NCBI GenBank assembly: GCA_029861535.1
Contig: JAOTZC010000004.1
Span: forward strand, 1-64,000
Direction of reading: 5' to 3'
Length of the DNA stretch: 64,000 bases
From: Gammaproteobacteria bacterium
GTDB taxonomy: Bacteria > Pseudomonadota > Gammaproteobacteria > Steroidobacterales > Woeseiaceae
Under the pieces are notes generated by a model. That model was given only the letters and a program-made list of their open reading frames with translations, searched no databases and was not told the origin of the DNA. Position 1 is the first letter of the stretch; each line of letters opens with the position of its first letter. Of the stretch, positions 1 through 64,000 are shown in pieces. A program made the translations under genes and the position numbers.

Positions 1-1
1 T

Positions 2-163
2 CGCGACTATGACGATGATGATCTGAATCGCAGCGCCCATCATCACCTGGAAATGGTCGAAGCTATTGAGGCCGGCGACGGAGACTGGGCCGAGTCGGTC
101 ATGCATGCGCATGTAATGGCAGCGCGCCGGGCTTTTCGTAACAAACATCGGCGCAAAGATTGA
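2..163 (+). CDS. GntR-family transcriptional regulator, FCD domain, 3' end only
   Basis: Only the last 53 codons are in the window; the gene enters from the left edge. The reading frame has the histidine-rich stretch SAHHHLEMVEAIEAGD, then a VMHAHVMAARRAF segment and a basic tail. This pattern (an H..L..AI..GD..A...M..H helix pair) is typical of the end of FCD domains, the ligand-binding half of FadR/VanR-type GntR repressors. Such proteins bind short palindromes as dimers and release them when a metabolite binds. The 225 bp downstream carry two perfect TTGTATACAA palindromes, so this protein is the likely regulator of the adjacent TonB receptor. The DNA-binding half is not visible. Confidence 0.75.
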   Translation, partial: RDYDDDDLNRSAHHHLEMVEAIEAGDGDWAESVMHAHVMAARRAFRNKHRRKD

Positions 164-183
164 TCGGCATCCGTGGATCCATT

Positions 184-193
184 TTGTATACAA
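184..193. promoter_or_regulatory. Operator-like palindrome 1, upstream of the TonB receptor promoter
   Basis: TTGTATACAA is a perfect 10-bp palindrome lying upstream of the predicted -35 element. An identical copy lies at 246-255, 62 bp centre to centre, close to six helical turns. FCD-type GntR regulators are known to bind AT-rich palindromes of this general form. The binding protein is inferred from the adjacent regulator. Confidence 0.6.
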
Positions 194-208
194 TACAAGC
201 AGGTTTCA

Positions 209-238
209 TTGACTCATTTACAACCTCAGGTATATATT
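209..238 (+). promoter_or_regulatory. Sigma-70-like promoter of the first TonB receptor
   Basis: TTGACT at 209-214 and TATATT at 233-238 are separated by 18 bp. Transcription would start near 245, at the edge of the second TTGTATACAA palindrome, which is a classical place for a repressor. The leader to the start codon would be about 145 nt. Confidence 0.55.
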
Positions 239-245
239 GGCAAAA

Positions 246-255
246 TTGTATACAA
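246..255. promoter_or_regulatory. Operator-like palindrome 2, at the predicted transcription start
   Basis: This is a second exact copy of TTGTATACAA, placed just after the -10 box. With the copy at 184-193 it brackets the promoter, suggesting repression by two cooperating dimers, possibly with looping. Confidence 0.6.
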
Positions 256-388
256 AAGAGAGATTACTCACTCAAACCGGTTCAAAGCATTGCCCTGGCC
301 CTGGAACTAGGCAAATGGCGGGGAATGCAACATGAAAACAATCGTGGCAGGTGTGGGCCCACTGAAATGCACTAACGGGGGAAGAACA

Positions 389-2986
389 ATGAGACATTAT
401 TTATTGCCAGCGATTGGCATGGCATCGCTTGCTTTCGCAGTGACAGCAATGCTGTCACCGGGCGTGCTAGAGGCGCAGGAACGACGGGCTGACGATCAAT
501 TCTCGCTTGAGGAAATTGTCGTCACTGCTCGGCGCAGGTCTGAAAGCTTGCGGGATGTTCCAGGCACCGTGACAGCACTAACCGAAGGTGTGCTCGAAGG
601 CGCGGGCGTTCGGCGGGCAGAAGATTTCATCGCCCTGACACCGGGGGTCAGCATGGTCAATGCGGCCGAAGTAGGTGATACCCAGGTCAATATTCGCGGT
701 ATCAACGGTGCACGCGATGCAGAGACCAGTTTTGCATTCCTAGTTGATGGAATCCTGCATACCAATCCGGCGGCGTTCAATCGCGAATATACGAATTTGA
801 AACAGATCGAAGTTTTCAAAGGACCACAAGGCGCGATCTATGGTCGCAGCGCTGCGGCCGGTGCGATCATCGTCACCACCGCCAAACCGGGGAATGAGTC
901 CAAGTTCAGTGGCAGGTTGAGCATTGCCGAGGACGATACCTATAACGGTCTCGTCTCCTTCTCGGGACCGTTAATTGAAGACGAGCTGTATTTCAACTTG
1001 TCAGCAGATTACCGCGAGTCTGACGGTTTTTATAGAAACAGTTTTCAAAATGGCGCTCCCATTGTAGATACGTTTGAGAACACCAGTATAAATGGCCGTC
1101 TGGTATGGGACGCCAACGAGTCACTTAGCATTGATACGAAATTTCGCTGGGGAGATGTCGACGCATCATCGATTGTCTTCAATTCAATATTTCATCTGCC
1201 AAATTTTGCAGCCGCCTTCAATAACCCGGCGGCCTTCCAGGACAGCAACGACTTCGATTTTCTGTTCCAACCCAATATCATTTCCGACAACGATCAGGAG
1301 GTGGTTGAATTTTCTACCAGGTTTGACTACACATTGGCCGCGGGGACAACGTTGACTGGATGGGCGCTTTACAGCGACAACGACAATGATCTTATTTCCG
1401 ACGGCACGTCAGCGGCTTTTGGTTTCTATAATAATGATGCGGCGTGTATACAAACGGTCACTGACCTGAATGCAGCTGGAATTCAACTGCAGCCGCCCCA
1501 ATTTATCGGCACATCGCCGGTCGGCGTGATCTTCGACCCCGTCAACGGTTCGTTCCTCGGCGCTTATACGCCGACCACGTGTGATGGTATTCAGGAGCAA
1601 GTTCGTAACCAGCAAGACTTTAGCGTCGAACTTCGTCTCGCTTCTGCGGATGACCAGAGTCTACGGTGGATGGGTGGTGTCTATTTTCTGGACATCGACC
1701 GTGAGGTTGGCGTCTCACTCAACGCCGACAGTGGTGTTCCTCCGATCCGAGGACTGCTCCAGGTCGGTGGCCCGAACAGCACCGCTTCTTTGGTCCATGA
1801 TCAGTTCGACACTCAGGTCCTGTCAGTGTTTGGGCAGCTTGAATATGACATCAATGACGCAACGGAGATATCGTTCGCACTGCGCTATGACGATGAAGAT
1901 CGGGACGTCTCCAGCCTAGTGCCAACCAATGTCACGCAGGACGTGATTGACTTGAATTTCGACGGGGTCTTTGACGACCCACTGAATCCCGGCCTCAGCA
2001 GCCTTGTTAATCCGACTGGCGTGATTCCCGACAAGAACGAGAGCTTTTCGGAGGTGCAGCCGAAGGTATCAATCAGCTGGGACGCCAACGAGCAAACGAC
2101 ACTGTTCGGCAGTTGGGGGGTCGGTTTCAAGGCGGGCGGGTTCAATAACTCGGGTAGCGCCGCCACTGTCAATATTTTCATCAATGGATTCATCAACGGA
2201 GGAAATCCAACTGGCATCTTCTTCGCCGACGATCTCGGTGTGCCACTGCCGGTCATCACCGATGATTATGACGAAGAGACTTCGAGCGCGTTCGAATTCG
2301 GCTTCAAATCAAGTCTAGCCAATGGACGACTATTGCTGAACGGCGCTGCGTATTATACAGAAGTCGACGATATGCAATTTTTCGAGTTTTTCGTTGGAAC
2401 GTTCGGGCTGCTGCGCGTGGTCTCGAATATGGATGAGGTTGAGATTCTCGGACTCGAACTGGACGCCAGCTACCACGCCACCGACAATTTTAGGCTCTAT
2501 GCGGGCGCAAGTTTTGTTGACAGTGAGATCAAGAAGAATAGTTCTCGTCCCGACACCGTTGGCAATGAATCGCCCTATACGCCTGAGTACACGATCAATG
2601 TTGGTGGGGATGTCGATTTTCCTTTATCAAACGGCATGAATATTTTCGGACGGGTCGATGCACAATTTATCGGCGAGACCTGGTTCCACACTGTGCAAGA
2701 GGGTCAACGCCCGACGATCTTTCAACCGCTGTTTGAGGACAACTTTGGAGCTGGTGCTGGAGCTCTGGGAATCGCCGATTACTCTAACGCCCAGCGCGAC
2801 GCCTATGCGACCGTCAATCTCCGCGCCGGGCTGGAGGGAGAAAACTGGTCAATCGCCGCGTTCGCTCTGAACTTGACCGACGAAAAATACCTGGAAGAAG
2901 TGATTCCGGCGCCTGAATTTGGCGGTACCTTCGACCATCCAAATGCCCGCCGACGAGTTGGCATCGAGGTTGCGTTCAGTTTCTGA
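389..2986 (+). CDS. TonB-dependent receptor
   Basis: This is an outer-membrane, TonB-energised active transporter of 865 residues. I chose the ATG at 389, preceded by GGGGGAAG, over an in-frame ATG 57 bp upstream because it opens directly on a signal peptide (MRHYLLPAIGMASLAFAVTA). The mature N-terminus has the TonB-box-like EEIVVTARRR, then a plug domain with NIRGINGARD, VDGILHT and the conserved VFKGPQGAIYGRSAAAGAI. A long beta-barrel follows, ending in an aromatic residue (VGIEVAFSF), as outer-membrane insertion requires. The substrate cannot be read from sequence. The upstream FCD regulator and twin palindromes suggest induction by a specific organic nutrient rather than Fur control; no Fur box was noticed. 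Confidence 0.93.
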   Translation: MRHYLLPAIGMASLAFAVTAMLSPGVLEAQERRADDQFSLEEIVVTARRRSESLRDVPGTVTALTEGVLEGAGVRRAEDFIALTPGVSMVNAAEVGDTQVNIRGINGARDAETSFAFLVDGILHTNPAAFNREYTNLKQIEVFKGPQGAIYGRSAAAGAIIVTTAKPGNESKFSGRLSIAEDDTYNGLVSFSGPLIEDELYFNLSADYRESDGFYRNSFQNGAPIVDTFENTSINGRLVWDANESLSIDTKFRWGDVDASSIVFNSIFHLPNFAAAFNNPAAFQDSNDFDFLFQPNIISDNDQEVVEFSTRFDYTLAAGTTLTGWALYSDNDNDLISDGTSAAFGFYNNDAACIQTVTDLNAAGIQLQPPQFIGTSPVGVIFDPVNGSFLGAYTPTTCDGIQEQVRNQQDFSVELRLASADDQSLRWMGGVYFLDIDREVGVSLNADSGVPPIRGLLQVGGPNSTASLVHDQFDTQVLSVFGQLEYDINDATEISFALRYDDEDRDVSSLVPTNVTQDVIDLNFDGVFDDPLNPGLSSLVNPTGVIPDKNESFSEVQPKVSISWDANEQTTLFGSWGVGFKAGGFNNSGSAATVNIFINGFINGGNPTGIFFADDLGVPLPVITDDYDEETSSAFEFGFKSSLANGRLLLNGAAYYTEVDDMQFFEFFVGTFGLLRVVSNMDEVEILGLELDASYHATDNFRLYAGASFVDSEIKKNSSRPDTVGNESPYTPEYTINVGGDVDFPLSNGMNIFGRVDAQFIGETWFHTVQEGQRPTIFQPLFEDNFGAGAGALGIADYSNAQRDAYATVNLRAGLEGENWSIAAFALNLTDEKYLEEVIPAPEFGGTFDHPNARRRVGIEVAFSF

Positions 2987-3022
2987 TCCAAAGAAACTGT
3001 TGCGTACACAACCGACACGAAT

Positions 3023-3041
3023 CGAACCCCGCCGGGGTTCG
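3023..3041. terminator. GC-rich hairpin between convergent genes
   Basis: CGAACCCC and GGGGTTCG form a perfect 8-bp stem with a 3-nt loop, between the ends of the TonB receptor and mgtE. There is no clear T-tract on either side, so it is at best a weak or bidirectional terminator. Confidence 0.4.
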
Positions 3042-3074
3042 GTTCTGCATAAGACGGAGTTGTGGGCTAATGCG

Positions 3075-4475
3075 TCAAGCCCCAAGATAAATCGATGACG
3101 CTATCGCGAAGTAAACCAGCACGCTGAGAATATCATTGCCGGTGGTAATGAATACACCGGTCGCCACAGCCGGATCGATATCGAAATGATCGAGTACGAG
3201 CGGAATCGTCGAGCCGAGCGTCGCCGCCAACGACGTGACGATGGCCACCGACAAACCGGCGGCCACCGCCAGTCGTTCCGGTTCATGAATGTCGACGAAA
3301 ACGGCTAAGGCCAGCACTAAAACCACCAGCAACGCTGCGACGATGGCGCCGTTAATCAACGAGCCAATCAGTTCCTTGGTAAATCGGCGACCAAGATCGC
3401 CCGTCCACAAATTACCCGTAGCTAAGCCTTGCACGGTAACCGTCGAGGCTTGTATGCCGGCGTTACCTGCCATGGCCATAACAACTGGAATAAACGTCGC
3501 AAGGATTGCAGCACGTTTTAGCTCTGCCTCAAAGTTTCCGACAACGAAACCTGCCACCCCAGCGCCGAACAGACCGCCAATGAGCCATGGCAAGCGGCCG
3601 CGGATAATTTTTGTTAGTGAGTGATCGGGCAGCGTATCCGGTGCCACGCCGCTCATCAGCATCATGTCTTCTTCGGCCTCGTCACGGATGATGTGCTGAA
3701 GTTCCTCGACCGTGATTCGGCCGATGACGTGATCTTCGTCATTGACGACTGGAATCGTTTGCACACGATATCGAGTTGCCAGCTCCAACACGTCCTCTTG
3801 GTCCGCATCGGGGTGCACCGTGATAGACACGTCGCGCATAATGTCGCGAATCAACGCCTTTTTCTTGTTGAGCAACAGGTCGCGAAGTTTCAATCGGCCG
3901 ACGAGCCGGCGATCTTTGTCGACGACATACGCCTCGTAGAACTTTTCAATCATCGCCGCCTTACGGCGAATGGCGCGTGTCGCCATGCCGACATTCCAAT
4001 CGTCGCGCACGACGACGAATTTGTTGCTCATGACCTCGCCGGCAGTATCCTGATCGAATTCGAGTCGATCGTGTAAAGCCTCGGCATGGGGTACGCGCTC
4101 GAGAACGGCCTCAACCATCTCGTCCGGGAAGTCTGACAGCAGCTCGACCGCGTCATCCTCGTCGAGTTCCTCGGCGATCGCGGCCATCCGAGCGATGCCA
4201 GATTCCTGCATCAGCACCGAACGCAGATCGGGGCTAATTGCAACGAGTACTTTTACGGCAGGGCCTGGCGGCATCCAGTCGTAAAATTTGCGCGCTTTGC
4301 GCAGTGGCAACAGGATCAGGAGTTCCATGATTTCGGCGGGCCGCCAGCCGCGCACGGCACGCATGACCTCGTCACGCTGATCCTCGCTGATCAGGTGTTC
4401 GATTTCCTGCAAAAGCTCGCGGTTATCCGGATGCAGTTCGCCGGGTTCTCCGAGCGTCCATCGTTGATTTCGCAC
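3075..4475 (-). CDS. mgtE: Magnesium transporter MgtE
   Basis: This is a 466-residue Mg2+ channel/transporter of the inner membrane, the family's usual length. The order is an MgtE N domain (about 10-130), a pair of CBS domains (about 140-265) that sense cytosolic Mg2+, and a transmembrane domain of about five helices (285-466). The pore signature is visible: PVVMAMAGNAGIQAS around 330-344, and TTGNDILSVLVYF near the C-terminus, where Asp449 matches the selectivity-filter aspartate. The glycine usually three residues later is serine here. The start is GTG, preceded by AGAGG seven bases upstream. The gene stands alone and faces the TonB receptor. Confidence 0.93.
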   Translation of the reverse strand: MRNQRWTLGEPGELHPDNRELLQEIEHLISEDQRDEVMRAVRGWRPAEIMELLILLPLRKARKFYDWMPPGPAVKVLVAISPDLRSVLMQESGIARMAAIAEELDEDDAVELLSDFPDEMVEAVLERVPHAEALHDRLEFDQDTAGEVMSNKFVVVRDDWNVGMATRAIRRKAAMIEKFYEAYVVDKDRRLVGRLKLRDLLLNKKKALIRDIMRDVSITVHPDADQEDVLELATRYRVQTIPVVNDEDHVIGRITVEELQHIIRDEAEEDMMLMSGVAPDTLPDHSLTKIIRGRLPWLIGGLFGAGVAGFVVGNFEAELKRAAILATFIPVVMAMAGNAGIQASTVTVQGLATGNLWTGDLGRRFTKELIGSLINGAIVAALLVVLVLALAVFVDIHEPERLAVAAGLSVAIVTSLAATLGSTIPLVLDHFDIDPAVATGVFITTGNDILSVLVYFAIASSIYLGA

Positions 4476-4840
4476 GTGGAAACCTCTGACTGATTAATTC
4501 ACGGCTGCGCCGGCGGCGAAATGCTCGAAGAATCAGTCGCGATGGCGAGAACAAACCTGGAGGTCCGTTGAGCCAACGCAACGCCGTTATTCGGACGTCC
4601 CGCCAGGGGCCTTAAAATGTAATAGTATATCAACGGGTTGCGCACCGCTTGCGCTGAATCTCGAGTAGCTGAAATCCGAGACTCGCAAATACCCGTACGG
4701 CAATCATATTCGCGATAACGACCGCGGTCGCGGTCGCAGCGGGTACTTGTTTGTTGCTGTTTTGGACATACATTGGGACGATACAGGAAGCGCTCGAAAA
4801 AGGGCGCTTGCTATTTTTCAGAACCGAACAGGAGACCGCT
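4476..4840. other. Intergenic region between mgtE and the SDR gene
   Basis: About 365 bp separate the divergent mgtE and SDR genes. I see no RNA gene or riboswitch. An in-frame stretch upstream of the SDR start (4673-4840) would encode a hydrophobic segment (AIIFAITTAVAVAAG) but has no ATG or ribosome-binding site, so I leave it out of the SDR. Confidence 0.4.
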
Positions 4841-5500
4841 TTGGCTACGACTGTCATTACCGGAACGAACCGTGGAATTGGGCTCGAACTCTGCCGCCAA
4901 CTTGAAGAACGGGGCGACAATGTCATCGCCGTTTGTCGCAGTCCCAGCGACGAGCTGGTCAAAACCGGCGTGACGATCATCGAAGATATCGATGTAACGA
5001 ATCAGGATTCGGTGCAAAACCTGGCCCGCCAGCTAGAAGGCACAACCATCGATGTTTTATTGAACAATGCCGGCATATTGAGGTCGGAGACATTCGGCAA
5101 GATCGACTACGACGTCATGCTCGAACAGTATCGCGTCAATACGCTCGGCCCGCTTCGCGTTACCGAAGCGCTCGCCAACAATCTGGTCGAAGGCTCTAAG
5201 GTCATTATCATCTCGAGCCGAGTTGGATCGATTGACGACAATAGTAGCGGCGGCAACTACGGATACCGTGCGTCAAAGACAGCCGTTAATCAGATCGGCA
5301 TGAATTTGAAACACGAATTCGAGCCGCGCGGCATTTCGGTCGCCCTGCTGCATCCTGGGCTTGTCGCCACGGAGATGACCGGCGGCCGCGGTATTTCTGC
5401 AAGAGATTCGGCCACCGGCTTAATACGCCGGATCGACGAGCTGAGCCTCGATACCAGTGGCGGTTTCTGGCACGCGGAGGGGTACACGCTCCCCTGGTAA
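4841..5500 (+). CDS. Short-chain dehydrogenase/reductase (SDR family)
   Basis: This is a 219-residue NAD(P)-dependent oxidoreductase. The start is a TTG at 4841, with AGGAG at 4830-4834 six bases upstream; no ATG fits. The Rossmann motif TGTNRGIG opens the protein, NNAG appears near residue 80, and a catalytic Ser plus YxxxK (YGYRASKTAVNQ) follows. After the catalytic motif comes LLHPGLVATEMTGG, as in small carbonyl-reductase-like SDRs. The substrate is unknown. It is followed 39 bp later by the Bax inhibitor-1-like gene on the same strand, so cotranscription is possible. Confidence 0.85.
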   Translation: MATTVITGTNRGIGLELCRQLEERGDNVIAVCRSPSDELVKTGVTIIEDIDVTNQDSVQNLARQLEGTTIDVLLNNAGILRSETFGKIDYDVMLEQYRVNTLGPLRVTEALANNLVEGSKVIIISSRVGSIDDNSSGGNYGYRASKTAVNQIGMNLKHEFEPRGISVALLHPGLVATEMTGGRGISARDSATGLIRRIDELSLDTSGGFWHAEGYTLPW

Positions 5501-5539
5501 TGCTAAAATCGGCACAGCACACAACAAAGGACATACATC

Positions 5540-8844
<3,305 letters not shown>

Positions 8845-8859
8845 CTCTCGCCCATCAGC

Positions 8860-9270
8860 TCAGGCACGTTTTCTAATGAGCCACGACTCGAAGCGTAGGC
8901 TCCAGCCACCGATTCCAGCCGTCGCAATTGCAAGTCCAATGATTATACCGGTCGCGTCGGCGGCAATATCGAGCCATTCGGCCGTCCGATACCCGACCAT
9001 GCGCTGACAAATCTCGATTAGCAATCCGTAGCCGACCAGGCCAATCGCGATGCGCCAATAAGAACGCGGGCGGTATTGTCCCGCGAACCAGACTGCCAGC
9101 AAAGCAAACGTCGCAGCATGCGCCCATTTATCGAAAGTGGCTAGCCACGAGAGAATGCGTACTCGGTCTGGCCAAAACCAGACGGCGGGAGAAATGGCGG
9201 CAAGCAGTACAACGAGCAACAGGACGATACTCGCGCTGCGCCAACGGGGCGCGTACTGAAGAGGCAACAT
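8860..9270 (-). CDS. VanZ-like family membrane protein
   Basis: This is a 136-residue inner-membrane protein with about four transmembrane helices. The VanZ-like fold is indicated by DKWAHAATFALLAVWF, GLLIEICQRMVGYRTAEW and DIAADATGIIIGLAIA. The family is named after the teicoplanin-resistance protein VanZ, but most members lack a known function and no resistance should be assumed. Its ATG overlaps the lolA stop codon (TGATG), so the two are translationally coupled. Confidence 0.8.
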   Translation of the reverse strand: MLPLQYAPRWRSASIVLLLVVLLAAISPAVWFWPDRVRILSWLATFDKWAHAATFALLAVWFAGQYRPRSYWRIAIGLVGYGLLIEICQRMVGYRTAEWLDIAADATGIIIGLAIATAGIGGWSLRFESWLIRKRA

Positions 9271-9953
9271 CAGGGAATGTCGGTATTGTCAGTCGTTGTA
9301 TTTTTCAGATCTGCCGTCGACGGTGTGCCAACCACGTCAACATCCTCAGGTACGACAAACTCAAACTGCGACGCATCAATCGATTCGTTGACGATGACCT
9401 CGTATAAGGAAACGAGTGTCGTCTGCTCGAGGTTATCGAGGAACACCATGCGCGCAAGTTCTCGGTCGTTAAATGCAAGCTCTACGCGTTTAAAGCCACT
9501 TTCCGTGTCGATCGGCCGCATGCGGACCCAGGTCAGGCCGCCGGCCTCATAGCTACCGTCGAATTCGAATTCGTCCATTGCCGTCTCTGAACCGCCGAGC
9601 AACAACGCGGGCGTGTTCGCCAGCGCCTCTACTTGTGGCTTAACCGTCACTTGTGCGAGATCGATATCGTAATTCCAGATATTGGTGCCGTCGGCAACCA
9701 ACCACTGCTCGTAAGGTTCGTCATAGGCCCAACGAAACTGACTCGGACGATGAATATCGAGCGTACCGCTGGACACTTCTAGAATTTCGCCGTTGGCATC
9801 CATCAGCCGCTGCTCGAAACGACTCGACAGCGTTTTAACGTCGGTCACAAACGCATCGACCAACTTTTCACCCGGATCCGTGTCAGGCGCGCCGGCCGCA
9901 GACGCCATCGATAGCGTCAATGCCAGTACTAGCGTTATCGTCCTTAATTTCAT
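9270..9953 (-). CDS. lolA: Outer-membrane lipoprotein carrier protein LolA
   Basis: This is a 227-residue periplasmic chaperone that carries lipoproteins from LolCDE to LolB at the outer membrane. It has a cleavable signal peptide (MKLRTITLVLALTLSMASAAGA), then the LolA half-barrel with SSRFEQRLMDANGE, DIHRPSQFRWAYDEPYEQ and DGTNIWNYDIDLAQVTVK. An AAGGACG ribosome-binding site precedes the ATG. It lies 33 bp downstream of ftsK, the same order as in E. coli. The window encodes several predicted lipoproteins, which are its clients. Confidence 0.95.
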   Translation of the reverse strand: MKLRTITLVLALTLSMASAAGAPDTDPGEKLVDAFVTDVKTLSSRFEQRLMDANGEILEVSSGTLDIHRPSQFRWAYDEPYEQWLVADGTNIWNYDIDLAQVTVKPQVEALANTPALLLGGSETAMDEFEFDGSYEAGGLTWVRMRPIDTESGFKRVELAFNDRELARMVFLDNLEQTTLVSLYEVIVNESIDASQFEFVVPEDVDVVGTPSTADLKNTTTDNTDIP

Positions 9954-9986
9954 CTCGTCCTTAATCTCATCATTCGTCGAGTGCTT

Positions 9987-12308
9987 CTAGTTTTCTTCTG
10001 TGGCGGTTGGCACCAGGATTTCCCGCGTACCGTTTGGCTGTAGCGGCCCTACGAGTCCGGCCGTCTCCATCGACTCCACCATCCTTGCCGCGCGGTTGTA
10101 ACCGATCTTCAAACGTCTCTGCACGCCGGAAATTGATGCTTTTCGGGTATCCATGACAACCTTGATCGCCTGATCGTAGAGCGGGTCCTGTTCCGCATCA
10201 GCGACGCCACCCAACGGTGTGTCAATGCCTGCCAATCCTGGTGTTGGACCGACCGGCCCCTCGAGAATTTCATCGATATAACGTGGCGATCCGCTCTTCT
10301 TCAGGTGCCGTACAACACTGTGCACTTCGTGATCCGCGACGAACGCGCCGTGAACCCGGACCGGCAGCGAGGTGCCCGGCGGCAAGTACAGCATGTCGCC
10401 ATGGCCCAGTAAGTTCTCTGCGCCGATCTGGTCGAGAATCGTGCGCGAATCGACCTTCGCCGAAACCTGGAAGGCGATTCTCGTTGGCACGTTGGCCTTA
10501 ATGAGCCCGGTAATGACGTCCACCGACGGGCGCTGGGTTGCCAGCAACATGTGAATACCCGATGCGCGAGCTTTCTGCGCCAGGCGCGCGATCAGTTCTT
10601 CGACTTTCTTGCCGACGATCATCATCATGTCGGCAAGCTCGTCGATAATGACAACGATATACGGCAACGGCGTGAGCGTCGGATGCTCAATCGGCTTGTC
10701 TTCGTCCACGAATGGCGGCGGCGTATATGTCGGATCCTTCAGCGGTTCGCCTTTTTCGATCGCGTCTTTAACTTTGCGGTTATAGCCTCCGATATTGCGG
10801 ACGCCGAGCCCGGACATCAGCCGGTAGCGGCGATCCATTTCGGCGACACACCAGCGTAAGGAATTCGCGGCTTCGGCCATATCGGTGACAACCGGCGTCA
10901 ACAAATGTGGAATGCCCTCATACACCGACAACTCAAGCATCTTTGGATCGATCATGATCAATCGAACTTGCTCTGGCTGAGTCTTGTAAAGAATGCTCAA
11001 CACCATCGCGTTGATCGCGACTGACTTACCCGAACCCGTCGTGCCGGCAATCAGCAGGTGCGGCATGCGCGCAAGATCCGCAACCACCGAATTCCCACCA
11101 ATGTCCTTGCCCAACGCAAGCGTCAACGGTGACGCCAGCTCGTCGTAAGCGCGCGACTTCAAGATTTCGCCGAGCGTTACGAGCTGACGATTCTGATTCG
11201 GTATCTCAAGACCAATAAATGACTTGCCCGGAATCACTTCGACAATGCGAACGCTGACGACGGATAAGGAACGGGCGAGGTCCTTGGAAAGATTCGCAAT
11301 CTGGCTGACCTTAACGCCAGGCGCCGGGTCGAGTTCGAATCGTGTAATCACCGGACCGGGCGAGACCGACTTGACCTCGACTTCGATATTGAAATCCAGC
11401 AATTTGAGCTCGACGAGCCGCGACATCGCCTCGAGCGACTCCTGCGAATAGCCCTGCTTTTGCTCGGGTGGGTCGTCGAGCAACGCCAGCGGTGGCAGTT
11501 CGCCGGCTGCCGGAGGATCGAACAGCGGCACTTGACGTTCTTTCTCGGCCCGCAAACTGGGTTCCAACGCCGGAAACACCGGTTCGATGCGCGGTTTCGG
11601 TCGATTGGCGGCACGTTGTTTTTCGACTTCGACGATATCCTGCCGCGCCGCCGCGTGGCGCCGACCTGCCGCCCTATCCTGGAACTGCTCGAGCTTCTTG
11701 CGCACATTCTCGTAGCCGATAAGGCACCAGCGACCGACGCGGTCCATGACGTTGAACCACGAGATGCCGAGAAACAGCGATATCGATGCGACCCACAATA
11801 CGAACAACAATGTGCTCGCCCCGAGAAGCTTCATCACCGACTCGAGACTATGGCCGACTATTTGCCCGACAATACCGCCCGCCGTTTCATTAAAGCCGGT
11901 CGGAGCAAAATGTAATGTCGACAGCGCACAACTCGTTATGAGCGTCGCAACAAAACCGCTGCCGCGAAGTGCGAAATCCATCGTTGTCAGCTGTGTTTGC
12001 GTTTTCTGCTCGCGATACAGCATCCAGCCGAGGTAAAAGACCATCAACGTGAACAAATACGCCGGCCGGCCAAAAAAGTTAAACAGTCCATCCGCGATGA
12101 GCGCGCCGACACGACCAACGCCGTTTTGCACTTCGGCGCTGCTGGTCGCCTGGCTAAATCCAGGGTCGGCCGGATCGTAAGTAAATAATGCGTACCACAG
12201 AATCAGCGCAATAGCGCCGAATACATACAGCGCCCCTTCGCGCAAAGCGCGATGGACCTGATCTGATATACGGGATTCTGGTTCTTTGGCTTTGAGAACT
12301 TTTACCAT
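9987..12308 (-). CDS. ftsK: DNA translocase FtsK
   Basis: This is a 773-residue septal DNA pump that clears chromosome dimers and activates XerCD at dif. About four membrane helices lie in residues 25-200, followed by a short charged linker rather than the very long one of E. coli. The RecA-like motor has Walker [16 protein letters not shown] near residue 422 and Walker [14 protein letters not shown]. Next come the family segments [20 protein letters not shown] and [12 protein letters not shown]. The C-terminal winged-helix gamma domain ([19 protein letters not shown]) recognises KOPS. It heads the lolA-containing run and is divergent from trxB. Confidence 0.97.
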
Positions 12309-12440
12309 AGCTAAGGCGACTGCTTTTCCCTACACTACGCGACCACACCCCGGCACCTGATTACGGCCTTGAATCATGACTAAAAGACCGTATTTACTGG
12401 TATCGGCTGAGCTGGTCGCCCCAAGCGAACAAGGACTTAA

Positions 12441-13433
<993 letters not shown>

Positions 13434-13447
13434 CTCCCGCGTGCGCC

Positions 13448-14593
13448 ATGCGGGTTACCGTCCATGATGCAATAGCCGGAATTGGCCGCGGCGATTGGAA
13501 CCGGCTCGCCGGCAACCAATACCCGTTTTTGAAATACGAATTTCTGCACGCGGCCGAATCCAGCGGCTGCGTCTCGGACGCATCCGGCTGGTCGCCGTGT
13601 CACCTAGCACTGCGACATGACGATGGCAGCATTCGCGCCGCACTTCCGTTGTATCAAAAGGATCACTCCTGGGGTGAGTTCGTTTTTGACTGGGCCTGGG
13701 CGAACGCCTACGAACGCGCCGGACTGACGTACTACCCTAAGCTCGTCTCTGCCGTCCCGTATACGCCGGCCGCAAGCGCGCGCGTGCTGCTTGCAAACGC
13801 GCAGGATCGCGAAGCGGCCGACGCGTTGATCCAGGCAAGCATTGCGCTCGCCGACGAGCGTGAATGTTCATCTGTTCACTTTCTGTTTCCGTCGTCTGAT
13901 CAGCTCGAATTTTTTGAAGATGCCGGTCTTAAGCTGCGTAAGGACTGTCAATTTCATTGGAAAAATCAAAATTACAACAGCTTCGACGAATTTCTGACAT
14001 CGTTCAGCTCATCGAAGCGCAAGAAAGCGCGTCGCGATCGTCGACGCGTCCTAGAAGCCGGCATAAAGTTTCGCAGATTAACGGGGCGCGAACTCCGTAG
14101 CGATGACTGGGAAGTCGTTTATCGACTTGTGAGCCGGACATTCTTGCGCCGAGGCTCACTGCCGTACTACAACCTCGATTTTTTCGAAGCCTTGAGCCAG
14201 TCATTGCCGGACAACGTGCTCGTTGTGATGGCCGAGGATCTGGCCGGGCCGGTTGCGGCCGCCGTTTTTTACGTGGGTCGAGACACCTTATACGGTCGCT
14301 ATTGGGGTAGCGCCGGTCACTACAATGCCCTCCACTTTGAGACTTGTTATTACCAAGGTATCGACTACTGCATCGAACACGGTATCAGCACGTTTGAACC
14401 TGGAACTCAGGGTGAACACAAAATCAGTCGCGGTTTCGTGCCACAGGCGACATGGTCGGCACACTGGCTCGCACACCCCGAATTTTTCTCGGCGATTGGC
14501 TCGTACGTCGCTGAGGAATCCAGACACATCGATCGCTACATGCAAGCGGTCGACGATCACAGCCCGTTTCGGCGCAACAAGGACGCGACGTGA
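13448..14593 (+). CDS. GNAT-fold acyltransferase (DUF482/COG3146-like)
   Basis: I recognise this 381-residue cytosolic protein as the DUF482 family, related to FemAB/GNAT acyltransferases, by its signatures SSVHFLFPSSDQLEFFEDAG, QFHWKNQNYNSFDEFLTSFS, SSKRKKARRDRRRVLEAGI and the late FEPGTQGEHKISRGFVP. The substrate is not established. I chose the ATG at 13448 because the in-frame ATG at 13352 would overlap the trxB end by 82 bp and produce a basic tail unlike the family. It lies between trxB and aat, a neighbour it often has. Confidence 0.8.
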   Translation: MRVTVHDAIAGIGRGDWNRLAGNQYPFLKYEFLHAAESSGCVSDASGWSPCHLALRHDDGSIRAALPLYQKDHSWGEFVFDWAWANAYERAGLTYYPKLVSAVPYTPAASARVLLANAQDREAADALIQASIALADERECSSVHFLFPSSDQLEFFEDAGLKLRKDCQFHWKNQNYNSFDEFLTSFSSSKRKKARRDRRRVLEAGIKFRRLTGRELRSDDWEVVYRLVSRTFLRRGSLPYYNLDFFEALSQSLPDNVLVVMAEDLAGPVAAAVFYVGRDTLYGRYWGSAGHYNALHFETCYYQGIDYCIEHGISTFEPGTQGEHKISRGFVPQATWSAHWLAHPEFFSAIGSYVAEESRHIDRYMQAVDDHSPFRRNKDAT

Positions 14594-14614
14594 GATCGGA
14601 TCTGGGCAGTAAGC

Positions 14615-15349
14615 GTGGCCAATAACCGCGTTGTCTGGTTGGGCGCAAATGACCCGCCCGAAGCGTTCCCGCCGATTCAAGACGCATTGACCGAACCCGA
14701 CGGATTGCTCGCGGCAGGTGGCGACTTGTCGGAAGAGCGTCTCCTTTACGCCTACCGCCACGGAATCTTTCCATGGTATGACGAAGGACAACCAATATTG
14801 TGGTGGTCACCGGATCCACGCTGCGTGTTGAAGTTGTCTGATTATCACGTTGCAAGACGCCTGCGACGGCAGATTTGCGCCAGCACCGCGGAATTGACGT
14901 TTAATCGCAGTTTTGCCGATGTCGTTCGCGCGTGCGCCGGCCCGCGCCGTTCGCAGCAGGACACCTGGATCACTGACGATATGTTTGCGGCTTATCAAGC
15001 GCTGCACGCAAGTGGCTGGGCACATTCGATTGAAATCCGGGAAGATGACCGGCTAATCGGTGGCGTTTATGGACTGGCCATTGGCCGAGTGTTCTTCGGT
15101 GAGTCCATGTACAGCGCAACACCAAACGCCTCGAAGTTGGCACTTCTCGGCTTGTGCCAAATTCTCAAAAAGCACGCGTTCGAGCTGATCGATTGTCAGG
15201 TCGTCTCACAGCATTTGTTGACGCTTGGAGCGACGACAATTTCGAGATCCGCTTTTGCCGCCGTGCTCGTCGAGGCCTGCAATCCCGCCACGGCCTTTGA
15301 AAACTGGCCGAATGGCCCCATATCGATGCAAGAATTGGGCTCGATTTAG
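14615..15349 (+). CDS. aat: Leucyl/phenylalanyl-tRNA-protein transferase
   Basis: This is a 244-residue enzyme that adds Leu or Phe from aminoacyl-tRNA to proteins with N-terminal Arg or Lys, creating N-degrons. The start is GTG. Family segments are visible: PDGLLAAGGDLSEERLLYAY, RHGIFPWYDEGQPILWWSPD, WITDDMFAAYQALHASGWAH, GGVYGLAIGRVFFGESMYS and IDCQVVSQHLLTLGA. Its products are read by ClpS and degraded by ClpAP, and clpS and clpA lie just downstream on the opposite strand, so the N-end-rule machinery is clustered here. Confidence 0.96.
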   Translation: MANNRVVWLGANDPPEAFPPIQDALTEPDGLLAAGGDLSEERLLYAYRHGIFPWYDEGQPILWWSPDPRCVLKLSDYHVARRLRRQICASTAELTFNRSFADVVRACAGPRRSQQDTWITDDMFAAYQALHASGWAHSIEIREDDRLIGGVYGLAIGRVFFGESMYSATPNASKLALLGLCQILKKHAFELIDCQVVSQHLLTLGATTISRSAFAAVLVEACNPATAFENWPNGPISMQELGSI

Positions 15350-15425
15350 CGCCGCACTTCATTGCAATGAGGCGGCTCAGTCGGCACAATTCGCCAGCCT
15401 TTTAGCGACTTAGAGAGCAATACCC

Positions 15426-15644
15426 TTGGCGAAAGAAGAAGCCATACAGATGGAAGGTGTCGTCACAGAGACGCTGCCGAACACGACGTTTCGAGTTGAA
15501 CTCGAAAACGGACATGTGGTGACAGCGCACATCTCCGGCAAGATGCGTAAGAATTACATTCGTATCCTGACGGGCGACGCCGTCACCGTCGAACTTACCC
15601 CGTACGACTTGAGCAAAGGACGTATCGTCTATCGCGGCCGCTAG
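15426..15644 (+). CDS. infA: Translation initiation factor IF-1
   Basis: This is a 72-residue S1-like OB-fold protein that occupies the ribosomal A site during initiation. The sequence runs [20 protein letters not shown], then [20 protein letters not shown], and ends [12 protein letters not shown], which is near-canonical. The start codon is TTG; the homologous N-terminus begins exactly there and no ATG is available. The adjacent genes aat, clpA and clpS are the classical neighbours. Confidence 0.97.
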
Positions 15645-15661
15645 GCCCTGCTCCACTACCT

Positions 15662-17938
15662 TTAGCTGTTATCCGTCAGGTGCTCGAGTTCCTTGAGCGC
15701 TGGATCGGCATTGAGTTTCAGCGTGTCATCAGGTCCGACCGTGATTTGTACGTGACCGCCGTTCTCAAGTTTGCCAAATAACAGTTCTTCAGCCAGCGGC
15801 CGCTTGATGTGCTCCTGAATAATGCGCGCCATCGGTCGCGCTCCCATCTTCGGGTCGTAGCCGCGTTCAGCAATCCACTCGCGCGCCGCGTCATCGAGTT
15901 CCAACGTAACATCGTTGTTACCGAGCTTCGCTTCAAGTTCGACGATCAGTTTGTCCACAACCCGCTTGACCGATATCGGATCTAGCGCAGCGAACTGAAT
16001 GATCGCATCGAGCCGGTTGCGGAATTCCGGCGTAAACGATTTGGTGATAATCGCCATGCCGTCGCTCGAATGGTCCTGTTCGGTGAAGCCGATCGAGGCT
16101 CGACTCATTTCCTGGGCGCCCGCATTGGTCGTCATAACGAGAATGACATTGCGGAAATCCGCCTTGCGGCCGTTATTGTCGGTTAACGTGCCGTGGTCCA
16201 TCACCTGCAGCAATATATTGAAGACTTCCGGATGGGCTTTTTCTATTTCATCGAGCAATACAACCGCATGAGGATTCTTCGTTACGGCTTCCGTAAGCAG
16301 TCCGCCCTGATCGAAACCGACGTAACCTGGCGGCGCACCGATCAGGCGCGATACCGTGTGTCGCTCCATGTATTCGGACATATCGAAACGAATCAGTTCG
16401 ACACCCATCGACATTGCCAACTGACGCGTAACTTCTGTTTTGCCGACACCGGTAGGACCAGCAAACAGGAACATGCCGATCGGCTTTTCTTCCTCGCGCA
16501 GGCCAGATCGCGCCATCTTGATGGACGAGCCAAGTGCCGCAATAGCCTCGTCTTGCCCAAAGATAACGAGCTTCAGATCGCGCTCCAAAGACTTGAGTGT
16601 CTTGCGATCCGATGTCGACACGCTCTTCGCTGGAATGCGCGCCATTTTCGCAACGATGTTTTCAACCGTTTCGACACTGACGCGATCGCTGCGATTCGCC
16701 GCCGGTTGCAGACGCAAGTTCGCTCCCGCTTCGTCGATTACGTCGATTGCCTTATCCGGTAAGCGGCGATCATTGATATGGCGCAGCGAAAGTTCCGCCG
16801 CGGCTTCGAGAGATCCTGGTTCGTAATGCACGCCATGATGTTCCTCGAAACGTGACTTTAGGCCGTGCAGAATTGCGATTGTCTCCTCAAGCGTCGGCTC
16901 GGGCACATCGATTTTCTGAAAGCGGCGCGCAAGCGCGTGATCTTTCTCGAAAATGCCGCGGTATTCTTCATACGTTGTGGAGCCGATGCATCGTATCTCG
17001 CCATTCCCAAGCACCGGCTTAATCAGGTTGCTCGCATCCATGACGCCGCCCGATGCAGCGCCCGCGCCAATGACCGTGTGAATCTCATCGATAAACAGTA
17101 TTGCGCCGGGGTCCTCGCGCACTTCGTTGATGACTCCCTTTAAGCGCTTCTCAAAGTCGCCGCGATACTTCGTGCCAGCGATCAGTGTCCCCATGTCAAG
17201 CGCGTAAATCGTCGCATCGTGCAGCACTTCCGGCACGCGCTCTTCGACGATCATGCGTGCGAGGCCCTCCGCCAGCGCGGTCTTGCCGACGCCAGCGTCA
17301 CCGACATACAGCGGATTGTTTTTTCGTCGTCGGCATAAAATCTGCACCGTGCGCTCGATTTCGATTTCGCGCCCAATAAGCGGGTCGATCTTGCCGTCGA
17401 TAGCCATTTGATTCAGGTTGGTGGCATAGCGTTCGAGCGGCGTTGAGTCCGGCTCACCCTCACTGTCGAGCGATTCCTCCTGCTCGTCCTGGGCGCCCTC
17501 GCCGGGCAGCTGCGGCATGCCATGCGAAATGTAATTGACGACGTCGAGTCGGGTGATGTCGTGCATGCTCAGGAAGTAGACAGCCTGCGATTGCTTTTCA
17601 CTAAAGATCGCGACCAAGACATTACTGCCGGTCACTTCTTTCTTGCCGCTGGACTGTACGTGAAACACAGCCCGCTGCAGCACTCGTTGAAATCCGAGTG
17701 TCGGCTGCACGTCATTCTCGTCTTCGTCAGGCAAAAGCGGCGTCTGCTCTTCGATGAAGTCCGTCAACTGTCGGCGAAGCTCCGGCATATTGCCGCCGCA
17801 AGACTTGAGAATCTCGTGAACCCTCGGAACGTCAAGTAATGCGAGCAGCAAGTGCTCGACGGTCATGAATTCATGCCGTTGATCCCTTGCATTTTGAAAC
17901 GCCTCGTTCAGGCAGAATTCCAATTCGCTACTCAACAT
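15662..17938 (-). CDS. clpA: ATP-dependent Clp protease ATP-binding subunit ClpA
   Basis: This is a 758-residue AAA+ unfoldase partner of ClpP. I set the start at the ATG at 17938, giving [20 protein letters not shown] as in other ClpA proteins; a start 14 codons upstream is possible but not needed. It has an N domain (1-145), a first ATPase with [15 protein letters not shown] near 213-227, and a second with [15 protein letters not shown] near 493. A D2-small domain with [20 protein letters not shown] follows. AGGAG lies 13 bases upstream of the ATG. It is downstream of clpS and probably cotranscribed. Confidence 0.96.
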
Positions 17939-17958
17939 GTGCTCGTATCCACTCCTCT

Positions 17959-18288
17959 CTAGGATTCTTCCATTGTGCAAAGCAACGGATGCTGATGCTG
18001 TGTCGCAATCCCCATTACCTGCGCAACTTTCGTCTCTGCTATCTCGAAATTGAAGACCCCGCAGACACCTTTGCCCTTGGTATGCACTTCTAACATAACC
18101 TGGGTCGCTCGTGTACGTTCCATGCCAAAAATCGACTCGAGTATTTCGACGACAAAGTCCATCGGCGTATAGTCGTCGTTCAGCAGCACGACGCGATACA
18201 GCGGTGGCCGCTTGACGCGTGGCCGTGCCTCATCGATCGCCAGATCGAAGCTGTCGTTGACTTCCGGTTGCTCTGGTCGTTCGCTCAT
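17959..18288 (-). CDS. clpS: ATP-dependent Clp protease adaptor ClpS
   Basis: This is a 109-residue adaptor that binds N-degrons and delivers them to ClpA. After a disordered N-terminal tail of about 28 residues it has the diagnostic [20 protein letters not shown], then the HTKGKGVCG segment that helps form the hydrophobic pocket. It is separated from clpA by 20 bp on the same strand. With aat and clpA it completes a Leu/N-degron pathway module. Confidence 0.97.
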
Positions 18289-18566
18289 GAGCCTCTAAAT
18301 GGTTCCAAATGCCGCGTAATCAATATGTTTCAACGATTCGAGGGTTATTATATATGGGCCTCAGCCGGCAATCCTGGCGCGGTTTCGCAGTATTTCCTCG
18401 ATGGCCTCGAAACTGCCGTGAGATACAAAATCAATTCATTAAGGTATATTACTAAAATATAAAGATTTTTCGCGCGAATAGCAGCGAAAAACTAGTGTTT
18501 AAACGACGCTCAACCCGTATCATCATTGCGCTGCGTTAGTACTCTAAGGTGTGATCTGGGATCCGC
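18289..18566. promoter_or_regulatory. Divergent clpS / gspC intergenic region
   Basis: These 278 bp hold the promoters of clpS (minus) and the gsp operon (plus). An AT-rich part at about 18435-18465 (TTAAGGTATATTACTAAAAT) is the likely gsp promoter zone. An 8-bp inverted repeat TTTTTCGC/GCGAAAAA with a 10-nt spacer spans 18466-18491. No RNA gene is seen. Confidence 0.35.
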
Positions 18567-19493
18567 ATGTCAACGAAACCAAAGTGGTCTGATCTTATCA
18601 GTGGCGATCGTACGCGTACGGCGGCCGCGGCCAATAGTCTATTGCCCGTGTGGGTCAGCCTCGTCATTGTTATTTTGATCGGCTGGCAACTCGCGAAGAT
18701 TTTCTGGATTCTGATGCCGGGGTCGTCCGCCGGCAGTGCCGTGGTCCTTCCGCCAGGCCAAGCCGCTGTTCGAAGCGCCGATTCCGGTGGCGTTGACGTG
18801 CGCTCGATTGCGGCGGCATCGATCTTTGGGAAAGCCGAAATCACGGATGAACCGGTGCCGGTTCAGGACAGCCTCGAGGATCTCGACGAAACCAACCTTA
18901 GCAACTTGACCTTGCGCGGCACGATTTCTTCAGACCGTCCCGAGTTTTCGATTGCGATTATTGCCGACGGCGCCAACGAGGAAAAAGTCTACGTAATCGG
19001 CGATCCCGTCGCATCGGGCGCCTCATTGCACGCCGTCTACGCGGATCGAGTCGTGCTAAACGAACGCGGCGATCTAACGAACCTGAGTCTGCCGCGGGAA
19101 TTCTCTAATAGGACGACGACAAACGTTCGACGCTCTACGCCAATTCGACAAGTCACCAATACTCAGAGTATTCAGTCGGTCGTTGCACAAAATGTCTCGC
19201 GCCTCGCCGACGTGATTCGTCCGACTCCGTATTTTGTTAACGGCCAGCAGCAGGGCTATCGCGTATATCCGGGTCGTGACAGACAGCAATTTTCGTCGTT
19301 GGGTCTTCGACCCGGCGATCTTATTAAGGAAATCGACGGGCAGTCTCTTTCGGACCCGACGCAAGCAATGCAAATCTTTCAGTCACTGGGCACAGCCAGT
19401 CAGGTATCCGTTACGGTCGAACGTGACGGCACCCCGGAAACCATAGTGCTGAAGACCGATCAACTGGATATTGGTAAAGAAAAAACTCAATGA
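18567..19493 (+). CDS. gspC: Type II secretion system protein GspC
   Basis: This is a 308-residue inner-membrane protein linking the assembly platform to the secretin. It has a short cytoplasmic N-terminus, one membrane helix (SLLPVWVSLVIVILIGWQLA), a periplasmic HR domain beginning RSIAAASIFGKAE and containing LTLRGTISSDRPEFSIAII, then a C-terminal PDZ-like domain (GYRVYPGRDRQQFSSLGLRP, IKEIDGQSLSDPTQAMQIFQ). Its end overlaps gspD by 4 bp. It opens a four-gene gspCDEF operon; the pseudopilin genes gspG-K and gspL/M are not in the window. Confidence 0.92.
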   Translation: MSTKPKWSDLISGDRTRTAAAANSLLPVWVSLVIVILIGWQLAKIFWILMPGSSAGSAVVLPPGQAAVRSADSGGVDVRSIAAASIFGKAEITDEPVPVQDSLEDLDETNLSNLTLRGTISSDRPEFSIAIIADGANEEKVYVIGDPVASGASLHAVYADRVVLNERGDLTNLSLPREFSNRTTTNVRRSTPIRQVTNTQSIQSVVAQNVSRLADVIRPTPYFVNGQQQGYRVYPGRDRQQFSSLGLRPGDLIKEIDGQSLSDPTQAMQIFQSLGTASQVSVTVERDGTPETIVLKTDQLDIGKEKTQ

Positions 19494-21475
19494 AACGACG
19501 CCAACACTTTGACATACGCTTGCCTTGTGCGGCGTTTGTCGCACTAATCATAATCGGCGCACCTTTTAGCGCCATTGCACAACAGCCGAATCAAGCGAAC
19601 CTTGCGACCATTACTCCTAATTATAAGGAAGCCGATATTCGGCAAATCGTCGAGGCTGTCGGCGAGATAACGAATCGCACTTTCATTATCGATCCGAGGG
19701 TCTCGGGCCAGAAAGTGACGATGCTATCATCGACGCCGATGACGCCGGATGTATTCTATGAAGCGTTTCTGTCGATCCTGGACGTGCATCAGCTCGCGGC
19801 GGTTACGACCGGCGACATCACCAAGATCATTCCAAATGCGACGGCACGACAATACGCGGGGCCTATCGGCACCGGCGCCGCGGACGGGCCCGATGACATC
19901 GTTACTCAGGTCCTCCAAGTTAAGAATGTCGGCGCAACACAGCTCGTGCCGATTTTGCGACCGCTAGTACCGCAGTACGGTCATCTTGTCGCGCATCCCG
20001 GCTCGAACATGCTGATCATTTCCGATCGTGCCGCCAATGTCGGTCGCATGGCCAGCATTATTCGCCGCATCGACCAAGCGAGCGACGAGGAGATCGAGGT
20101 CATCGCATTGCTGCACGCATCCGCATCCGAGGTCGTCCGCGTCATGACCGCGTTGACGCAGCAGCCACGCGCAGATGGCGCACCGGTCACGACAAGCCTG
20201 GTCGCCGATGCGCGCACCAACAGCGTCTTGCTCGGCGGCGATAAATCGGACCGGCTGCGATTGCGCGCTCTGATTGCGCATCTTGACACGCCGCTGGAAG
20301 ACGGCGGCGACACCCAGGTCCGGTATCTACGCTATGCAGACGCCGAGGAATTGGCCACAAAGCTGCAACAACACGTTGCCACGCAGGCGACGGCTGCGGG
20401 CGCGGGCGCTGCGGCAACGCCACAAGACCCGGTCAGTGTATGGGCCGACACACAAACGAACGCGATCGTAGTCAATGCCCCACCGAAAACCATGCGCTCG
20501 TTAATGGCGATCGTCGACAAACTCGATATTCGTCGCGCTCAGGTCCTCGTTGAAGCGATCATCGTCGAAGTGCTCGAGGACAAATCCGCCGAGCTAGGCG
20601 TCACCTGGGCCGTTGAAGGCGGCAGCTCAGACGATCCGATCGCAGTGACGAACTTTCCGTCGTTTGGGCCGGGCGTTGTGCAACTTGCCGGTGCCATAGA
20701 CACAGGCGCCGCTGACGGCAGTTTGATCGGCGAGGGCGTGACCATCGGCGTCGGGCGAATTACCGATAGCGGCGTCAGTTTCGCTGCAATTTTGCGAGCG
20801 CTGCAGGGCGATGCCAACACCAATATCATCTCGACACCAACAATATTGACGACGGATAACGAAGAGGCAAGTCTGAACGTTGGCCAGGAAGTTCCATTTG
20901 TGTCCGGCCAGTACACGAATACGGGCACTGGTGCCGGCGCCGTCAACCCGTTTACGACGGTGCAACGCGAGTCGGTTGGCGTGAAGTTGACGATTACGCC
21001 GCAGATTAACGAAGGAAACTCCTTGCTGCTGGATATATCGCAAGAGATATCCAATATCGCTTCGTCTTCTACCGGCGCGGTCGACCTGATAACCAATCAG
21101 AGAATCATTGAAACGACGGTCATTGTTGACGACGGCAATATCATCGTACTGGGCGGACTGATCGAGGATACTATTCGCGAGACCGATCAGCGTGTGCCGA
21201 TTCTCGGCAGTATTCCAATCCTGGGCAATTTGTTCCGCAGCCGTGACACTCAGAAAGTCAAAACCAATTTACTCGTATTCATCCGTCCGCAAATCCTGCG
21301 GGACGCGAGCAGCGCGGCCTTATACACCAATGAAAAATACAACTATATCCGCGGCATTCAGATGGGTGACCAAGGCACCGGAGTCCCGTTGATGCCAAAT
21401 GCCGAGCGCCCAATCTTGCCGGAACTCAATGAAAGCGATTTTCCGTCGCCCGTTGAAGGCGAGCAAAGCGAATAG
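19490..21475 (+). CDS. gspD: Type II secretion system secretin GspD
   Basis: This is a 661-residue outer-membrane secretin, the export pore of the T2SS. It has a signal peptide ([20 protein letters not shown]), an N0 domain with [21 protein letters not shown]1-N3 domains ([60 protein letters not shown]) and a C-terminal secretin barrel containing [17 protein letters not shown] and [17 protein letters not shown]. The last segment, [16 protein letters not shown], is diagnostic. No pilotin-binding S-domain is obvious after about residue 625. Confidence 0.96.
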
Positions 21476-21504
21476 ATAGGCAAATAGACAGACGACAACG
21501 ATCG

Positions 21505-23019
21505 ATGCAAAACGAATCCGAAATCGTTCTTGAGAGTGCAGCGGTGGCAACAGATGCTCCGCAAGGGAAAGTACTGCCATTCTCGTTCGCGAAGCGGCAC
21601 GGCGTTCTTATCCGGGAATTGCGCAGCGACTCCGCCGATGCCGTGTATCGTAATGGTACGTCGCCCATCAGCCTGGCCGAAGCCCGTCGCTTTGCCGGCG
21701 TCCCGTTAAAACTGTCACGCGTTTCGGATGAAGTCTTCGATGCATTGCTGCAGGAGTCCTATGAGCACGGCAGCCATAACGCGATGCAGATGGTTGATGG
21801 CCTCAACGAAGACATTGACCTCGACCAGGTTGCGCAGGAGCTGGAACCGTCCGATCTTCTCGACAGTGACGACGACGCCCCGATTATCCGTTTTATCAAC
21901 GCCGTTTTAACGGAAGCCATCAAAGATAACGCCTCGGACGTACACATCGAACCATACGAAAACCGCCTGGGGGTTCGCTTTCGTGTCGATGGCGTCTTGC
22001 GTGAAGTGCTGCAGACACGACGCGCCCTCGCGCCTCTGGTTGTCTCACGGATCAAGGTCATGTCGAAGCTGGATATCGCCGAAAAGCGCCTGCCACAAGA
22101 CGGCCGTATTTCACTGCGAATTGCCGGCCGCGCGGTCGACGTTCGCGTTTCGACGATGCCATCGGGACATGGTGAACGTGTCGTGTTGCGGCTGCTCGAC
22201 AAACACGCCGGCCGACTTGACCTTGGCTCGCTCGGCATGGACGAGACCTCGCGCGCCAAAATTGATGCATTGATACACAAACCGCACGGCATTATTCTCG
22301 TTACCGGCCCGACCGGCTCCGGCAAGACCACCACGCTGTATGCGGCACTGGAGCGCATCAACGACAACAGCCGCAATATCATGACTGTTGAGGACCCGAT
22401 CGAGTACTTCATCGACGGAATCGGCCAGAGCCAGGTCAATACCAAGGTCGAGATGACTTTTGCGCGTGGGCTACGAGCGATTCTTCGACAGGACCCGGAT
22501 GTCGTGATGGTTGGCGAGGTTCGGGACCTCGAAACCGCCGAAATTGCGGTCCAGGCCAGTCTGACCGGCCATCTTGTCCTTTCAACTTTGCACACCAATA
22601 CGGCTGCCGGCGCGGTAACGCGCTTGCGCGATATGGGTGTCGAACCGTTTCTATTGTCATCAAGCCTGATTGGCGTGCTCGCGCAGCGACTTGTTCGGGT
22701 GCTCGATGACAAGACCAAGACGCCCTACACCGCCACCGAATACGAATGCGGCATACTCGAAGTTGACCCGGCAAACCCACCGACGCTGTACAAAGCAGGC
22801 AATGGACCTAACGGCGGCTTCGCCGGCCGTACCGGTATTTATGAACTGATCGTCGTTGACGATCATATGCGCAGCATGATTCACGACGGTGTTAGCGAGC
22901 AGGATCTCGAGAAATATGCGCGTAAGCACGGGCCGAGCATTCGCGCGGACGGACGTCATCGCGTTCTTCAAGGCAGTACCACACTCGAAGAAGTTCTGCG
23001 CGTCACGCGGGAAGACTAG
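21505..23019 (+). CDS. gspE: Type II secretion system ATPase GspE (tetracysteine motif absent)
   Basis: This is a 504-residue cytoplasmic hexameric ATPase that powers pseudopilus assembly. It has an N1E-like domain, then [20 protein letters not shown], Walker [17 protein letters not shown] (about 267-282), an Asp box ([19 protein letters not shown]), Walker [15 protein letters not shown] and a His box ([13 protein letters not shown]). The zinc subdomain normally carries two CxxC pairs; here the region from [20 protein letters not shown] to [12 protein letters not shown] has a single Cys, so zinc binding is lost. Confidence 0.94.
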
Positions 23020-23022
23020 TCG

Positions 23023-24237
23023 ATGGGCGCATTCGAATACCTAGCGCTGGATAAGGTCGGCAAGGAATCCAAAGGTCTTATTGAGGGCGACACGCCGAAG
23101 CACGTTCGCCAAATGTTGCGCGAACGCAGCCTATTACCGGTAAAGGTCACCGAAGTCGCCCAAAAGGAAGCCCGGCGACAAAGCAGTTTCTCGCTGCGTC
23201 GCGGCATTTCGCCGGGAGAACTCGCGCTCGTGACGCGGCAACTCGCATCGCTGTCGCAATCCGGCTTGCCGCTCGAAGAAGCGTTACTGGCCGTGTCACA
23301 GCAAAACGATCAGCCACGTACCAAGAGCATTCTGCTGGGCGTGCGGGCCAAAGTCATGGAAGGACATACGCTCGCCGACGGCCTAGCCGATTTTCCACAG
23401 GCCTTTCCCGAGTTGTATCGTGCGACTATCGCCGCCGGGGAACAGTCCGGCCACCTCGATGTCGTGCTCGAACGCCTTGCCGACTATACCGAGGCACGGC
23501 ACGAGCTGCGACAGCGCGTAACCAACGCAATGATTTACCCGATCGTGCTGATCGTTATGGCGATCGCAATTATCAGTTTCATGCTCGCGACCGTTGTACC
23601 GAGAATTGTCGAGGTCTTCGAGAATACTGCAGCCGAATTGCCTGGATTGACGCGTGGGATGATTGCGACCAGCGATTTCTTGCGCAATCACTGGCTCCTG
23701 ATAATCATTGTGCTGTCGGCGATCGTCTATGGGCTTTGGTGGCTGCTACAGAAGGATGGCCCGAGGCGCCGCTATCACCGCCTGCTGCTGAGCCTGCCAA
23801 TTACCAGTCGCCTAACGCGCGGCATCAACACGGCGCGCTTTACACGCACCTTTAGCATTCTCGCAGGCAGCGGCGTGCCGATTTTGGATGCAATGAAGAT
23901 CTCTGCTGAGGTGATCGAAAATCTGCCGATGCGCGACGCCGTTAACGAAGCCGCTATCCGCGTTCGCGAAGGCGGTTCGATCAGCAAGTCGCTGGAAACC
24001 AGCAGACTGTTTCCGCCTATGATGATCCATCTTATATCGAGCGGTGAAGCCGGCGGACGACTTGAGGATATGTTGACGCGCGCCGCACATGGCCAGGAAC
24101 GAGAAGTTGACGGTCTGATCGCGACAATGCTCGGCATTTTGCAGCCATTGCTGATTATTATCATGGGAGCCGTCGTATTGACGATCGTACTGGCAATCCT
24201 CATGCCAATCTTCGAAATCAACAATCTGATCCGTTAG
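23023..24237 (+). CDS. gspF: Type II secretion system inner-membrane protein GspF
   Basis: This is a 404-residue polytopic platform protein. It begins MGAFEYLALDKVGKESKGLI and has two T2SSF domains: the first with ALVTRQLASLSQSGLPLEEA and YRATIAAGEQSGHLDVVLER, the second with FTRTFSILAGSGVPILDAMK and HLISSGEAGGRLEDMLTRAA. Three membrane helices lie at about 170-195, 220-240 and 375-400. It starts 3 bp after gspE. The operon then ends or continues into the small acidic gene; gspG does not follow. Confidence 0.95.
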   Translation: MGAFEYLALDKVGKESKGLIEGDTPKHVRQMLRERSLLPVKVTEVAQKEARRQSSFSLRRGISPGELALVTRQLASLSQSGLPLEEALLAVSQQNDQPRTKSILLGVRAKVMEGHTLADGLADFPQAFPELYRATIAAGEQSGHLDVVLERLADYTEARHELRQRVTNAMIYPIVLIVMAIAIISFMLATVVPRIVEVFENTAAELPGLTRGMIATSDFLRNHWLLIIIVLSAIVYGLWWLLQKDGPRRRYHRLLLSLPITSRLTRGINTARFTRTFSILAGSGVPILDAMKISAEVIENLPMRDAVNEAAIRVREGGSISKSLETSRLFPPMMIHLISSGEAGGRLEDMLTRAAHGQEREVDGLIATMLGILQPLLIIIMGAVVLTIVLAILMPIFEINNLIR

Positions 24238-24350
24238 CAAAAAGTGGGATTCCGTGTCTTGCGGTCCCGAAATTTTCCGGGTATACAGACCAGAATTACG
24301 GCGACTCTGCGCTTTTGTTGACAGCGCAGCCTACTGCTAGAGGTGTCGCA

Positions 24351-24653
24351 ATGAACGGTGAAACGGAGAACGCAAAAGATCCCGACGAGATTGACGACAA
24401 CGTCAATAGTGATGGGGTTGGCGAAGACACCGTCGTCATTGATTCCGATGATGACGAATTCGTGGACAATGTCGGCGATCTTTCAGTCGAATTGAACGTC
24501 GAAGAGCTGGTCGCCAAACTTGAAGCGACGGACTCGGAGGACTCGGGTCGGCAACGTGAGATCAAGCGCCGTCTCGAGGAGAAGCGTGAACAGTGCGAAT
24601 CCGAGAAGGACCTCGGGAGTACCTACAATTTTAACCTCGACGAAGATATCTGA
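24351..24653 (+). CDS. Small acidic hypothetical protein
   Basis: This is a 100-residue, very acidic protein with many Asp/Glu residues in the first half. It contains the segment VEELVAKLEATDSEDSGRQR followed by EIKRRLEEKREQ and a tail YNFNLDEDI. I do not recognise a characterised family, though short acidic proteins with a similar 'VEELVAKLE... RRLEE' core occur in gammaproteobacteria. The ATG at 24351 has AGAGGTG upstream; an in-frame TTG at 24315 is less likely. It lies 113 bp downstream of gspF and converges with dnaE2, with a large hairpin between. Confidence 0.6.
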   Translation: MNGETENAKDPDEIDDNVNSDGVGEDTVVIDSDDDEFVDNVGDLSVELNVEELVAKLEATDSEDSGRQREIKRRLEEKREQCESEKDLGSTYNFNLDEDI

Positions 24654-24665
24654 TTGCGGTTATAG

Positions 24666-24744
24666 GCTGCGGACGTAACGCTCTTCATCGGAAGTAAAGC
24701 GCAGTGCAGCGAGCCATGACGTTGAGGAGCGTTATGTCCGCAGC
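24666..24744. repeat. Hairpin repeat, copy 1 (22-bp arms, conserved 35-nt loop)
   Basis: Arms 24666-24687 and 24723-24744 are complementary with two mismatches. They enclose a 35-nt loop starting TCGGAAGTAAAGCGCAGTGC and ending AGCGAGCCATGACGT. The same loop, differing at five positions, occurs in copy 2 at 31147-31181, where the arms are unrelated. It lies between the convergent acidic gene and dnaE2 and may also act as a transcription attenuator. Confidence 0.8.
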
Positions 24745-24748
24745 ATGT

Positions 24749-27700
24749 TCACCTGAAGTCTCTCGATTTCACGGTTAATCCACCTAACATTTCCGAGTGA
24801 TCGATCAACTGCTTCGCGATTACGTGGATTACTTTGTCTTCGATCTGAACTTCGCCACGCACGCCCATAAGCTTGGCGTTCAGTAGCGCCGCCCGATACT
24901 GATCGGCAATGGCCTTCCAGACGATCAGGTTCATGTGACCGGTTTCATCTTCGAGTGTCACGAAAGTAACGCCGCTTGCAGTTCCGGGACGCTGCTTGGT
25001 GATGACGAGACCCGCAACGCTGATGCACTGTCCGGTTTTAAGCTCCGGCAGCCGCCCGGCCGGGTGATAGTGGTAGCGGTTCAGGCGATCGCGCAGCAGA
25101 TGCATTGGGTGCCGCTCAAGCGTTAAGCCAATACTTTGATAGTCGGCAACGATATTCTGCCCTTCGCTGGGCTTTTTGAGGAGCGGCGCCGCCTCGAAAC
25201 GCTCCATTGACTGAAACAATGCGCTTGGCTTATCGACACCGGCCACCGCCCAGCGGGCCCTGTGGCGATGGCCCTCCAATACCTTCAGGGAACCGGCCGA
25301 CGCGAGCGCTGCAAGCTCGCGTTTATCGAGCCCGGTACGTTCGACGAGTTCTTGGGTACTGCCATAGCTGCCTGCATCGCGTGCGGTTTCGATCATCTGA
25401 CCGCTGTCTTCGGACAGCCCCTTGACCATGCGCAGTCCGAGCCGCATTGCGGCAGCACCATCTTCGCGCACCTCGAGCGTGCAGTCCCAATCACTGCAAT
25501 TAATATCGACCGGCCGTACCTCGACATCGTGTCGTCGCACGTCCTGTACCAGCTGCGACGCCGAATAAAAGCCCATTGGCTGGCTGTTTAACAGCGCCGC
25601 GGTAAACGCGGCCGGTTCATGCCGTTTGAGCCAGCACGACACATAGACAAGCAGCGCGAAACTTGCTGAGTGTGATTCGGGAAAACCATATTCACCGAAA
25701 CCTTCGATCTGTCGAAAAATCTGGCGAGCAAAACCTTCGTTGTAACCGCGCTCACGCATGCCGTTAATCAGCTTTTCCTCAAACGGGCCGAGGCCACCAC
25801 GACGTTTCCAGGCTGCCATCGCACGCCGTAGACGATCCGCCTCGCCAGCGGAAAAACCGGCCGCAACGATCGCCAGTTGCATAACCTGTTCCTGAAAGAT
25901 CGGTACGCCGAGCGTGCGTTGCAGAACGCCCTTCACGTCTTCGCTCGGGTAATCGACAGCCTCCTCGCCGTTTCGACGCCGCAAATACGGATGTACCATG
26001 TCGCCCTGGATCGGTCCGGGACGAATAATCGCCACTTCGATCACCAGGTCGTAGTAACAACGCGGCTTGAGCCGCGGCAACATCGACATCTGCGCGCGCG
26101 ATTCGATCTGGAACACACCCATCGTATCGCCCTCGCAAATCATGTCGTAGACCACCGGATCCTCGGCCGGCATATTTGCAAGCGTGTACTCGCGGCCATC
26201 GAATTTCCGGATCAAATCGAAGCTGCGGCGGATCGCCGTCAGCATGCCAAGACCAAGCACGTCGACCTTGAGCAACCCAAGGTCCTCGAGGTCATCCTTT
26301 TCCCACTGAATGACTGTCCTGTCATCCATGGCGGCATTTTCAACGGGGACGAGTTCGGATAACGGCCCGTTCGATATGACAAAACCGCCAACATGTTGCG
26401 ACAAGTGCCGTGGAAACCCGATCAGCTCGCCGACCAAGTACAGCAAACGTTTGATCACCGGACTATTGGGGCTCAAGCCGGCCTCGAGAATACGACTTTC
26501 ATCGACCTGCTTGCCGTCCCACCACTGCATCGACCGCGATAGGCGGCCAACCTGCAGATCGCTTAAGCCCAGTGCCTTGCCGACATCGCGTAGCGCGCTG
26601 CGCGGCCGGTAGGTAATCACCGTCGCGGCGAGTGCTGCCCGTTCGCGCCCGTACTTCTGATAGATGTACTGAATCACCTCCTCGCGACGTTCGTGTTCGA
26701 AGTCGACGTCGATATCCGGCGGTTCGTTGCGCTCCTTCGAAATAAATCGTTCGACGAGCATCGCCATACGAGCCGGATCGACTTCAGTGATACCTAAACA
26801 AAAACACACGGCCGAGTTCGCCGCGGAGCCTCTGCCTTGGCACAAAATGCCCTTCGAGCGCGCGAACGCGACGATGTCATAGACCGTCAGGAAGTACGGC
26901 TCATAATCGAGGTCGGCAATCAGTTGTAGTTCGTGCTCGATTAGCCGGACGACCTTATCCGGCACGCCGAGAGGCCAGCGCCGCCGCATACCCTCTTCGG
27001 TCAGGCGCCGTAGATAGCTCGCTGTTGTTTCGTCGTCGGGCACAATTTCGTCTGGGTATTCATAGCGAATCTCATCGAGTGAAAAATGCATCGCGGCGGC
27101 GATATGCACAGATTCGGCCAGCAGGTCGACAGGATAGATGCGTTGTAAAAGCTCGATTGAACGCAGGTGCCGCTCACCGTTCGGATACAACAGGAAACCT
27201 GCTTGATCGATCACGATGCGTTCGCGAATCGCTGTCAGCGCGTCCTGCAAAATTCGCCGTGAACGGCGGTGCATGTGCACATCGCCGCAGGCAACAAGTG
27301 GCAGCTTCAGGCGCCGGCCGGTGTCACGAAGCCGCGCGAGCTGTTCGCGTTGCCGGCCGTCCGCGAGTAGCTCAACGGCAATCCACAAACGATCACGAAA
27401 TGTCTCGCGTATCCAATGGTCCTCGACATCGAGCGAAAACTGATCGTCGGGCACCCATATCACGACGCAATCCGGCAAACCGCTGTCGAAATCGAGCCGC
27501 GTGAGCTCGTAGTGACCTTTATCCGCCGCGCGCCGTGCGCGCGTGATCAGCTCACAGAGTGCCGCATAGCCGGTGCAACTTTTCGCCAGCACGATGAGCT
27601 TGCGGCCACTGCGCAAGCGCAGTTCGGAACCGATGATGAGTTTCTTAAGACCACATTCTTTCGCCGCCATGTGCGCGCGCACGATGCCGGACATCGAACA

Positions 27701-27838
27701 CTCGTCGGTGATCGCGAGTGCTTCATAACCGAGTGCGGCGGCCGTCTCGACGAGTTCCTCGGGGTGCGATGCACCTCTTAAGAACGTGAAATTGGATATC
27801 GCATGCAGCTCGGCATAACGGCAGTGCCGCGTGTTCAT
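24749..27838 (-). CDS. dnaE2: Error-prone DNA polymerase DnaE2 (ImuC)
   Basis: This is a 1029-residue C-family polymerase, the catalytic member of the SOS mutasome with ImuA and ImuB. I use the ATG at 27838, which overlaps the imuB stop (TAATG); an in-frame start nine codons upstream is possible. An N-terminal PHP domain starts YAELHAISNFTFLRGASHPE. The palm has the catalytic acidic motif PPDIDVDFEHERREEVIQYI. The SQHVGGFVIS and GFGEYGFPESHSASFALLVY segments follow. A C-terminal OB domain ends with VTFVTLEDETGHMNLIVWKA. It is the last gene of the lexA-imuA-imuB-dnaE2 operon. Confidence 0.96.
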   Translation of the reverse strand: MNTRHCRYAELHAISNFTFLRGASHPEELVETAAALGYEALAITDECSMSGIVRAHMAAKECGLKKLIIGSELRLRSGRKLIVLAKSCTGYAALCELITRARRAADKGHYELTRLDFDSGLPDCVVIWVPDDQFSLDVEDHWIRETFRDRLWIAVELLADGRQREQLARLRDTGRRLKLPLVACGDVHMHRRSRRILQDALTAIRERIVIDQAGFLLYPNGERHLRSIELLQRIYPVDLLAESVHIAAAMHFSLDEIRYEYPDEIVPDDETTASYLRRLTEEGMRRRWPLGVPDKVVRLIEHELQLIADLDYEPYFLTVYDIVAFARSKGILCQGRGSAANSAVCFCLGITEVDPARMAMLVERFISKERNEPPDIDVDFEHERREEVIQYIYQKYGRERAALAATVITYRPRSALRDVGKALGLSDLQVGRLSRSMQWWDGKQVDESRILEAGLSPNSPVIKRLLYLVGELIGFPRHLSQHVGGFVISNGPLSELVPVENAAMDDRTVIQWEKDDLEDLGLLKVDVLGLGMLTAIRRSFDLIRKFDGREYTLANMPAEDPVVYDMICEGDTMGVFQIESRAQMSMLPRLKPRCYYDLVIEVAIIRPGPIQGDMVHPYLRRRNGEEAVDYPSEDVKGVLQRTLGVPIFQEQVMQLAIVAAGFSAGEADRLRRAMAAWKRRGGLGPFEEKLINGMRERGYNEGFARQIFRQIEGFGEYGFPESHSASFALLVYVSCWLKRHEPAAFTAALLNSQPMGFYSASQLVQDVRRHDVEVRPVDINCSDWDCTLEVREDGAAAMRLGLRMVKGLSEDSGQMIETARDAGSYGSTQELVERTGLDKRELAALASAGSLKVLEGHRHRARWAVAGVDKPSALFQSMERFEAAPLLKKPSEGQNIVADYQSIGLTLERHPMHLLRDRLNRYHYHPAGRLPELKTGQCISVAGLVITKQRPGTASGVTFVTLEDETGHMNLIVWKAIADQYRAALLNAKLMGVRGEVQIEDKVIHVIAKQLIDHSEMLGGLTVKSRDFR

Positions 27839-29454
27839 TATCCAAAGATGCCGTGTAGGTACCAATCAGACCGCGTGCTGCGATTCTTAAAAATCCACAA
27901 CCGCATGCCACGCGGATTAATGGCCGTGTAGTAATCACGGGCAATCCCATTCTCATCCCACCAGCCAGTCTCGAGACGCTCAGGGCCTTCGAGCAACCTC
28001 AGCCGGCCGAGATGTAGCGGGTAGCCTTCTTCGGCGTGCAGCGGTGCCGGTTCGGGCAACATCCACAGCGGCCGCTTAAGGCCGCGTTTGACGAACGACA
28101 GCGCATCACTGACTTTGCCAGCCAGCAGATTGCGCGAGCGCCACGCAAGCTGTGGCCGATGTTCGGCCACCGTCGCCACGCCGTTCACCGACTGGTTGCC
28201 GATACGCGCCACCAAACGTTCGGCCAGTTGCGTCATCGAATAACGTTCGCTTCCCTCTGCGCGTCCCTGAAACGCCAGACGTCCGGACTCGGCCTGCAGC
28301 GGCTGTGTATGTCCGCCCTGCAGACGAACCGCAATCACAGGTTCGGGCAAACCTAGGCGTTCGAAACGAATACTCAACAGCTCCGACCAGCGCTTCGCCG
28401 ATCGATCCGCCTGCATGCAACCGAGTGACAACTTCGTCGCCGCTGCTTTAAGGTGATAAAAACTGAAACACAGTCGCTGCGTACCTAGTTGTCGCACGAG
28501 CAAAAACTGTTCGTGCGCCACCAGCAGTTCGCGACAGATCGCCAGCAGTAATTCGCGATCACTCTGTTCCTCAATCATTTCGTAGTCGGCACAGAAATGT
28601 TCAGGCGCACGCCAGGAGGTTCGTGGGTCCGGCAGCCGGCCGACCGCACGATCGAGTTCGATCAGCCGCTTCGCACCGAACCGCCGCGCAAAACCTTCGC
28701 GCGGTAGCCGCAGGCAATCACCAATCTTCGTAATACCCATGCCCGCCAGCGATTCGGTAGCCGCCACCGGCCAATCGAGGCAGTACAACGGCAACTTTCT
28801 GAGTATCGGCACCAGATTCGTGGCCTCGCGCACGCAGACACGTCGCCCACCGCGCGCAAGCCAGGTCGCCGCAAGCGGTGTCGGCGCAATCGAAAGCGAT
28901 GCGGCGAAGCCCTGCCGTTCGAGACCTTTAGACACCTGTTGGCGCAGACTTTGCAAACCGCCATACAGGCGCAGGCTGCCCGCGATTTCGAGTAGCAGTA
29001 CATCGCTGCTGACGATCGACACAAACGATGAAAACTGTTCGAGCCAGGCGGCGAGTGACTCGAGTACCTGCTGCTCTTTTAGTGTGCAGCGCTCCTCGAG
29101 TTCGAGCTCCGGCAACAGCGCCAGTGCGGCATTCGCCGATTGCCCCGGCATGACGCCAGCCGCAATGGCTGCTTCGTTCGCAAGTAGCACGCGATGAATG
29201 CCGTGTTGGTCTTCCACTACGGCCAAGGGTGCTGTGCCCTTGCCGCTAGCCTCCAGTGACAGGTTTGGCAGATACACGCAGAACCAGAGCCGCCGTGTTG
29301 CCGTGCTTAAAGGCGTGGATTCAGACGGCGGTGCGGCGTCGGCGAGCGGCAGTAACACCTGCAGGCCATCAGGCTTTGCACCATGATGGATTTTCCCTGG
29401 CGGAGCCGGGGCCGCCTCCCGCGCCAGAACAGGATTTTTAGTGGTACGGGCCAC
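27838..29454 (-). CDS. imuB: DNA polymerase Y-family-like protein ImuB
   Basis: ImuB resembles Y-family polymerases but is catalytically inactive and serves as the beta-clamp-binding hub of the mutasome. The core starts RRLWFCVYLPNLSLEASG and includes PLAVVEDQHGIHRVLLANEA, later LPREGFARRFGAKRLIELDR. The start is uncertain: a GTG at 29454 gives 538 residues with AGG upstream, and a TTG at 29472 would add six. Both carry about 50 residues before the conserved core. The segment before the start lies in a 31-bp inverted repeat. It is translationally coupled to dnaE2. Confidence 0.88.
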   Translation of the reverse strand: MARTTKNPVLAREAAPAPPGKIHHGAKPDGLQVLLPLADAAPPSESTPLSTATRRLWFCVYLPNLSLEASGKGTAPLAVVEDQHGIHRVLLANEAAIAAGVMPGQSANAALALLPELELEERCTLKEQQVLESLAAWLEQFSSFVSIVSSDVLLLEIAGSLRLYGGLQSLRQQVSKGLERQGFAASLSIAPTPLAATWLARGGRRVCVREATNLVPILRKLPLYCLDWPVAATESLAGMGITKIGDCLRLPREGFARRFGAKRLIELDRAVGRLPDPRTSWRAPEHFCADYEMIEEQSDRELLLAICRELLVAHEQFLLVRQLGTQRLCFSFYHLKAAATKLSLGCMQADRSAKRWSELLSIRFERLGLPEPVIAVRLQGGHTQPLQAESGRLAFQGRAEGSERYSMTQLAERLVARIGNQSVNGVATVAEHRPQLAWRSRNLLAGKVSDALSFVKRGLKRPLWMLPEPAPLHAEEGYPLHLGRLRLLEGPERLETGWWDENGIARDYYTAINPRGMRLWIFKNRSTRSDWYLHGIFG

Positions 29455-29457
29455 CTC

Positions 29458-29591
29458 AGAACCTCGGAGCAACTATTTCATGGCGGCGTTGCAATGGCTC
29501 GACAGACCTAAGGGTATGTTGTCGCCATTGCGCCTTGTTCTTCGAGCTATCCGCCTCCGGCGCCGTCATGAATTAGTTGCTCCGAGGTTCT
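29458..29591. repeat. Long inverted repeat between imuA and imuB
   Basis: Arms 29458-29488 and 29561-29591 (31 nt each) are complementary except for two positions; the outer 18 bp are perfect. Inside, GCAATGGC and GCCATTGC form a further partial stem. The structure fills the imuA-imuB gap, contains the imuA stop codon in one arm, and abuts the imuB start with the other. It could attenuate or uncouple imuB translation within the operon. Confidence 0.85.
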
Positions 29592-30237
29592 AGCCCGAGA
29601 AAATACTGTGCAGCCTTACCGGACGGCCGCCACGACTTTTGAAAACGTGGATATGGGTGCCCGCCTGGTCTGCCTGCATTTCGATACGCAACGCCGCCGC
29701 CGATGGCTCGTGACGGGCCGTGGCTGGCCGAAACGCGATCGCCCAGCTTCTCCCTTTTTCCGCCGCAAGCTGCAAGCGGCGACTGTCCTGATCGTTAAGC
29801 GTCTCGGGCCACAGCAACACTGCCGCACAGGTGCCCGAGGCCAACGCCTGCTCGGCGGACCAAAGGATTTCGCTGTCGTCTTTTGGCCGCACGATCAGCA
29901 ATCGCGACAGATTGATGCCCCAGGCATCGAGCGCGGGTGGATACGGTTGAAACGGTGGCGCTACCCAGGCAATCCAGCCAGGCTCAGTGTAAGGGACGAC
30001 CGGGTCGTCGGCGCTGAGCCGCGACAATGCTGGCATTAACAGCTTAAGCTCACCGATGCCGTACTGCTCGGTCAGTATTTCGGTCAGCGAATGTTGCGGC
30101 CAACCACCGCCAGGCAGATGACGGTCAAGCTTTTCATATCCGCTTGAAAGCCCGGCTTCGGTTTGAGCGTGCGCGCGACCGCGCCAGACGTGCGGATTTT
30201 CGAGCAGTTGTTCGAGTGATGATGAATCGCGCGGCAT
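29590..30237 (-). CDS. imuA: Translesion synthesis-associated protein ImuA
   Basis: This is a 215-residue RecA/SulA-related protein of the damage-inducible mutasome. Family features are LSSGYEKLDRHLPGGGWPQH, SLTEILTEQYGIGELKLLMP and WIAWVAPPFQPYPPALDAWG, with a C-terminal tail ending RPVRLHSIFSG. There is no intact Walker A (GxxxxGKT) motif, as is common for ImuA. It lies 12 bp downstream of lexA, so both are likely transcribed from the lexA promoter and induced together. Confidence 0.9.
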   Translation of the reverse strand: MPRDSSSLEQLLENPHVWRGRAHAQTEAGLSSGYEKLDRHLPGGGWPQHSLTEILTEQYGIGELKLLMPALSRLSADDPVVPYTEPGWIAWVAPPFQPYPPALDAWGINLSRLLIVRPKDDSEILWSAEQALASGTCAAVLLWPETLNDQDSRRLQLAAEKGRSWAIAFRPATARHEPSAAALRIEMQADQAGTHIHVFKSRGGRPVRLHSIFSG

Positions 30238-30249
30238 ACCCGAAACCCA

Positions 30250-30867
30250 TCAATGCAATGGCAAACCATCGCGAATAACGCCGACCACGACTCCTTCGAT
30301 GACCATTACCTGTTCGCTTAAGTCGACCTGGATCGGTTCAAACTCGTCGTTTTCAGGCAACAGCCAGACCAGCTTGCCGTCCTGGCGGTAACGTTTGACC
30401 GTTACCTCGTCATCGAGACGCGCCACGACAATCTGTCGGCTGCGGACTTCGGGTGTGCGGTGCACCGCGACCAGATCGCCGTCTAAAATGCCGGCGTCCT
30501 TCATACTCATGCCGTGTACCCGCAACAGGTAATGCGGTTTCGGATTGAAAAGCGCCGGATCGAGCCGGTAATGCGTTTCGATGTGTTCCTCTGCGAGGAT
30601 GGGACTACCAGCCGCAACCCGACCTACGAGCGGCAGCCCCATCTGTTCACGCAGGGAATCCTTGAGCTGAATACCGCGAGAGGCGCCCGGCACAAGCTCT
30701 AATACCCCCTTCTTCTGCAGCGCCCGCAAATGCTCTTCGGCAGCATTGGCCGACTTGAAACCGAGCTCATTGGCGATCTCGGCGCGCGTCGGCGGCATCC
30801 CCGTTTCGGCGATAAAGTCCTGGATCGTCTCGAGAATTTGCTTTTGTCTGGGGGTCAGTGGGCGCAT
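30250..30867 (-). CDS. lexA: SOS repressor LexA
   Basis: This is a 205-residue repressor of the DNA-damage response. A winged-helix domain starts [20 protein letters not shown] with recognition region [20 protein letters not shown]. The latent protease has the self-cleavage site Ala86-Gly87 (VGRVAAGSP), nucleophile Ser121 (HGMSMKDAG) and Lys158 (DDEVTVKRY). I chose the ATG at 30867, matching the family, over an in-frame start 22 codons upstream. Two LexA boxes overlap its own promoter, so it is autoregulated. It heads the operon with imuA, imuB and dnaE2. Confidence 0.97.
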
Positions 30868-30877
30868 TTCAGCAGTC

Positions 30878-30893
30878 CTGTATGAATTCACAG
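30878..30893. promoter_or_regulatory. LexA box 1 (perfect CTGT-N8-ACAG)
   Basis: CTGTATGAATTCACAG matches the gammaproteobacterial SOS consensus exactly. It begins 11 bp upstream of the lexA ATG, between the -10 element and the start codon. Confidence 0.9.
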
Positions 30894-30896
30894 TAC

Positions 30897-30912
30897 CTGC
30901 GATTATATACAG
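30897..30912. promoter_or_regulatory. LexA box 2 overlapping the lexA -10
   Basis: Read on the minus strand this is CTGTATATAATCGCAG, one mismatch from CTGT-N8-ACAG. It contains the TATAAT -10 hexamer (30902-30907). It is 3 bp from box 1, 19 bp centre to centre, similar to the tandem sites upstream of E. coli lexA. Confidence 0.85.
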
Positions 30913-30929
30913 TAGTTTGCTCAGTGCAA
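30902..30929 (-). promoter_or_regulatory. lexA-imuA-imuB-dnaE2 promoter
   Basis: On the minus strand TTGCAC (30924-30929) and TATAAT (30902-30907) are 16 bp apart. The -10 is inside LexA box 2 and box 1 lies just downstream, so LexA would block polymerase binding directly. Confidence 0.7.
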
Positions 30930-30976
30930 GCACCCCACCACTTGAGACTCTGAGAGCAATACGCGGTAGGCGGCGA

Positions 30977-31204
30977 TACAGCGGGTGGTATGCCTCTCAT
31001 CGTCATGGCTCGGTCCGAGGCGATACGCCGGGTATCTGGTGAGTGCGACGACATCTCCCTCACTCGGGGGCCGCTTTGCTCAACTCGCTCGGCAGACGCC
31101 GCCGCGCTCACCGCATGCAGCTGTACAGCGGGTGGCAAGCCTCTCAGCGGAAGTAAAGCGCAGCGTAGCGAGCCATGACGATGAGAGGCATACCACCCGC
31201 TGTA
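30977..31204. repeat. Compound inverted-repeat block upstream of lexA and the lipoprotein gene
   Basis: A 36-bp perfect inverted repeat joins 30977-31012 to 31169-31204. Inside it, 31038-31056 pairs with 31094-31112 (15 of 19 positions, all mismatches transitions) around a 37-nt loop. Next to that is the copy-2 hairpin at 31124-31204. The block fills most of the divergent region between lexA and the lipoprotein gene and holds no gene. Confidence 0.85.
31124..31204. repeat. Hairpin repeat, copy 2 (23-bp arms, conserved 35-nt loop)
   Basis: Arms 31124-31146 and 31182-31204 pair with two mismatches around a 35-nt loop starting GCGGAAGTAAAGCGCAGCGT. The loop matches copy 1 (24688-24722) at 30 of 35 positions, while the arms are different sequences. 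Confidence 0.85.
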
Positions 31205-31239
31205 CCTTCCAGGTCTGTAGTGGTGCTTACACGCGGGTT

Positions 31240-31263
31240 TTTTGTCGCAAGGAGGCGACAAAA
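31240..31263 (+). promoter_or_regulatory. Hairpin presenting AAGGAG in its loop
   Basis: TTTTGTCGC and GCGACAAAA form a perfect 9-bp stem whose 6-nt loop is exactly AAGGAG. An ATG follows eight bases after that sequence. No T-tract follows, so it is not a standard terminator. Confidence 0.6.
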
Positions 31264-31373
31264 TGCAATTAAAACAGGCATATTCATTGCAGCCCCCGAA
31301 TAATTGCGAAATAATCCGCCTGCCGTTTTTTCCCAACAGAGGAATATTGGAAAATGAAAAAGACCGTAATTAA
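31263..31373 (+). CDS. Possible 36-codon leader ORF overlapping the lipoprotein start
   Basis: An ATG with an ideal Shine-Dalgarno (AAGGAG, 8-nt spacing) opens a short frame starting MQLKQAYSLQPPNNCEIIRL and stopping 20 nt inside the lipoprotein gene, in another frame. The predicted lipoprotein promoter (TTGCAG at 31287-31292, AATAAT at 31310-31315) lies inside this frame, so it would be made only from an upstream promoter. Treat as speculative. Confidence 0.25.
   Translation: MQLKQAYSLQPPNNCEIIRLPFFPNRGILENEKDRN
31287..31315 (+). promoter_or_regulatory. Putative promoter of the murein-lipoprotein-like gene
   Basis: TTGCAG and AATAAT are separated by 17 bp, giving a start near 31322 and a leader of about 30 nt that contains GAGGA ahead of the ATG. 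It is a reasonable sigma-70 match for a gene expected to be highly expressed. Confidence 0.4.
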
Positions 31374-31653
31374 AGCGAGCGCTATTCTGCTCACCCTCGG
31401 ACTCGCTGCAGGATGTGCTACAACGGGTTCTGACGAAATTCAGGCAACTGCAGATCGCGCTGCTGCTGATGCAGCCGCTGCTGCGTCAGCCGCCGAAGCC
31501 GCTCGTGCATCCGCAGATCGCGCTGCGCAGGCTGCTGCTGCCGCCCAGAGCACTGCAGATCGTGCAATGTCGGCCGCTGGTGGTGCGCAGTCTTGCTGTG
31601 AAGCCAACAAAGAGGCCATGGAACGTATGTTCCAGAGGTCGATGTCCAAGTAA
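31354..31653 (+). CDS. Alanine-zipper murein lipoprotein (Lpp/OprI-like)
   Basis: This is a 99-residue outer-membrane lipoprotein. It has a signal peptide with lipobox LAAGC (Cys21), then an alanine-rich heptad region of about 50 residues with repeated ADRAA and ASAAEA units that should form a trimeric coiled coil, and a C-terminus ending RSMSK. A terminal Lys is the residue by which Braun-type lipoproteins are joined to peptidoglycan. The facing gene is an L,D-transpeptidase, the enzyme class that makes that bond. A strong terminator follows 27 bp after the stop. Confidence 0.85.
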   Translation: MKKTVIKASAILLTLGLAAGCATTGSDEIQATADRAAADAAAAASAAEAARASADRAAQAAAAAQSTADRAMSAAGGAQSCCEANKEAMERMFQRSMSK

Positions 31654-31671
31654 CATCAGACTTAAGAAAGT

Positions 31672-32718
31672 CTAATCAGACGCCGCGCTTGCCGCGGCGT
31701 TTTTTATGCCTTGGCCTACCGCGACGGGCATGCCATCGGCACGTTCGACCACCTCCTCGACCAGCAGCCATTCCAACTGGCCGGGGCGCTCACTGGTCGC
31801 CACGACAAATTGTTCCGTGACATAAGCTAGCGGGTCTTTTTCTGGGTCGTTGGTAACGTCAACGTCGTCGACGGTGTCTTTTTCGCTGTCGTCGCTCGTC
31901 GCTGTCGGCACAGTATTACGCACGGGTTCATCGGTAGTTTCCGTCGGCGCCGCCTCGAGAACCGGGTGCACTTCCATGACGAGGTTGTCACCTTCCCAGC
32001 CGATCTTCACCGGTTCGTTGATGATGCGCACCGGCATATTCAAATGAACGAACTTGAACAAATGCTCGATGTCTTCTGGAAACATCCGGAGACAACCGTG
32101 CGTCACGCGCATACCGACGCCGGCGGGGCGATTCGTACCGTGAATCAAGTAGCCCGGTAAGTCGAGCCGCAGTGCGTATTTGCCGAGCGGATTGTCAGGC
32201 CCAGGAAGCACGATCTTATCGAGTGGCCGGCCTTCAGCCGCATGTTCATCACGAACCGATTGCGGTGGGTACCATGCCGGGTTGACGACTTTCGAAATTA
32301 TAGTCGTCATGCCCAGCGGCGTTTCCCAGTCCATACGGCCGATACTGATCGGAAATGTCATGACTGTCGCCGCCTGTCCCGGGCTCGGTTGCGGAAAATA
32401 GTACAGCCGATATTCGGCAAGATTGAGCACGATGCCTTCGCGTGGTCCAGGCGGCAGCACGTAGTGAGTGGGTAAGATGACTTCGGTGCCCTCGCCTGGC
32501 ACCCAGACATCTACATCCGGATTCGCGCGCACAATGTCTTGGTAGCCGAGTCCGTGCCGCCGCGCGATATCGATCAGCGTATCCTCAAAGCTCGCGGCAA
32601 CCGACGTTACGTTGCCGACAATATCAGACCCATCAGCAGATATTTCATACGTCGCTGCATTCGACATGCCAGCAATCAATGCGAGTAACAATACGTTCGC
32701 TTTGAGCACATTGGTCAC
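31672..32718 (-). CDS. L,D-transpeptidase (YkuD domain, ErfK/YbiS type)
   Basis: This is a 348-residue periplasmic enzyme that either anchors murein lipoprotein to, or cross-links, peptidoglycan. It has a signal peptide (MTNVLKANVLLLALIAGMSN), a LysM-like segment (DTLIDIARRHGLGYQDIVRA, NPDVDVWVPGEG), then a YkuD domain from about residue 93. The catalytic set is His193 (IHGTNRP), His207, Cys209 and Arg211 in THGCLRM; the usual Ser before HGC is Thr. A C-terminal Asp/Glu/Thr-rich tail of about 100 residues is unusual. Its last codons contain the terminator of the facing lipoprotein gene. Confidence 0.93.
   Translation of the reverse strand: MTNVLKANVLLLALIAGMSNAATYEISADGSDIVGNVTSVAASFEDTLIDIARRHGLGYQDIVRANPDVDVWVPGEGTEVILPTHYVLPPGPREGIVLNLAEYRLYYFPQPSPGQAATVMTFPISIGRMDWETPLGMTTIISKVVNPAWYPPQSVRDEHAAEGRPLDKIVLPGPDNPLGKYALRLDLPGYLIHGTNRPAGVGMRVTHGCLRMFPEDIEHLFKFVHLNMPVRIINEPVKIGWEGDNLVMEVHPVLEAAPTETTDEPVRNTVPTATSDDSEKDTVDDVDVTNDPEKDPLAYVTEQFVVATSERPGQLEWLLVEEVVERADGMPVAVGQGIKNAAASAASD
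31680..31706 (+). terminator. Rho-independent terminator of the lipoprotein gene
   Basis: ACGCCGCG-CTTGC-CGCGGCGT is a perfect 8-bp GC-rich stem followed by a T-tract. It lies inside the 3' coding end of the convergent L,D-transpeptidase gene, whose Ala/Ser-rich C-terminus is read from the same bases. Confidence 0.85.
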
Positions 32719-32724
32719 GGCCGC

Positions 32725-33375
32725 TTACTGTCCTATTTCATCGTGCTCGATGACTTCAACTTCCGTTTCGGCGGCCACCAGCCATTCCTGCATAGCATTG
32801 CTTTCGAGAAGACGATTTGCATAAAACTTCGCGGTCTCTGGCAGATTGATGCCATACGTACGAAACCGCAGCACGACAGGGGCGTACATTGCGTCTGCGA
32901 TACTAAAGTTGCCAAACAACCAATCGCCACCGTAGCGTTTGTGACAGTCACACCAGATCTCAAAGACTCGATCGATGTCCGCCGTTAGTTCATCTGGCAA
33001 CGGCACCTTTCTGCCCATTGCGCGGCAATTCATGGGCATGCTGGCCCGCAATACCTCAAATCCAGAGTGCATTTCGGCACTGATACTGCGCGCATGCGCA
33101 CGCGCATTGGCGTCTGTCGGCCACAGTTGCTTATCCGGCCAACGTTCGGCAACGGTCTCACCGATCGCTAAGGATTCCCAAACCGTTAGATCGTCGAGAA
33201 TCAGAATCGGCACGCGGCCGGCGGCATCGAATTCGGCGATATTCTTTGCGGTATCGCCAAGATCCAGCACGATGCGCTGTTCGTCAAAGTCGATCTCCGC
33301 CTCACGCAATAGCAACCAAGCCCGCAGAGACCAGGAGGAATAGTTCTTGTTGCCGATGATGAGTTTGGTGGTCAT
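32725..33375 (-). CDS. Glutathione S-transferase family protein
   Basis: This is a 216-residue cytosolic protein with a thioredoxin-fold N-terminal domain (KLIIGNKNYSSWSLRAWLLL, then AGRVPILILDDLTVWESLAI) and an all-helical C-terminal domain. The NKNYSSWSLR opening with Ser at the glutathione-activating position matches proteobacterial GSTs of the YfcF-like group. The substrate is unknown. I start at the ATG at 33375; an in-frame TTG five codons upstream has no better support. It ends 6 bp from the L,D-transpeptidase start, so the two may share a transcript. Confidence 0.85.
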   Translation of the reverse strand: MTTKLIIGNKNYSSWSLRAWLLLREAEIDFDEQRIVLDLGDTAKNIAEFDAAGRVPILILDDLTVWESLAIGETVAERWPDKQLWPTDANARAHARSISAEMHSGFEVLRASMPMNCRAMGRKVPLPDELTADIDRVFEIWCDCHKRYGGDWLFGNFSIADAMYAPVVLRFRTYGINLPETAKFYANRLLESNAMQEWLVAAETEVEVIEHDEIGQ

Positions 33376-33493
33376 GGGGTTGCACCGCAAGTAACGGCGC
33401 TATAGTAAACCATACGAGGCTTGCTCGTCGTCTACAAATGCGTTTCTTGTGATCACGATTGACCGTCTCTGCCGACCTCGGTAGCCTCCGCGC

Positions 33494-34039
33494 ATGAGTA
33501 TGAAATTATCATTCGAATTGAGTGATCGCGACCTGCGTTTTTTTCGCAATGCGTTGCGCCAATCCCGTGAAGCCGTGCGTGACGCCGACGAGTCTGAAAT
33601 CATCGACGCGGTCCGTCACTTACTTGATGAAATTCGCGCAAATGAACCATTACCGGATTTTGTCGCGACACGGATACCGGAACTCGAGTCGCTAATGCAA
33701 ATGTTGGCTGACGACGAATGGCAATTACCTTCTGCGGATCGGGAACGCTTGCTCGCAACGTTTGTCTATTTCGCAGACCCCGAGGACATTCTTCCCGACG
33801 ATATTCCTGTCATCGGCTATCTCGATGACGTAATCATGATCGAACTTGTCAGTCTTGAACTCAAGCATGTTCGTGAAGCGTATTCGGATTTTTGCGACTA
33901 CCGCGACGACTTTGACAAGCAAAGCAGCAAGAGTATTGATGCCGCTATACGCAGAGACCGGTTAGACAAGCGCCGTCAACGACTGCATCAGCGTATGCAT
34001 AGACGTTCATCTCACGAGAAAAAAAATCGTCTCTGGTAG
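33494..34039 (+). CDS. YkvA/DUF1232 domain protein
   Basis: This is a 181-residue protein of unknown function. The second half carries the DUF1232 (YkvA) signature: LLATFVYFADPEDILPDDIP followed by VIGYLDDVIMIELV. The remainder is charged and helical, with a strongly basic C-terminal tail (RRQRLHQRMHRRSSHEKK). Many DUF1232 proteins are membrane-associated; here only the core is moderately hydrophobic. It converges with fabH with a 10-bp gap and has no obvious operon partner. Confidence 0.7.
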   Translation: MSMKLSFELSDRDLRFFRNALRQSREAVRDADESEIIDAVRHLLDEIRANEPLPDFVATRIPELESLMQMLADDEWQLPSADRERLLATFVYFADPEDILPDDIPVIGYLDDVIMIELVSLELKHVREAYSDFCDYRDDFDKQSSKSIDAAIRRDRLDKRRQRLHQRMHRRSSHEKKNRLW

Positions 34040-34049
34040 GGCGCGTTAT

Positions 34050-35018
34050 TTAGAAGCGCATCAATACCGATCCCCAGGTAAACCCTCCACCAAAGGCTTC
34101 CATGAGAATCATCTGATCGCGTTTAATGCGGCCGTCGCGTACGCCAACGTCGAGTGCCATCGGCACCGATGCCGCCGATGTGTTGCCGTGATCCTGAACG
34201 GTCAGGATAACTTTTTCCATCGGCAGATTCAGACGCTTCGCCGTCGCCTGAATGATACGAAGATTGGCCTGATGCGGAATGAGCCAGTCGAGTTCGTCCT
34301 GTGACACACCGGCCGACTCAAGCGCCTTTGATGCGACATTGCCGAGCGTGCTGACGGCCACCTTAAAGACATCTTTGCCGCTCATCATAATGGACGCCTC
34401 GTCCGTGCCGGCTTTGGCCAGGTCCTTCGACGCGCCGACCGGGTAGTACAACAAGTCTTTGTATTGGCCATCGGCGCCGAGATGACATCCAATGATCCCT
34501 TGTTCATCCGATTGCTCGAGGATAACCGCACCGGCGCCATCACCAAACAATACACACGTATTGCGATCGCTCCAATCGACGAGTTTCGTAATGCATTCTG
34601 CACCAATAACAAGTGCGCGTTTCGACTCCCCTGCCTTGATGAACTTGTCCGCCGTCGTAAGCGCATAAATAAAACCGGTGCACGCGGCTTCGAGACTAAA
34701 CGCCGTGCACGCTGGGATGCCTAGACGATGCTGAACCAGCGTTGCTACGTTCGGGAATATCAGATCCGGTGACGTCGTGCCAATAATGACCATGTCGATA
34801 TCGGCGGGTCTGACGCCAGCGCTTTCCATTGCGACCTTGGCTGCCTCAACGCACATGTCCGACGTTGTTTGATCCTCCGCAACGCAATGACGGCGCTCAA
34901 CGCCGGTACGCGTGCGAATCCATTCATCCGTCGTATCGACGATCTTCTCAAGATCGAAATTGGTGAGCACTTTTTCTGGCAAGAACCGGCCAGTGCCGGT
35001 GATTCTCGAGTATGTCAT
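34050..35018 (-). CDS. fabH: 3-oxoacyl-[ACP] synthase III
   Basis: This is a 322-residue enzyme that starts fatty-acid synthesis by condensing acetyl-CoA with malonyl-ACP. The Cys-His-Asn triad is visible: Cys113 in EAACTGFIYAL, the His in WLIPHQANLRI, and the Asn in DHGNTSAASVP. It ends with the family's FGGGFTWGSVLMRF. Its start overlaps plsX by 4 bp, making the yceD-rpmF-plsX-fabH run a likely operon. fabD, fabG and acpP do not follow; the convergent DUF1232 gene does. Confidence 0.96.
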   Translation of the reverse strand: MTYSRITGTGRFLPEKVLTNFDLEKIVDTTDEWIRTRTGVERRHCVAEDQTTSDMCVEAAKVAMESAGVRPADIDMVIIGTTSPDLIFPNVATLVQHRLGIPACTAFSLEAACTGFIYALTTADKFIKAGESKRALVIGAECITKLVDWSDRNTCVLFGDGAGAVILEQSDEQGIIGCHLGADGQYKDLLYYPVGASKDLAKAGTDEASIMMSGKDVFKVAVSTLGNVASKALESAGVSQDELDWLIPHQANLRIIQATAKRLNLPMEKVILTVQDHGNTSAASVPMALDVGVRDGRIKRDQMILMEAFGGGFTWGSVLMRF

Positions 35019-36025
35019 GCGGCTTCCCGTTGCAGCAGACTCCCGATCTGCTGTGGCACGTTATCACGCACCTCGACGACAGCGGTCTGGATAGCGTGTT
35101 GAAACGCATACGAATCGGCACTGCCATGGCTTTTGATAACGATACCATTAAGGCCGACCAGTGTCGCACCGTTGTAGTTTCTCGAGTCCGTATCGACAGC
35201 TAGGCGAGACAATACCGGCCGCGCCAACAGCGCTTGTAATTTGGCAAACCAGTTTCGAGTGAAAGCCTGTTTCATATTGTGCTTCATCAAACCGACCATG
35301 CCCTCCATTGCCTTAAGCGCGATATTGCCAGAAAAACCATCGGTCACGACCACATCCGCGATGGCGGAAAAGAGGTTGTTACCTTCAATGAAGCCAACGT
35401 AATTGAGGGCGCTCGCATTCAGCATTGCGGCTGCGTCTTTGACAGTGTGGTTTCCCTTTGTGTCTTCGGCACCGATATTGAGTAAGGCGATTCGCGGTGC
35501 ATCGATGCCAGCGATATCTGCGGAAACGATCGACCCCATTACGGAAAACTGAAACAGCTGCTCGGCCGTGCAGGCCGTGTTCGCACCCAAGTCAAGCATG
35601 TGCAGTGATCCACCTGTCGACGGCAACTCGGCGATAATGGCGGGCCGATCGATGCCAGGCAGCATCTTAAGCACGAACTTTGCTGTTGCCATCAAAGCCC
35701 CGGTGTTGCCAGCACTAACACAAGCGCGTGCGTCGCCGGATTTGACGAGATCTATTGCGACACGCATCGATGAATTTTTTTTCTTGCGGATGGCGTCCGC
35801 TGGCGCATCCGACATTTCGACAATTTCTGACGCGTGCACGATCTCGAGACGCGGTTCGTCGCCAACGATTCGCGTGACGAGGCCTTCGAGCTCTCGCTGA
35901 TCGCCAACCAGTATTAACTTCAGATCAGTATGTTCTTGAAGCGACGCATTGGCTGCACGTACAACGACCTCGGCACCCAGATCGCCGCTCATTGCATCGA
36001 GAGAAATCGTCGAAATTGATCCCAT
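35015..36025 (-). CDS. plsX: Phosphate acyltransferase PlsX
   Basis: This is a 336-residue peripheral enzyme that converts acyl-ACP to acyl-phosphate for phospholipid synthesis. It begins with the family's ISLDAMSGDLGAEVVVRAAN (most members have DAMGGD, so Ser replaces Gly), then has SSMRVAIDLVKSGDARACVS and AGNTGALMATAKFVLKMLPG. NIGAEDTKGNHTVKDAAAML and VTDGFSGNIALKAMEGM follow. It lies downstream of rpmF with a 52-bp gap and overlaps fabH. Confidence 0.96.
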   Translation of the reverse strand: MGSISTISLDAMSGDLGAEVVVRAANASLQEHTDLKLILVGDQRELEGLVTRIVGDEPRLEIVHASEIVEMSDAPADAIRKKKNSSMRVAIDLVKSGDARACVSAGNTGALMATAKFVLKMLPGIDRPAIIAELPSTGGSLHMLDLGANTACTAEQLFQFSVMGSIVSADIAGIDAPRIALLNIGAEDTKGNHTVKDAAAMLNASALNYVGFIEGNNLFSAIADVVVTDGFSGNIALKAMEGMVGLMKHNMKQAFTRNWFAKLQALLARPVLSRLAVDTDSRNYNGATLVGLNGIVIKSHGSADSYAFQHAIQTAVVEVRDNVPQQIGSLLQREAA

Positions 36026-36077
36026 TACGACCGTTCATCACGGTTAGGCCCGATAAAGCAGGCTACCAGGGAATGAC

Positions 36078-36269
36078 TTATTCGTCGTCCTCGATTTCAG
36101 GCTGCGAGATGACCTGCTCACCGCGATAAAAGCCGTCCGGCGAGACACGATGACGCAGATGCGTTTCACCCGTCGTCGGGTCAACCGACAATGTCGGGCT
36201 CTTGAGCTTGTCATGCGATCGTCGCGTGCCACGCGTGGATGGGGTCCTGCGACTTTTCTGAACAGCCAT
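36078..36269 (-). CDS. rpmF: 50S ribosomal protein L32
   Basis: This is a 63-residue ribosomal protein. The N-terminus [20 protein letters not shown] is canonical, followed by [21 protein letters not shown] use the ATG at 36269, with GGAGAA upstream, rather than a start four codons earlier. The zinc-binding cysteines of some L32 proteins are absent, so this is the zinc-free form. It is placed between yceD and plsX, as in most proteobacteria. Confidence 0.96.
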
Positions 36270-36306
36270 ATTCTTCTCCAATAGAATGGCGGCGCTGCGC
36301 CACTAA

Positions 36307-36864
36307 CTAATTCTTTTTTCCTTTGTCCATCTGCGTTCTCAATGACGCAAATGGCGTTGTCATCTTTTCGCCCGTCTCGACTGGCGCAATCTCGACGCAC
36401 TTTGCCGATCCTTCGTGCCTTGCTGATAACGGCATCGCCATAATCAACGATTCGTCGACAATGTCCATCGGGCGCAGCACCTCGTCGTCGAGCTCCCAGA
36501 GCTCGTAGCCCTCGCGACCCTCAAGCGGTTCGTTCGGCACGACGAACTGCAGTTTGAGCTCGATCGTCAGTTGCCACGCAAACGCCGACAAGCACCGCTG
36601 GCACACCGCGGCAATCGCTGCGTCGAGCGTGCCCTCAAGTATCGCCACAGCGCGCTGCGCATCGGCAAAATCAAAACTCAATCGACCGCTAACGAGCCTT
36701 TCCCGCCAGTTAGTGGGCATCTCGGCCCGTGGCAGCGCTGCGAGGTCTGTTTCGATTACCCTCGATAATTTGTCGAAATTTCCAATTTTTTCAGAAATTT
36801 CAACAATTTGACGCACCTTCGCCAACTCCGTGACGGAGCGCCGATCTCGCAGTGGATCGCCCAT
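36307..36864 (-). CDS. yceD: YceD/DUF177 family protein
   Basis: This is a 185-residue protein of the YceD family, linked to 23S rRNA accumulation in E. coli; the molecular role is not settled. The core is VSGRLSFDFADAQRAVAILE, VCQRCLSAFAWQLTIELKLQ and the acidic YELWELDDEVLRPMDIVDES. The start is set at the ATG at 36864 (MGDPLRDRRSV); the open frame continues upstream to 37353 but would overlap maf and look non-native. rpmF follows 37 bp later, the conserved arrangement. Confidence 0.88.
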   Translation of the reverse strand: MGDPLRDRRSVTELAKVRQIVEISEKIGNFDKLSRVIETDLAALPRAEMPTNWRERLVSGRLSFDFADAQRAVAILEGTLDAAIAAVCQRCLSAFAWQLTIELKLQFVVPNEPLEGREGYELWELDDEVLRPMDIVDESLIMAMPLSARHEGSAKCVEIAPVETGEKMTTPFASLRTQMDKGKKN

Positions 36865-36994
36865 GGCGCGCGCATGATAAGGACCAGAGCGGCCACTGTC
36901 AAAGCGAACCGGTCGCTGCTTCAACAAAACGCTCGGCGAACCCGGCCGAACCAAGTAAACTCCGCAACCTTGTTCCCAAGCTGCTGATTTACCT

Positions 36995-37588
36995 ATGCAA
37001 AATCCGTCCGCCCCGGAGATTTTTCTGGCCTCGTCGTCGCCGTATCGGCGCGGCCTGCTGGATCGATTCCTGGATGAATACGAGGCGGTATCGCCCGGCG
37101 TGGATGAGAGTAATACCGAGAACCTGGATCCCGCCAGTCTGGCGACCCATTTGGCGCGCAAGAAGGCCGAGGCGGTGTCGGCAAATATCCACCGCGCGCT
37201 GATCATCGGCGCCGACCAGCTTGCCGTGCTAGACGGCGTGGTGCTCGGTAAGCCGGGCACCCACGCAAAGGCTGTGGAACAGCTAATGGCTGCGGCGGGC
37301 AAATCGATGACGTTTCTTACGGCTGTCTGCATTCTCGACCCGGTCACCCGCAAGCGCTACGAACACACGGACACAACAACCGTCCGCTTTCGGCAATTTG
37401 ATATACGCCTGGCCGAGACTTACCTGCGTCACGATGAGCCATACGATTGTGCCGGCAGCTTTAGGCTCGAGGGCGCGGGCTTTGTGTTATTCGAATCGGT
37501 GCACACGGAGGATCCGACCGCACTAATCGGATTGCCGATGATCTGGGTGGCGGATCGATTGCTGGCTTTGGGCTATTTGCTACCGTAA
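36995..37588 (+). CDS. yceF: Maf-like nucleotide pyrophosphatase (YceF type)
   Basis: This is a 197-residue house-cleaning enzyme of the Maf family; E. coli YceF hydrolyses 7-methyl-GTP. Motifs are FLASSSPYRRGLLDRFL, ALIIGADQLAVLDGVVLGKP, and CAGSFRLEGAGFVLFESVHT followed by DPTALIGLPMIW. The CAGSF and LIGLP forms fit YceF rather than the dTTPase Maf. It is divergent from yceD, and its end overlaps the convergent rluC by 9 bp. Confidence 0.9.
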   Translation: MQNPSAPEIFLASSSPYRRGLLDRFLDEYEAVSPGVDESNTENLDPASLATHLARKKAEAVSANIHRALIIGADQLAVLDGVVLGKPGTHAKAVEQLMAAAGKSMTFLTAVCILDPVTRKRYEHTDTTTVRFRQFDIRLAETYLRHDEPYDCAGSFRLEGAGFVLFESVHTEDPTALIGLPMIWVADRLLALGYLLP

Positions 37589-38536
37589 TTTGCGCAGGAA
37601 CTCGTCCAGGTCGTCGGCCAATGATGACGTAAAGTGCAAGTCATTGCCGCTGTCGTCGGGAAATGCAATCGACTGCGCGTGCAGGAACAAGCGCGGTAAA
37701 CCCAGTGTTCTGATGCGCCGATTGACGGCCGCATCGCCGTAACGCTCATCGCCCGCCAACGGGAAGCCGGCCGCCTGCGCATGCACGCGGATCTGGTGGG
37801 TACGACCGGTCAATGGGGAACACTGCAATAAGCTGTAGTCGCGGTAGCGACGCGACAGACGTATCCGCGTCTGTGCGGGCTTGCCCTCATCGCTGACGAC
37901 AACATGACGTTCACCACCCTGACGATTTGTGACCAGCAACGGCGCGTCAATCACCTGCTCGCCGAGTTGCCAGTCACCAACGGCAAGTCCGAGATAATTT
38001 TTCTCAACGGCGCCGTCGCGGAATTTCGCATGTAACGCCCGTAGAGCGCTGCGGCGTTTCGCCAACACGAGGCAGCCGGAGGTCTCCCGATCGAGCCGGT
38101 GCACGAGCGACAAGTCCTTGAGCTCGGGCCGCGCGTGTCGCAACAGCTCGATGACGCCATGGCTGACTCCGCTGCCGCCGTGAACGGCGAGTCCGCTCGG
38201 CTTATCGAGCACCAACAGTCGTTTATCCTCGAATAGAATCCGCTCAAGGATCGCTGCCGCGCTCTTCTCAGGCGGCGGTACACCGGACGCATTGACCCGT
38301 GCCGGTGGAATCCGCACCTCGTCGCCCTCGGCCAGCTTGTAGTCGGCCCGCACCCGGCCGCCATTAACGCGAACTTCGCCGCGGCGCAAGATCCGGTATA
38401 AGCGCCCTTTCGGCAGGCCGGGCAGCTCCCGGCGCAGGAAATTGTCGATCCGCTGGCCAGCGGACTCGGCATCGATGCGCACTTTTCGCACTTTCGACCT
38501 GCGCTGTTCGGACTTTTCGGGCGACTTTTCTTGCAT
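37580..38536 (-). CDS. rluC: 23S rRNA pseudouridine synthase RluC
   Basis: This is a 318-residue RluA-family enzyme expected to modify positions 955, 2504 and 2580 of 23S rRNA. An S4 RNA-binding domain occupies the N-terminus (QRIDNFLRRELPGLPKGRLY; RRGEVRVNGGRVRADYKLAE). The catalytic segment is SLVHRLDRETSGCLVLAK with the essential Asp. The TGRTHQIRVHAQAAGFPLAG motif follows. It is divergent from rne, the arrangement found in E. coli, which supports RluC over RluD. Confidence 0.93.
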   Translation of the reverse strand: MQEKSPEKSEQRRSKVRKVRIDAESAGQRIDNFLRRELPGLPKGRLYRILRRGEVRVNGGRVRADYKLAEGDEVRIPPARVNASGVPPPEKSAAAILERILFEDKRLLVLDKPSGLAVHGGSGVSHGVIELLRHARPELKDLSLVHRLDRETSGCLVLAKRRSALRALHAKFRDGAVEKNYLGLAVGDWQLGEQVIDAPLLVTNRQGGERHVVVSDEGKPAQTRIRLSRRYRDYSLLQCSPLTGRTHQIRVHAQAAGFPLAGDERYGDAAVNRRIRTLGLPRLFLHAQSIAFPDDSGNDLHFTSSLADDLDEFLRKLR

Positions 38537-38986
38537 GATCAATGACTTGATGGTGGCTAATCGTGTGTTATATTACCGGCTCGTGGGGTCGCGCGTGAGC
38601 GCCGGGCTTTGCGGACGATACACTTAAACGATGCAAGCGGCCGCCAATCCCGGCTTTACCGCCTGTCTCCTAAAAGTTTTTACGATTTGGTCGCGCCAGT
38701 CGCGTGACCTGATTTCATTGGCAGCGAGCACAAAACCGGCGAGCGCCAAAGCGGCAAGACCGCAGGGAAATCATGCTGATTATTTTCAGTGCATTGAATT
38801 TACTGACGAGCAATTCTTCGCTTATCCGTCGCTGGATTCACGCACTACGACAATCAAATAGCCTCTTGATCAGCGCTGCTCCGCGCCACGACCTCGTGTG
38901 CCCGGCGCCCTGCACTATTCTGTCAGCTACCGCTCAATACTCCGGTTCCTGTTCGTTGTCCTTAGACTATTTACAAGTAGGGCAAC
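38537..38986. promoter_or_regulatory. rluC-rne divergent region and rne leader
   Basis: These 450 bp hold no gene. TGTGTTATATTACC near 38565 resembles a promoter core. The rest could form the long structured 5' leader that in E. coli lets RNase E autoregulate its mRNA; I see GC-rich hairpin-prone segments but no conserved element by eye. Confidence 0.35.
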
Positions 38987-41524
38987 ATGAAAAGAATGCT
39001 AATCAACGCAACTCAGGAAGAAGAGTTGCGCATGGCGATGGTCGACGGCCAGCGTCTATTCGATCTAAATATCGAAGGGCCTGCGAGCGAACGTAAAAAG
39101 GCCAATATCTATAAAGGCAAGATCACTCGCGTCGAGCCCAGCCTCGAAGCCGCGTTTGTCGATTACGGCGCAGCACGACACGGCTTTCTGCCGCTGAAAG
39201 AAGTCTCCAGCGAATACTTCCTGACCAACGTTGACGCCGGCAAGAAGCCGAATATCCGAGAAGTCCTGAAGGAAGGCCAGGACATTGTCGTTCAAATCGA
39301 CAAGGAAGAGCGTGGCAACAAAGGGGCAGCACTGACGACGTATGTCAGCCTTGCTGGCCGCTTTATCGTTCTTAAGCCAAACAAGGATCGCTCGGGCGGC
39401 GTGTCCCGCCGTATCGTCGGCGAAGACCGCGATCTGGCGCGAAAGTCGCTTAATGACGTCGACATTCCGAAAGGCATGAGTGTCATCCTGCGTACAGCGG
39501 GTATCGATCGCAGCGCCGAGGAGCTCGCCTGGGATTTGGAGACGTTGCTGAAGGTCTGGCAGGCGATTCTCGATCATGTGTTGAGACGTCCTGCACCGTT
39601 CCTGTTGTATCGTGAGAGTAACGCGGTGGTTCGCGCATTACGCGACTATCTGACGAATGAAATTGGCGAAATTCTGGTCGATGACCATGCGACCTACGAA
39701 GAAGCGCTCGAGTTCGTCGGACAGGTCATGCCGCACAATGCGAAAAAACTTAAATATTACGATGACCCGGTGCCGCTGTTCACAAGATTCCAGATTGAAT
39801 CGCAAATCGAGTCAGCGTTCGCACATTCGGTGACGCTGCCGTCTGGCGGCAGCATCGTGATCGATCACACCGAAGCGCTGGTCTCTATCGATATCAACTC
39901 GGCACGTGCCACCAAAGGTGGCGACATCGAAGCGACGGCGTTGAACACAAACCTCGAAGCCGCGGAAGAAATTGCCCGCCAGTTGCGGATTCGCGACCTC
40001 GGCGGACTCGTCGTTATCGACTTTATTGATATGGGTCCGCAGCGGAATCAGCGCGATGTCGAAAATCGACTGCGTGAGTCGGTGCGCCAGGATCGCGCGC
40101 GCGTGCAAATCGGCAAGATTACGCGCTTCGGCCTACTCGAAATGTCACGCCAACGACTGCGTCCGTCCATTGGTGAGTCCGCCTACCAGAGCTGCCCACG
40201 CTGTTCCGGATTCGGCACAATTCGATCGAATGAGTCACTTGCGCTAGCGATTCTTAGAATCATCGGCGAGGAGGCACGCAAGGAACGCACCGCAAAAGTC
40301 ATCGCACAGTTGCCGGTCGAAGTTGCTACCTATCTACTAAACGAGAAACGAGACTGGGTACAAAGTCTTGAAACCAACAACGACACGCAGGTTGTTCTGG
40401 TTGCCAACTCGCATCTGGAAACGCCTCATTACGACATTCGCCGCGTCCGTGACGATCAAACCGAACTACCTGAAAACGCTGGTGTCAGTTATTCATTTGC
40501 GGAAGCGAACACGGAAGCAGAAATTCCGCAGTCCATCGAAGAACGAAAAATCGCCGAACAAGCAGCGATCGGCGTGATCCAGCCATCGACGCCTGCGCCG
40601 AAACGGCAGAAAACCGGTGGCTTCTGGGCATGGCTAACAGGATTGTTCGCGAGCGATAGCAAAGCGAAGAAACCCAAGAAACAGGTGCGCCGCCGCAAAG
40701 GTGCATCGCAAAGCTCGCACAAACGAAGTGGAAGTCAGCGCACTCGTCAACGCAGTGATCAGCGCCAGCAAGGCAGCAATCGCAAGCGTTCGAAAAAACA
40801 CCCGGCGAAGTCTAAGTCCCAGGACGCTAGTAAGGATCGCACTAGGAAACGCACCAAGAAGTCGAAACCTGATGATCAAAAACCTCAGAAACAGGCTCAG
40901 GCACAAGCGAAGAAAGAGGACGTAGGCGACGAACAGAAGCGACCGACTCGCAATCGCCGCACCCGTGGCGGACGTCGGCGTCGGCGCAGCGCGGATCTGC
41001 CAGCCAACGAGAGTACTGAAACCCAACAAGCGCAGAATCAGGAACAAAAGCCGCAGCGAACGCAGCGGGATAAAAAACCACAGGTGCAAGAATCACAACA
41101 ACCATCGACGCAAACCGTAGATTCCGCTCCACCGCGCGCACGAACTGACGCCGAACGCGCCGCGGCAACGGAGAAGCCAGCAGCATCGACGCCGGTATCG
41201 AAACCTGTCGCCACAGAGACGACCGCAAAACCTGAGCCAAGACCAGAATCCAGGCCTGAGCCAAAGCCTGAAACAAAGCCTGCAGCAAGCGACGCACCGG
41301 CAAAAGGCAATGGTTCACCAGAACCGGCAGCGCGGAAAGCAGCACCGAAACCGGCCGAGAAACCGGCTGAGAAACCGGCCGACAAAACGGTAGACCGGCC
41401 GGCCGAGAAAGCCGCTGAGCAACCCGTAAGCAAACCGGAAAACCGATTGCTGCCGTGGGAAACGCCGCCAGCGGCGGTACAAAAGCCGACCAAGCCAGCC
41501 GCAGACTCAAGTGATCAGGGCTAG
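38987..41524 (+). CDS. rne: Ribonuclease E
   Basis: This is an 845-residue endoribonuclease central to mRNA decay and rRNA/tRNA processing. The catalytic half starts MKRMLINATQEEELRMAMVD, with an S1 domain (KANIYKGKITRVEPSLEAAF). The DNase I-like site has aspartates in VSIDINSAR (near residue 302) and GLVVIDFIDMG (near 345). The zinc-link CPRCSGFG is near 403. The C-terminal half is disordered: a short amphipathic segment (GGFWAWLTGLFASD), an Arg/Lys/Gln-rich RNA-binding stretch, then KPE/PAEKPA repeats, ending LLPWETPPAA. Codons in that tail are repetitive but in frame. Confidence 0.97.
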   Translation: MKRMLINATQEEELRMAMVDGQRLFDLNIEGPASERKKANIYKGKITRVEPSLEAAFVDYGAARHGFLPLKEVSSEYFLTNVDAGKKPNIREVLKEGQDIVVQIDKEERGNKGAALTTYVSLAGRFIVLKPNKDRSGGVSRRIVGEDRDLARKSLNDVDIPKGMSVILRTAGIDRSAEELAWDLETLLKVWQAILDHVLRRPAPFLLYRESNAVVRALRDYLTNEIGEILVDDHATYEEALEFVGQVMPHNAKKLKYYDDPVPLFTRFQIESQIESAFAHSVTLPSGGSIVIDHTEALVSIDINSARATKGGDIEATALNTNLEAAEEIARQLRIRDLGGLVVIDFIDMGPQRNQRDVENRLRESVRQDRARVQIGKITRFGLLEMSRQRLRPSIGESAYQSCPRCSGFGTIRSNESLALAILRIIGEEARKERTAKVIAQLPVEVATYLLNEKRDWVQSLETNNDTQVVLVANSHLETPHYDIRRVRDDQTELPENAGVSYSFAEANTEAEIPQSIEERKIAEQAAIGVIQPSTPAPKRQKTGGFWAWLTGLFASDSKAKKPKKQVRRRKGASQSSHKRSGSQRTRQRSDQRQQGSNRKRSKKHPAKSKSQDASKDRTRKRTKKSKPDDQKPQKQAQAQAKKEDVGDEQKRPTRNRRTRGGRRRRRSADLPANESTETQQAQNQEQKPQRTQRDKKPQVQESQQPSTQTVDSAPPRARTDAERAAATEKPAASTPVSKPVATETTAKPEPRPESRPEPKPETKPAASDAPAKGNGSPEPAARKAAPKPAEKPAEKPADKTVDRPAEKAAEQPVSKPENRLLPWETPPAAVQKPTKPAADSSDQG

Positions 41525-41527
41525 CGC

Positions 41528-42019
41528 CTAAATCGAATGTCGTGAGCGAAGCGTCTCGAGCAGACGTCGGGACGCTTCCTCGACAAGGTCCAATACGCGT
41601 TCAAATCCAGCCGAACCGCCGTAATACGGGTCGGGTACCTCGAGTTCATCACTCGATCCGTGTTCCAGAAATAGACTTAGACGTTCGTGGTATTCCCCGC
41701 CGGCCTGTTCCGTGAGCATGTGCAGGTTCAGACGGTCCATGGCGATGACGTAATCGAACTCAGCGTAGTCGGTTTCGCGGACGCGCCGCGCCCGAATATC
41801 TGCGAGCGTAAAACCACGCCGCTCCGCCGCAGCCTGCGCACGGCGATCCGGTGGTTCACCGACGTGATAGGCATGCGTTCCTGCAGAATCGACCCGAATC
41901 AGGTCCGCTAATCCAGATTCATGCACGACGTGCCTGAAAACGCCCTCTGCGGTTGGCGAGCGGCAGATATTGCCCATGCAGACGAACAGCACAGATATTT
42001 TTGGCGGGTTTTCGGTCAT
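41528..42019 (-). CDS. Low-molecular-weight protein-tyrosine phosphatase
   Basis: This is a 163-residue cytosolic phosphatase. The P-loop CMGNICRS (Cys14 nucleophile, Arg20) opens the protein and the general acid Asp lies in VPDPYYGGSAGF near residue 130. In other bacteria this family often works with a tyrosine kinase in capsule export, or acts alone. No Wzc-like kinase is nearby, so no role is assigned. It converges with rne with a 3-bp gap. Confidence 0.92.
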   Translation of the reverse strand: MTENPPKISVLFVCMGNICRSPTAEGVFRHVVHESGLADLIRVDSAGTHAYHVGEPPDRRAQAAAERRGFTLADIRARRVRETDYAEFDYVIAMDRLNLHMLTEQAGGEYHERLSLFLEHGSSDELEVPDPYYGGSAGFERVLDLVEEASRRLLETLRSRHSI

Positions 42020-42153
42020 TTCAGCAGCATTTCCTTGTCAATCGCCCGAATCAACGGCATCGCCCAGTTGACAGGCCTCTATAGTTGGATTGTGCCAAAA
42101 TTAGCCGCTGTGAGCATGACGCAGACGACAAAAGCGAGAGTGCAAAAATAATC

Positions 42154-42615
42154 ATGACAGAAACCATTAAACCCGACGACCTTCCAAGCCTTATTGGCAG
42201 GGAGCTGGAACCGTCACCCTGGATTGAGATTACGCAGGAACGTGTCAATCAGTTCGCCGACGCGACGAACGATCATCAGTTTATTCATGTTGACCCAGAA
42301 AAGGCCGCGCAGACGCCTTTCGGTGGCCCGATTGCACACGGATTCCTATCGTTGTCGCTGTTATCCTATTTGACCGCACAAAACGCGATCGTGCCCGACA
42401 ATCTTGTCATGGGTATCAATTACGGTTCCGACAAGGTTCGCTACCTGATGCCCGTGCGCGTCGGCAAACGTATCCGGTCCCGGCAGAAAGTCCTTGAAGT
42501 GACTGAAAAGAAGCCGGGACAATGGCTGATAAAGAATGCGGTGACGGTGGAGATCGAAGACGAGGAAACACCCGCACTCGTCGCTGAGATATTGTCAATG
42601 ATGGTTGTTGGCTAA
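42154..42615 (+). CDS. MaoC-family (R)-hydratase
   Basis: This is a 153-residue hot-dog-fold enzyme. The catalytic pair is visible in QFADATNDHQFIHVDPEKAA and FGGPIAHGFLSLSLLSYLTA, the standard D..H motif that hydrates trans-2-enoyl-CoA. I start at the ATG at 42154 rather than an in-frame start 23 codons upstream. It begins a three-gene run with an SDR and a quinone oxidoreductase; overlapping starts suggest coexpression in acyl-CoA or hydroxyacyl metabolism. Confidence 0.9.
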   Translation: MTETIKPDDLPSLIGRELEPSPWIEITQERVNQFADATNDHQFIHVDPEKAAQTPFGGPIAHGFLSLSLLSYLTAQNAIVPDNLVMGINYGSDKVRYLMPVRVGKRIRSRQKVLEVTEKKPGQWLIKNAVTVEIEDEETPALVAEILSMMVVG

Positions 42616-42628
42616 CGAAGAAATCAAC

Positions 42629-43555
42629 ATGAGAGACGAAGAAATGACTATGATTCTCGATGGCCAGGTGGCCATAATCACAGGCGCCGGCCGGGGCCTC
42701 GGACGCTGCCATGCACTGGCATTGGCGGAACGTGGTGCCAACATCGTCGTCAACGATCTCGGTGACGATCACGGACAGTCTGCAAACGCGAATGCCGTTG
42801 TCGCGGAAATTAAAGAAGCTGGCGGAAAAGCGATCGCACATGGCGCCAACGTCGCGAAATTTTCGCAGGTCGAAGACATGGTTCGTCAGGCGATGGACGC
42901 CTGGGGACGCGTGGACATCTTAATCAACAACGCCGGCATCCTCCGTGACAAATCTTTTTTGAAAATGTCCTTAGACGACTTTCGTTTGGTCATCGATGTG
43001 CATCTGATGGGCACCGTTAACTGCACGAAAGCGGTCTGGGAGATCATGCGCGAGCAAAATTACGGTCGCATCGTATTTACGACTTCTAGCTCTGGGCTGT
43101 ACGGAAACTTCGGCCAGGCCAATTACAGTGCCGCGAAAATGGCCATGGTTGGCCTAATGAACACCTTGCATCTTGAGGGCGCCAAAAATAATGTGCGTGT
43201 CAACTGCCTGGCACCAACTGCCGGCACCGCGATGACCGAGGGCCTGTTTCCAGAGCCCGTCTTCAAACTCTTGTCTCCGGAGTCTGTGAGCCCCGCCATC
43301 GTTTTTCTCGCCGGGCCTGATGCGCCGAGCCGCAAGATCCTCGGGGCAGGCGGCGGCAGTTTCTCCGTGTTCAAAGGATTCGAAACAGACGGCATCAATC
43401 TACTACCCGACAAGCTTACGGCCGAAGGCATCGCAGAGGCCTGGGACGCTATAAACGACGAAGCGCGAATGAAGGAACTTACCAGCGGATTCGAGCAGAC
43501 CAGTAAGTTCGCGATGCAAGGTGCTCAAAAACTCGGCATCGACCTGTCCGAATAG
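42629..43555 (+). CDS. SDR-family 3-hydroxyacyl-CoA dehydrogenase-like protein
   Basis: This is a 308-residue NAD(P)-dependent oxidoreductase. It has the Rossmann motif ITGAGRGLGRCHALALAERG, NNAGILRDKSFLKMS, and catalytic FTTSSSGLYGNFGQANYSAA with YSAAK. The length and the C-terminal extension match the dehydrogenase part of peroxisomal multifunctional enzyme type 2, which acts on (3R)-hydroxyacyl-CoA and would use the product of the upstream MaoC hydratase. ATGs at 42629, 42644 and 42650 are all possible starts. Confidence 0.88.
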   Translation: MRDEEMTMILDGQVAIITGAGRGLGRCHALALAERGANIVVNDLGDDHGQSANANAVVAEIKEAGGKAIAHGANVAKFSQVEDMVRQAMDAWGRVDILINNAGILRDKSFLKMSLDDFRLVIDVHLMGTVNCTKAVWEIMREQNYGRIVFTTSSSGLYGNFGQANYSAAKMAMVGLMNTLHLEGAKNNVRVNCLAPTAGTAMTEGLFPEPVFKLLSPESVSPAIVFLAGPDAPSRKILGAGGGSFSVFKGFETDGINLLPDKLTAEGIAEAWDAINDEARMKELTSGFEQTSKFAMQGAQKLGIDLSE

Positions 43556-43572
43556 ACTGGCACGGAAAAGAA

Positions 43573-44550
43573 ATGCGTGCACTTGTCTGTAAAGAATACG
43601 GCCCACCCGAATCGCTGGTCATCGAGGATCATGACGATCCGGTCGCGGGCGAAGGGCAGATTGTCGTCGATGTTGCGGCGTCTGGAATAAATTTCCCGGA
43701 CGTATTGTCCATCGCCGGGACATATCAGGTCAAAACACCAACTCCGTTTGTTCCGGGAAATGAGGCCGCTGGTGTCGTTTCGGCCGTCGGCGATCGCGTG
43801 AAGCGAATTGCCGTCGGCGACAAAGTCATCGTCACAACACGCGGTGGAACATTTGCCGAAAAGTGTGTCGCCGACGAGCAAACGACGATGCCGTTGCCCG
43901 CAGGACTCAGCTTTGAACAGGGTGCCGGTTTTGCCGTTACCTACGGTACGAGCTATCACGCGCTTAAGCAAAGTGCGCACCTGCAGCCGGGAGAAACGGT
44001 GCTCGTGCTGGGCGCAGCGGGCGGCGTCGGCATCACGGCCGTCGAAATCGCCAAGGCCATGGGCGCACGTGTTATTGCGGCGGCAAGTAGCAATGAAAAG
44101 CTCGAGTTTGCAGTCGCTGCGGGCGCAGATCTAACAGTCAATTATTCTGAAGTACCACTAAAAGAAACAGTGAAGGAATTGACAGATGGCAAAGGCGTCG
44201 ACGTCGTTTACGATCCAGTCGGCGGCGAGTTGGCTGATCAAGCATTTCGCGCAACCGCCTGGCACGGGCGTTACCTCGTCATCGGATTTGCCTGCGGCGA
44301 CATTCCGAAATTCGCAGCGAATATCGCACTCCTTAAAGAAGCGAGCATAATCGGTGTCTGGTGGGGAACTTGGGTCGCGAAGAATCCGAAGCTGCAGGTA
44401 CAAAACACGCAGGAATTGGCTCAGATGATCGCAGACGGCAAGCTAGCACCGCGTGTGACAGAATCCTATGTTCTGGATGATTACGTGGATGCTTTCAGGG
44501 CCATCACCGAGCGGCGTGCGCGTGGCAAAGTCATTCTGCGAATGACTTGA
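43573..44550 (+). CDS. NADPH:quinone oxidoreductase-like MDR protein
   Basis: This is a 325-residue medium-chain dehydrogenase/reductase without zinc ligands. It opens MRALVCKEYGPPESLVIEDH, has SGINFPDVLSIAGTYQVK and PFVPGNEAAGVVSAVGDRV, and the nucleotide-binding VLVLGAAGGVGITAVEIAKA. Family members reduce quinones or alpha,beta-unsaturated carbonyls with NADPH; some act as enoyl reductases. It begins 17 bp after the SDR, so hydratase, dehydrogenase and reductase are probably one unit. Confidence 0.88.
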   Translation: MRALVCKEYGPPESLVIEDHDDPVAGEGQIVVDVAASGINFPDVLSIAGTYQVKTPTPFVPGNEAAGVVSAVGDRVKRIAVGDKVIVTTRGGTFAEKCVADEQTTMPLPAGLSFEQGAGFAVTYGTSYHALKQSAHLQPGETVLVLGAAGGVGITAVEIAKAMGARVIAAASSNEKLEFAVAAGADLTVNYSEVPLKETVKELTDGKGVDVVYDPVGGELADQAFRATAWHGRYLVIGFACGDIPKFAANIALLKEASIIGVWWGTWVAKNPKLQVQNTQELAQMIADGKLAPRVTESYVLDDYVDAFRAITERRARGKVILRMT

Positions 44551-44567
44551 GGTCTGCAGGCTAACGC

Positions 44568-46064
44568 TTAAGCAACCGCCGAGGTTTCGTGGATCGGATC
44601 GGGCCGCGCCAGCAATGATTGCATACGGTCCAAACGCTGTTCGCTCCGTTCATGCGCGCGCAGGAATGTCTCGGGCTTACTAAGCATATTCGCCATGCCG
44701 AGCCGCATACCGCGGCGCATAGCGGTTAGCGTGACCTTGCGTGCCGCCAACGCATAGAGCAGGCCTACGTAGGCCGCCAGGCGGCCCTGCTCGCGAAAAC
44801 GAGTATCAAGTGTGTGTTGCCATAAACCAGCGTATTCGCGATAGAACTGATCGAGTGGCATTTTAGTCGGCAACACCGTGTGCACGATGTCAAAAAGCTC
44901 CCAATCGTCGGTCACCACCTGATCCTGCAATTCGTCCCACAAATCTGTTCCCGGTAGTGGGGTCAGCACAGAAAAACCGCTGTTGTAGGCACCGGTCCGA
45001 TCGATCCAGCGTTTGAGCTTGCTGAAATCTTCCGGCTCCCAGTCCGGGTCGACGATAAAATTGGGCGTGTATCCGATGTCGAGATCTTGAAGGATCTTGA
45101 TGGCGCGATCGTTCTTTTCCGCCACGTTGTGCTTGTTGACGGACTTCAGACCCGCGTCATCGATCTTCTCTAAGCCTAAGAAGACGGTCATCCTGCCGCA
45201 GTCTTTCCACATTTCTACCAGGTCGTGGAATTTGCAAATGATGTCCGAACGCGTCTGAATCGTGAAATGCTTCTTGATCCCGGATTCCTTCAGCGCTTTG
45301 GCCAACGCGCGACCGCGTTTGACACTGAGCCAAAATATGTCGTCCGTAATGAAAACGTTGGGGGCTTTAATCTGCGCCAACTCTTCGACGACGCGCTCTG
45401 GTGATTTTTCGCGGAATGTGCTCTCGTGAAATTTCCAGACGGAGCAGAAATTGCATTTGAAGGGACAACCCCGCGCCGTTTCCATCAGTGCCAGCGGCCG
45501 GCGAAAGTTAATGTAGTACTCGCTCGCGTATTCATCGATCAGGTGGCGCGCTGGCAACGGCAAGTCGTCGAGTTTGGGCCGAGCCCGGGCTGGGCCAGTG
45601 TCGACGTGTCCGTGCGGGCGATTCAACACCAGTCCTGGCACGCTTTTGAAGTCACCGCCACGTTCATACTCGGCGACAAGCCCCGGCATGATTTCTTCGC
45701 CATCACCAACGGCAACAATGTCCACATCCGGGCGCAAGAACCACTTCGGATCCCGCGACGCATCGTGACCACCGACGACCATTAGTGCGTTCGGCATCAA
45801 CCGCTTGACTTCCTGAATTACGCGCAATGCACGATAACGTTCGGTTGTGAAATTGACCTGCAGCCCAACGATCTCTGGCTCGAACGCTGCAGCCTTTTTC
45901 ATCCCCTTATCCATGCCATCGACACGCAAATCGACGATCTGGCACTCGTGACCGTGACACTCAAGACTGCCGGCGACGCACTCGAGCCCGAGCGGCTCGA
46001 CAAAGGTAATCATTTCCAGACCGATAATGCCGCCGACCGGTGCTTTTAGAAACGAGACTTTCAT
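44568..46064 (-). CDS. B12-binding radical SAM protein, HpnR-like
   Basis: This is a 498-residue enzyme with an N-terminal cobalamin-binding domain (EPLGLECVAGSLECHGHECQ; ALMVVGGHDASRD) and a radical SAM core with the 4Fe-4S motif C200-x3-C204-x2-C207 in ARGCPFKCNFCSVWKF. The layout, the VDPDWEP segment and the LFDIVHTVLPTKMPLDQFYR segment resemble hopanoid C-3 methylase HpnR. No hopanoid synthesis gene is in the window, so the substrate is inferred; another class B methylase is possible. It converges with the quinone oxidoreductase and stands alone. Confidence 0.75.
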   Translation of the reverse strand: MKVSFLKAPVGGIIGLEMITFVEPLGLECVAGSLECHGHECQIVDLRVDGMDKGMKKAAAFEPEIVGLQVNFTTERYRALRVIQEVKRLMPNALMVVGGHDASRDPKWFLRPDVDIVAVGDGEEIMPGLVAEYERGGDFKSVPGLVLNRPHGHVDTGPARARPKLDDLPLPARHLIDEYASEYYINFRRPLALMETARGCPFKCNFCSVWKFHESTFREKSPERVVEELAQIKAPNVFITDDIFWLSVKRGRALAKALKESGIKKHFTIQTRSDIICKFHDLVEMWKDCGRMTVFLGLEKIDDAGLKSVNKHNVAEKNDRAIKILQDLDIGYTPNFIVDPDWEPEDFSKLKRWIDRTGAYNSGFSVLTPLPGTDLWDELQDQVVTDDWELFDIVHTVLPTKMPLDQFYREYAGLWQHTLDTRFREQGRLAAYVGLLYALAARKVTLTAMRRGMRLGMANMLSKPETFLRAHERSEQRLDRMQSLLARPDPIHETSAVA

Positions 46065-46317
46065 CCAGCTATCTCCTCAAGAATCGCCGTCGATATCAGA
46101 CAAGTCTAGTAGATCAAAAGATCGGTTGCGCACATGCAGGATGTTTATCGCACCAGCCTGCAAAAACAGTGACTTGAAAGCTTCGGACTAGCTCATCAAA
46201 TGCGACTTAGCTCAACTATCCGGACCGATTTTAAAGTCTCATATCGTGCTCGCCGCAACCTGCGGAAAAACGTATCTCGATTGCTATACTCAAAGAGTTC
46301 TTTTTATTCTTGCCTGG

Positions 46318-46752
46318 ATGAGCGACATGCAAAGCAATAGCGTATTTATAGTGCTGGCGGCGACAATACTGTGCCTATCATATGCGCACGGCGCCGAGTC
46401 CTACCAATGCTCCTATGGCGAACTGCAGCGGCGCGTCGAGATCTTTACTGAACCCGGTGTATCCGTGCCCTGCGAGGTGCACTACTACAAAGATACCGAG
46501 GCTCCTGGCGAGCCACGGGTGTTATGGCGTGCAACAAGCGACGCGAGCTATTGTGAACAAAAAACCGCGGAATTTATCGAAAAACTAACTGGCTGGGGCT
46601 GGAACTGCGGGCAAAAAGACGCCGCCCCAAGTAACGCAGAACCGGCAACCGAGGCTGCGCCGATAGCAACACCTGAAACCGATCCAGAACCAGCGCAAAC
46701 GCCTGACGAACCGCCATTCATCGAGGACTTAGAGACTAGCGACGAAGAATAG
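46318..46752 (+). CDS. Small exported hypothetical protein
   Basis: This is a 144-residue protein with a signal peptide (MQSNSVFIVLAATILCLSYA, cleavage near AHGAES). The mature part has four cysteines (YQCSYGEL, VPCEVHY, SYCEQKT, WNCGQK) likely forming two disulfides, then a Pro/Glu/Thr-rich acidic tail of about 45 residues. I do not recognise the family. Either ATG at 46318 or 46327 could start it. It is followed 10 bp later by a TfoX-domain gene on the same strand, so cotranscription is plausible. Confidence 0.65.
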   Translation: MSDMQSNSVFIVLAATILCLSYAHGAESYQCSYGELQRRVEIFTEPGVSVPCEVHYYKDTEAPGEPRVLWRATSDASYCEQKTAEFIEKLTGWGWNCGQKDAAPSNAEPATEAAPIATPETDPEPAQTPDEPPFIEDLETSDEE

Positions 46753-46762
46753 GCTATCGCTT

Positions 46763-47098
46763 ATGGCATCTGACCCGGATTTCGTACAATTCGTAGCCGA
46801 TCAAATAGACGACAGGTGTCAGGTTACCTATCGAAAAGTGTTTGGTGAATACGTACTGTATTCCATAGGTAAAGTTGTTGCGCTTATTTGTGATGATCAG
46901 CTATTCGTCAAACCCACGAATGCGGGCCGATCCTTTATTGGCGACGTTGTCGAGGCTCCACCGTACCCCGGCGCGAAACCCTCGTTTCTCATCCAAGACA
47001 AGATCGAAGACGGTGAATGGCTTACTGACCTAATATCTCTGACTGAAGCGGAGCTCCCGAAGCCAAAGCCAAAGGCGAAAAAGAAGTCGAAACGCTAG
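46763..47098 (+). CDS. TfoX/Sxy N-terminal domain protein
   Basis: This 111-residue protein has the TfoX N-terminal domain only: YRKVFGEYVLYSIGKVVALI, CDDQLFVKPTNAGRSFIGD, and PPYPGAKPSFLIQDKIEDGE. A Lys-rich tail (KPKPKAKKKSKR) follows. The full-length relative TfoX/Sxy activates competence genes in Haemophilus and Vibrio, but stand-alone N-domain proteins are widespread and mostly uncharacterised. No competence gene lies nearby. Confidence 0.85.
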   Translation: MASDPDFVQFVADQIDDRCQVTYRKVFGEYVLYSIGKVVALICDDQLFVKPTNAGRSFIGDVVEAPPYPGAKPSFLIQDKIEDGEWLTDLISLTEAELPKPKPKAKKKSKR

Positions 47099-47199
47099 CG
47101 TCGAATACTCGTCACAAACAGTCATTCGCAGCATGACGCACGCGTTCAGAATGTTATTCTCCGCTATTGCGCGCGAAGTATCGTTAGAAGGACGCAGGC

Positions 47200-47673
47200 G
47201 TGGACATCACTCCTACGAAGTACGCTGATCGTACAGCCGCGCCTCGCGCGGCTATCTTTTTGCCATTCGCATTTTTGCTGCATGTTATGGAGGAATGGTT
47301 CGCCGGGTTACCTGCATGGACTGTGATTGCTCCGGGTGCCGAAGTGAGCCCCGAGCGGTTTCTGCTCATAAATACCGTCGCACTCCTGCTATTCACTATC
47401 GGCACGCTTGCGGCGTTCTATTATCCGCGCATGGCCTGGTTCGCCACCACGTTTGCTGCATTGCTTGGCCTAAACGCGTTGGTGCATAGCCTGGCTACGC
47501 TAGGCTTGGGCCTCTACTCGCCGGGCACTGTCACCGGGCTGCTGCTGTTCCTCCCGTTGAGCGCAATCGTACTGCGCGCGTCGGCGAGCCGATTTTCGGG
47601 ACCTGTCTTCGCCGGCTGCATTTTGTCTGGCTTCCTGCTGCATGGCCTCGCCTACTTCCTTGCACGGCTGTAG
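47200..47673 (+). CDS. HXXEE-domain membrane protein
   Basis: This is a 157-residue inner-membrane protein of about five helices. The family's name motif is visible as LLHVMEEWFAGLPAW, and a second conserved His as LNALVHSLATLGLGLYSPG. The function of the family is unknown; the conserved His and Glu residues in membrane helices suggest metal binding. The start is GTG at 47200 with AAGGA upstream. Confidence 0.75.
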   Translation: MDITPTKYADRTAAPRAAIFLPFAFLLHVMEEWFAGLPAWTVIAPGAEVSPERFLLINTVALLLFTIGTLAAFYYPRMAWFATTFAALLGLNALVHSLATLGLGLYSPGTVTGLLLFLPLSAIVLRASASRFSGPVFAGCILSGFLLHGLAYFLARL

Positions 47674-47742
47674 TGTCCGGCGATCGCGTTCGCAAAGCCC
47701 GCAGCCGTTTTCCCGTTTATGTCAAAAAGGTCTTGATAAATA

Positions 47743-47773
47743 CCATTATTGAGGTAAAACTCCTCAATAATGG
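47743..47773. promoter_or_regulatory. Perfect 12-bp inverted repeat over the DUF6502 start codon
   Basis: CCATTATTGAGG and CCTCAATAATGG are exact reverse complements separated by TAAAACT. The right arm contains the ATG (47770). It may be a protein-binding operator or an mRNA hairpin hiding the ribosome-binding region. Confidence 0.7.
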
Positions 47774-48573
47774 AATCTGCACTCAAAACTGCTGCAGTTG
47801 CGGCCTGTCGCTGGGCGCTTCGACCGATCGTCAGAATGCTGCTGAAACACGGCGTTATGCACAAAGAATTCGTGCAACTGAGCAAGGAAGTCTATGTCGA
47901 GCTGGCGCGTAAGGATTATGGCCTGCGCGGCCGGCCGACGAACGTGTCGCGCACGGCGTTGCTGACCGGCTTGGATCGTAAGGAAGTTGGCCGCATCAAA
48001 GACGTGATCGAGGCATCCAGCCACGACGCAATGAGCATGCACCGCCAGGATCGCATTTCACGCGTGTTGAGGGCCTGGCACCTGGACCCGAAATTCTTAG
48101 ACGGCGCCGGCCGGCCGTTGCCATTGAGTGTCGACGGGCCGGAACAGAGTTTTGAGGATATCGTGCGTCGCTATAGCGGCGATGTGCCGGCTATTACGAT
48201 TCTACGAGAGCTAAAACGCGTTGGCGCCGTTGAGGAGGTGCCCGACGGCAGGCTACGCGTATTGCGCCGCAACTATCGACTGGATACTGCCGAACCCGAG
48301 GCGCTTACGCGTGCCGGCAGCGTAATCGAAGACCTCGGTATGACCGTTACGCACAATCTATATCACGAAGAAAACGCAGCCAGCCGCTTCGAGGCTCGCG
48401 CATTCAATTCGCGTATCCCGCAAACCGCGCTACCGGCGTATCGGAAATTTATTTATCGCGAGGGACAGACATTTTTGGAACGTGTTGACGCGTGGCTTAC
48501 CGAACATGAGCTGAAGACGGATGACAAAGATGGCTTGCGCCTAGGCCTCGGCATGTATTGGATTCAAAACTGA
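47770..48573 (+). CDS. DUF6502 family protein
   Basis: This is a 267-residue protein that I recognise as DUF6502. Features are MLLKHGVMHKEFVQLSKEVY near the N-terminus and LRGRPTNVSRTALLTGLDRK followed by EVGRIKDVIE, which look like a winged-helix DNA-binding segment, then HRQDRISRVLRAWHLDPKFL. There is no signal peptide and the protein is basic, so it is probably cytosolic. Its start codon lies inside a 12-bp inverted repeat, suggesting autoregulation. A DUF5666 lipoprotein follows 24 bp later, a pairing that implies a shared role. Confidence 0.75.
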   Translation: MESALKTAAVAACRWALRPIVRMLLKHGVMHKEFVQLSKEVYVELARKDYGLRGRPTNVSRTALLTGLDRKEVGRIKDVIEASSHDAMSMHRQDRISRVLRAWHLDPKFLDGAGRPLPLSVDGPEQSFEDIVRRYSGDVPAITILRELKRVGAVEEVPDGRLRVLRRNYRLDTAEPEALTRAGSVIEDLGMTVTHNLYHEENAASRFEARAFNSRIPQTALPAYRKFIYREGQTFLERVDAWLTEHELKTDDKDGLRLGLGMYWIQN

Positions 48574-48597
48574 GGCTTCAGGGAGCAGCCACAGGGG

Positions 48598-49623
48598 ATG
48601 AGAATGACGCTATTGAACGGATCGAAACTGATAATCATGACCGCATTGGCAGCGATGTGTGCGGCCTGTGAAATCGATCAAGGTGGTGGCCCAACGCCGC
48701 AGCCTGTCGTTCAAACTGCGGCCGTCACCTATGGTCCGATTGAAGGATTCAGCAGTGTCATCGTCAATGGCGAGATCATACCGATCAATTCGAGCGTAAT
48801 ACTCGCCAACGGTGTGCCGGTCGCCGAGACCGATCTGAATGTTGGGCAAGTGGTTCGCGTGTTGTCCTTGATCGAAAACAATGCGCAAAGCGCGCTTTTG
48901 GTCGAATATCAAGCTAACGTAACCGGACCCGTGTCGGCAGTCGATACAGTGAACGGCGTTTTGACGGTACTCGGGCAAACGGTGAACCTCAGCGCCGTCG
49001 TCAATTTCGACATTCCCGGCGTCACTACGATCGACGACATAGTTGTTGGCACTAACATCGAGGTCAGCGCGTTAAAGGACACCAATGGCGATCTTTTCGC
49101 CAGTTATCTCGGCGTGCCAGCCATCAACAACCAATTTAGCCTCGGCACGTCTATTTCGGCGGTCGACCTAAATACCATGCAATTTACACTCGGCGGCGTC
49201 ACGATCGATTACTCTCAAGCCAGCATCCTCGAGATACCATTTGGTCAACCGGCGATAGGGCAAGTGGTTTTGGTTACCGGCGTGTCCCTGGGTGGCGCAG
49301 GAGAGCTTATCGCCGATTCCGTGGTCCAGCTTGCAGCCGAACCCGGAATATTTAGCGTTGCCGATACCGATCTAAACAGTGCGAACGCGGCAAGCCTGAA
49401 TACCAACCAATTGAGCGCTTTTACCGCGAACTTCGTTGGCTTTATCGAGATTTCCGATAACGCCACAAATCTTACTATTAACAATGTCACTGTCAGCTTC
49501 GACGCGATGACCACTATTGTTGGCGGCGCAGCTGCCGACCTTAACGTGGGCACGCGAGTGCGCGTTAGCGGCGAGGTGACAAATCTAGGCAACGTTCTCG
49601 CGGCCGAGATAACAATTCTGTAG
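48598..49623 (+). CDS. DUF5666 repeat lipoprotein
   Basis: This is a 341-residue predicted lipoprotein with a signal peptide ending in lipobox AMCAAC. The mature part has four repeats of about 65 residues, each of the form 'G.I..vd...ltv.G..v......i..g....l.vG..V.V.g'; for example TGPVSAVDTVNGVLTVLGQT and GTSISAVDLNTMQFTLGGVT. This is the DUF5666 OB-like pattern. The function is unknown. It is downstream of the DUF6502 gene and 32 bp ahead of a beta-propeller lipoprotein on the same strand. Confidence 0.8.
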   Translation: MRMTLLNGSKLIIMTALAAMCAACEIDQGGGPTPQPVVQTAAVTYGPIEGFSSVIVNGEIIPINSSVILANGVPVAETDLNVGQVVRVLSLIENNAQSALLVEYQANVTGPVSAVDTVNGVLTVLGQTVNLSAVVNFDIPGVTTIDDIVVGTNIEVSALKDTNGDLFASYLGVPAINNQFSLGTSISAVDLNTMQFTLGGVTIDYSQASILEIPFGQPAIGQVVLVTGVSLGGAGELIADSVVQLAAEPGIFSVADTDLNSANAASLNTNQLSAFTANFVGFIEISDNATNLTINNVTVSFDAMTTIVGGAAADLNVGTRVRVSGEVTNLGNVLAAEITIL

Positions 49624-49655
49624 CTGCGTCGGATGCGCTACGAGAGGAGAGACCG

Positions 49656-51788
49656 ATGACAACTTCAAAATCATGCAATGGATTCTTAGTCATTCTGGCG
49701 TCTGCGCTGATCGCAGCGTGTGGCTCCGGTGGATCTGCGAGTTCGCCGGAGCCAATTCCCCCTGTGGATACGCTCACGGAAACACCCATTGAAAAGCTGC
49801 GCTTAAATCCGAGTCAGAGTTGTGATGAACTCAAAGACTATGTCGCAGAATCGATTTCGCGTTTGTTGCTCGATTTCGGTTTTGTGACCTGCCTCGACTG
49901 CCCACTGTCGACGGCTGGTGCGACCGGAATCGCTACTGGTGCTGCCGCAACTCCAGAAGCTTTTGATTCGTTTACCGGCACCAATAATCAGGAATCGGGA
50001 GTTGATGAGCTCGACCTCGTAGAAGCAGATATGAACGGCAACCTGTACACGATTGATGGCCGACATCTCGTCATCGCGAATGGACTGCCACCTGATGAAT
50101 TGCGAGAAATCGCCAGTCTCAAAGTCGTCGAACACGGTTTCATAAATGGGCTGTTGCTCGACGAGGTAAATCAACGTTTGGTCGTAGCAACGTCAATTTT
50201 CGCGGCCAACGACGCGACTCTTGCGTCACTGGTGGCGCCAGACTACTGGTGGTCGCCGCAAGTCGAGTTGCACTTTATTGACGTCTCGAATCCGAGCAAT
50301 CCAATCTTGTTGCGCAAAGTCCTGACAGACGGCTTTGAAATCGCCGCACGTCGCATCGACGATCGCATGCACCTGGTAACGCATTTTTCGCCAAATATGC
50401 CGCCGCAAATTTTTGAAGACACGGACTTGTTGGCGCTACGAGATCAATACTCGGTGGCCGTTAGTGTGGATGACGAAGATGCCGTCGCGGCGCTAACCGC
50501 GCAAATCCGGGAACGCGTTGCGAACATTGTCGCTACCTATGACGCACAGGACTTCCTGCCGGGACTCTGGGTCGCGAATGGTAATGCTGAATACACGGAG
50601 GTTTCAAACCCGAATTGTTCGGTCGAAATGCCGGATGTGTCTCTGCATTACTCGTTGACGGCGATTACCAGCCTCGACACTGATGGCGCAAATATTGCGA
50701 CGACGGCGATTACCAACAATGCCTGGAATGTGTATGCGAGCAATGACAGCCTGTACTTAATGCAGCCGAGTAATGGCTGGTGGTGGGATCCGCAGCAACG
50801 CCAGGAAACTGCGATTTATAAGTTCACGATCGGGTCAGGGCGGCCGGCGTTCAAAGCGATTGGCAAGGTCAAGGGCCTGGTCTACGATCCGTTTCAACTA
50901 AGTGAGCACAACGGCTTTCTGCGGGTCGCGACACACCGCAATGAATTGGAACCCACTGCGACCAGCCGCAACGTCGACAACAATTTATATGTGTTGAGCG
51001 ATACCGGTGGCGGCACAATGAGTGTCGTCGGCAAAGTTGAGGGTTTTGGACCAAACGAACGCATATTCAGCGCGCGCTTCAACGGCGATCGCGGCTTCGT
51101 CGTGACGTTTCGACGCATCGACCCGTTGTTTTCATTCGATTTGAGCGATCCAAATCAGCCGTTATTGATGGGTGAGCTCGAGATACCCGGTGTGACGACC
51201 TACATCCATCCGCTAGGCGACGATCATCTGCTGACGATTGGGTTCAGTGGCGACAACCAAGGGCTGAATCCCGGTTATCAACTGCAAATATTCAATGTGG
51301 CCGACCTGACGCAACCCGTATTAGTACATTCATTTACGCCGGAATTTGCGGCTAGCGGGTTCGCATGGACACGCGCGAGCTACGATCACCTGTCGTTTAA
51401 CTACTTCGACGAGGCCGGCGTACTAACCATACCGGTGCAATATTGGGCCGATACTTTTGTCGATCACTTCAGCGGATTCGCCGCGTACCGCGTGGACCTT
51501 GGTAGCGGATTTGAAGAACTTGGTCGACTCGACCACAGCGACCTTGCGCGACAAGCGTATTGCCCCGATCCAGCAGATCGAAACGATGGTGCTGAATGTG
51601 AATTAGGTTACTACCTGCAGGCGGCCGATCCGAGGCGTTCGGTTTCAGCATCGGTCAATGGCCAAACCCTGATCTACACTTTTTCCGATGTCGGCATAAA
51701 AGCCAGCGAAGCCAACGATTTCGAAAACGCGTTGGGTGTTTTGCCGCTGAATTATCCAAATAGCTATTGGTGGTGGATCGCGCTGTAG
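49656..51788 (+). CDS. Beta-propeller domain lipoprotein
   Basis: This is a 710-residue protein with a signal peptide and lipobox LIAAC, so it is a probable lipoprotein. The beta-propeller family signature appears as TNNQESGVDELDLVEADMNG then NLYTIDGRHLVIANG. Further blades include HFIDVSNPSNPILLRKVL, SFDLSDPNQPLLMGELEIPG and IFNVADLTQPVLVHSF. Related archaeal and bacterial proteins are secreted and uncharacterised. Cysteines at FVTCLDCPLS may bind metal or form a disulfide. It is the third gene of a probable unit with DUF6502 and DUF5666. Confidence 0.85.
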   Translation: MTTSKSCNGFLVILASALIAACGSGGSASSPEPIPPVDTLTETPIEKLRLNPSQSCDELKDYVAESISRLLLDFGFVTCLDCPLSTAGATGIATGAAATPEAFDSFTGTNNQESGVDELDLVEADMNGNLYTIDGRHLVIANGLPPDELREIASLKVVEHGFINGLLLDEVNQRLVVATSIFAANDATLASLVAPDYWWSPQVELHFIDVSNPSNPILLRKVLTDGFEIAARRIDDRMHLVTHFSPNMPPQIFEDTDLLALRDQYSVAVSVDDEDAVAALTAQIRERVANIVATYDAQDFLPGLWVANGNAEYTEVSNPNCSVEMPDVSLHYSLTAITSLDTDGANIATTAITNNAWNVYASNDSLYLMQPSNGWWWDPQQRQETAIYKFTIGSGRPAFKAIGKVKGLVYDPFQLSEHNGFLRVATHRNELEPTATSRNVDNNLYVLSDTGGGTMSVVGKVEGFGPNERIFSARFNGDRGFVVTFRRIDPLFSFDLSDPNQPLLMGELEIPGVTTYIHPLGDDHLLTIGFSGDNQGLNPGYQLQIFNVADLTQPVLVHSFTPEFAASGFAWTRASYDHLSFNYFDEAGVLTIPVQYWADTFVDHFSGFAAYRVDLGSGFEELGRLDHSDLARQAYCPDPADRNDGAECELGYYLQAADPRRSVSASVNGQTLIYTFSDVGIKASEANDFENALGVLPLNYPNSYWWWIAL

Positions 51789-51856
51789 CTTGTCCCCTGA
51801 GGGGCACATAGTGACTATTATGCATTTTGCGTACATCACCGTGGCGTTGCGGATCT

Positions 51857-52168
51857 CTACATCTTCTTCATTTCTGCGACTTCAAGCGTGCCGCCGGTGT
51901 CAAGGAACGGACATGCCTTAGCCATTTCGAGCGCCGCATCCATGTTGTCGGCTTCGACGACCGAATATCCCGACATCGGGTTCGCACCACCATCGTCCGA
52001 TACCCCAGTAGCACTTACGATCCTGGATTTTCCCAACGGCGTGCCAGGGTTGACCGCCGCACTACCTAGTCCGTCGACCCAGGCTTTCCATTTCGCCATA
52101 TGTTTGGCGCCCTCTTCAGGGCTCTCAGGCTGTTTACCGCCGTGATAGGCAATGATGTAGTTGGCCAT
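51857..52168 (-). CDS. YCII-related domain protein
   Basis: This is a 103-residue protein with the dimeric alpha-beta-barrel YCII-like fold: MANYIIAYHGGKQPESPEEG, AKHMAKWKAWVDGLG, and SGYSVVEADNMDAALEMAKA followed by CPFL. Such proteins are related to muconolactone isomerases; some are fused to sigma factors or act on small aromatic or peroxide substrates. Function unknown here. It stands alone between a plus-strand lipoprotein and the minus-strand TonB receptor. Confidence 0.85.
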   Translation of the reverse strand: MANYIIAYHGGKQPESPEEGAKHMAKWKAWVDGLGSAAVNPGTPLGKSRIVSATGVSDDGGANPMSGYSVVEADNMDAALEMAKACPFLDTGGTLEVAEMKKM

Positions 52169-52232
52169 GAAAAATACTCTCGTCTGTCTGTGATGATTGT
52201 TGTCTACTATACATTTTCCGCATTGCTACACC

Positions 52233-52268
52233 AAAAAAAAAGCGTCACACTGAAAATGGTGTGACGCT
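52233..52268 (-). terminator. Rho-independent terminator of the second TonB receptor
   Basis: AGCGTCACAC and GTGTGACGCT form a perfect 10-bp stem with an 8-nt loop. On the minus strand it is followed by nine T residues, 21 bp after the receptor stop codon. Confidence 0.92.
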
Positions 52269-52289
52269 CGTGTTTTCGCTCAAGTGCGA

Positions 52290-54815
52290 CTAGTCGAAGT
52301 GCTTCCTAACCGTTAATCCGTACGTTGCCGGCGCGCTCGGGTAGCCGTTCACCGAAGATGGCGCCGGTAGTTGCTGGAAGGTCGCTGGGAACGCGCTGTA
52401 CAGGAACTCATCGTCGGTGAGGTTGCGGCCCCAGGCGATGATGTCCCAGCCACCGGGCGTGGAGATGCCGAAACTCGCGTTAAGAATATTCATTTCGCGA
52501 GACGCGATGGATTCCGGAACATTGTCAACTACCTGCACATCACTTTCATACTGATATTCGGCGCGTGCGAATGCGGTGCTGCCATTTGCCATGTCCCAGT
52601 TATACGTCCCTGAGACGACAACGCTCTGTTCATGTATACCCGCCGGTTTTTGGCCAGACAAATCCGTTAGGCCATTAGGGCCTGGAGCATTAACAAACGA
52701 ATCGTATTCTGGGTCCATAAACGTTCCAGCAAACGTCAGCTGCAAAGCGTCGACCGGATAGTAGGTTGCGTCAATTTCGAGGCCAATGGTCGACTGCTCG
52801 CCCGCATTGGCGAGAGTGAAGCCCAATCCACCAAAGAGATTGCTCTGGAAACCCTCAATCGACTGGTCGAACACGGCGACGTTAAGCGCGCCCCTGTCGA
52901 GCTTCGCCTTCAGGCCCAGCTCGTAAACGGTCGATTCCTCCGGACCGGCATAACGCGTACCCGTCGTCAGGTTGGGTGTTGCAAGTCCAGCCGCCTCTAT
53001 CGCCGCCAGATCGGCAGGGAACGGGCGCGCATCGCGCGACAGGTTCCATGACGTCGCTTTGAAACCGGTCGACGCGCTAGCATAAACGTTCACGCTGTCA
53101 TTGACGTCAAAAGCGATTCGTGCCGTCCAGGTCGTGTCGTTGTCATCGGTGTTACCGTTCTCAACGACGTTCGGGTAATTGACGAACGTCGGCAGTACCT
53201 GTAGCTGCTGAAGGCCGAGCAGCGGGTTACACGGCAAAGCGCCCGCCGGTGGGCACGGATTCGCGCCAATCGCCTGTGCGATTCCGATATTCATCGGATC
53301 GGTCGGGTCACCACCCATCATCGCAATATTTTGCAACGCGCTGAGGAAGCCAATGTTGACGAAATCGAGCGATGAGAACACGTCCGTATTGTTCTGCCTG
53401 ACAAATGCGTCTTTCTCATCCGTCGTGTAGTTCGCACCCAAAGTAATCGTCGTGCGGTCACCCAGGTGGAAGTCAATCTGCGTGAATATCGAAAGTGCGG
53501 TGTTCTCCTGGCCGGAATTTTCCCTGGCTCCCGTTCCTGGGAAAAAGAACGACCCGGGAGGCACACCGAAAGGCGCCAATTGCGCCTCCACGGTCGCAAG
53601 TGTGCCGGGTACCAGCATGCCAGTGGATATAGCACCTGCCAGTAAATCGGCATACAACCTCACATCATCACCGTAGATGGCCTCACTGTCATAGCGAACA
53701 CTTTCGTCAAAGTAAAAGGCGCCTAGCAGCCAGTCGATGTTGTCGCCGGCGCTGGACGACCAGCGCAGCTCCTGTGTGAAGGTATCGATGTCGGTTTCAG
53801 AGATAAGGCCCGCCAGTAGCTCCGCTGACGTGAAATCGGGATCGATGTCTTCGATCCGATTGACGTTTCGTATCGACGTGATCGATGTCAGCGTCGAATT
53901 GTCGAAATCGATGTCCGCCTGCAGCGAAATACCGTTGTTCTCGATTTTGTTGAAGGGATCCGTATCGAAGGAATTCGAATAAGCGAACGGGTTGTTGGTA
54001 TTAAGAGCGCCACCCGCTGCGGCAATCACGGCGGACGATGGCCCGGCAAATATATTGCCCACGCCACAGCACGTCTCTTCGATCTCGTCATAATCGGCAA
54101 TGAAGCGCAGTTCAACGTTGTCAGCCGGCGACAGCGCAAGCTGTGCACGTATATTGTAGCGGTCACGCTCGCCGATTTCCGATCCAGTCGTCGTGTTATC
54201 GAAGTAACCGTCACTGGTATTGGTGCCTGCAGACAAGCCAATTCCGGCATTATCCGACAGCGGAATCGACACCTCGCCTTTCAACACGACTGAATTATAG
54301 TTTCCTGCCCTGGCTTCGAGCGATCCGCTCAGTTCGTCTGCGGGCAGTGCTGTGATGACGCTGATGACGCCGGCGGACGCGTTCTTGCCGAACAGTGTGC
54401 TCTGCGGCCCGCGCAGTACCTCGATGCGCTCTACATTCGGCAGGTCCGATATTGCCGCCGCCGAACGCGAGCGATACACCCCGTCGATGAAGACGCCGAC
54501 GGAGGGCTCGATACCCACGTTGTTCGCGCCATTGCCGAAGCCGCGAATGGCAAACGTCGTATTCCCGGAGCTTTGCAACTGCCAAACCCGCAGCGAAGGC
54601 ACGCTGGCCTGAAGATCGAAAATGTCCAGCATTTGCGCTTGCTCGATCAACTCCGCATCGACGACAGAAACGGCCACTGGCACTTCCTGCAGTGTTTGCT
54701 CGCGTTTCGTCGCGGTTACGGTGATTTCTTCCAATACGGCTTGCGAAAACGCTGGCGCGGCGAGCAGCAAAATGATCGGCGCGACTCCTCGCACCCAAAA
54801 GGCTTTGTCTTGCAT
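52290..54815 (-). CDS. TonB-dependent receptor
   Basis: This is an 841-residue outer-membrane transporter. A signal peptide (MQDKAFWVRGVAPIILLLAA) is followed by a TonB-box-like LEEITVTATKREQTLQEVP, then a plug with FAIRGFGNGANNVGIEPSVG, VFIDGVYRSRSAA and IEVLRGPQSTLFGKNASAGV. The barrel ends APATYGLTVRKHFD; the last residue Asp after Phe is slightly atypical. GAGGGGG precedes the ATG. It is distinct from the receptor at 389-2986. A TTTGT-AC-ACAAA palindrome 62 bp upstream resembles the operators of that other receptor. Confidence 0.94.
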   Translation of the reverse strand: MQDKAFWVRGVAPIILLLAAPAFSQAVLEEITVTATKREQTLQEVPVAVSVVDAELIEQAQMLDIFDLQASVPSLRVWQLQSSGNTTFAIRGFGNGANNVGIEPSVGVFIDGVYRSRSAAAISDLPNVERIEVLRGPQSTLFGKNASAGVISVITALPADELSGSLEARAGNYNSVVLKGEVSIPLSDNAGIGLSAGTNTSDGYFDNTTTGSEIGERDRYNIRAQLALSPADNVELRFIADYDEIEETCCGVGNIFAGPSSAVIAAAGGALNTNNPFAYSNSFDTDPFNKIENNGISLQADIDFDNSTLTSITSIRNVNRIEDIDPDFTSAELLAGLISETDIDTFTQELRWSSSAGDNIDWLLGAFYFDESVRYDSEAIYGDDVRLYADLLAGAISTGMLVPGTLATVEAQLAPFGVPPGSFFFPGTGARENSGQENTALSIFTQIDFHLGDRTTITLGANYTTDEKDAFVRQNNTDVFSSLDFVNIGFLSALQNIAMMGGDPTDPMNIGIAQAIGANPCPPAGALPCNPLLGLQQLQVLPTFVNYPNVVENGNTDDNDTTWTARIAFDVNDSVNVYASASTGFKATSWNLSRDARPFPADLAAIEAAGLATPNLTTGTRYAGPEESTVYELGLKAKLDRGALNVAVFDQSIEGFQSNLFGGLGFTLANAGEQSTIGLEIDATYYPVDALQLTFAGTFMDPEYDSFVNAPGPNGLTDLSGQKPAGIHEQSVVVSGTYNWDMANGSTAFARAEYQYESDVQVVDNVPESIASREMNILNASFGISTPGGWDIIAWGRNLTDDEFLYSAFPATFQQLPAPSSVNGYPSAPATYGLTVRKHFD

Positions 54816-54875
54816 GAGTTTTTCCCCCTCAATGAATCACTATGATATCGAATCTGCCGCTCGCTCGGTGGGCAA

Positions 54876-54889
54876 ATTTGTACACAAAT
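54876..54889. promoter_or_regulatory. Operator-like palindrome upstream of the second TonB receptor
   Basis: ATTTGT-AC-ACAAAT has perfect 6-bp arms and shares the TTGT-NN-ACAA core with the two sites upstream of the first TonB receptor. It lies about 60 bp upstream of the start codon, where a repressor could act. Confidence 0.5.
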
Positions 54890-55228
54890 GAGACACTCCG
54901 GGACGCTATTAACACGCGGGCATGCGAGACGATACTAAGTTATTGATAATATTGTCTTTCTGAAGGTCAATAATACGCCCCGACGATCAAACAGCGGATA
55001 CTAATCACTCAGTGTTATGTCCTGATACGGCAGTAGACCCATGATAACTTTAGACGCGGACGTTGATACCGCCGTAAACGAAGAACTGTCTCGATGAGGG
55101 CCGGGCAGCAGGACGCGACTGTGATTCCGCAGTGAATGGCGCCCTCGATGCAACCAATGTCGATTCAACTGCATCTAATGGGTACGAGCAGCCTGATATC
55201 GGCCGCCGAAAGACGGGGAATCGCAACC
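54890..55228. other. Intergenic region with a possible receptor-end remnant
   Basis: These 340 bp hold no complete gene. On the minus strand, 55050-55110 encodes SSRQFFVYGGINVRV followed by a stop. That ending resembles the last strand of an outer-membrane barrel, and may be a decayed gene end. An AT-rich stretch near 54940-54975 may carry the receptor promoter. Confidence 0.3.
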
Positions 55229-56389
55229 ATGAACACACGTAGAAGCGTGACAGTCGGTGCCTGCATGCTGGTTTTAGGCATTGCAGCAATGGACAACGCA
55301 TTTGCCCAAAGCGGCGGTAATTCGGCCGATCAATCGGATCCGCTTCCCGCTATCGACGATGTCGCAATCTCGCCGGACGGCCAAACCATGGCCTACGTAC
55401 TGCAGCACGAGGGTCAGCCGCATTTGGCGATCGATGATCTCAGTGGTGGCAAGGTGTTGGTGCCGCCGATCGAAAATCTTGAGTTTCGATGGCTCCGGTG
55501 GGCGAATAACGATCGCCTGGTATTTGCCTTGCAATTTCCGGCCAAGCGAGGTTTCGCAGAAACTCAAGAGACCCGTTTGCTTGGCATCGACAAGGACGGT
55601 GCTAACGTCGTATCGATCATAAAGAACGCGACACGCGTCGAACTCGGCTCCCACATCAGCGTGGACGTGGCGCCGCCGCAAATTCAAGACGACGTCATCG
55701 ATTGGTTGCCGGACGATCCTGACCACATCCTGATCAGCCTCGACGCGGATCATGATGATCGCAATGAAGTTCGTCGTGTCGACGTCAACTCCGGCCAGTA
55801 CGACACGGTGCAGGTCGGCCTGCCGGGAATCCAACATCATGTTGCGGACCACAATGATGAGGTTCGATTCGGCTGGGGCCTGCGGCGCGATAATCGCGTT
55901 GCCTGGTATAAGCGGTCCGATGGTGACTGGGTAAATGTGTCTAACGCCGACTGGTGGCTCGAAGGCTTTATGCCGGTTGCATTTGATGACGAGGCCGATG
56001 TTGCATTGCTACAAGGACCGGGCGAAAACGGTCGATTGTGTATTCGGCGCGCCAACCTCGTGACCGGCGAGTTGCTGGAAACGGTCTTCAAACATGATGC
56101 CGCCGACGTCGATGGCATCATCCTGGAGCCCAACACCCGCCGTGCCATCGGCTTTCGTTACACCGACAAGTTCCAAAGGGAACAGTTTTCTGATGAGCAG
56201 ATGTCGGCACTGCAGAGAACTATCGCGACCGCCTTACCGGATGCCGCCAGCCAGATTGCGAGTTGGTCGAGAAATCGTCGCCAACTTATTGTTTTTGTTG
56301 AGTCCGTTGACGATTCTGGCGCGTTTTATCTATGGGATCGCGACATGAAGAGCTTTGAACTACTCGGCAAGAAAATATCAGGTAGCTAG
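55229..56389 (+). CDS. S9 peptidase-like N-terminal beta-propeller, catalytic domain missing
   Basis: This is a 386-residue exported protein: signal peptide MNTRRSVTVGACMLVLGIAA, then a propeller like that of acylaminoacyl-peptidases (AIDDVAISPDGQTMAYVLQH, FRWLRWANNDRLVFALQFPA, VIDWLPDDPDHILISLDADH). In full enzymes an alpha/beta-hydrolase domain with GxSxGG follows; here the gene stops at SGS and no hydrolase is encoded before the next gene. It is either a truncated gene or a stand-alone binding protein. I use the ATG at 55229, which begins the signal peptide. Confidence 0.75.
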   Translation: MNTRRSVTVGACMLVLGIAAMDNAFAQSGGNSADQSDPLPAIDDVAISPDGQTMAYVLQHEGQPHLAIDDLSGGKVLVPPIENLEFRWLRWANNDRLVFALQFPAKRGFAETQETRLLGIDKDGANVVSIIKNATRVELGSHISVDVAPPQIQDDVIDWLPDDPDHILISLDADHDDRNEVRRVDVNSGQYDTVQVGLPGIQHHVADHNDEVRFGWGLRRDNRVAWYKRSDGDWVNVSNADWWLEGFMPVAFDDEADVALLQGPGENGRLCIRRANLVTGELLETVFKHDAADVDGIILEPNTRRAIGFRYTDKFQREQFSDEQMSALQRTIATALPDAASQIASWSRNRRQLIVFVESVDDSGAFYLWDRDMKSFELLGKKISGS

Positions 56390-56480
56390 AGACAGGCTGA
56401 CCACGTAACATTATTGCATTCGCGAATCGGCCATGAATTTGCAGGTCAGTGGATCGCGACATCCAGCACAGGAACACACA

Positions 56481-58655
56481 ATGAAGATCAAGATTTTGCT
56501 GGCTGCCTGCCTTGCAGCCGCCGCACTGGCTGCTTGTGGCGGCAGCGAATCGGACGCCACGAGTGATGCCAATGCCATAGAAGAGGCACCGGAGATCACC
56601 GTTACGGAGGCGGAACTGGTCGGAAATCCGTTTGTCGAGGACTGGGATACGCCGTACGGCGTACAACCGTTCGACCGTATTGAGGATGAGCACTTCATGC
56701 CGGCTTTCAAAAAAGCCATCCTAGAACTGCGGGCCGACATTGATGCCGTTACCAACAACCCGGACACGCCGACATTCGAAAACACGATTCTCGCGATGGA
56801 ACAATCCGGCCAGTTAATCACTACGGTGCTGTATACGTTCTCAAGCCTGACCGGCACCGAACTGAACGACAATCTTCGTGCATTGCAAACGGAAATCTGG
56901 CCGATGTGGTCGCGTGAGAGCGATGCGATCAATTTAAACGATGATCTCTATCAGCGTGTCGTCGCTGTTTACAAACAGCGCGATTCGTTGAACCTTGGCG
57001 AGCAGGAAGCGCGATTGCTTGAGCTGACACACCGGCAATTCGTGCGTGCCGGTGCGGCGCTGACGCCGGAGGTCAAGCAGCAGGTTAGCGACATCAATGC
57101 CGAAATATCCGAATTGACGACGATGTTCGCACAAAACCTGCTAGCCGAAACCAAAGCGTTCACGATCGACATTACCGACGAGGCCGAACTCGCCGGACTG
57201 GCCGATGATTTCAAGGCCAATATCTGGGACGAAGACAAAGAAGCCTGGGTACTGGGCCTGAACCGATCGGTCTACGAATCCTTTATGACACAGTCCGAGA
57301 ATCGCGACCTACGCAAACAGTTGTTTGAGGGCTACCGACTGCGCGCATCGCAAGGAGAGCACGACAACAGCCCGATCCTGATCAAGGTTGCACAGCTACG
57401 CGCCAAACGCGCCAAATTAATGGGTTACGATTCGCATGCCCATTATCAACTCGAAATCCGCATGGCGAAAACACCAAAGGCCGCCGAGGACTTCCTGCTA
57501 CGTGTTTGGCGACCCGGCCTAGAGCGGGCCAAACAGGAACGCGCCGATATGCAGGCGATGATTGGCGATGAATTCAAATTCGAGGCCCACGATTGGTGGC
57601 ACTACGCCGAGAAGATCCGTAAGGACCGTTTTGACCTCGACGAGAGTGCATTGAAGCCCTATTTCGACCTTGAAGCCGTACGCGCCGGCGCGTTCACTAT
57701 GGCGAACCGGCTATTTGGGCTGAGGTTTGAAGCCGTTGATGTGCCGACTTGGAACGATGTCGTGACCGCCTACGACGTCATCGATGACGATGGCTCACAT
57801 CTTGGCATTTTTATGATGGACATGTACGCGCGCGACTCAAAGCGCGGCGGTGCATGGATGAACGCCTATCGCCCGGCATCGAATATCGGTGGCGATAATA
57901 TCCGGCCGATCGTGACCAACAACCTCAATCTTGCGACGCCGCCAGAGGGTGAACCGACGCTAATGCGCTTCTCTGAAGTTGAAACGCTGTTTCATGAATT
58001 TGGTCACGGCCTGCACGGCATCATGACGAAAATGGACTACCCGACATTTTCAGGTGTCAGCGGTCCAACCGATTACACCGAATTTCCAGCACAAATCCTC
58101 GAGCATTGGACGTCACAGCCAGAAATGCTTGAATTGTATGCAAAGCATTACCAGACCGGTGACGTTATTCCCGATGAGCTGGTCGAACGACTACTGGCGG
58201 CAACAAATCATAATCAGGGCTTCAGGACGACCGAGTACATTGCGGCCTCACTGCTCGATCTGCGTTGGCACATGCTGAGCTCTGAGGAAGCCGCGGACAT
58301 TACCGATGCGCACGCGTTTGAGCGACAAGTGCTCGAAGAATACGGTCTGATTGCCGAGATCGAGCCACGCTATCGCTCGCAGTATTTCAGCCATACCTTT
58401 GCCGGCGGCTATTCGGCCGGCTATTACGCGTATTTGTGGTCGGAGATTCTCGATGCTGATGGCTTCAATGCGTTCAAGGAAGCCGAGAACATTTTCGATC
58501 CAGCAACGGCAGCACGACTCAAGCAATGGGTTTACCAGGCTGGCGGCCTTAAAGAAGCGGATGAGCTGTATCGAAACTTCCGTGGCCAGGACCCGAGCAT
58601 CGAACCGTTGCTACGCGGTCGCGGCTTCGAGGTCGAATCCAGCGGCGGCATGTAA
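56481..58655 (+). CDS. M3-family peptidyl-dipeptidase (Dcp-like) lipoprotein
   Basis: This is a 724-residue zinc metallopeptidase with a lipoprotein signal peptide (lipobox ALAAC). The catalytic motif HEFGH lies near 505-509 in ETLFHEFGHGLHGIM, with the downstream Glu in YTEFPAQILEHW. The C-terminal SHTFAGGYSAGYYAYLWSEI is characteristic of Dcp/oligopeptidase A. It would cleave dipeptides from peptide C-termini in the periplasm. The ATG at 56481 gives the signal peptide; an in-frame ATG at 56433 does not. It follows the propeller gene by 91 bp on the same strand. Confidence 0.93.
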   Translation: MKIKILLAACLAAAALAACGGSESDATSDANAIEEAPEITVTEAELVGNPFVEDWDTPYGVQPFDRIEDEHFMPAFKKAILELRADIDAVTNNPDTPTFENTILAMEQSGQLITTVLYTFSSLTGTELNDNLRALQTEIWPMWSRESDAINLNDDLYQRVVAVYKQRDSLNLGEQEARLLELTHRQFVRAGAALTPEVKQQVSDINAEISELTTMFAQNLLAETKAFTIDITDEAELAGLADDFKANIWDEDKEAWVLGLNRSVYESFMTQSENRDLRKQLFEGYRLRASQGEHDNSPILIKVAQLRAKRAKLMGYDSHAHYQLEIRMAKTPKAAEDFLLRVWRPGLERAKQERADMQAMIGDEFKFEAHDWWHYAEKIRKDRFDLDESALKPYFDLEAVRAGAFTMANRLFGLRFEAVDVPTWNDVVTAYDVIDDDGSHLGIFMMDMYARDSKRGGAWMNAYRPASNIGGDNIRPIVTNNLNLATPPEGEPTLMRFSEVETLFHEFGHGLHGIMTKMDYPTFSGVSGPTDYTEFPAQILEHWTSQPEMLELYAKHYQTGDVIPDELVERLLAATNHNQGFRTTEYIAASLLDLRWHMLSSEEAADITDAHAFERQVLEEYGLIAEIEPRYRSQYFSHTFAGGYSAGYYAYLWSEILDADGFNAFKEAENIFDPATAARLKQWVYQAGGLKEADELYRNFRGQDPSIEPLLRGRGFEVESSGGM

Positions 58656-58711
58656 CAACGCCCTGCTCGCTTACCTGGCCGGTCATTCTGGATGAAGAAG
58701 TCAGCATCGGC

Positions 58712-59518
58712 TCAGGCGAGCTGAGTGAGGATGCGCGTGACCGTCCATGAGAGCCCGACGACGCCGATAAGCGCCGAAACCGGCACGACGACGTAGCGAC
58801 GATACGCGGACTCACGGTCAATCCGTGTCAACTTCTGCCGCAACATGCGCGACAGCGTGAATGCGACGACGACAACGCTGATCTGGCCGATCTCGACACC
58901 GATGTTAAAGCCGATTAGCGCACTCCAGAATTGCCCAGGCGGCAGACCAAGCTCGCCGAAGAAGCCGGCGAAACCCAAGCCATGGACAAGGCCGAATATG
59001 AATACGATCAATGGCCGCCAGCGCGGCATATCCTGCAAGAACACATTTTCAATCGCGACGAACGCGATCGTTGCGGCGATCAACGGTTCGACGAATCCAG
59101 CTGACGGCGATAATACGCCGACGGCAGCAAGCCCGAGCGTTACCGTATGTGCAACCGTAAACGTCGAAATTTGAACGACCAGCGCACGTAGCCGCGTCGA
59201 TGACAGAAACAACGCCAACACGAAGAGAATATGGTCGAGACCGTCAGGCAAGATATGACGCACACCGATCGTGACGTACAGTCCGGCCGTCGACCAGAAG
59301 CCGCGCTCGAGGCCCCTGTCATCGAGGATAGGTTTGAGCTGCTCGTTCGTCGCGGTGCTGCTGTCGAGCGTACTCAATGCTTCGCACAATGCCGGATCGA
59401 GGCCGCTCTCACCGGGCACACAGAATTCGTCCTCTGGATGCGCGACAAGTCGCGTCGCGAACAGTATAACCGTGACCGCCAACAGGGCCATAAGCCAGAA
59501 TTTGCGCTTTGAAGGCAT
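58712..59518 (-). CDS. HupE/UreJ family membrane protein
   Basis: This is a 268-residue protein with a signal-like N-terminus, a periplasmic segment with two cysteines (FCVPGESGLDPALCEAL) and about seven membrane helices. The HupE/UreJ signature is strong: HILPDGLDHILFVLALFL, FTVAHTVTLGLAAVGVL, and FGLVHGLGFAGFFGELG. Characterised HupE/UreJ proteins handle nickel or cobalt for hydrogenase or urease, but neither is nearby. It is divergent from a FixH/YtkA-like gene and a haem peroxidase, pointing to another metal, possibly copper. Confidence 0.85.
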   Translation of the reverse strand: MPSKRKFWLMALLAVTVILFATRLVAHPEDEFCVPGESGLDPALCEALSTLDSSTATNEQLKPILDDRGLERGFWSTAGLYVTIGVRHILPDGLDHILFVLALFLSSTRLRALVVQISTFTVAHTVTLGLAAVGVLSPSAGFVEPLIAATIAFVAIENVFLQDMPRWRPLIVFIFGLVHGLGFAGFFGELGLPPGQFWSALIGFNIGVEIGQISVVVVAFTLSRMLRQKLTRIDRESAYRRYVVVPVSALIGVVGLSWTVTRILTQLA

Positions 59519-59578
59519 CGCGGGAATTTACGCAAAAAGCGTAACGCCGGCAACGCGGCTTGACCTAGAATAGCGCGC

Positions 59579-60562
59579 ATGGTCTCAAATGCGGTCCGGC
59601 GCTACTTTCTATTCGCGGCGCTTTCTCTGTTGGTTCTTCCCGGCATCGCTCACGCCCACGGTGGCGTCGTCGATGAAAATGACCTGTGCATTATCAATAT
59701 CGGTTACCTGAAGGCGCGCTTCAAGATCTATGTCCCACAGCAGACTGGCCACGATGAATACTGTGAAGATATTCCGGTACGCGGCGAGAGCGTATTCATC
59801 ATGGAATATCAACATGATGGCCTCAGTGAAGCAGAGATCGACTTTCGTATCATCAAGAACGTGACCGGCAAGAGTACCTTCGCTCAGCTCGATGACGTTT
59901 TGGCTATTGACGATATCGATGCGGTAACGATTCATTACGCACCGCCCAGGGTCGTGCCTGATGTGTTTACGCTGTTACAGTCTTTCGATGAAGACGGTGA
60001 ATATATCGGCATTGTTTCCGCCACGCGTACTGACACCGGAAAAGTCTATACAACGGTATTTCCATTCGAGGTTGGCTACATTGGCGCCGGAGTCTGGCCG
60101 TGGCTCATTGCTGGCTTCTTGGTGCTGCAGTTCAACTACTGGTTCATGAGTCGCCGGCGCACGAAAGCGGCTGCGATTGCAGCGGTGATACTCGTGGTCA
60201 GCGCATTACAAACTGGCCGCGTCGTCGCCGACGAAACAAGCTGGGCGAGCAAAGCGGGTTATTTCCAGGTGCAATACGCAAGTAACCTCGAACCGATCGT
60301 CATCAACAAGATTCACAGCTGGATACTGCAGGTTGAATCCGCAGACGGCAAAGCGGTAACTGGTGCAGAAATTACGATCGACGGCGGGATGCCTGAGCAT
60401 AACCATGGCCTGCCTACACTACCTCGTGTCGTCGAAGAGCTAGGTGAAGGCCGCTATCGGGTTGCGGGCATGCGCTTTCATATGGGTGGCTACTGGGAGT
60501 TACGTATCTCGATCGCCGCTGGTAGCCGCCGCGACGATGTCCTAATTACGCTCAATCTCTAG
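59579..60562 (+). CDS. Membrane protein with C-terminal FixH/YtkA-like domain
   Basis: This is a 327-residue protein: signal peptide with AHAHGG at the mature N-terminus, an unrecognised domain to about 165, two membrane helices (WPWLIAGFLVLQFNYWFM and AAAIAAVILVVSALQTG), then a periplasmic domain with AEITIDGGMPEHNHGLPTLP and GRYRVAGMRFHMGGYWELRI, the YtkA/FixH-like pattern. The EHNHG and AHAHGG histidines could bind metal. The stop codon overlaps the GTG of the downstream peroxidase (TAGTG), so the two are translationally coupled. Confidence 0.75.
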   Translation: MVSNAVRRYFLFAALSLLVLPGIAHAHGGVVDENDLCIINIGYLKARFKIYVPQQTGHDEYCEDIPVRGESVFIMEYQHDGLSEAEIDFRIIKNVTGKSTFAQLDDVLAIDDIDAVTIHYAPPRVVPDVFTLLQSFDEDGEYIGIVSATRTDTGKVYTTVFPFEVGYIGAGVWPWLIAGFLVLQFNYWFMSRRRTKAAAIAAVILVVSALQTGRVVADETSWASKAGYFQVQYASNLEPIVINKIHSWILQVESADGKAVTGAEITIDGGMPEHNHGLPTLPRVVEELGEGRYRVAGMRFHMGGYWELRISIAAGSRRDDVLITLNL

Positions 60563-61776
60563 TGGCAATAAGCTCCAAAAGCGGCAGCCGGTGGCTGGCC
60601 TTAGTCGTAGCTATTTTGCTCCTCGCGACGGTGTGGTATGGCTGGCAGCGATATGGCAACCCGGCTTCGTGGTCTTTCGACGAACGCACGTTGATCGCCT
60701 CGCTGTGGATCGAAAACCTGCCGCCGTTACCGCCCGACCCGACAAATGCAGTCGCAGACGATCCTCGCGCTCAAGCGCTCGGACATCGGCTGTTCTTCGA
60801 CACGCGCCTGAGCAGCAACGGCATGATTTCGTGCGCGACCTGCCATCAACCGATTCGTCATTTTACCGACGGGCTCTCGAAAGGTGTTGCGCTTGGCATG
60901 TCGAAACGCAACACACCGAGTATTGTCGGCACTGCATACAGCCCATGGCTCTATTGGGACGGCCGTAAAGACAGTCAGTGGTCGCAGGCACTAGCGCCGC
61001 TCGAAGATCCAAACGAACACGGCGGCAACCGTCTGAAAATTCTTAGCGTCATCGCGTCCGACTCCGCTTATCGAAGTGCGTATGAATCCTTGTTCGGCGC
61101 ACCGCCTGATCTGACTCGACAGCAAGATATCGATCGGGCATTCGCAAACGCCGGCAAAGCGATCGCCGCCTATGAGCGGCTGCTCATGCACGGGATATCG
61201 CGTTTCGATGCGTACGTCGCACACCTCGAGGCCGGCGGTGATTCGCTGGATCAGAACTTTCTCAGCAACAACGAGATCAAGGGATTGCGACTTTTCATAG
61301 GCGAAGCGCGTTGCACCGAATGTCACAACGGACCATTATTTTCGAACAACGAGTTTCACAATACTGGCTTGCTGTCGATTGCCGGTGAAACGCCCGATCG
61401 CGGGCGCATTGATGGCGTGCGTACGCTACTTGCTGATCCGTTCAATTGTCTTGGTGAATTCAGCGACGATTCGATACGTGCGTGCAGCGAATTAAGATAC
61501 GCGAGAATGGGCGCCGAACTCATTGGCGCAACGCGGACGCCGTCGTTAAGAAACCTCGCCAACACCGCACCGTTTCAAAGCAAGGGACAATTTCAATCGC
61601 TTCCTGAGGTGCTGCGACATTACAACCAGGCCCCACCTGCGATGATCGGTCACAACGAAGCAAAGTCGTTAGGGCTTAGCAACTGGGAATTGCGCAATCT
61701 GGAGGCGTTTCTGCATGCGCTCGCGGCGCCGATCGCAGCAGACCAATATTGGCTGCAGCCTCCGCCAATCGAATAA
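60562..61776 (+). CDS. Di-haem cytochrome c peroxidase (CCP/MauG family)
   Basis: This is a 404-residue protein with an N-terminal membrane anchor (WLALVVAILLLATVWYGW) and two CxxCH haem sites, CATCH at 91-95 and CTECH at 251-255. Conserved segments include ALGHRLFFDTRLSSNGMISC, NTPSIVGTAYSPWLYWDGRK and TRTPSLRNLANTAPF. It would reduce peroxide with electrons from cytochrome c, or oxidise a partner as MauG does. The start is GTG. It is coupled to the FixH/YtkA-like gene upstream and converges with kdsB. Confidence 0.9.
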   Translation: MAISSKSGSRWLALVVAILLLATVWYGWQRYGNPASWSFDERTLIASLWIENLPPLPPDPTNAVADDPRAQALGHRLFFDTRLSSNGMISCATCHQPIRHFTDGLSKGVALGMSKRNTPSIVGTAYSPWLYWDGRKDSQWSQALAPLEDPNEHGGNRLKILSVIASDSAYRSAYESLFGAPPDLTRQQDIDRAFANAGKAIAAYERLLMHGISRFDAYVAHLEAGGDSLDQNFLSNNEIKGLRLFIGEARCTECHNGPLFSNNEFHNTGLLSIAGETPDRGRIDGVRTLLADPFNCLGEFSDDSIRACSELRYARMGAELIGATRTPSLRNLANTAPFQSKGQFQSLPEVLRHYNQAPPAMIGHNEAKSLGLSNWELRNLEAFLHALAAPIAADQYWLQPPPIE

Positions 61777-61785
61777 GCGCTTATC

Positions 61786-62538
61786 TTAAGTATGTTGACC
61801 GAGTTCCGCGGCAATCGCCACGAGGTCTTCCTCAGTATCGACGCCACGCCCTGGGCGTTGGAGCGGCCGCCCTACCCGGATCGTCATGCCAAGTGACAAC
61901 GCCCGCAGTTGCTCGAGCTGTTCGGTAAGTTCGAGTTTGGACGGCTCGGCAGCCACAAGTTGACGCAACACACCACAGCGATAGCCATAAATGCCATGGT
62001 GGTGTAGCGCGGCATCCATTGCCTTGCTCAAGTCGTCCTCGAATCTCGGGTATGGAATCATTGCGCGGCTGAAATACAGCGCATCACCACGATTGTCCAC
62101 CACAACCTTGACGACGTTTGGATTTTCGAAGTCTTCTCGCGACGCCAGCGGCGAGGCTAGTGTCGAAAGATCAACAGATTCATCGTCAAGTAAAGCTGCG
62201 CATTGATTGATTAGCGCTGGCGGCATCGTCGGCTCGTCGCCCTGCAGATTGACAACCACGGTGGCGTCATCCCAATCGAGCAGGTCCGCGACTTCGGCGA
62301 TTCGCTCGGTTCCCGAACGATGCTGATTGCCGGTCATGCATATACTGGCGCCGAACGCCTCTGCAGCATCGGCGATTCGTTCGTCATCGGTCGCAATAAT
62401 AACGGCGTCGGCATCACTCTCTGTTCCTCGCTGCCAAACATGTTCGAGCATCGGCTTGCCGTTGATTTCACGCAATGGCTTGCCGGGCAGACGTATCGAT
62501 GTGTATCGTGCCGGAATTACGACAACATAATCGCTCAT
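61786..62538 (-). CDS. kdsB: 3-deoxy-manno-octulosonate cytidylyltransferase
   Basis: This is a 250-residue enzyme that activates KDO as CMP-KDO for lipid A-core synthesis. Motifs include VVIPARYTSIRLPGKPLREI, NGKPMLEHVWQRG, VIIATDDERIADAAEAFGA and VVNLQGDEPTMPPALI. The gene order msbA-lpxK-kdsB (minus strand) matches E. coli. Its ATG overlaps the lpxK stop (ATGA). The length is normal. Confidence 0.97.
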   Translation of the reverse strand: MSDYVVVIPARYTSIRLPGKPLREINGKPMLEHVWQRGTESDADAVIIATDDERIADAAEAFGASICMTGNQHRSGTERIAEVADLLDWDDATVVVNLQGDEPTMPPALINQCAALLDDESVDLSTLASPLASREDFENPNVVKVVVDNRGDALYFSRAMIPYPRFEDDLSKAMDAALHHHGIYGYRCGVLRQLVAAEPSKLELTEQLEQLRALSLGMTIRVGRPLQRPGRGVDTEEDLVAIAAELGQHT

Positions 62539-63566
62539 GATGCAAGCTGCTCGTTACGCATACGAGACTCAATCTGTTCCAACCAGGGGCCGGCAAGGAC
62601 AGGATCCAATTCGACCTCTACTGGAACGTACCAGAAACGATCGCTGACGCGCGATTCGATCTTAACCGCGTCTTTCTCGGTCATCAGGATATCGAAATCG
62701 TCGCCAAACGAGAGATTCGTCACGTCGATCGTCGAATGATCCGGCAAGCGGTGTTCGATAACCTGAATATTATGCGATCTGAGCATGTCGAAAAAACGAG
62801 TTGGGTTGCCGATTGCCGCGATGCCGTGCACTGTCGTACCGCCGAAGCGCTCGATCGAGCGAGACAGCGAACCGTTGAGGCGACACACGTCCTGTGCAAC
62901 CAGTTCGAATTCGATTGCATTTTGCTCGTTGGCTGTTTCACCGGCCTCATGCAGCCTACCATTGACGAGGATCTGATCGACTCTGTTCAGACGCGACGTC
63001 GTTTCCCGTAGCGGCCCTGCCGGTAGGACGAAGCGATTGCCCAACCAGCGAGCGCCGTCGACCACGCAAATTTCATACGTGCGCCCTAACCTTAGGTGCT
63101 GCAGGCCGTCGTCTGCGATTATTAGGTCGGCACCATCTTCTATTAGCATCGCCGCCGCACGTACGCGGTTTTTGTCGACGGCAATCGCACAGCTGCTACG
63201 ACGCGCCAGCAATACCGGCTCATCGCCGACCACGGCCGGGTCACTGGCCGTATCGACCCGCATCGGCGACGATGATTTGCTGCCGCCGTAGCCGCGACTG
63301 ACAATTGCGGGTGTAAAGCCACGATCCCTCAAGGCGTTTGCAAGCCATATAACGATTGGTGTCTTGCCGGTACCACCCGCGGTCAAGTTGCCAACCACAA
63401 TAACCGGGACGCCCAACATTTCCTGCTTTAACAAACCAAAGCGATACAGGTAACGCCGCAGCGTAATCAGAATCCAAAAAAGACCACTGACTGGCAACAG
63501 CAACCAGTAGCCGCTGCCGCCTTCATACCAAACGCGATGGATCCACTGATAAAGCAAGATTCGCAT
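62535..63566 (-). CDS. lpxK: Tetraacyldisaccharide 4'-kinase
   Basis: This is a 343-residue inner-membrane-associated kinase that phosphorylates the 4' position of the lipid A precursor. It has an N-terminal membrane segment (YWLLLPVSGLFWILITLRRY), the P-loop GNLTAGGTGKTPIVIWLANA, then SRGYGG and the catalytic DDGLQHLRLGRTYEICVVDG. Its start overlaps the msbA stop and its end overlaps kdsB, so the three are tightly coupled. Confidence 0.96.
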   Translation of the reverse strand: MRILLYQWIHRVWYEGGSGYWLLLPVSGLFWILITLRRYLYRFGLLKQEMLGVPVIVVGNLTAGGTGKTPIVIWLANALRDRGFTPAIVSRGYGGSKSSSPMRVDTASDPAVVGDEPVLLARRSSCAIAVDKNRVRAAAMLIEDGADLIIADDGLQHLRLGRTYEICVVDGARWLGNRFVLPAGPLRETTSRLNRVDQILVNGRLHEAGETANEQNAIEFELVAQDVCRLNGSLSRSIERFGGTTVHGIAAIGNPTRFFDMLRSHNIQVIEHRLPDHSTIDVTNLSFGDDFDILMTEKDAVKIESRVSDRFWYVPVEVELDPVLAGPWLEQIESRMRNEQLAS

Positions 63567-64000
63567 CAGGCGTCGCTAAACTGCATCCGATGGAGCGCGG
63601 CATAATGGCCATCGGCAGCGAGCAAATCGCTGTGCGCGCCGGACTCGACGATTTTTCCGGAATCAAGAACGATAATCTGGTCCGCGCGCTCCACCGTTGA
63701 CAGTCGGTGCGCTATGACCAAGGTAGTTCGGTTTTTCATCAGCCGATCCAGTGCATCCTGGATACGGCGCTCGGACTGCGAGTCGAGCGACGATGTTGCT
63801 TCATCCAGAATCAGCACAGGCGCATTCTTTAGTAGCGCGCGTCCAATCGCAATACGCTGTCGCTGGCCACCGGACAAGAGTATGCCGCGATCACCGACTA
63901 TTGTCTCCAACCCGTCCGGCATTTTGTTAGTGAAGTCCAACACATACGCGGCTTCGGCGGCCTGTAGCAGCTCGTCCTGCGTGCGTTCTTTTAATTGTCC
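63566..64000 (-). CDS. msbA: Lipid A export ABC transporter MsbA, C-terminal part
   Basis: Only the last 144 codons are in the window; the gene runs off the right edge. This is the nucleotide-binding domain after Walker A: the ABC signature [20 protein letters not shown], Walker [17 protein letters not shown] and the switch His in [16 protein letters not shown]. MsbA flips lipid A-core across the inner membrane. Identification rests on the domain plus the conserved neighbours lpxK and kdsB. Confidence 0.88.

Follow-up and report, generated by a model that had tools for sequence, protein, structure and literature searches.

The window, by which we mean the whole stretch of 64,000 nucleotides analysed here, carries two hairpins of 81 bp each and a truncated half copy of the same element. 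The first hairpin (element 1) is flanked by two convergent ORFs, whose ends lie at 24653 and 24749. The second (element 2) sits upstream of a lexA-like ORF (start 30933, minus strand), in the spacer that separates it from a lipoprotein-like ORF (start 31354, plus strand), both gene names being read from the translations. The features are:

24665..24745, plus strand: element 1, whole 81-bp hairpin (covariance model, 90.3 bits)
24665..24690, plus strand: left arm of element 1, 26 nt (against the right arm, 22/26 pairs Watson-Crick and 2 G.T)
24691..24719, plus strand: core of element 1, with internal-loop strands GAAGTAAAGCGCA (24691-24703) and GAGCCATGA (24711-24719)
24704-24710, plus strand: apical mini-hairpin GTGCAGC of element 1, between both internal-loop strands
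24720..24745, plus strand: right arm of element 1, 26 nt, paired with the left arm
30977..31012, minus strand: truncated, inverted half copy, 111 nt before element 2
31124..31204, plus strand: element 2, whole 81-bp hairpin (covariance model, 92.4 bits)
31124..31149, plus strand: left arm of element 2, 26 nt (23/26 pairs Watson-Crick)
31150..31178, plus strand: core of element 2, with internal-loop strands at 31150-31162 and 31170-31178
31163-31169, plus strand: apical mini-hairpin GCGTAGC of element 2, between both internal-loop strands
31179..31204, plus strand: right arm of element 2, 26 nt, paired with the left arm

The half copy consists of one full arm (30977-31002), which is the reverse complement of the right arm of element 2 (26/26 identical), followed by the first 10 nt of the inverted core (31003-31012). 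The original prediction of two hairpins is borne out: folded as single-stranded DNA, each reaches -26.3 kcal/mol (z = -6.25 for element 1 and -6.58 for element 2), and none of 200 dinucleotide-preserving shuffles folds as well. The 35-nt block that had been described as a loop agreeing at 30 of 35 positions is indeed near-constant, with 32/35 identities when recounted within slightly different bounds and 27/29 in the core that it surrounds. The flanking arms, said to be 22-23 bp long and unrelated in sequence, do keep their pairing, but they measure 26 nt and share a weak consensus: the left arms of the two elements are identical at 14/26 positions and the right arms at 15/26, and over 50 rows from the same genome the mean arm identity is 26.1/52, compared with 14.0 when letters are shuffled within each arm.

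A constant core with self-complementary variable flanks does define a family, as proposed. Allowing up to three mismatches, a search of the whole genome for the core pattern returns 49 hits, and a search for the reversed control pattern returns none. A covariance model built from these 49 copies gives 70 matches at E ≤ 1, which after removal of 7 opposite-strand shadows, counted by hand, leave 63 places, two of them partial; the majority score above 60 bits and decayed ones are few. The copies align without gaps as an element of 81 bp (26-nt arms around a 29-nt core), and its outer bounds are fixed, conservation stopping sharply at -26 and +26 of the core. In the 49-copy alignment 92.5% of cells are paired (65.2% after shuffling), and the covariation score of 0.759, against 0.218 for shuffled alignments, is reached by 0/500 shuffles. 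Two-sided changes occur in all 28 pairs, including two that lie within what had been taken for the loop, so that the covariation extends to both helices and supports the proposal that pairing rather than sequence is retained in the arms.

The two inner pairs belong to the apical mini-hairpin, usually GC-GNA-GC in this genome. Elsewhere in the genus the apical hairpin comes in many sequences and lengths between constant flanking strands; 15/61 genus genomes hold at least one longer form, and one apical hairpin is long and terminator-like. In G005 and G061 the stem extends directly to ATAAAGCG and GAGCCAT. The conserved feature is therefore not a single hairpin loop, as was originally thought, but an asymmetric internal loop with strands GAAGTAAAGCGCA and GAGCCATGA, enclosing an apical hairpin that varies; the minimal consensus of this loop is, by inspection, at least RTAAAGCGSA / GAGCCAT. 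Six copies in the same genome are longer (126-128 nt), with an extra constant frame around a second variable stretch; searched as an exact pattern, this frame occurs 5 times there and is missing from 60 other genomes of the genus. Apical loops of four bases follow GNNA, their third base being mostly a pyrimidine, unlike the GNRA loops of RNA. DNA loops of the GNA and GNNA types have high stability. A literature search on the stability of such DNA loops listed a related mini-hairpin only.

On the motif strand, G.T pairs greatly outnumber A.C pairs, both in the genome of the window (53 vs 11 in 45 stems) and in other genomes (215 vs 32 in 122 stems), these counts excluding five loop-near positions and weak stems. 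Since the excess is found in copies antisense to their tandem neighbours (48 vs 5 in 25 copies) as well as in sense copies (49 vs 8 in 31 copies), it is probably the motif strand that folds. Could this strand act as a structured RNA? A transcript of the motif strand would then fold, its internal loop would be read by a protein or RNase at the 3' ends of mRNAs, and ordinary compensatory selection would keep the stems. Covarying helices that enclose a conserved internal loop are a usual feature of RNAs; pairs of the G.U type are tolerated and A.C avoided, and the copies do lie mostly behind genes: 29 are convergent, 17 tandem and 3 divergent in the genome of the window, and among 196 rows 78 are convergent, 66 tandem, 18 divergent, 23 inside a crude ORF call and 11 at an edge. 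However, the copies prefer neither orientation between tandem genes (34 sense, 32 antisense). Also at odds with an mRNA element are the undiminished G.T bias of antisense copies, the occurrence of inverted orthologous copies, the apical loops that are not GNRA, and arms that have diverged as much as a neighbouring spacer (see below), beyond what selection through unpaired intermediates would allow. A known RNA family was rejected, Rfam returning none at gathering score within the window; at 24600-24800 the only entry with E ≤ 1 is MIR814, which scores 26.4 bits where its gathering score is 90. We regard a structured RNA as rather unlikely. The G.T bias and the even orientation point to folded DNA rather than to an element of the mRNA, with antisense transcripts still compatible, and the acting form would be single-stranded DNA. 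Integron attC sites and the ends of IS200/IS605 elements are strand-specific folded DNA that is read from its structure together with a few bases left unpaired, while the stems vary, and the likeness to these systems, as they are generally described, lies in the strand-specific fold and the free stems.

How the arms stay matched while their sequence drifts is best seen in a dimer family of G005, of which seven copies have alignable spacers. Here 186/189 stem cells are Watson-Crick, and 12/27 pair columns are variable, every one of them on both sides. Even a one-base length difference is mirrored in both arms (L438/L445 vs L439-L442), and of the changes counted pairwise 115 are mirrored, 5 are one-sided and leave the position unpaired, and 12 are one-sided and give G.T. 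The mean pairwise divergence is 0.22 in the arms, 0.24 in the spacer and 0.03 in the core, values that come from a single family of seven, are not independent of each other, include one spacer aligned over 38 nt only, and take as yardstick a spacer that may itself be constrained. Selection acting through unpaired intermediates should slow the arms, so arms as divergent as the spacer speak for arm-to-arm copying; divergence equal to that of the spacer with the pairing intact is exactly what such copying by template switching predicts. Two further families, 'B' of G005 (4 copies) and 'B' of G061 (6 copies), give a similar picture, and the 'A' ends of G061 show 96/189 cells paired in a fixed register that does not suit them. 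The original prediction had also called for a check of compensatory changes, which are strong over the 49 copies but weaker between orthologous ones. The 16 real orthologous pairs with similar arms (17 were listed, and L130/L238 at 87.6% was dropped as spurious, with no real element) hold 32 mirrored paired changes and 15 other double changes, next to 51 one-sided unpaired and 16 one-sided G.T changes, so that compensation is weaker there than in the G005 dimers. Pure template switching does not predict an excess of G.T on one strand, and strand-specific selection is therefore needed in addition.

On balance, we favour the view that these hairpins represent a dispersed, REP/BIME-like palindromic DNA element, recognised through its internal loop and with stems homogenised by template switching. 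Recognition would be of the asymmetric internal loop on one strand, bounded by the outer stem (about 26 bp) and the apical hairpin, both of them free in sequence, and we infer a putative protein that binds this loop and either mobilises the element or maintains it. The whole element would spread singly and in inverted (-,+) pairs and settle mostly just behind genes, whereupon its stem would drift. Whenever the hairpin forms during replication, one arm may be copied from the other, such that mutations are either lost or mirrored, and the same template switching could invert the element in place. According to the relevant portions of the published accounts, template switching has shaped inverted repeats of yeast (PMC8604942), RNA hairpins (PMC8794818) and plastid trnH-psbA loop inversions (PMC2903610), homogenising arms and inverting spacers (PMC8604942, PMC8794818). 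The element resembles these repeats in both respects, with homogenised arms in the G005 dimers, less so in orthologues, and with inverted orthologous copies. As portrayed there, those repeats are single loci or have short stems, whereas the element is scattered over dozens of sites in each genome as a family with a constant core.

Inversions were tallied in 75 orthologous pairs in which each member has a single counted element. Among pairs with arms alike at 36/52 positions or more, 3/11 are inverted, compared with 9/14 of intermediate pairs and 24/50 of those below 30/52. The three with arms still recognisable are L250/L261, L134/L239 and L175/L202, the last with a second element near L202; L248/L243 is also inverted and lies at a contig edge. 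Judged from the arm letters, inversion in place is convincing for the pairs with alike arms (the 3/11), while for the inverted pairs of low arm identity (the 24/50) separate insertion or replacement at hotspots fits as well. In all, 139 orthologous pairs holding an element were found, a co-occupancy that is biased upward and from which no retention rate is drawn, most loci having been chosen for holding an element. Close pairs less than 400 nt apart are (-,+) in 22 cases out of 24 and (-,-) in the other two, and 19 further close pairs are (-,+). Close pairs thus being nearly always (-,+), in-place inversion appears to be infrequent inside dimers.

The original prediction knew of no described class with this design, but REPs, BIMEs and REPINs, all of them extragenic palindromes, are near neighbours. 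In the sections of the source that describe them, REPs of the GTAG and CGTC super-families are 20-40 bp long, with stems of 5-13 bp, short loops and a GTAG or CGTC tag that stays unpaired (PMC3733652). Like the REPs and BIMEs of that account, the element is dispersed and extragenic, lies mostly behind convergent or tandem genes, forms inverted pairs that often join two subtypes, and shows mirrored stem changes and G.T pairs. Unlike the REPs described there, it is 81 bp or more in length with 26-bp stems, its conserved part is an internal loop within the hairpin, and it lacks a GTAG or CGTC tag, no conserved bases lying outside the arms in 50 rows from the same genome and 133 others. REPINs, in the corresponding passages (PMC3116915, PMC8266576), have two conserved ends and a varying middle; with them and with RAYTs the element shares inverted doublets spreading inside a genome, compensatory hairpin changes and, presumably, the recognition of folded single-stranded DNA, but in the element it is the middle that is conserved and the ends that vary. 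It would therefore seem to be a variant of extragenic palindromic repeats with a conserved middle and free ends, in a design that differs from the described REPs. That it is an ordinary REP or REPIN mobilised by a RAYT (Y1 HuH transposase) seems improbable to us, even though inverted pairs, heterotypic ends, extragenic placement and imperfect palindromes are common to REPs in that same account (PMC3733652): apart from size, stems and the lack of a conserved tetranucleotide outside the stem, the core occurs in 0/30 Y1_Tnp loci (about 1.5 kb on each side), and at least 10 model matches are found in 9/24 Y1-positive and in 6/13 Y1-negative genus genomes. Neither by locus nor by copy number is there an association, and a RAYT/Y1 transposase was rejected as the mover. 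An autonomous copy was also sought in the widest close pair followed (G005 C15, L426; 1.57 kb apart), which encloses a 375-aa ORF; this ORF has no Pfam match, is not recognisable as a transposase, and the candidate was set aside.

Near-identical arms at non-orthologous places of one genome (50/52 letters in L151/L162 and 49/52 in L156/L184, both in relatives) imply that whole elements, arms included, spread as a unit, and on these sequences the arms would appear to diverge afterwards. No target duplication was seen at the whole-element copies examined. Copies sharing arms as well as core are the very case that the original prediction had named as speaking against its own model, in which the core causes the DNA that happens to lie beside it to be duplicated in inverted form. 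Copying from arm to arm fits the G005 dimers, and duplication of local DNA as such we consider very improbable, for although the arms vary from copy to copy and, at the one clean empty site (L193/L141), a few bases of the target agree with the foot of the stem, the arms have a fixed length of 26 nt and a shared consensus, the same-arm copies at unrelated loci largely refute it, and the empty site holds no arm. The flanks at L193/L141 are 76.6% identical, and this site, which answers the original proposal to look for a locus without the element, may be a deletion. L109/L307 and L155/L172 at first looked like empty sites and proved not clean.

Relatives hold further copies. With the covariance model at E ≤ 1e-4, 48/61 genus genomes have matches, up to 64 each, far more than the 15/60 relatives (own genome included, all of the same genus) that contain the exact core pattern, which indicates that exact patterns miss diverged cores. 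An exact variable-gap pattern is present in 0/368 other genomes of the class, drawn evenly and with one of the same genus among them. In a contig scan of species genomes, Coxiellaceae and Myxococcota records are among the matches listed, and at E ≤ 0.001 the model has 28 matches in one Coxiellaceae MAG, 33 in another and 4 in a Myxococcota MAG, where a binning error is possible; the core of these copies is the same and their arms are different. No record with at least 80% of the core exists among 72,556 plasmid and 50,697 phage records, and viral contigs have no exact core match; a phage or plasmid origin was rejected on these grounds. Literature searches on conserved-loop and internal-loop repeats, on Woeseiaceae repeats and on substrings of the core returned nothing on the element, and those on double-hairpin elements unrelated papers only.

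More tentatively, and with less confidence than we place in the REP/BIME-like element itself, we propose a strand-specific class of folded DNA that is read only through its internal loop, has self-repairing stems unconstrained in sequence, and has been spread over Woeseiaceae, Coxiellaceae and Myxococcota MAGs by an enzyme other than the known RAYTs. The near-identical core in such distant taxa points to a factor that reads a folded DNA strand. If this proposal is true, the rates of template switching would be recorded naturally in the dozens of copies that each genome holds. Compensatory stem changes are commonly taken as proof of structural selection, and one family now suggests that a stem can drift at the pace of the neighbouring spacer without losing its pairing, in which case covariation would be in part a product of mutation. 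With a fixed core as reference, the dimer spacer as yardstick and orthologues in both orientations, the relative shares of selection and template switching could be measured. Scattered hairpins with a constant inner motif and varying, self-pairing stems offer a natural test of how stems are matched in evolution.

At the lexA spacer, whose flanks are too diverged to yield clean empty sites, 20 regions were compared by eye; the element was seen in four of them (G020, G025, G027 and G007) and not in the other 16.

The spacer beside the lexA-like ORF (window 30934-31353), compared by eye with its counterpart in 20 relatives, holds palindromes and repeats that vary by species, for example in G034, G018 and G006. 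Since the palindromes or repeats differ between species, it looks like an insertion hotspot. Another inverted repeat of the window adjoins the ImuB-like ORF; its 31-nt arms (29458-29488 and 29561-29591) show 94% complementarity with 72 nt separating them, and this palindrome is distinct from the 81-bp element family.

The spacers of three dimers, the element pairs at loci L118, L153 and L284, contain GTAGGAGC-type palindromes that look like ordinary GTAG REPs. At locus L426 (genome G005, contig C15), two divergent elements 1.57 kb apart enclose an ORF of 375 aa (L426:1283-2410) that has no Pfam match, and the surrounding genes are otherwise ordinary.

Six forms of the element (L352-L357) measure 126-128 nt and carry a further constant frame, GCGTATTCAAC...GCTATCGGACC, enclosing a variable stretch, a frame observed in the genome of the window and, with an exact pattern, in none of 60 other genomes of the genus. 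In L279 (genome G007, contig C5), the rest of the element is normal, but the apical hairpin has given way to a long stem that is rich in GC and has runs of A and of T at its sides, which makes it resemble a bidirectional terminator.
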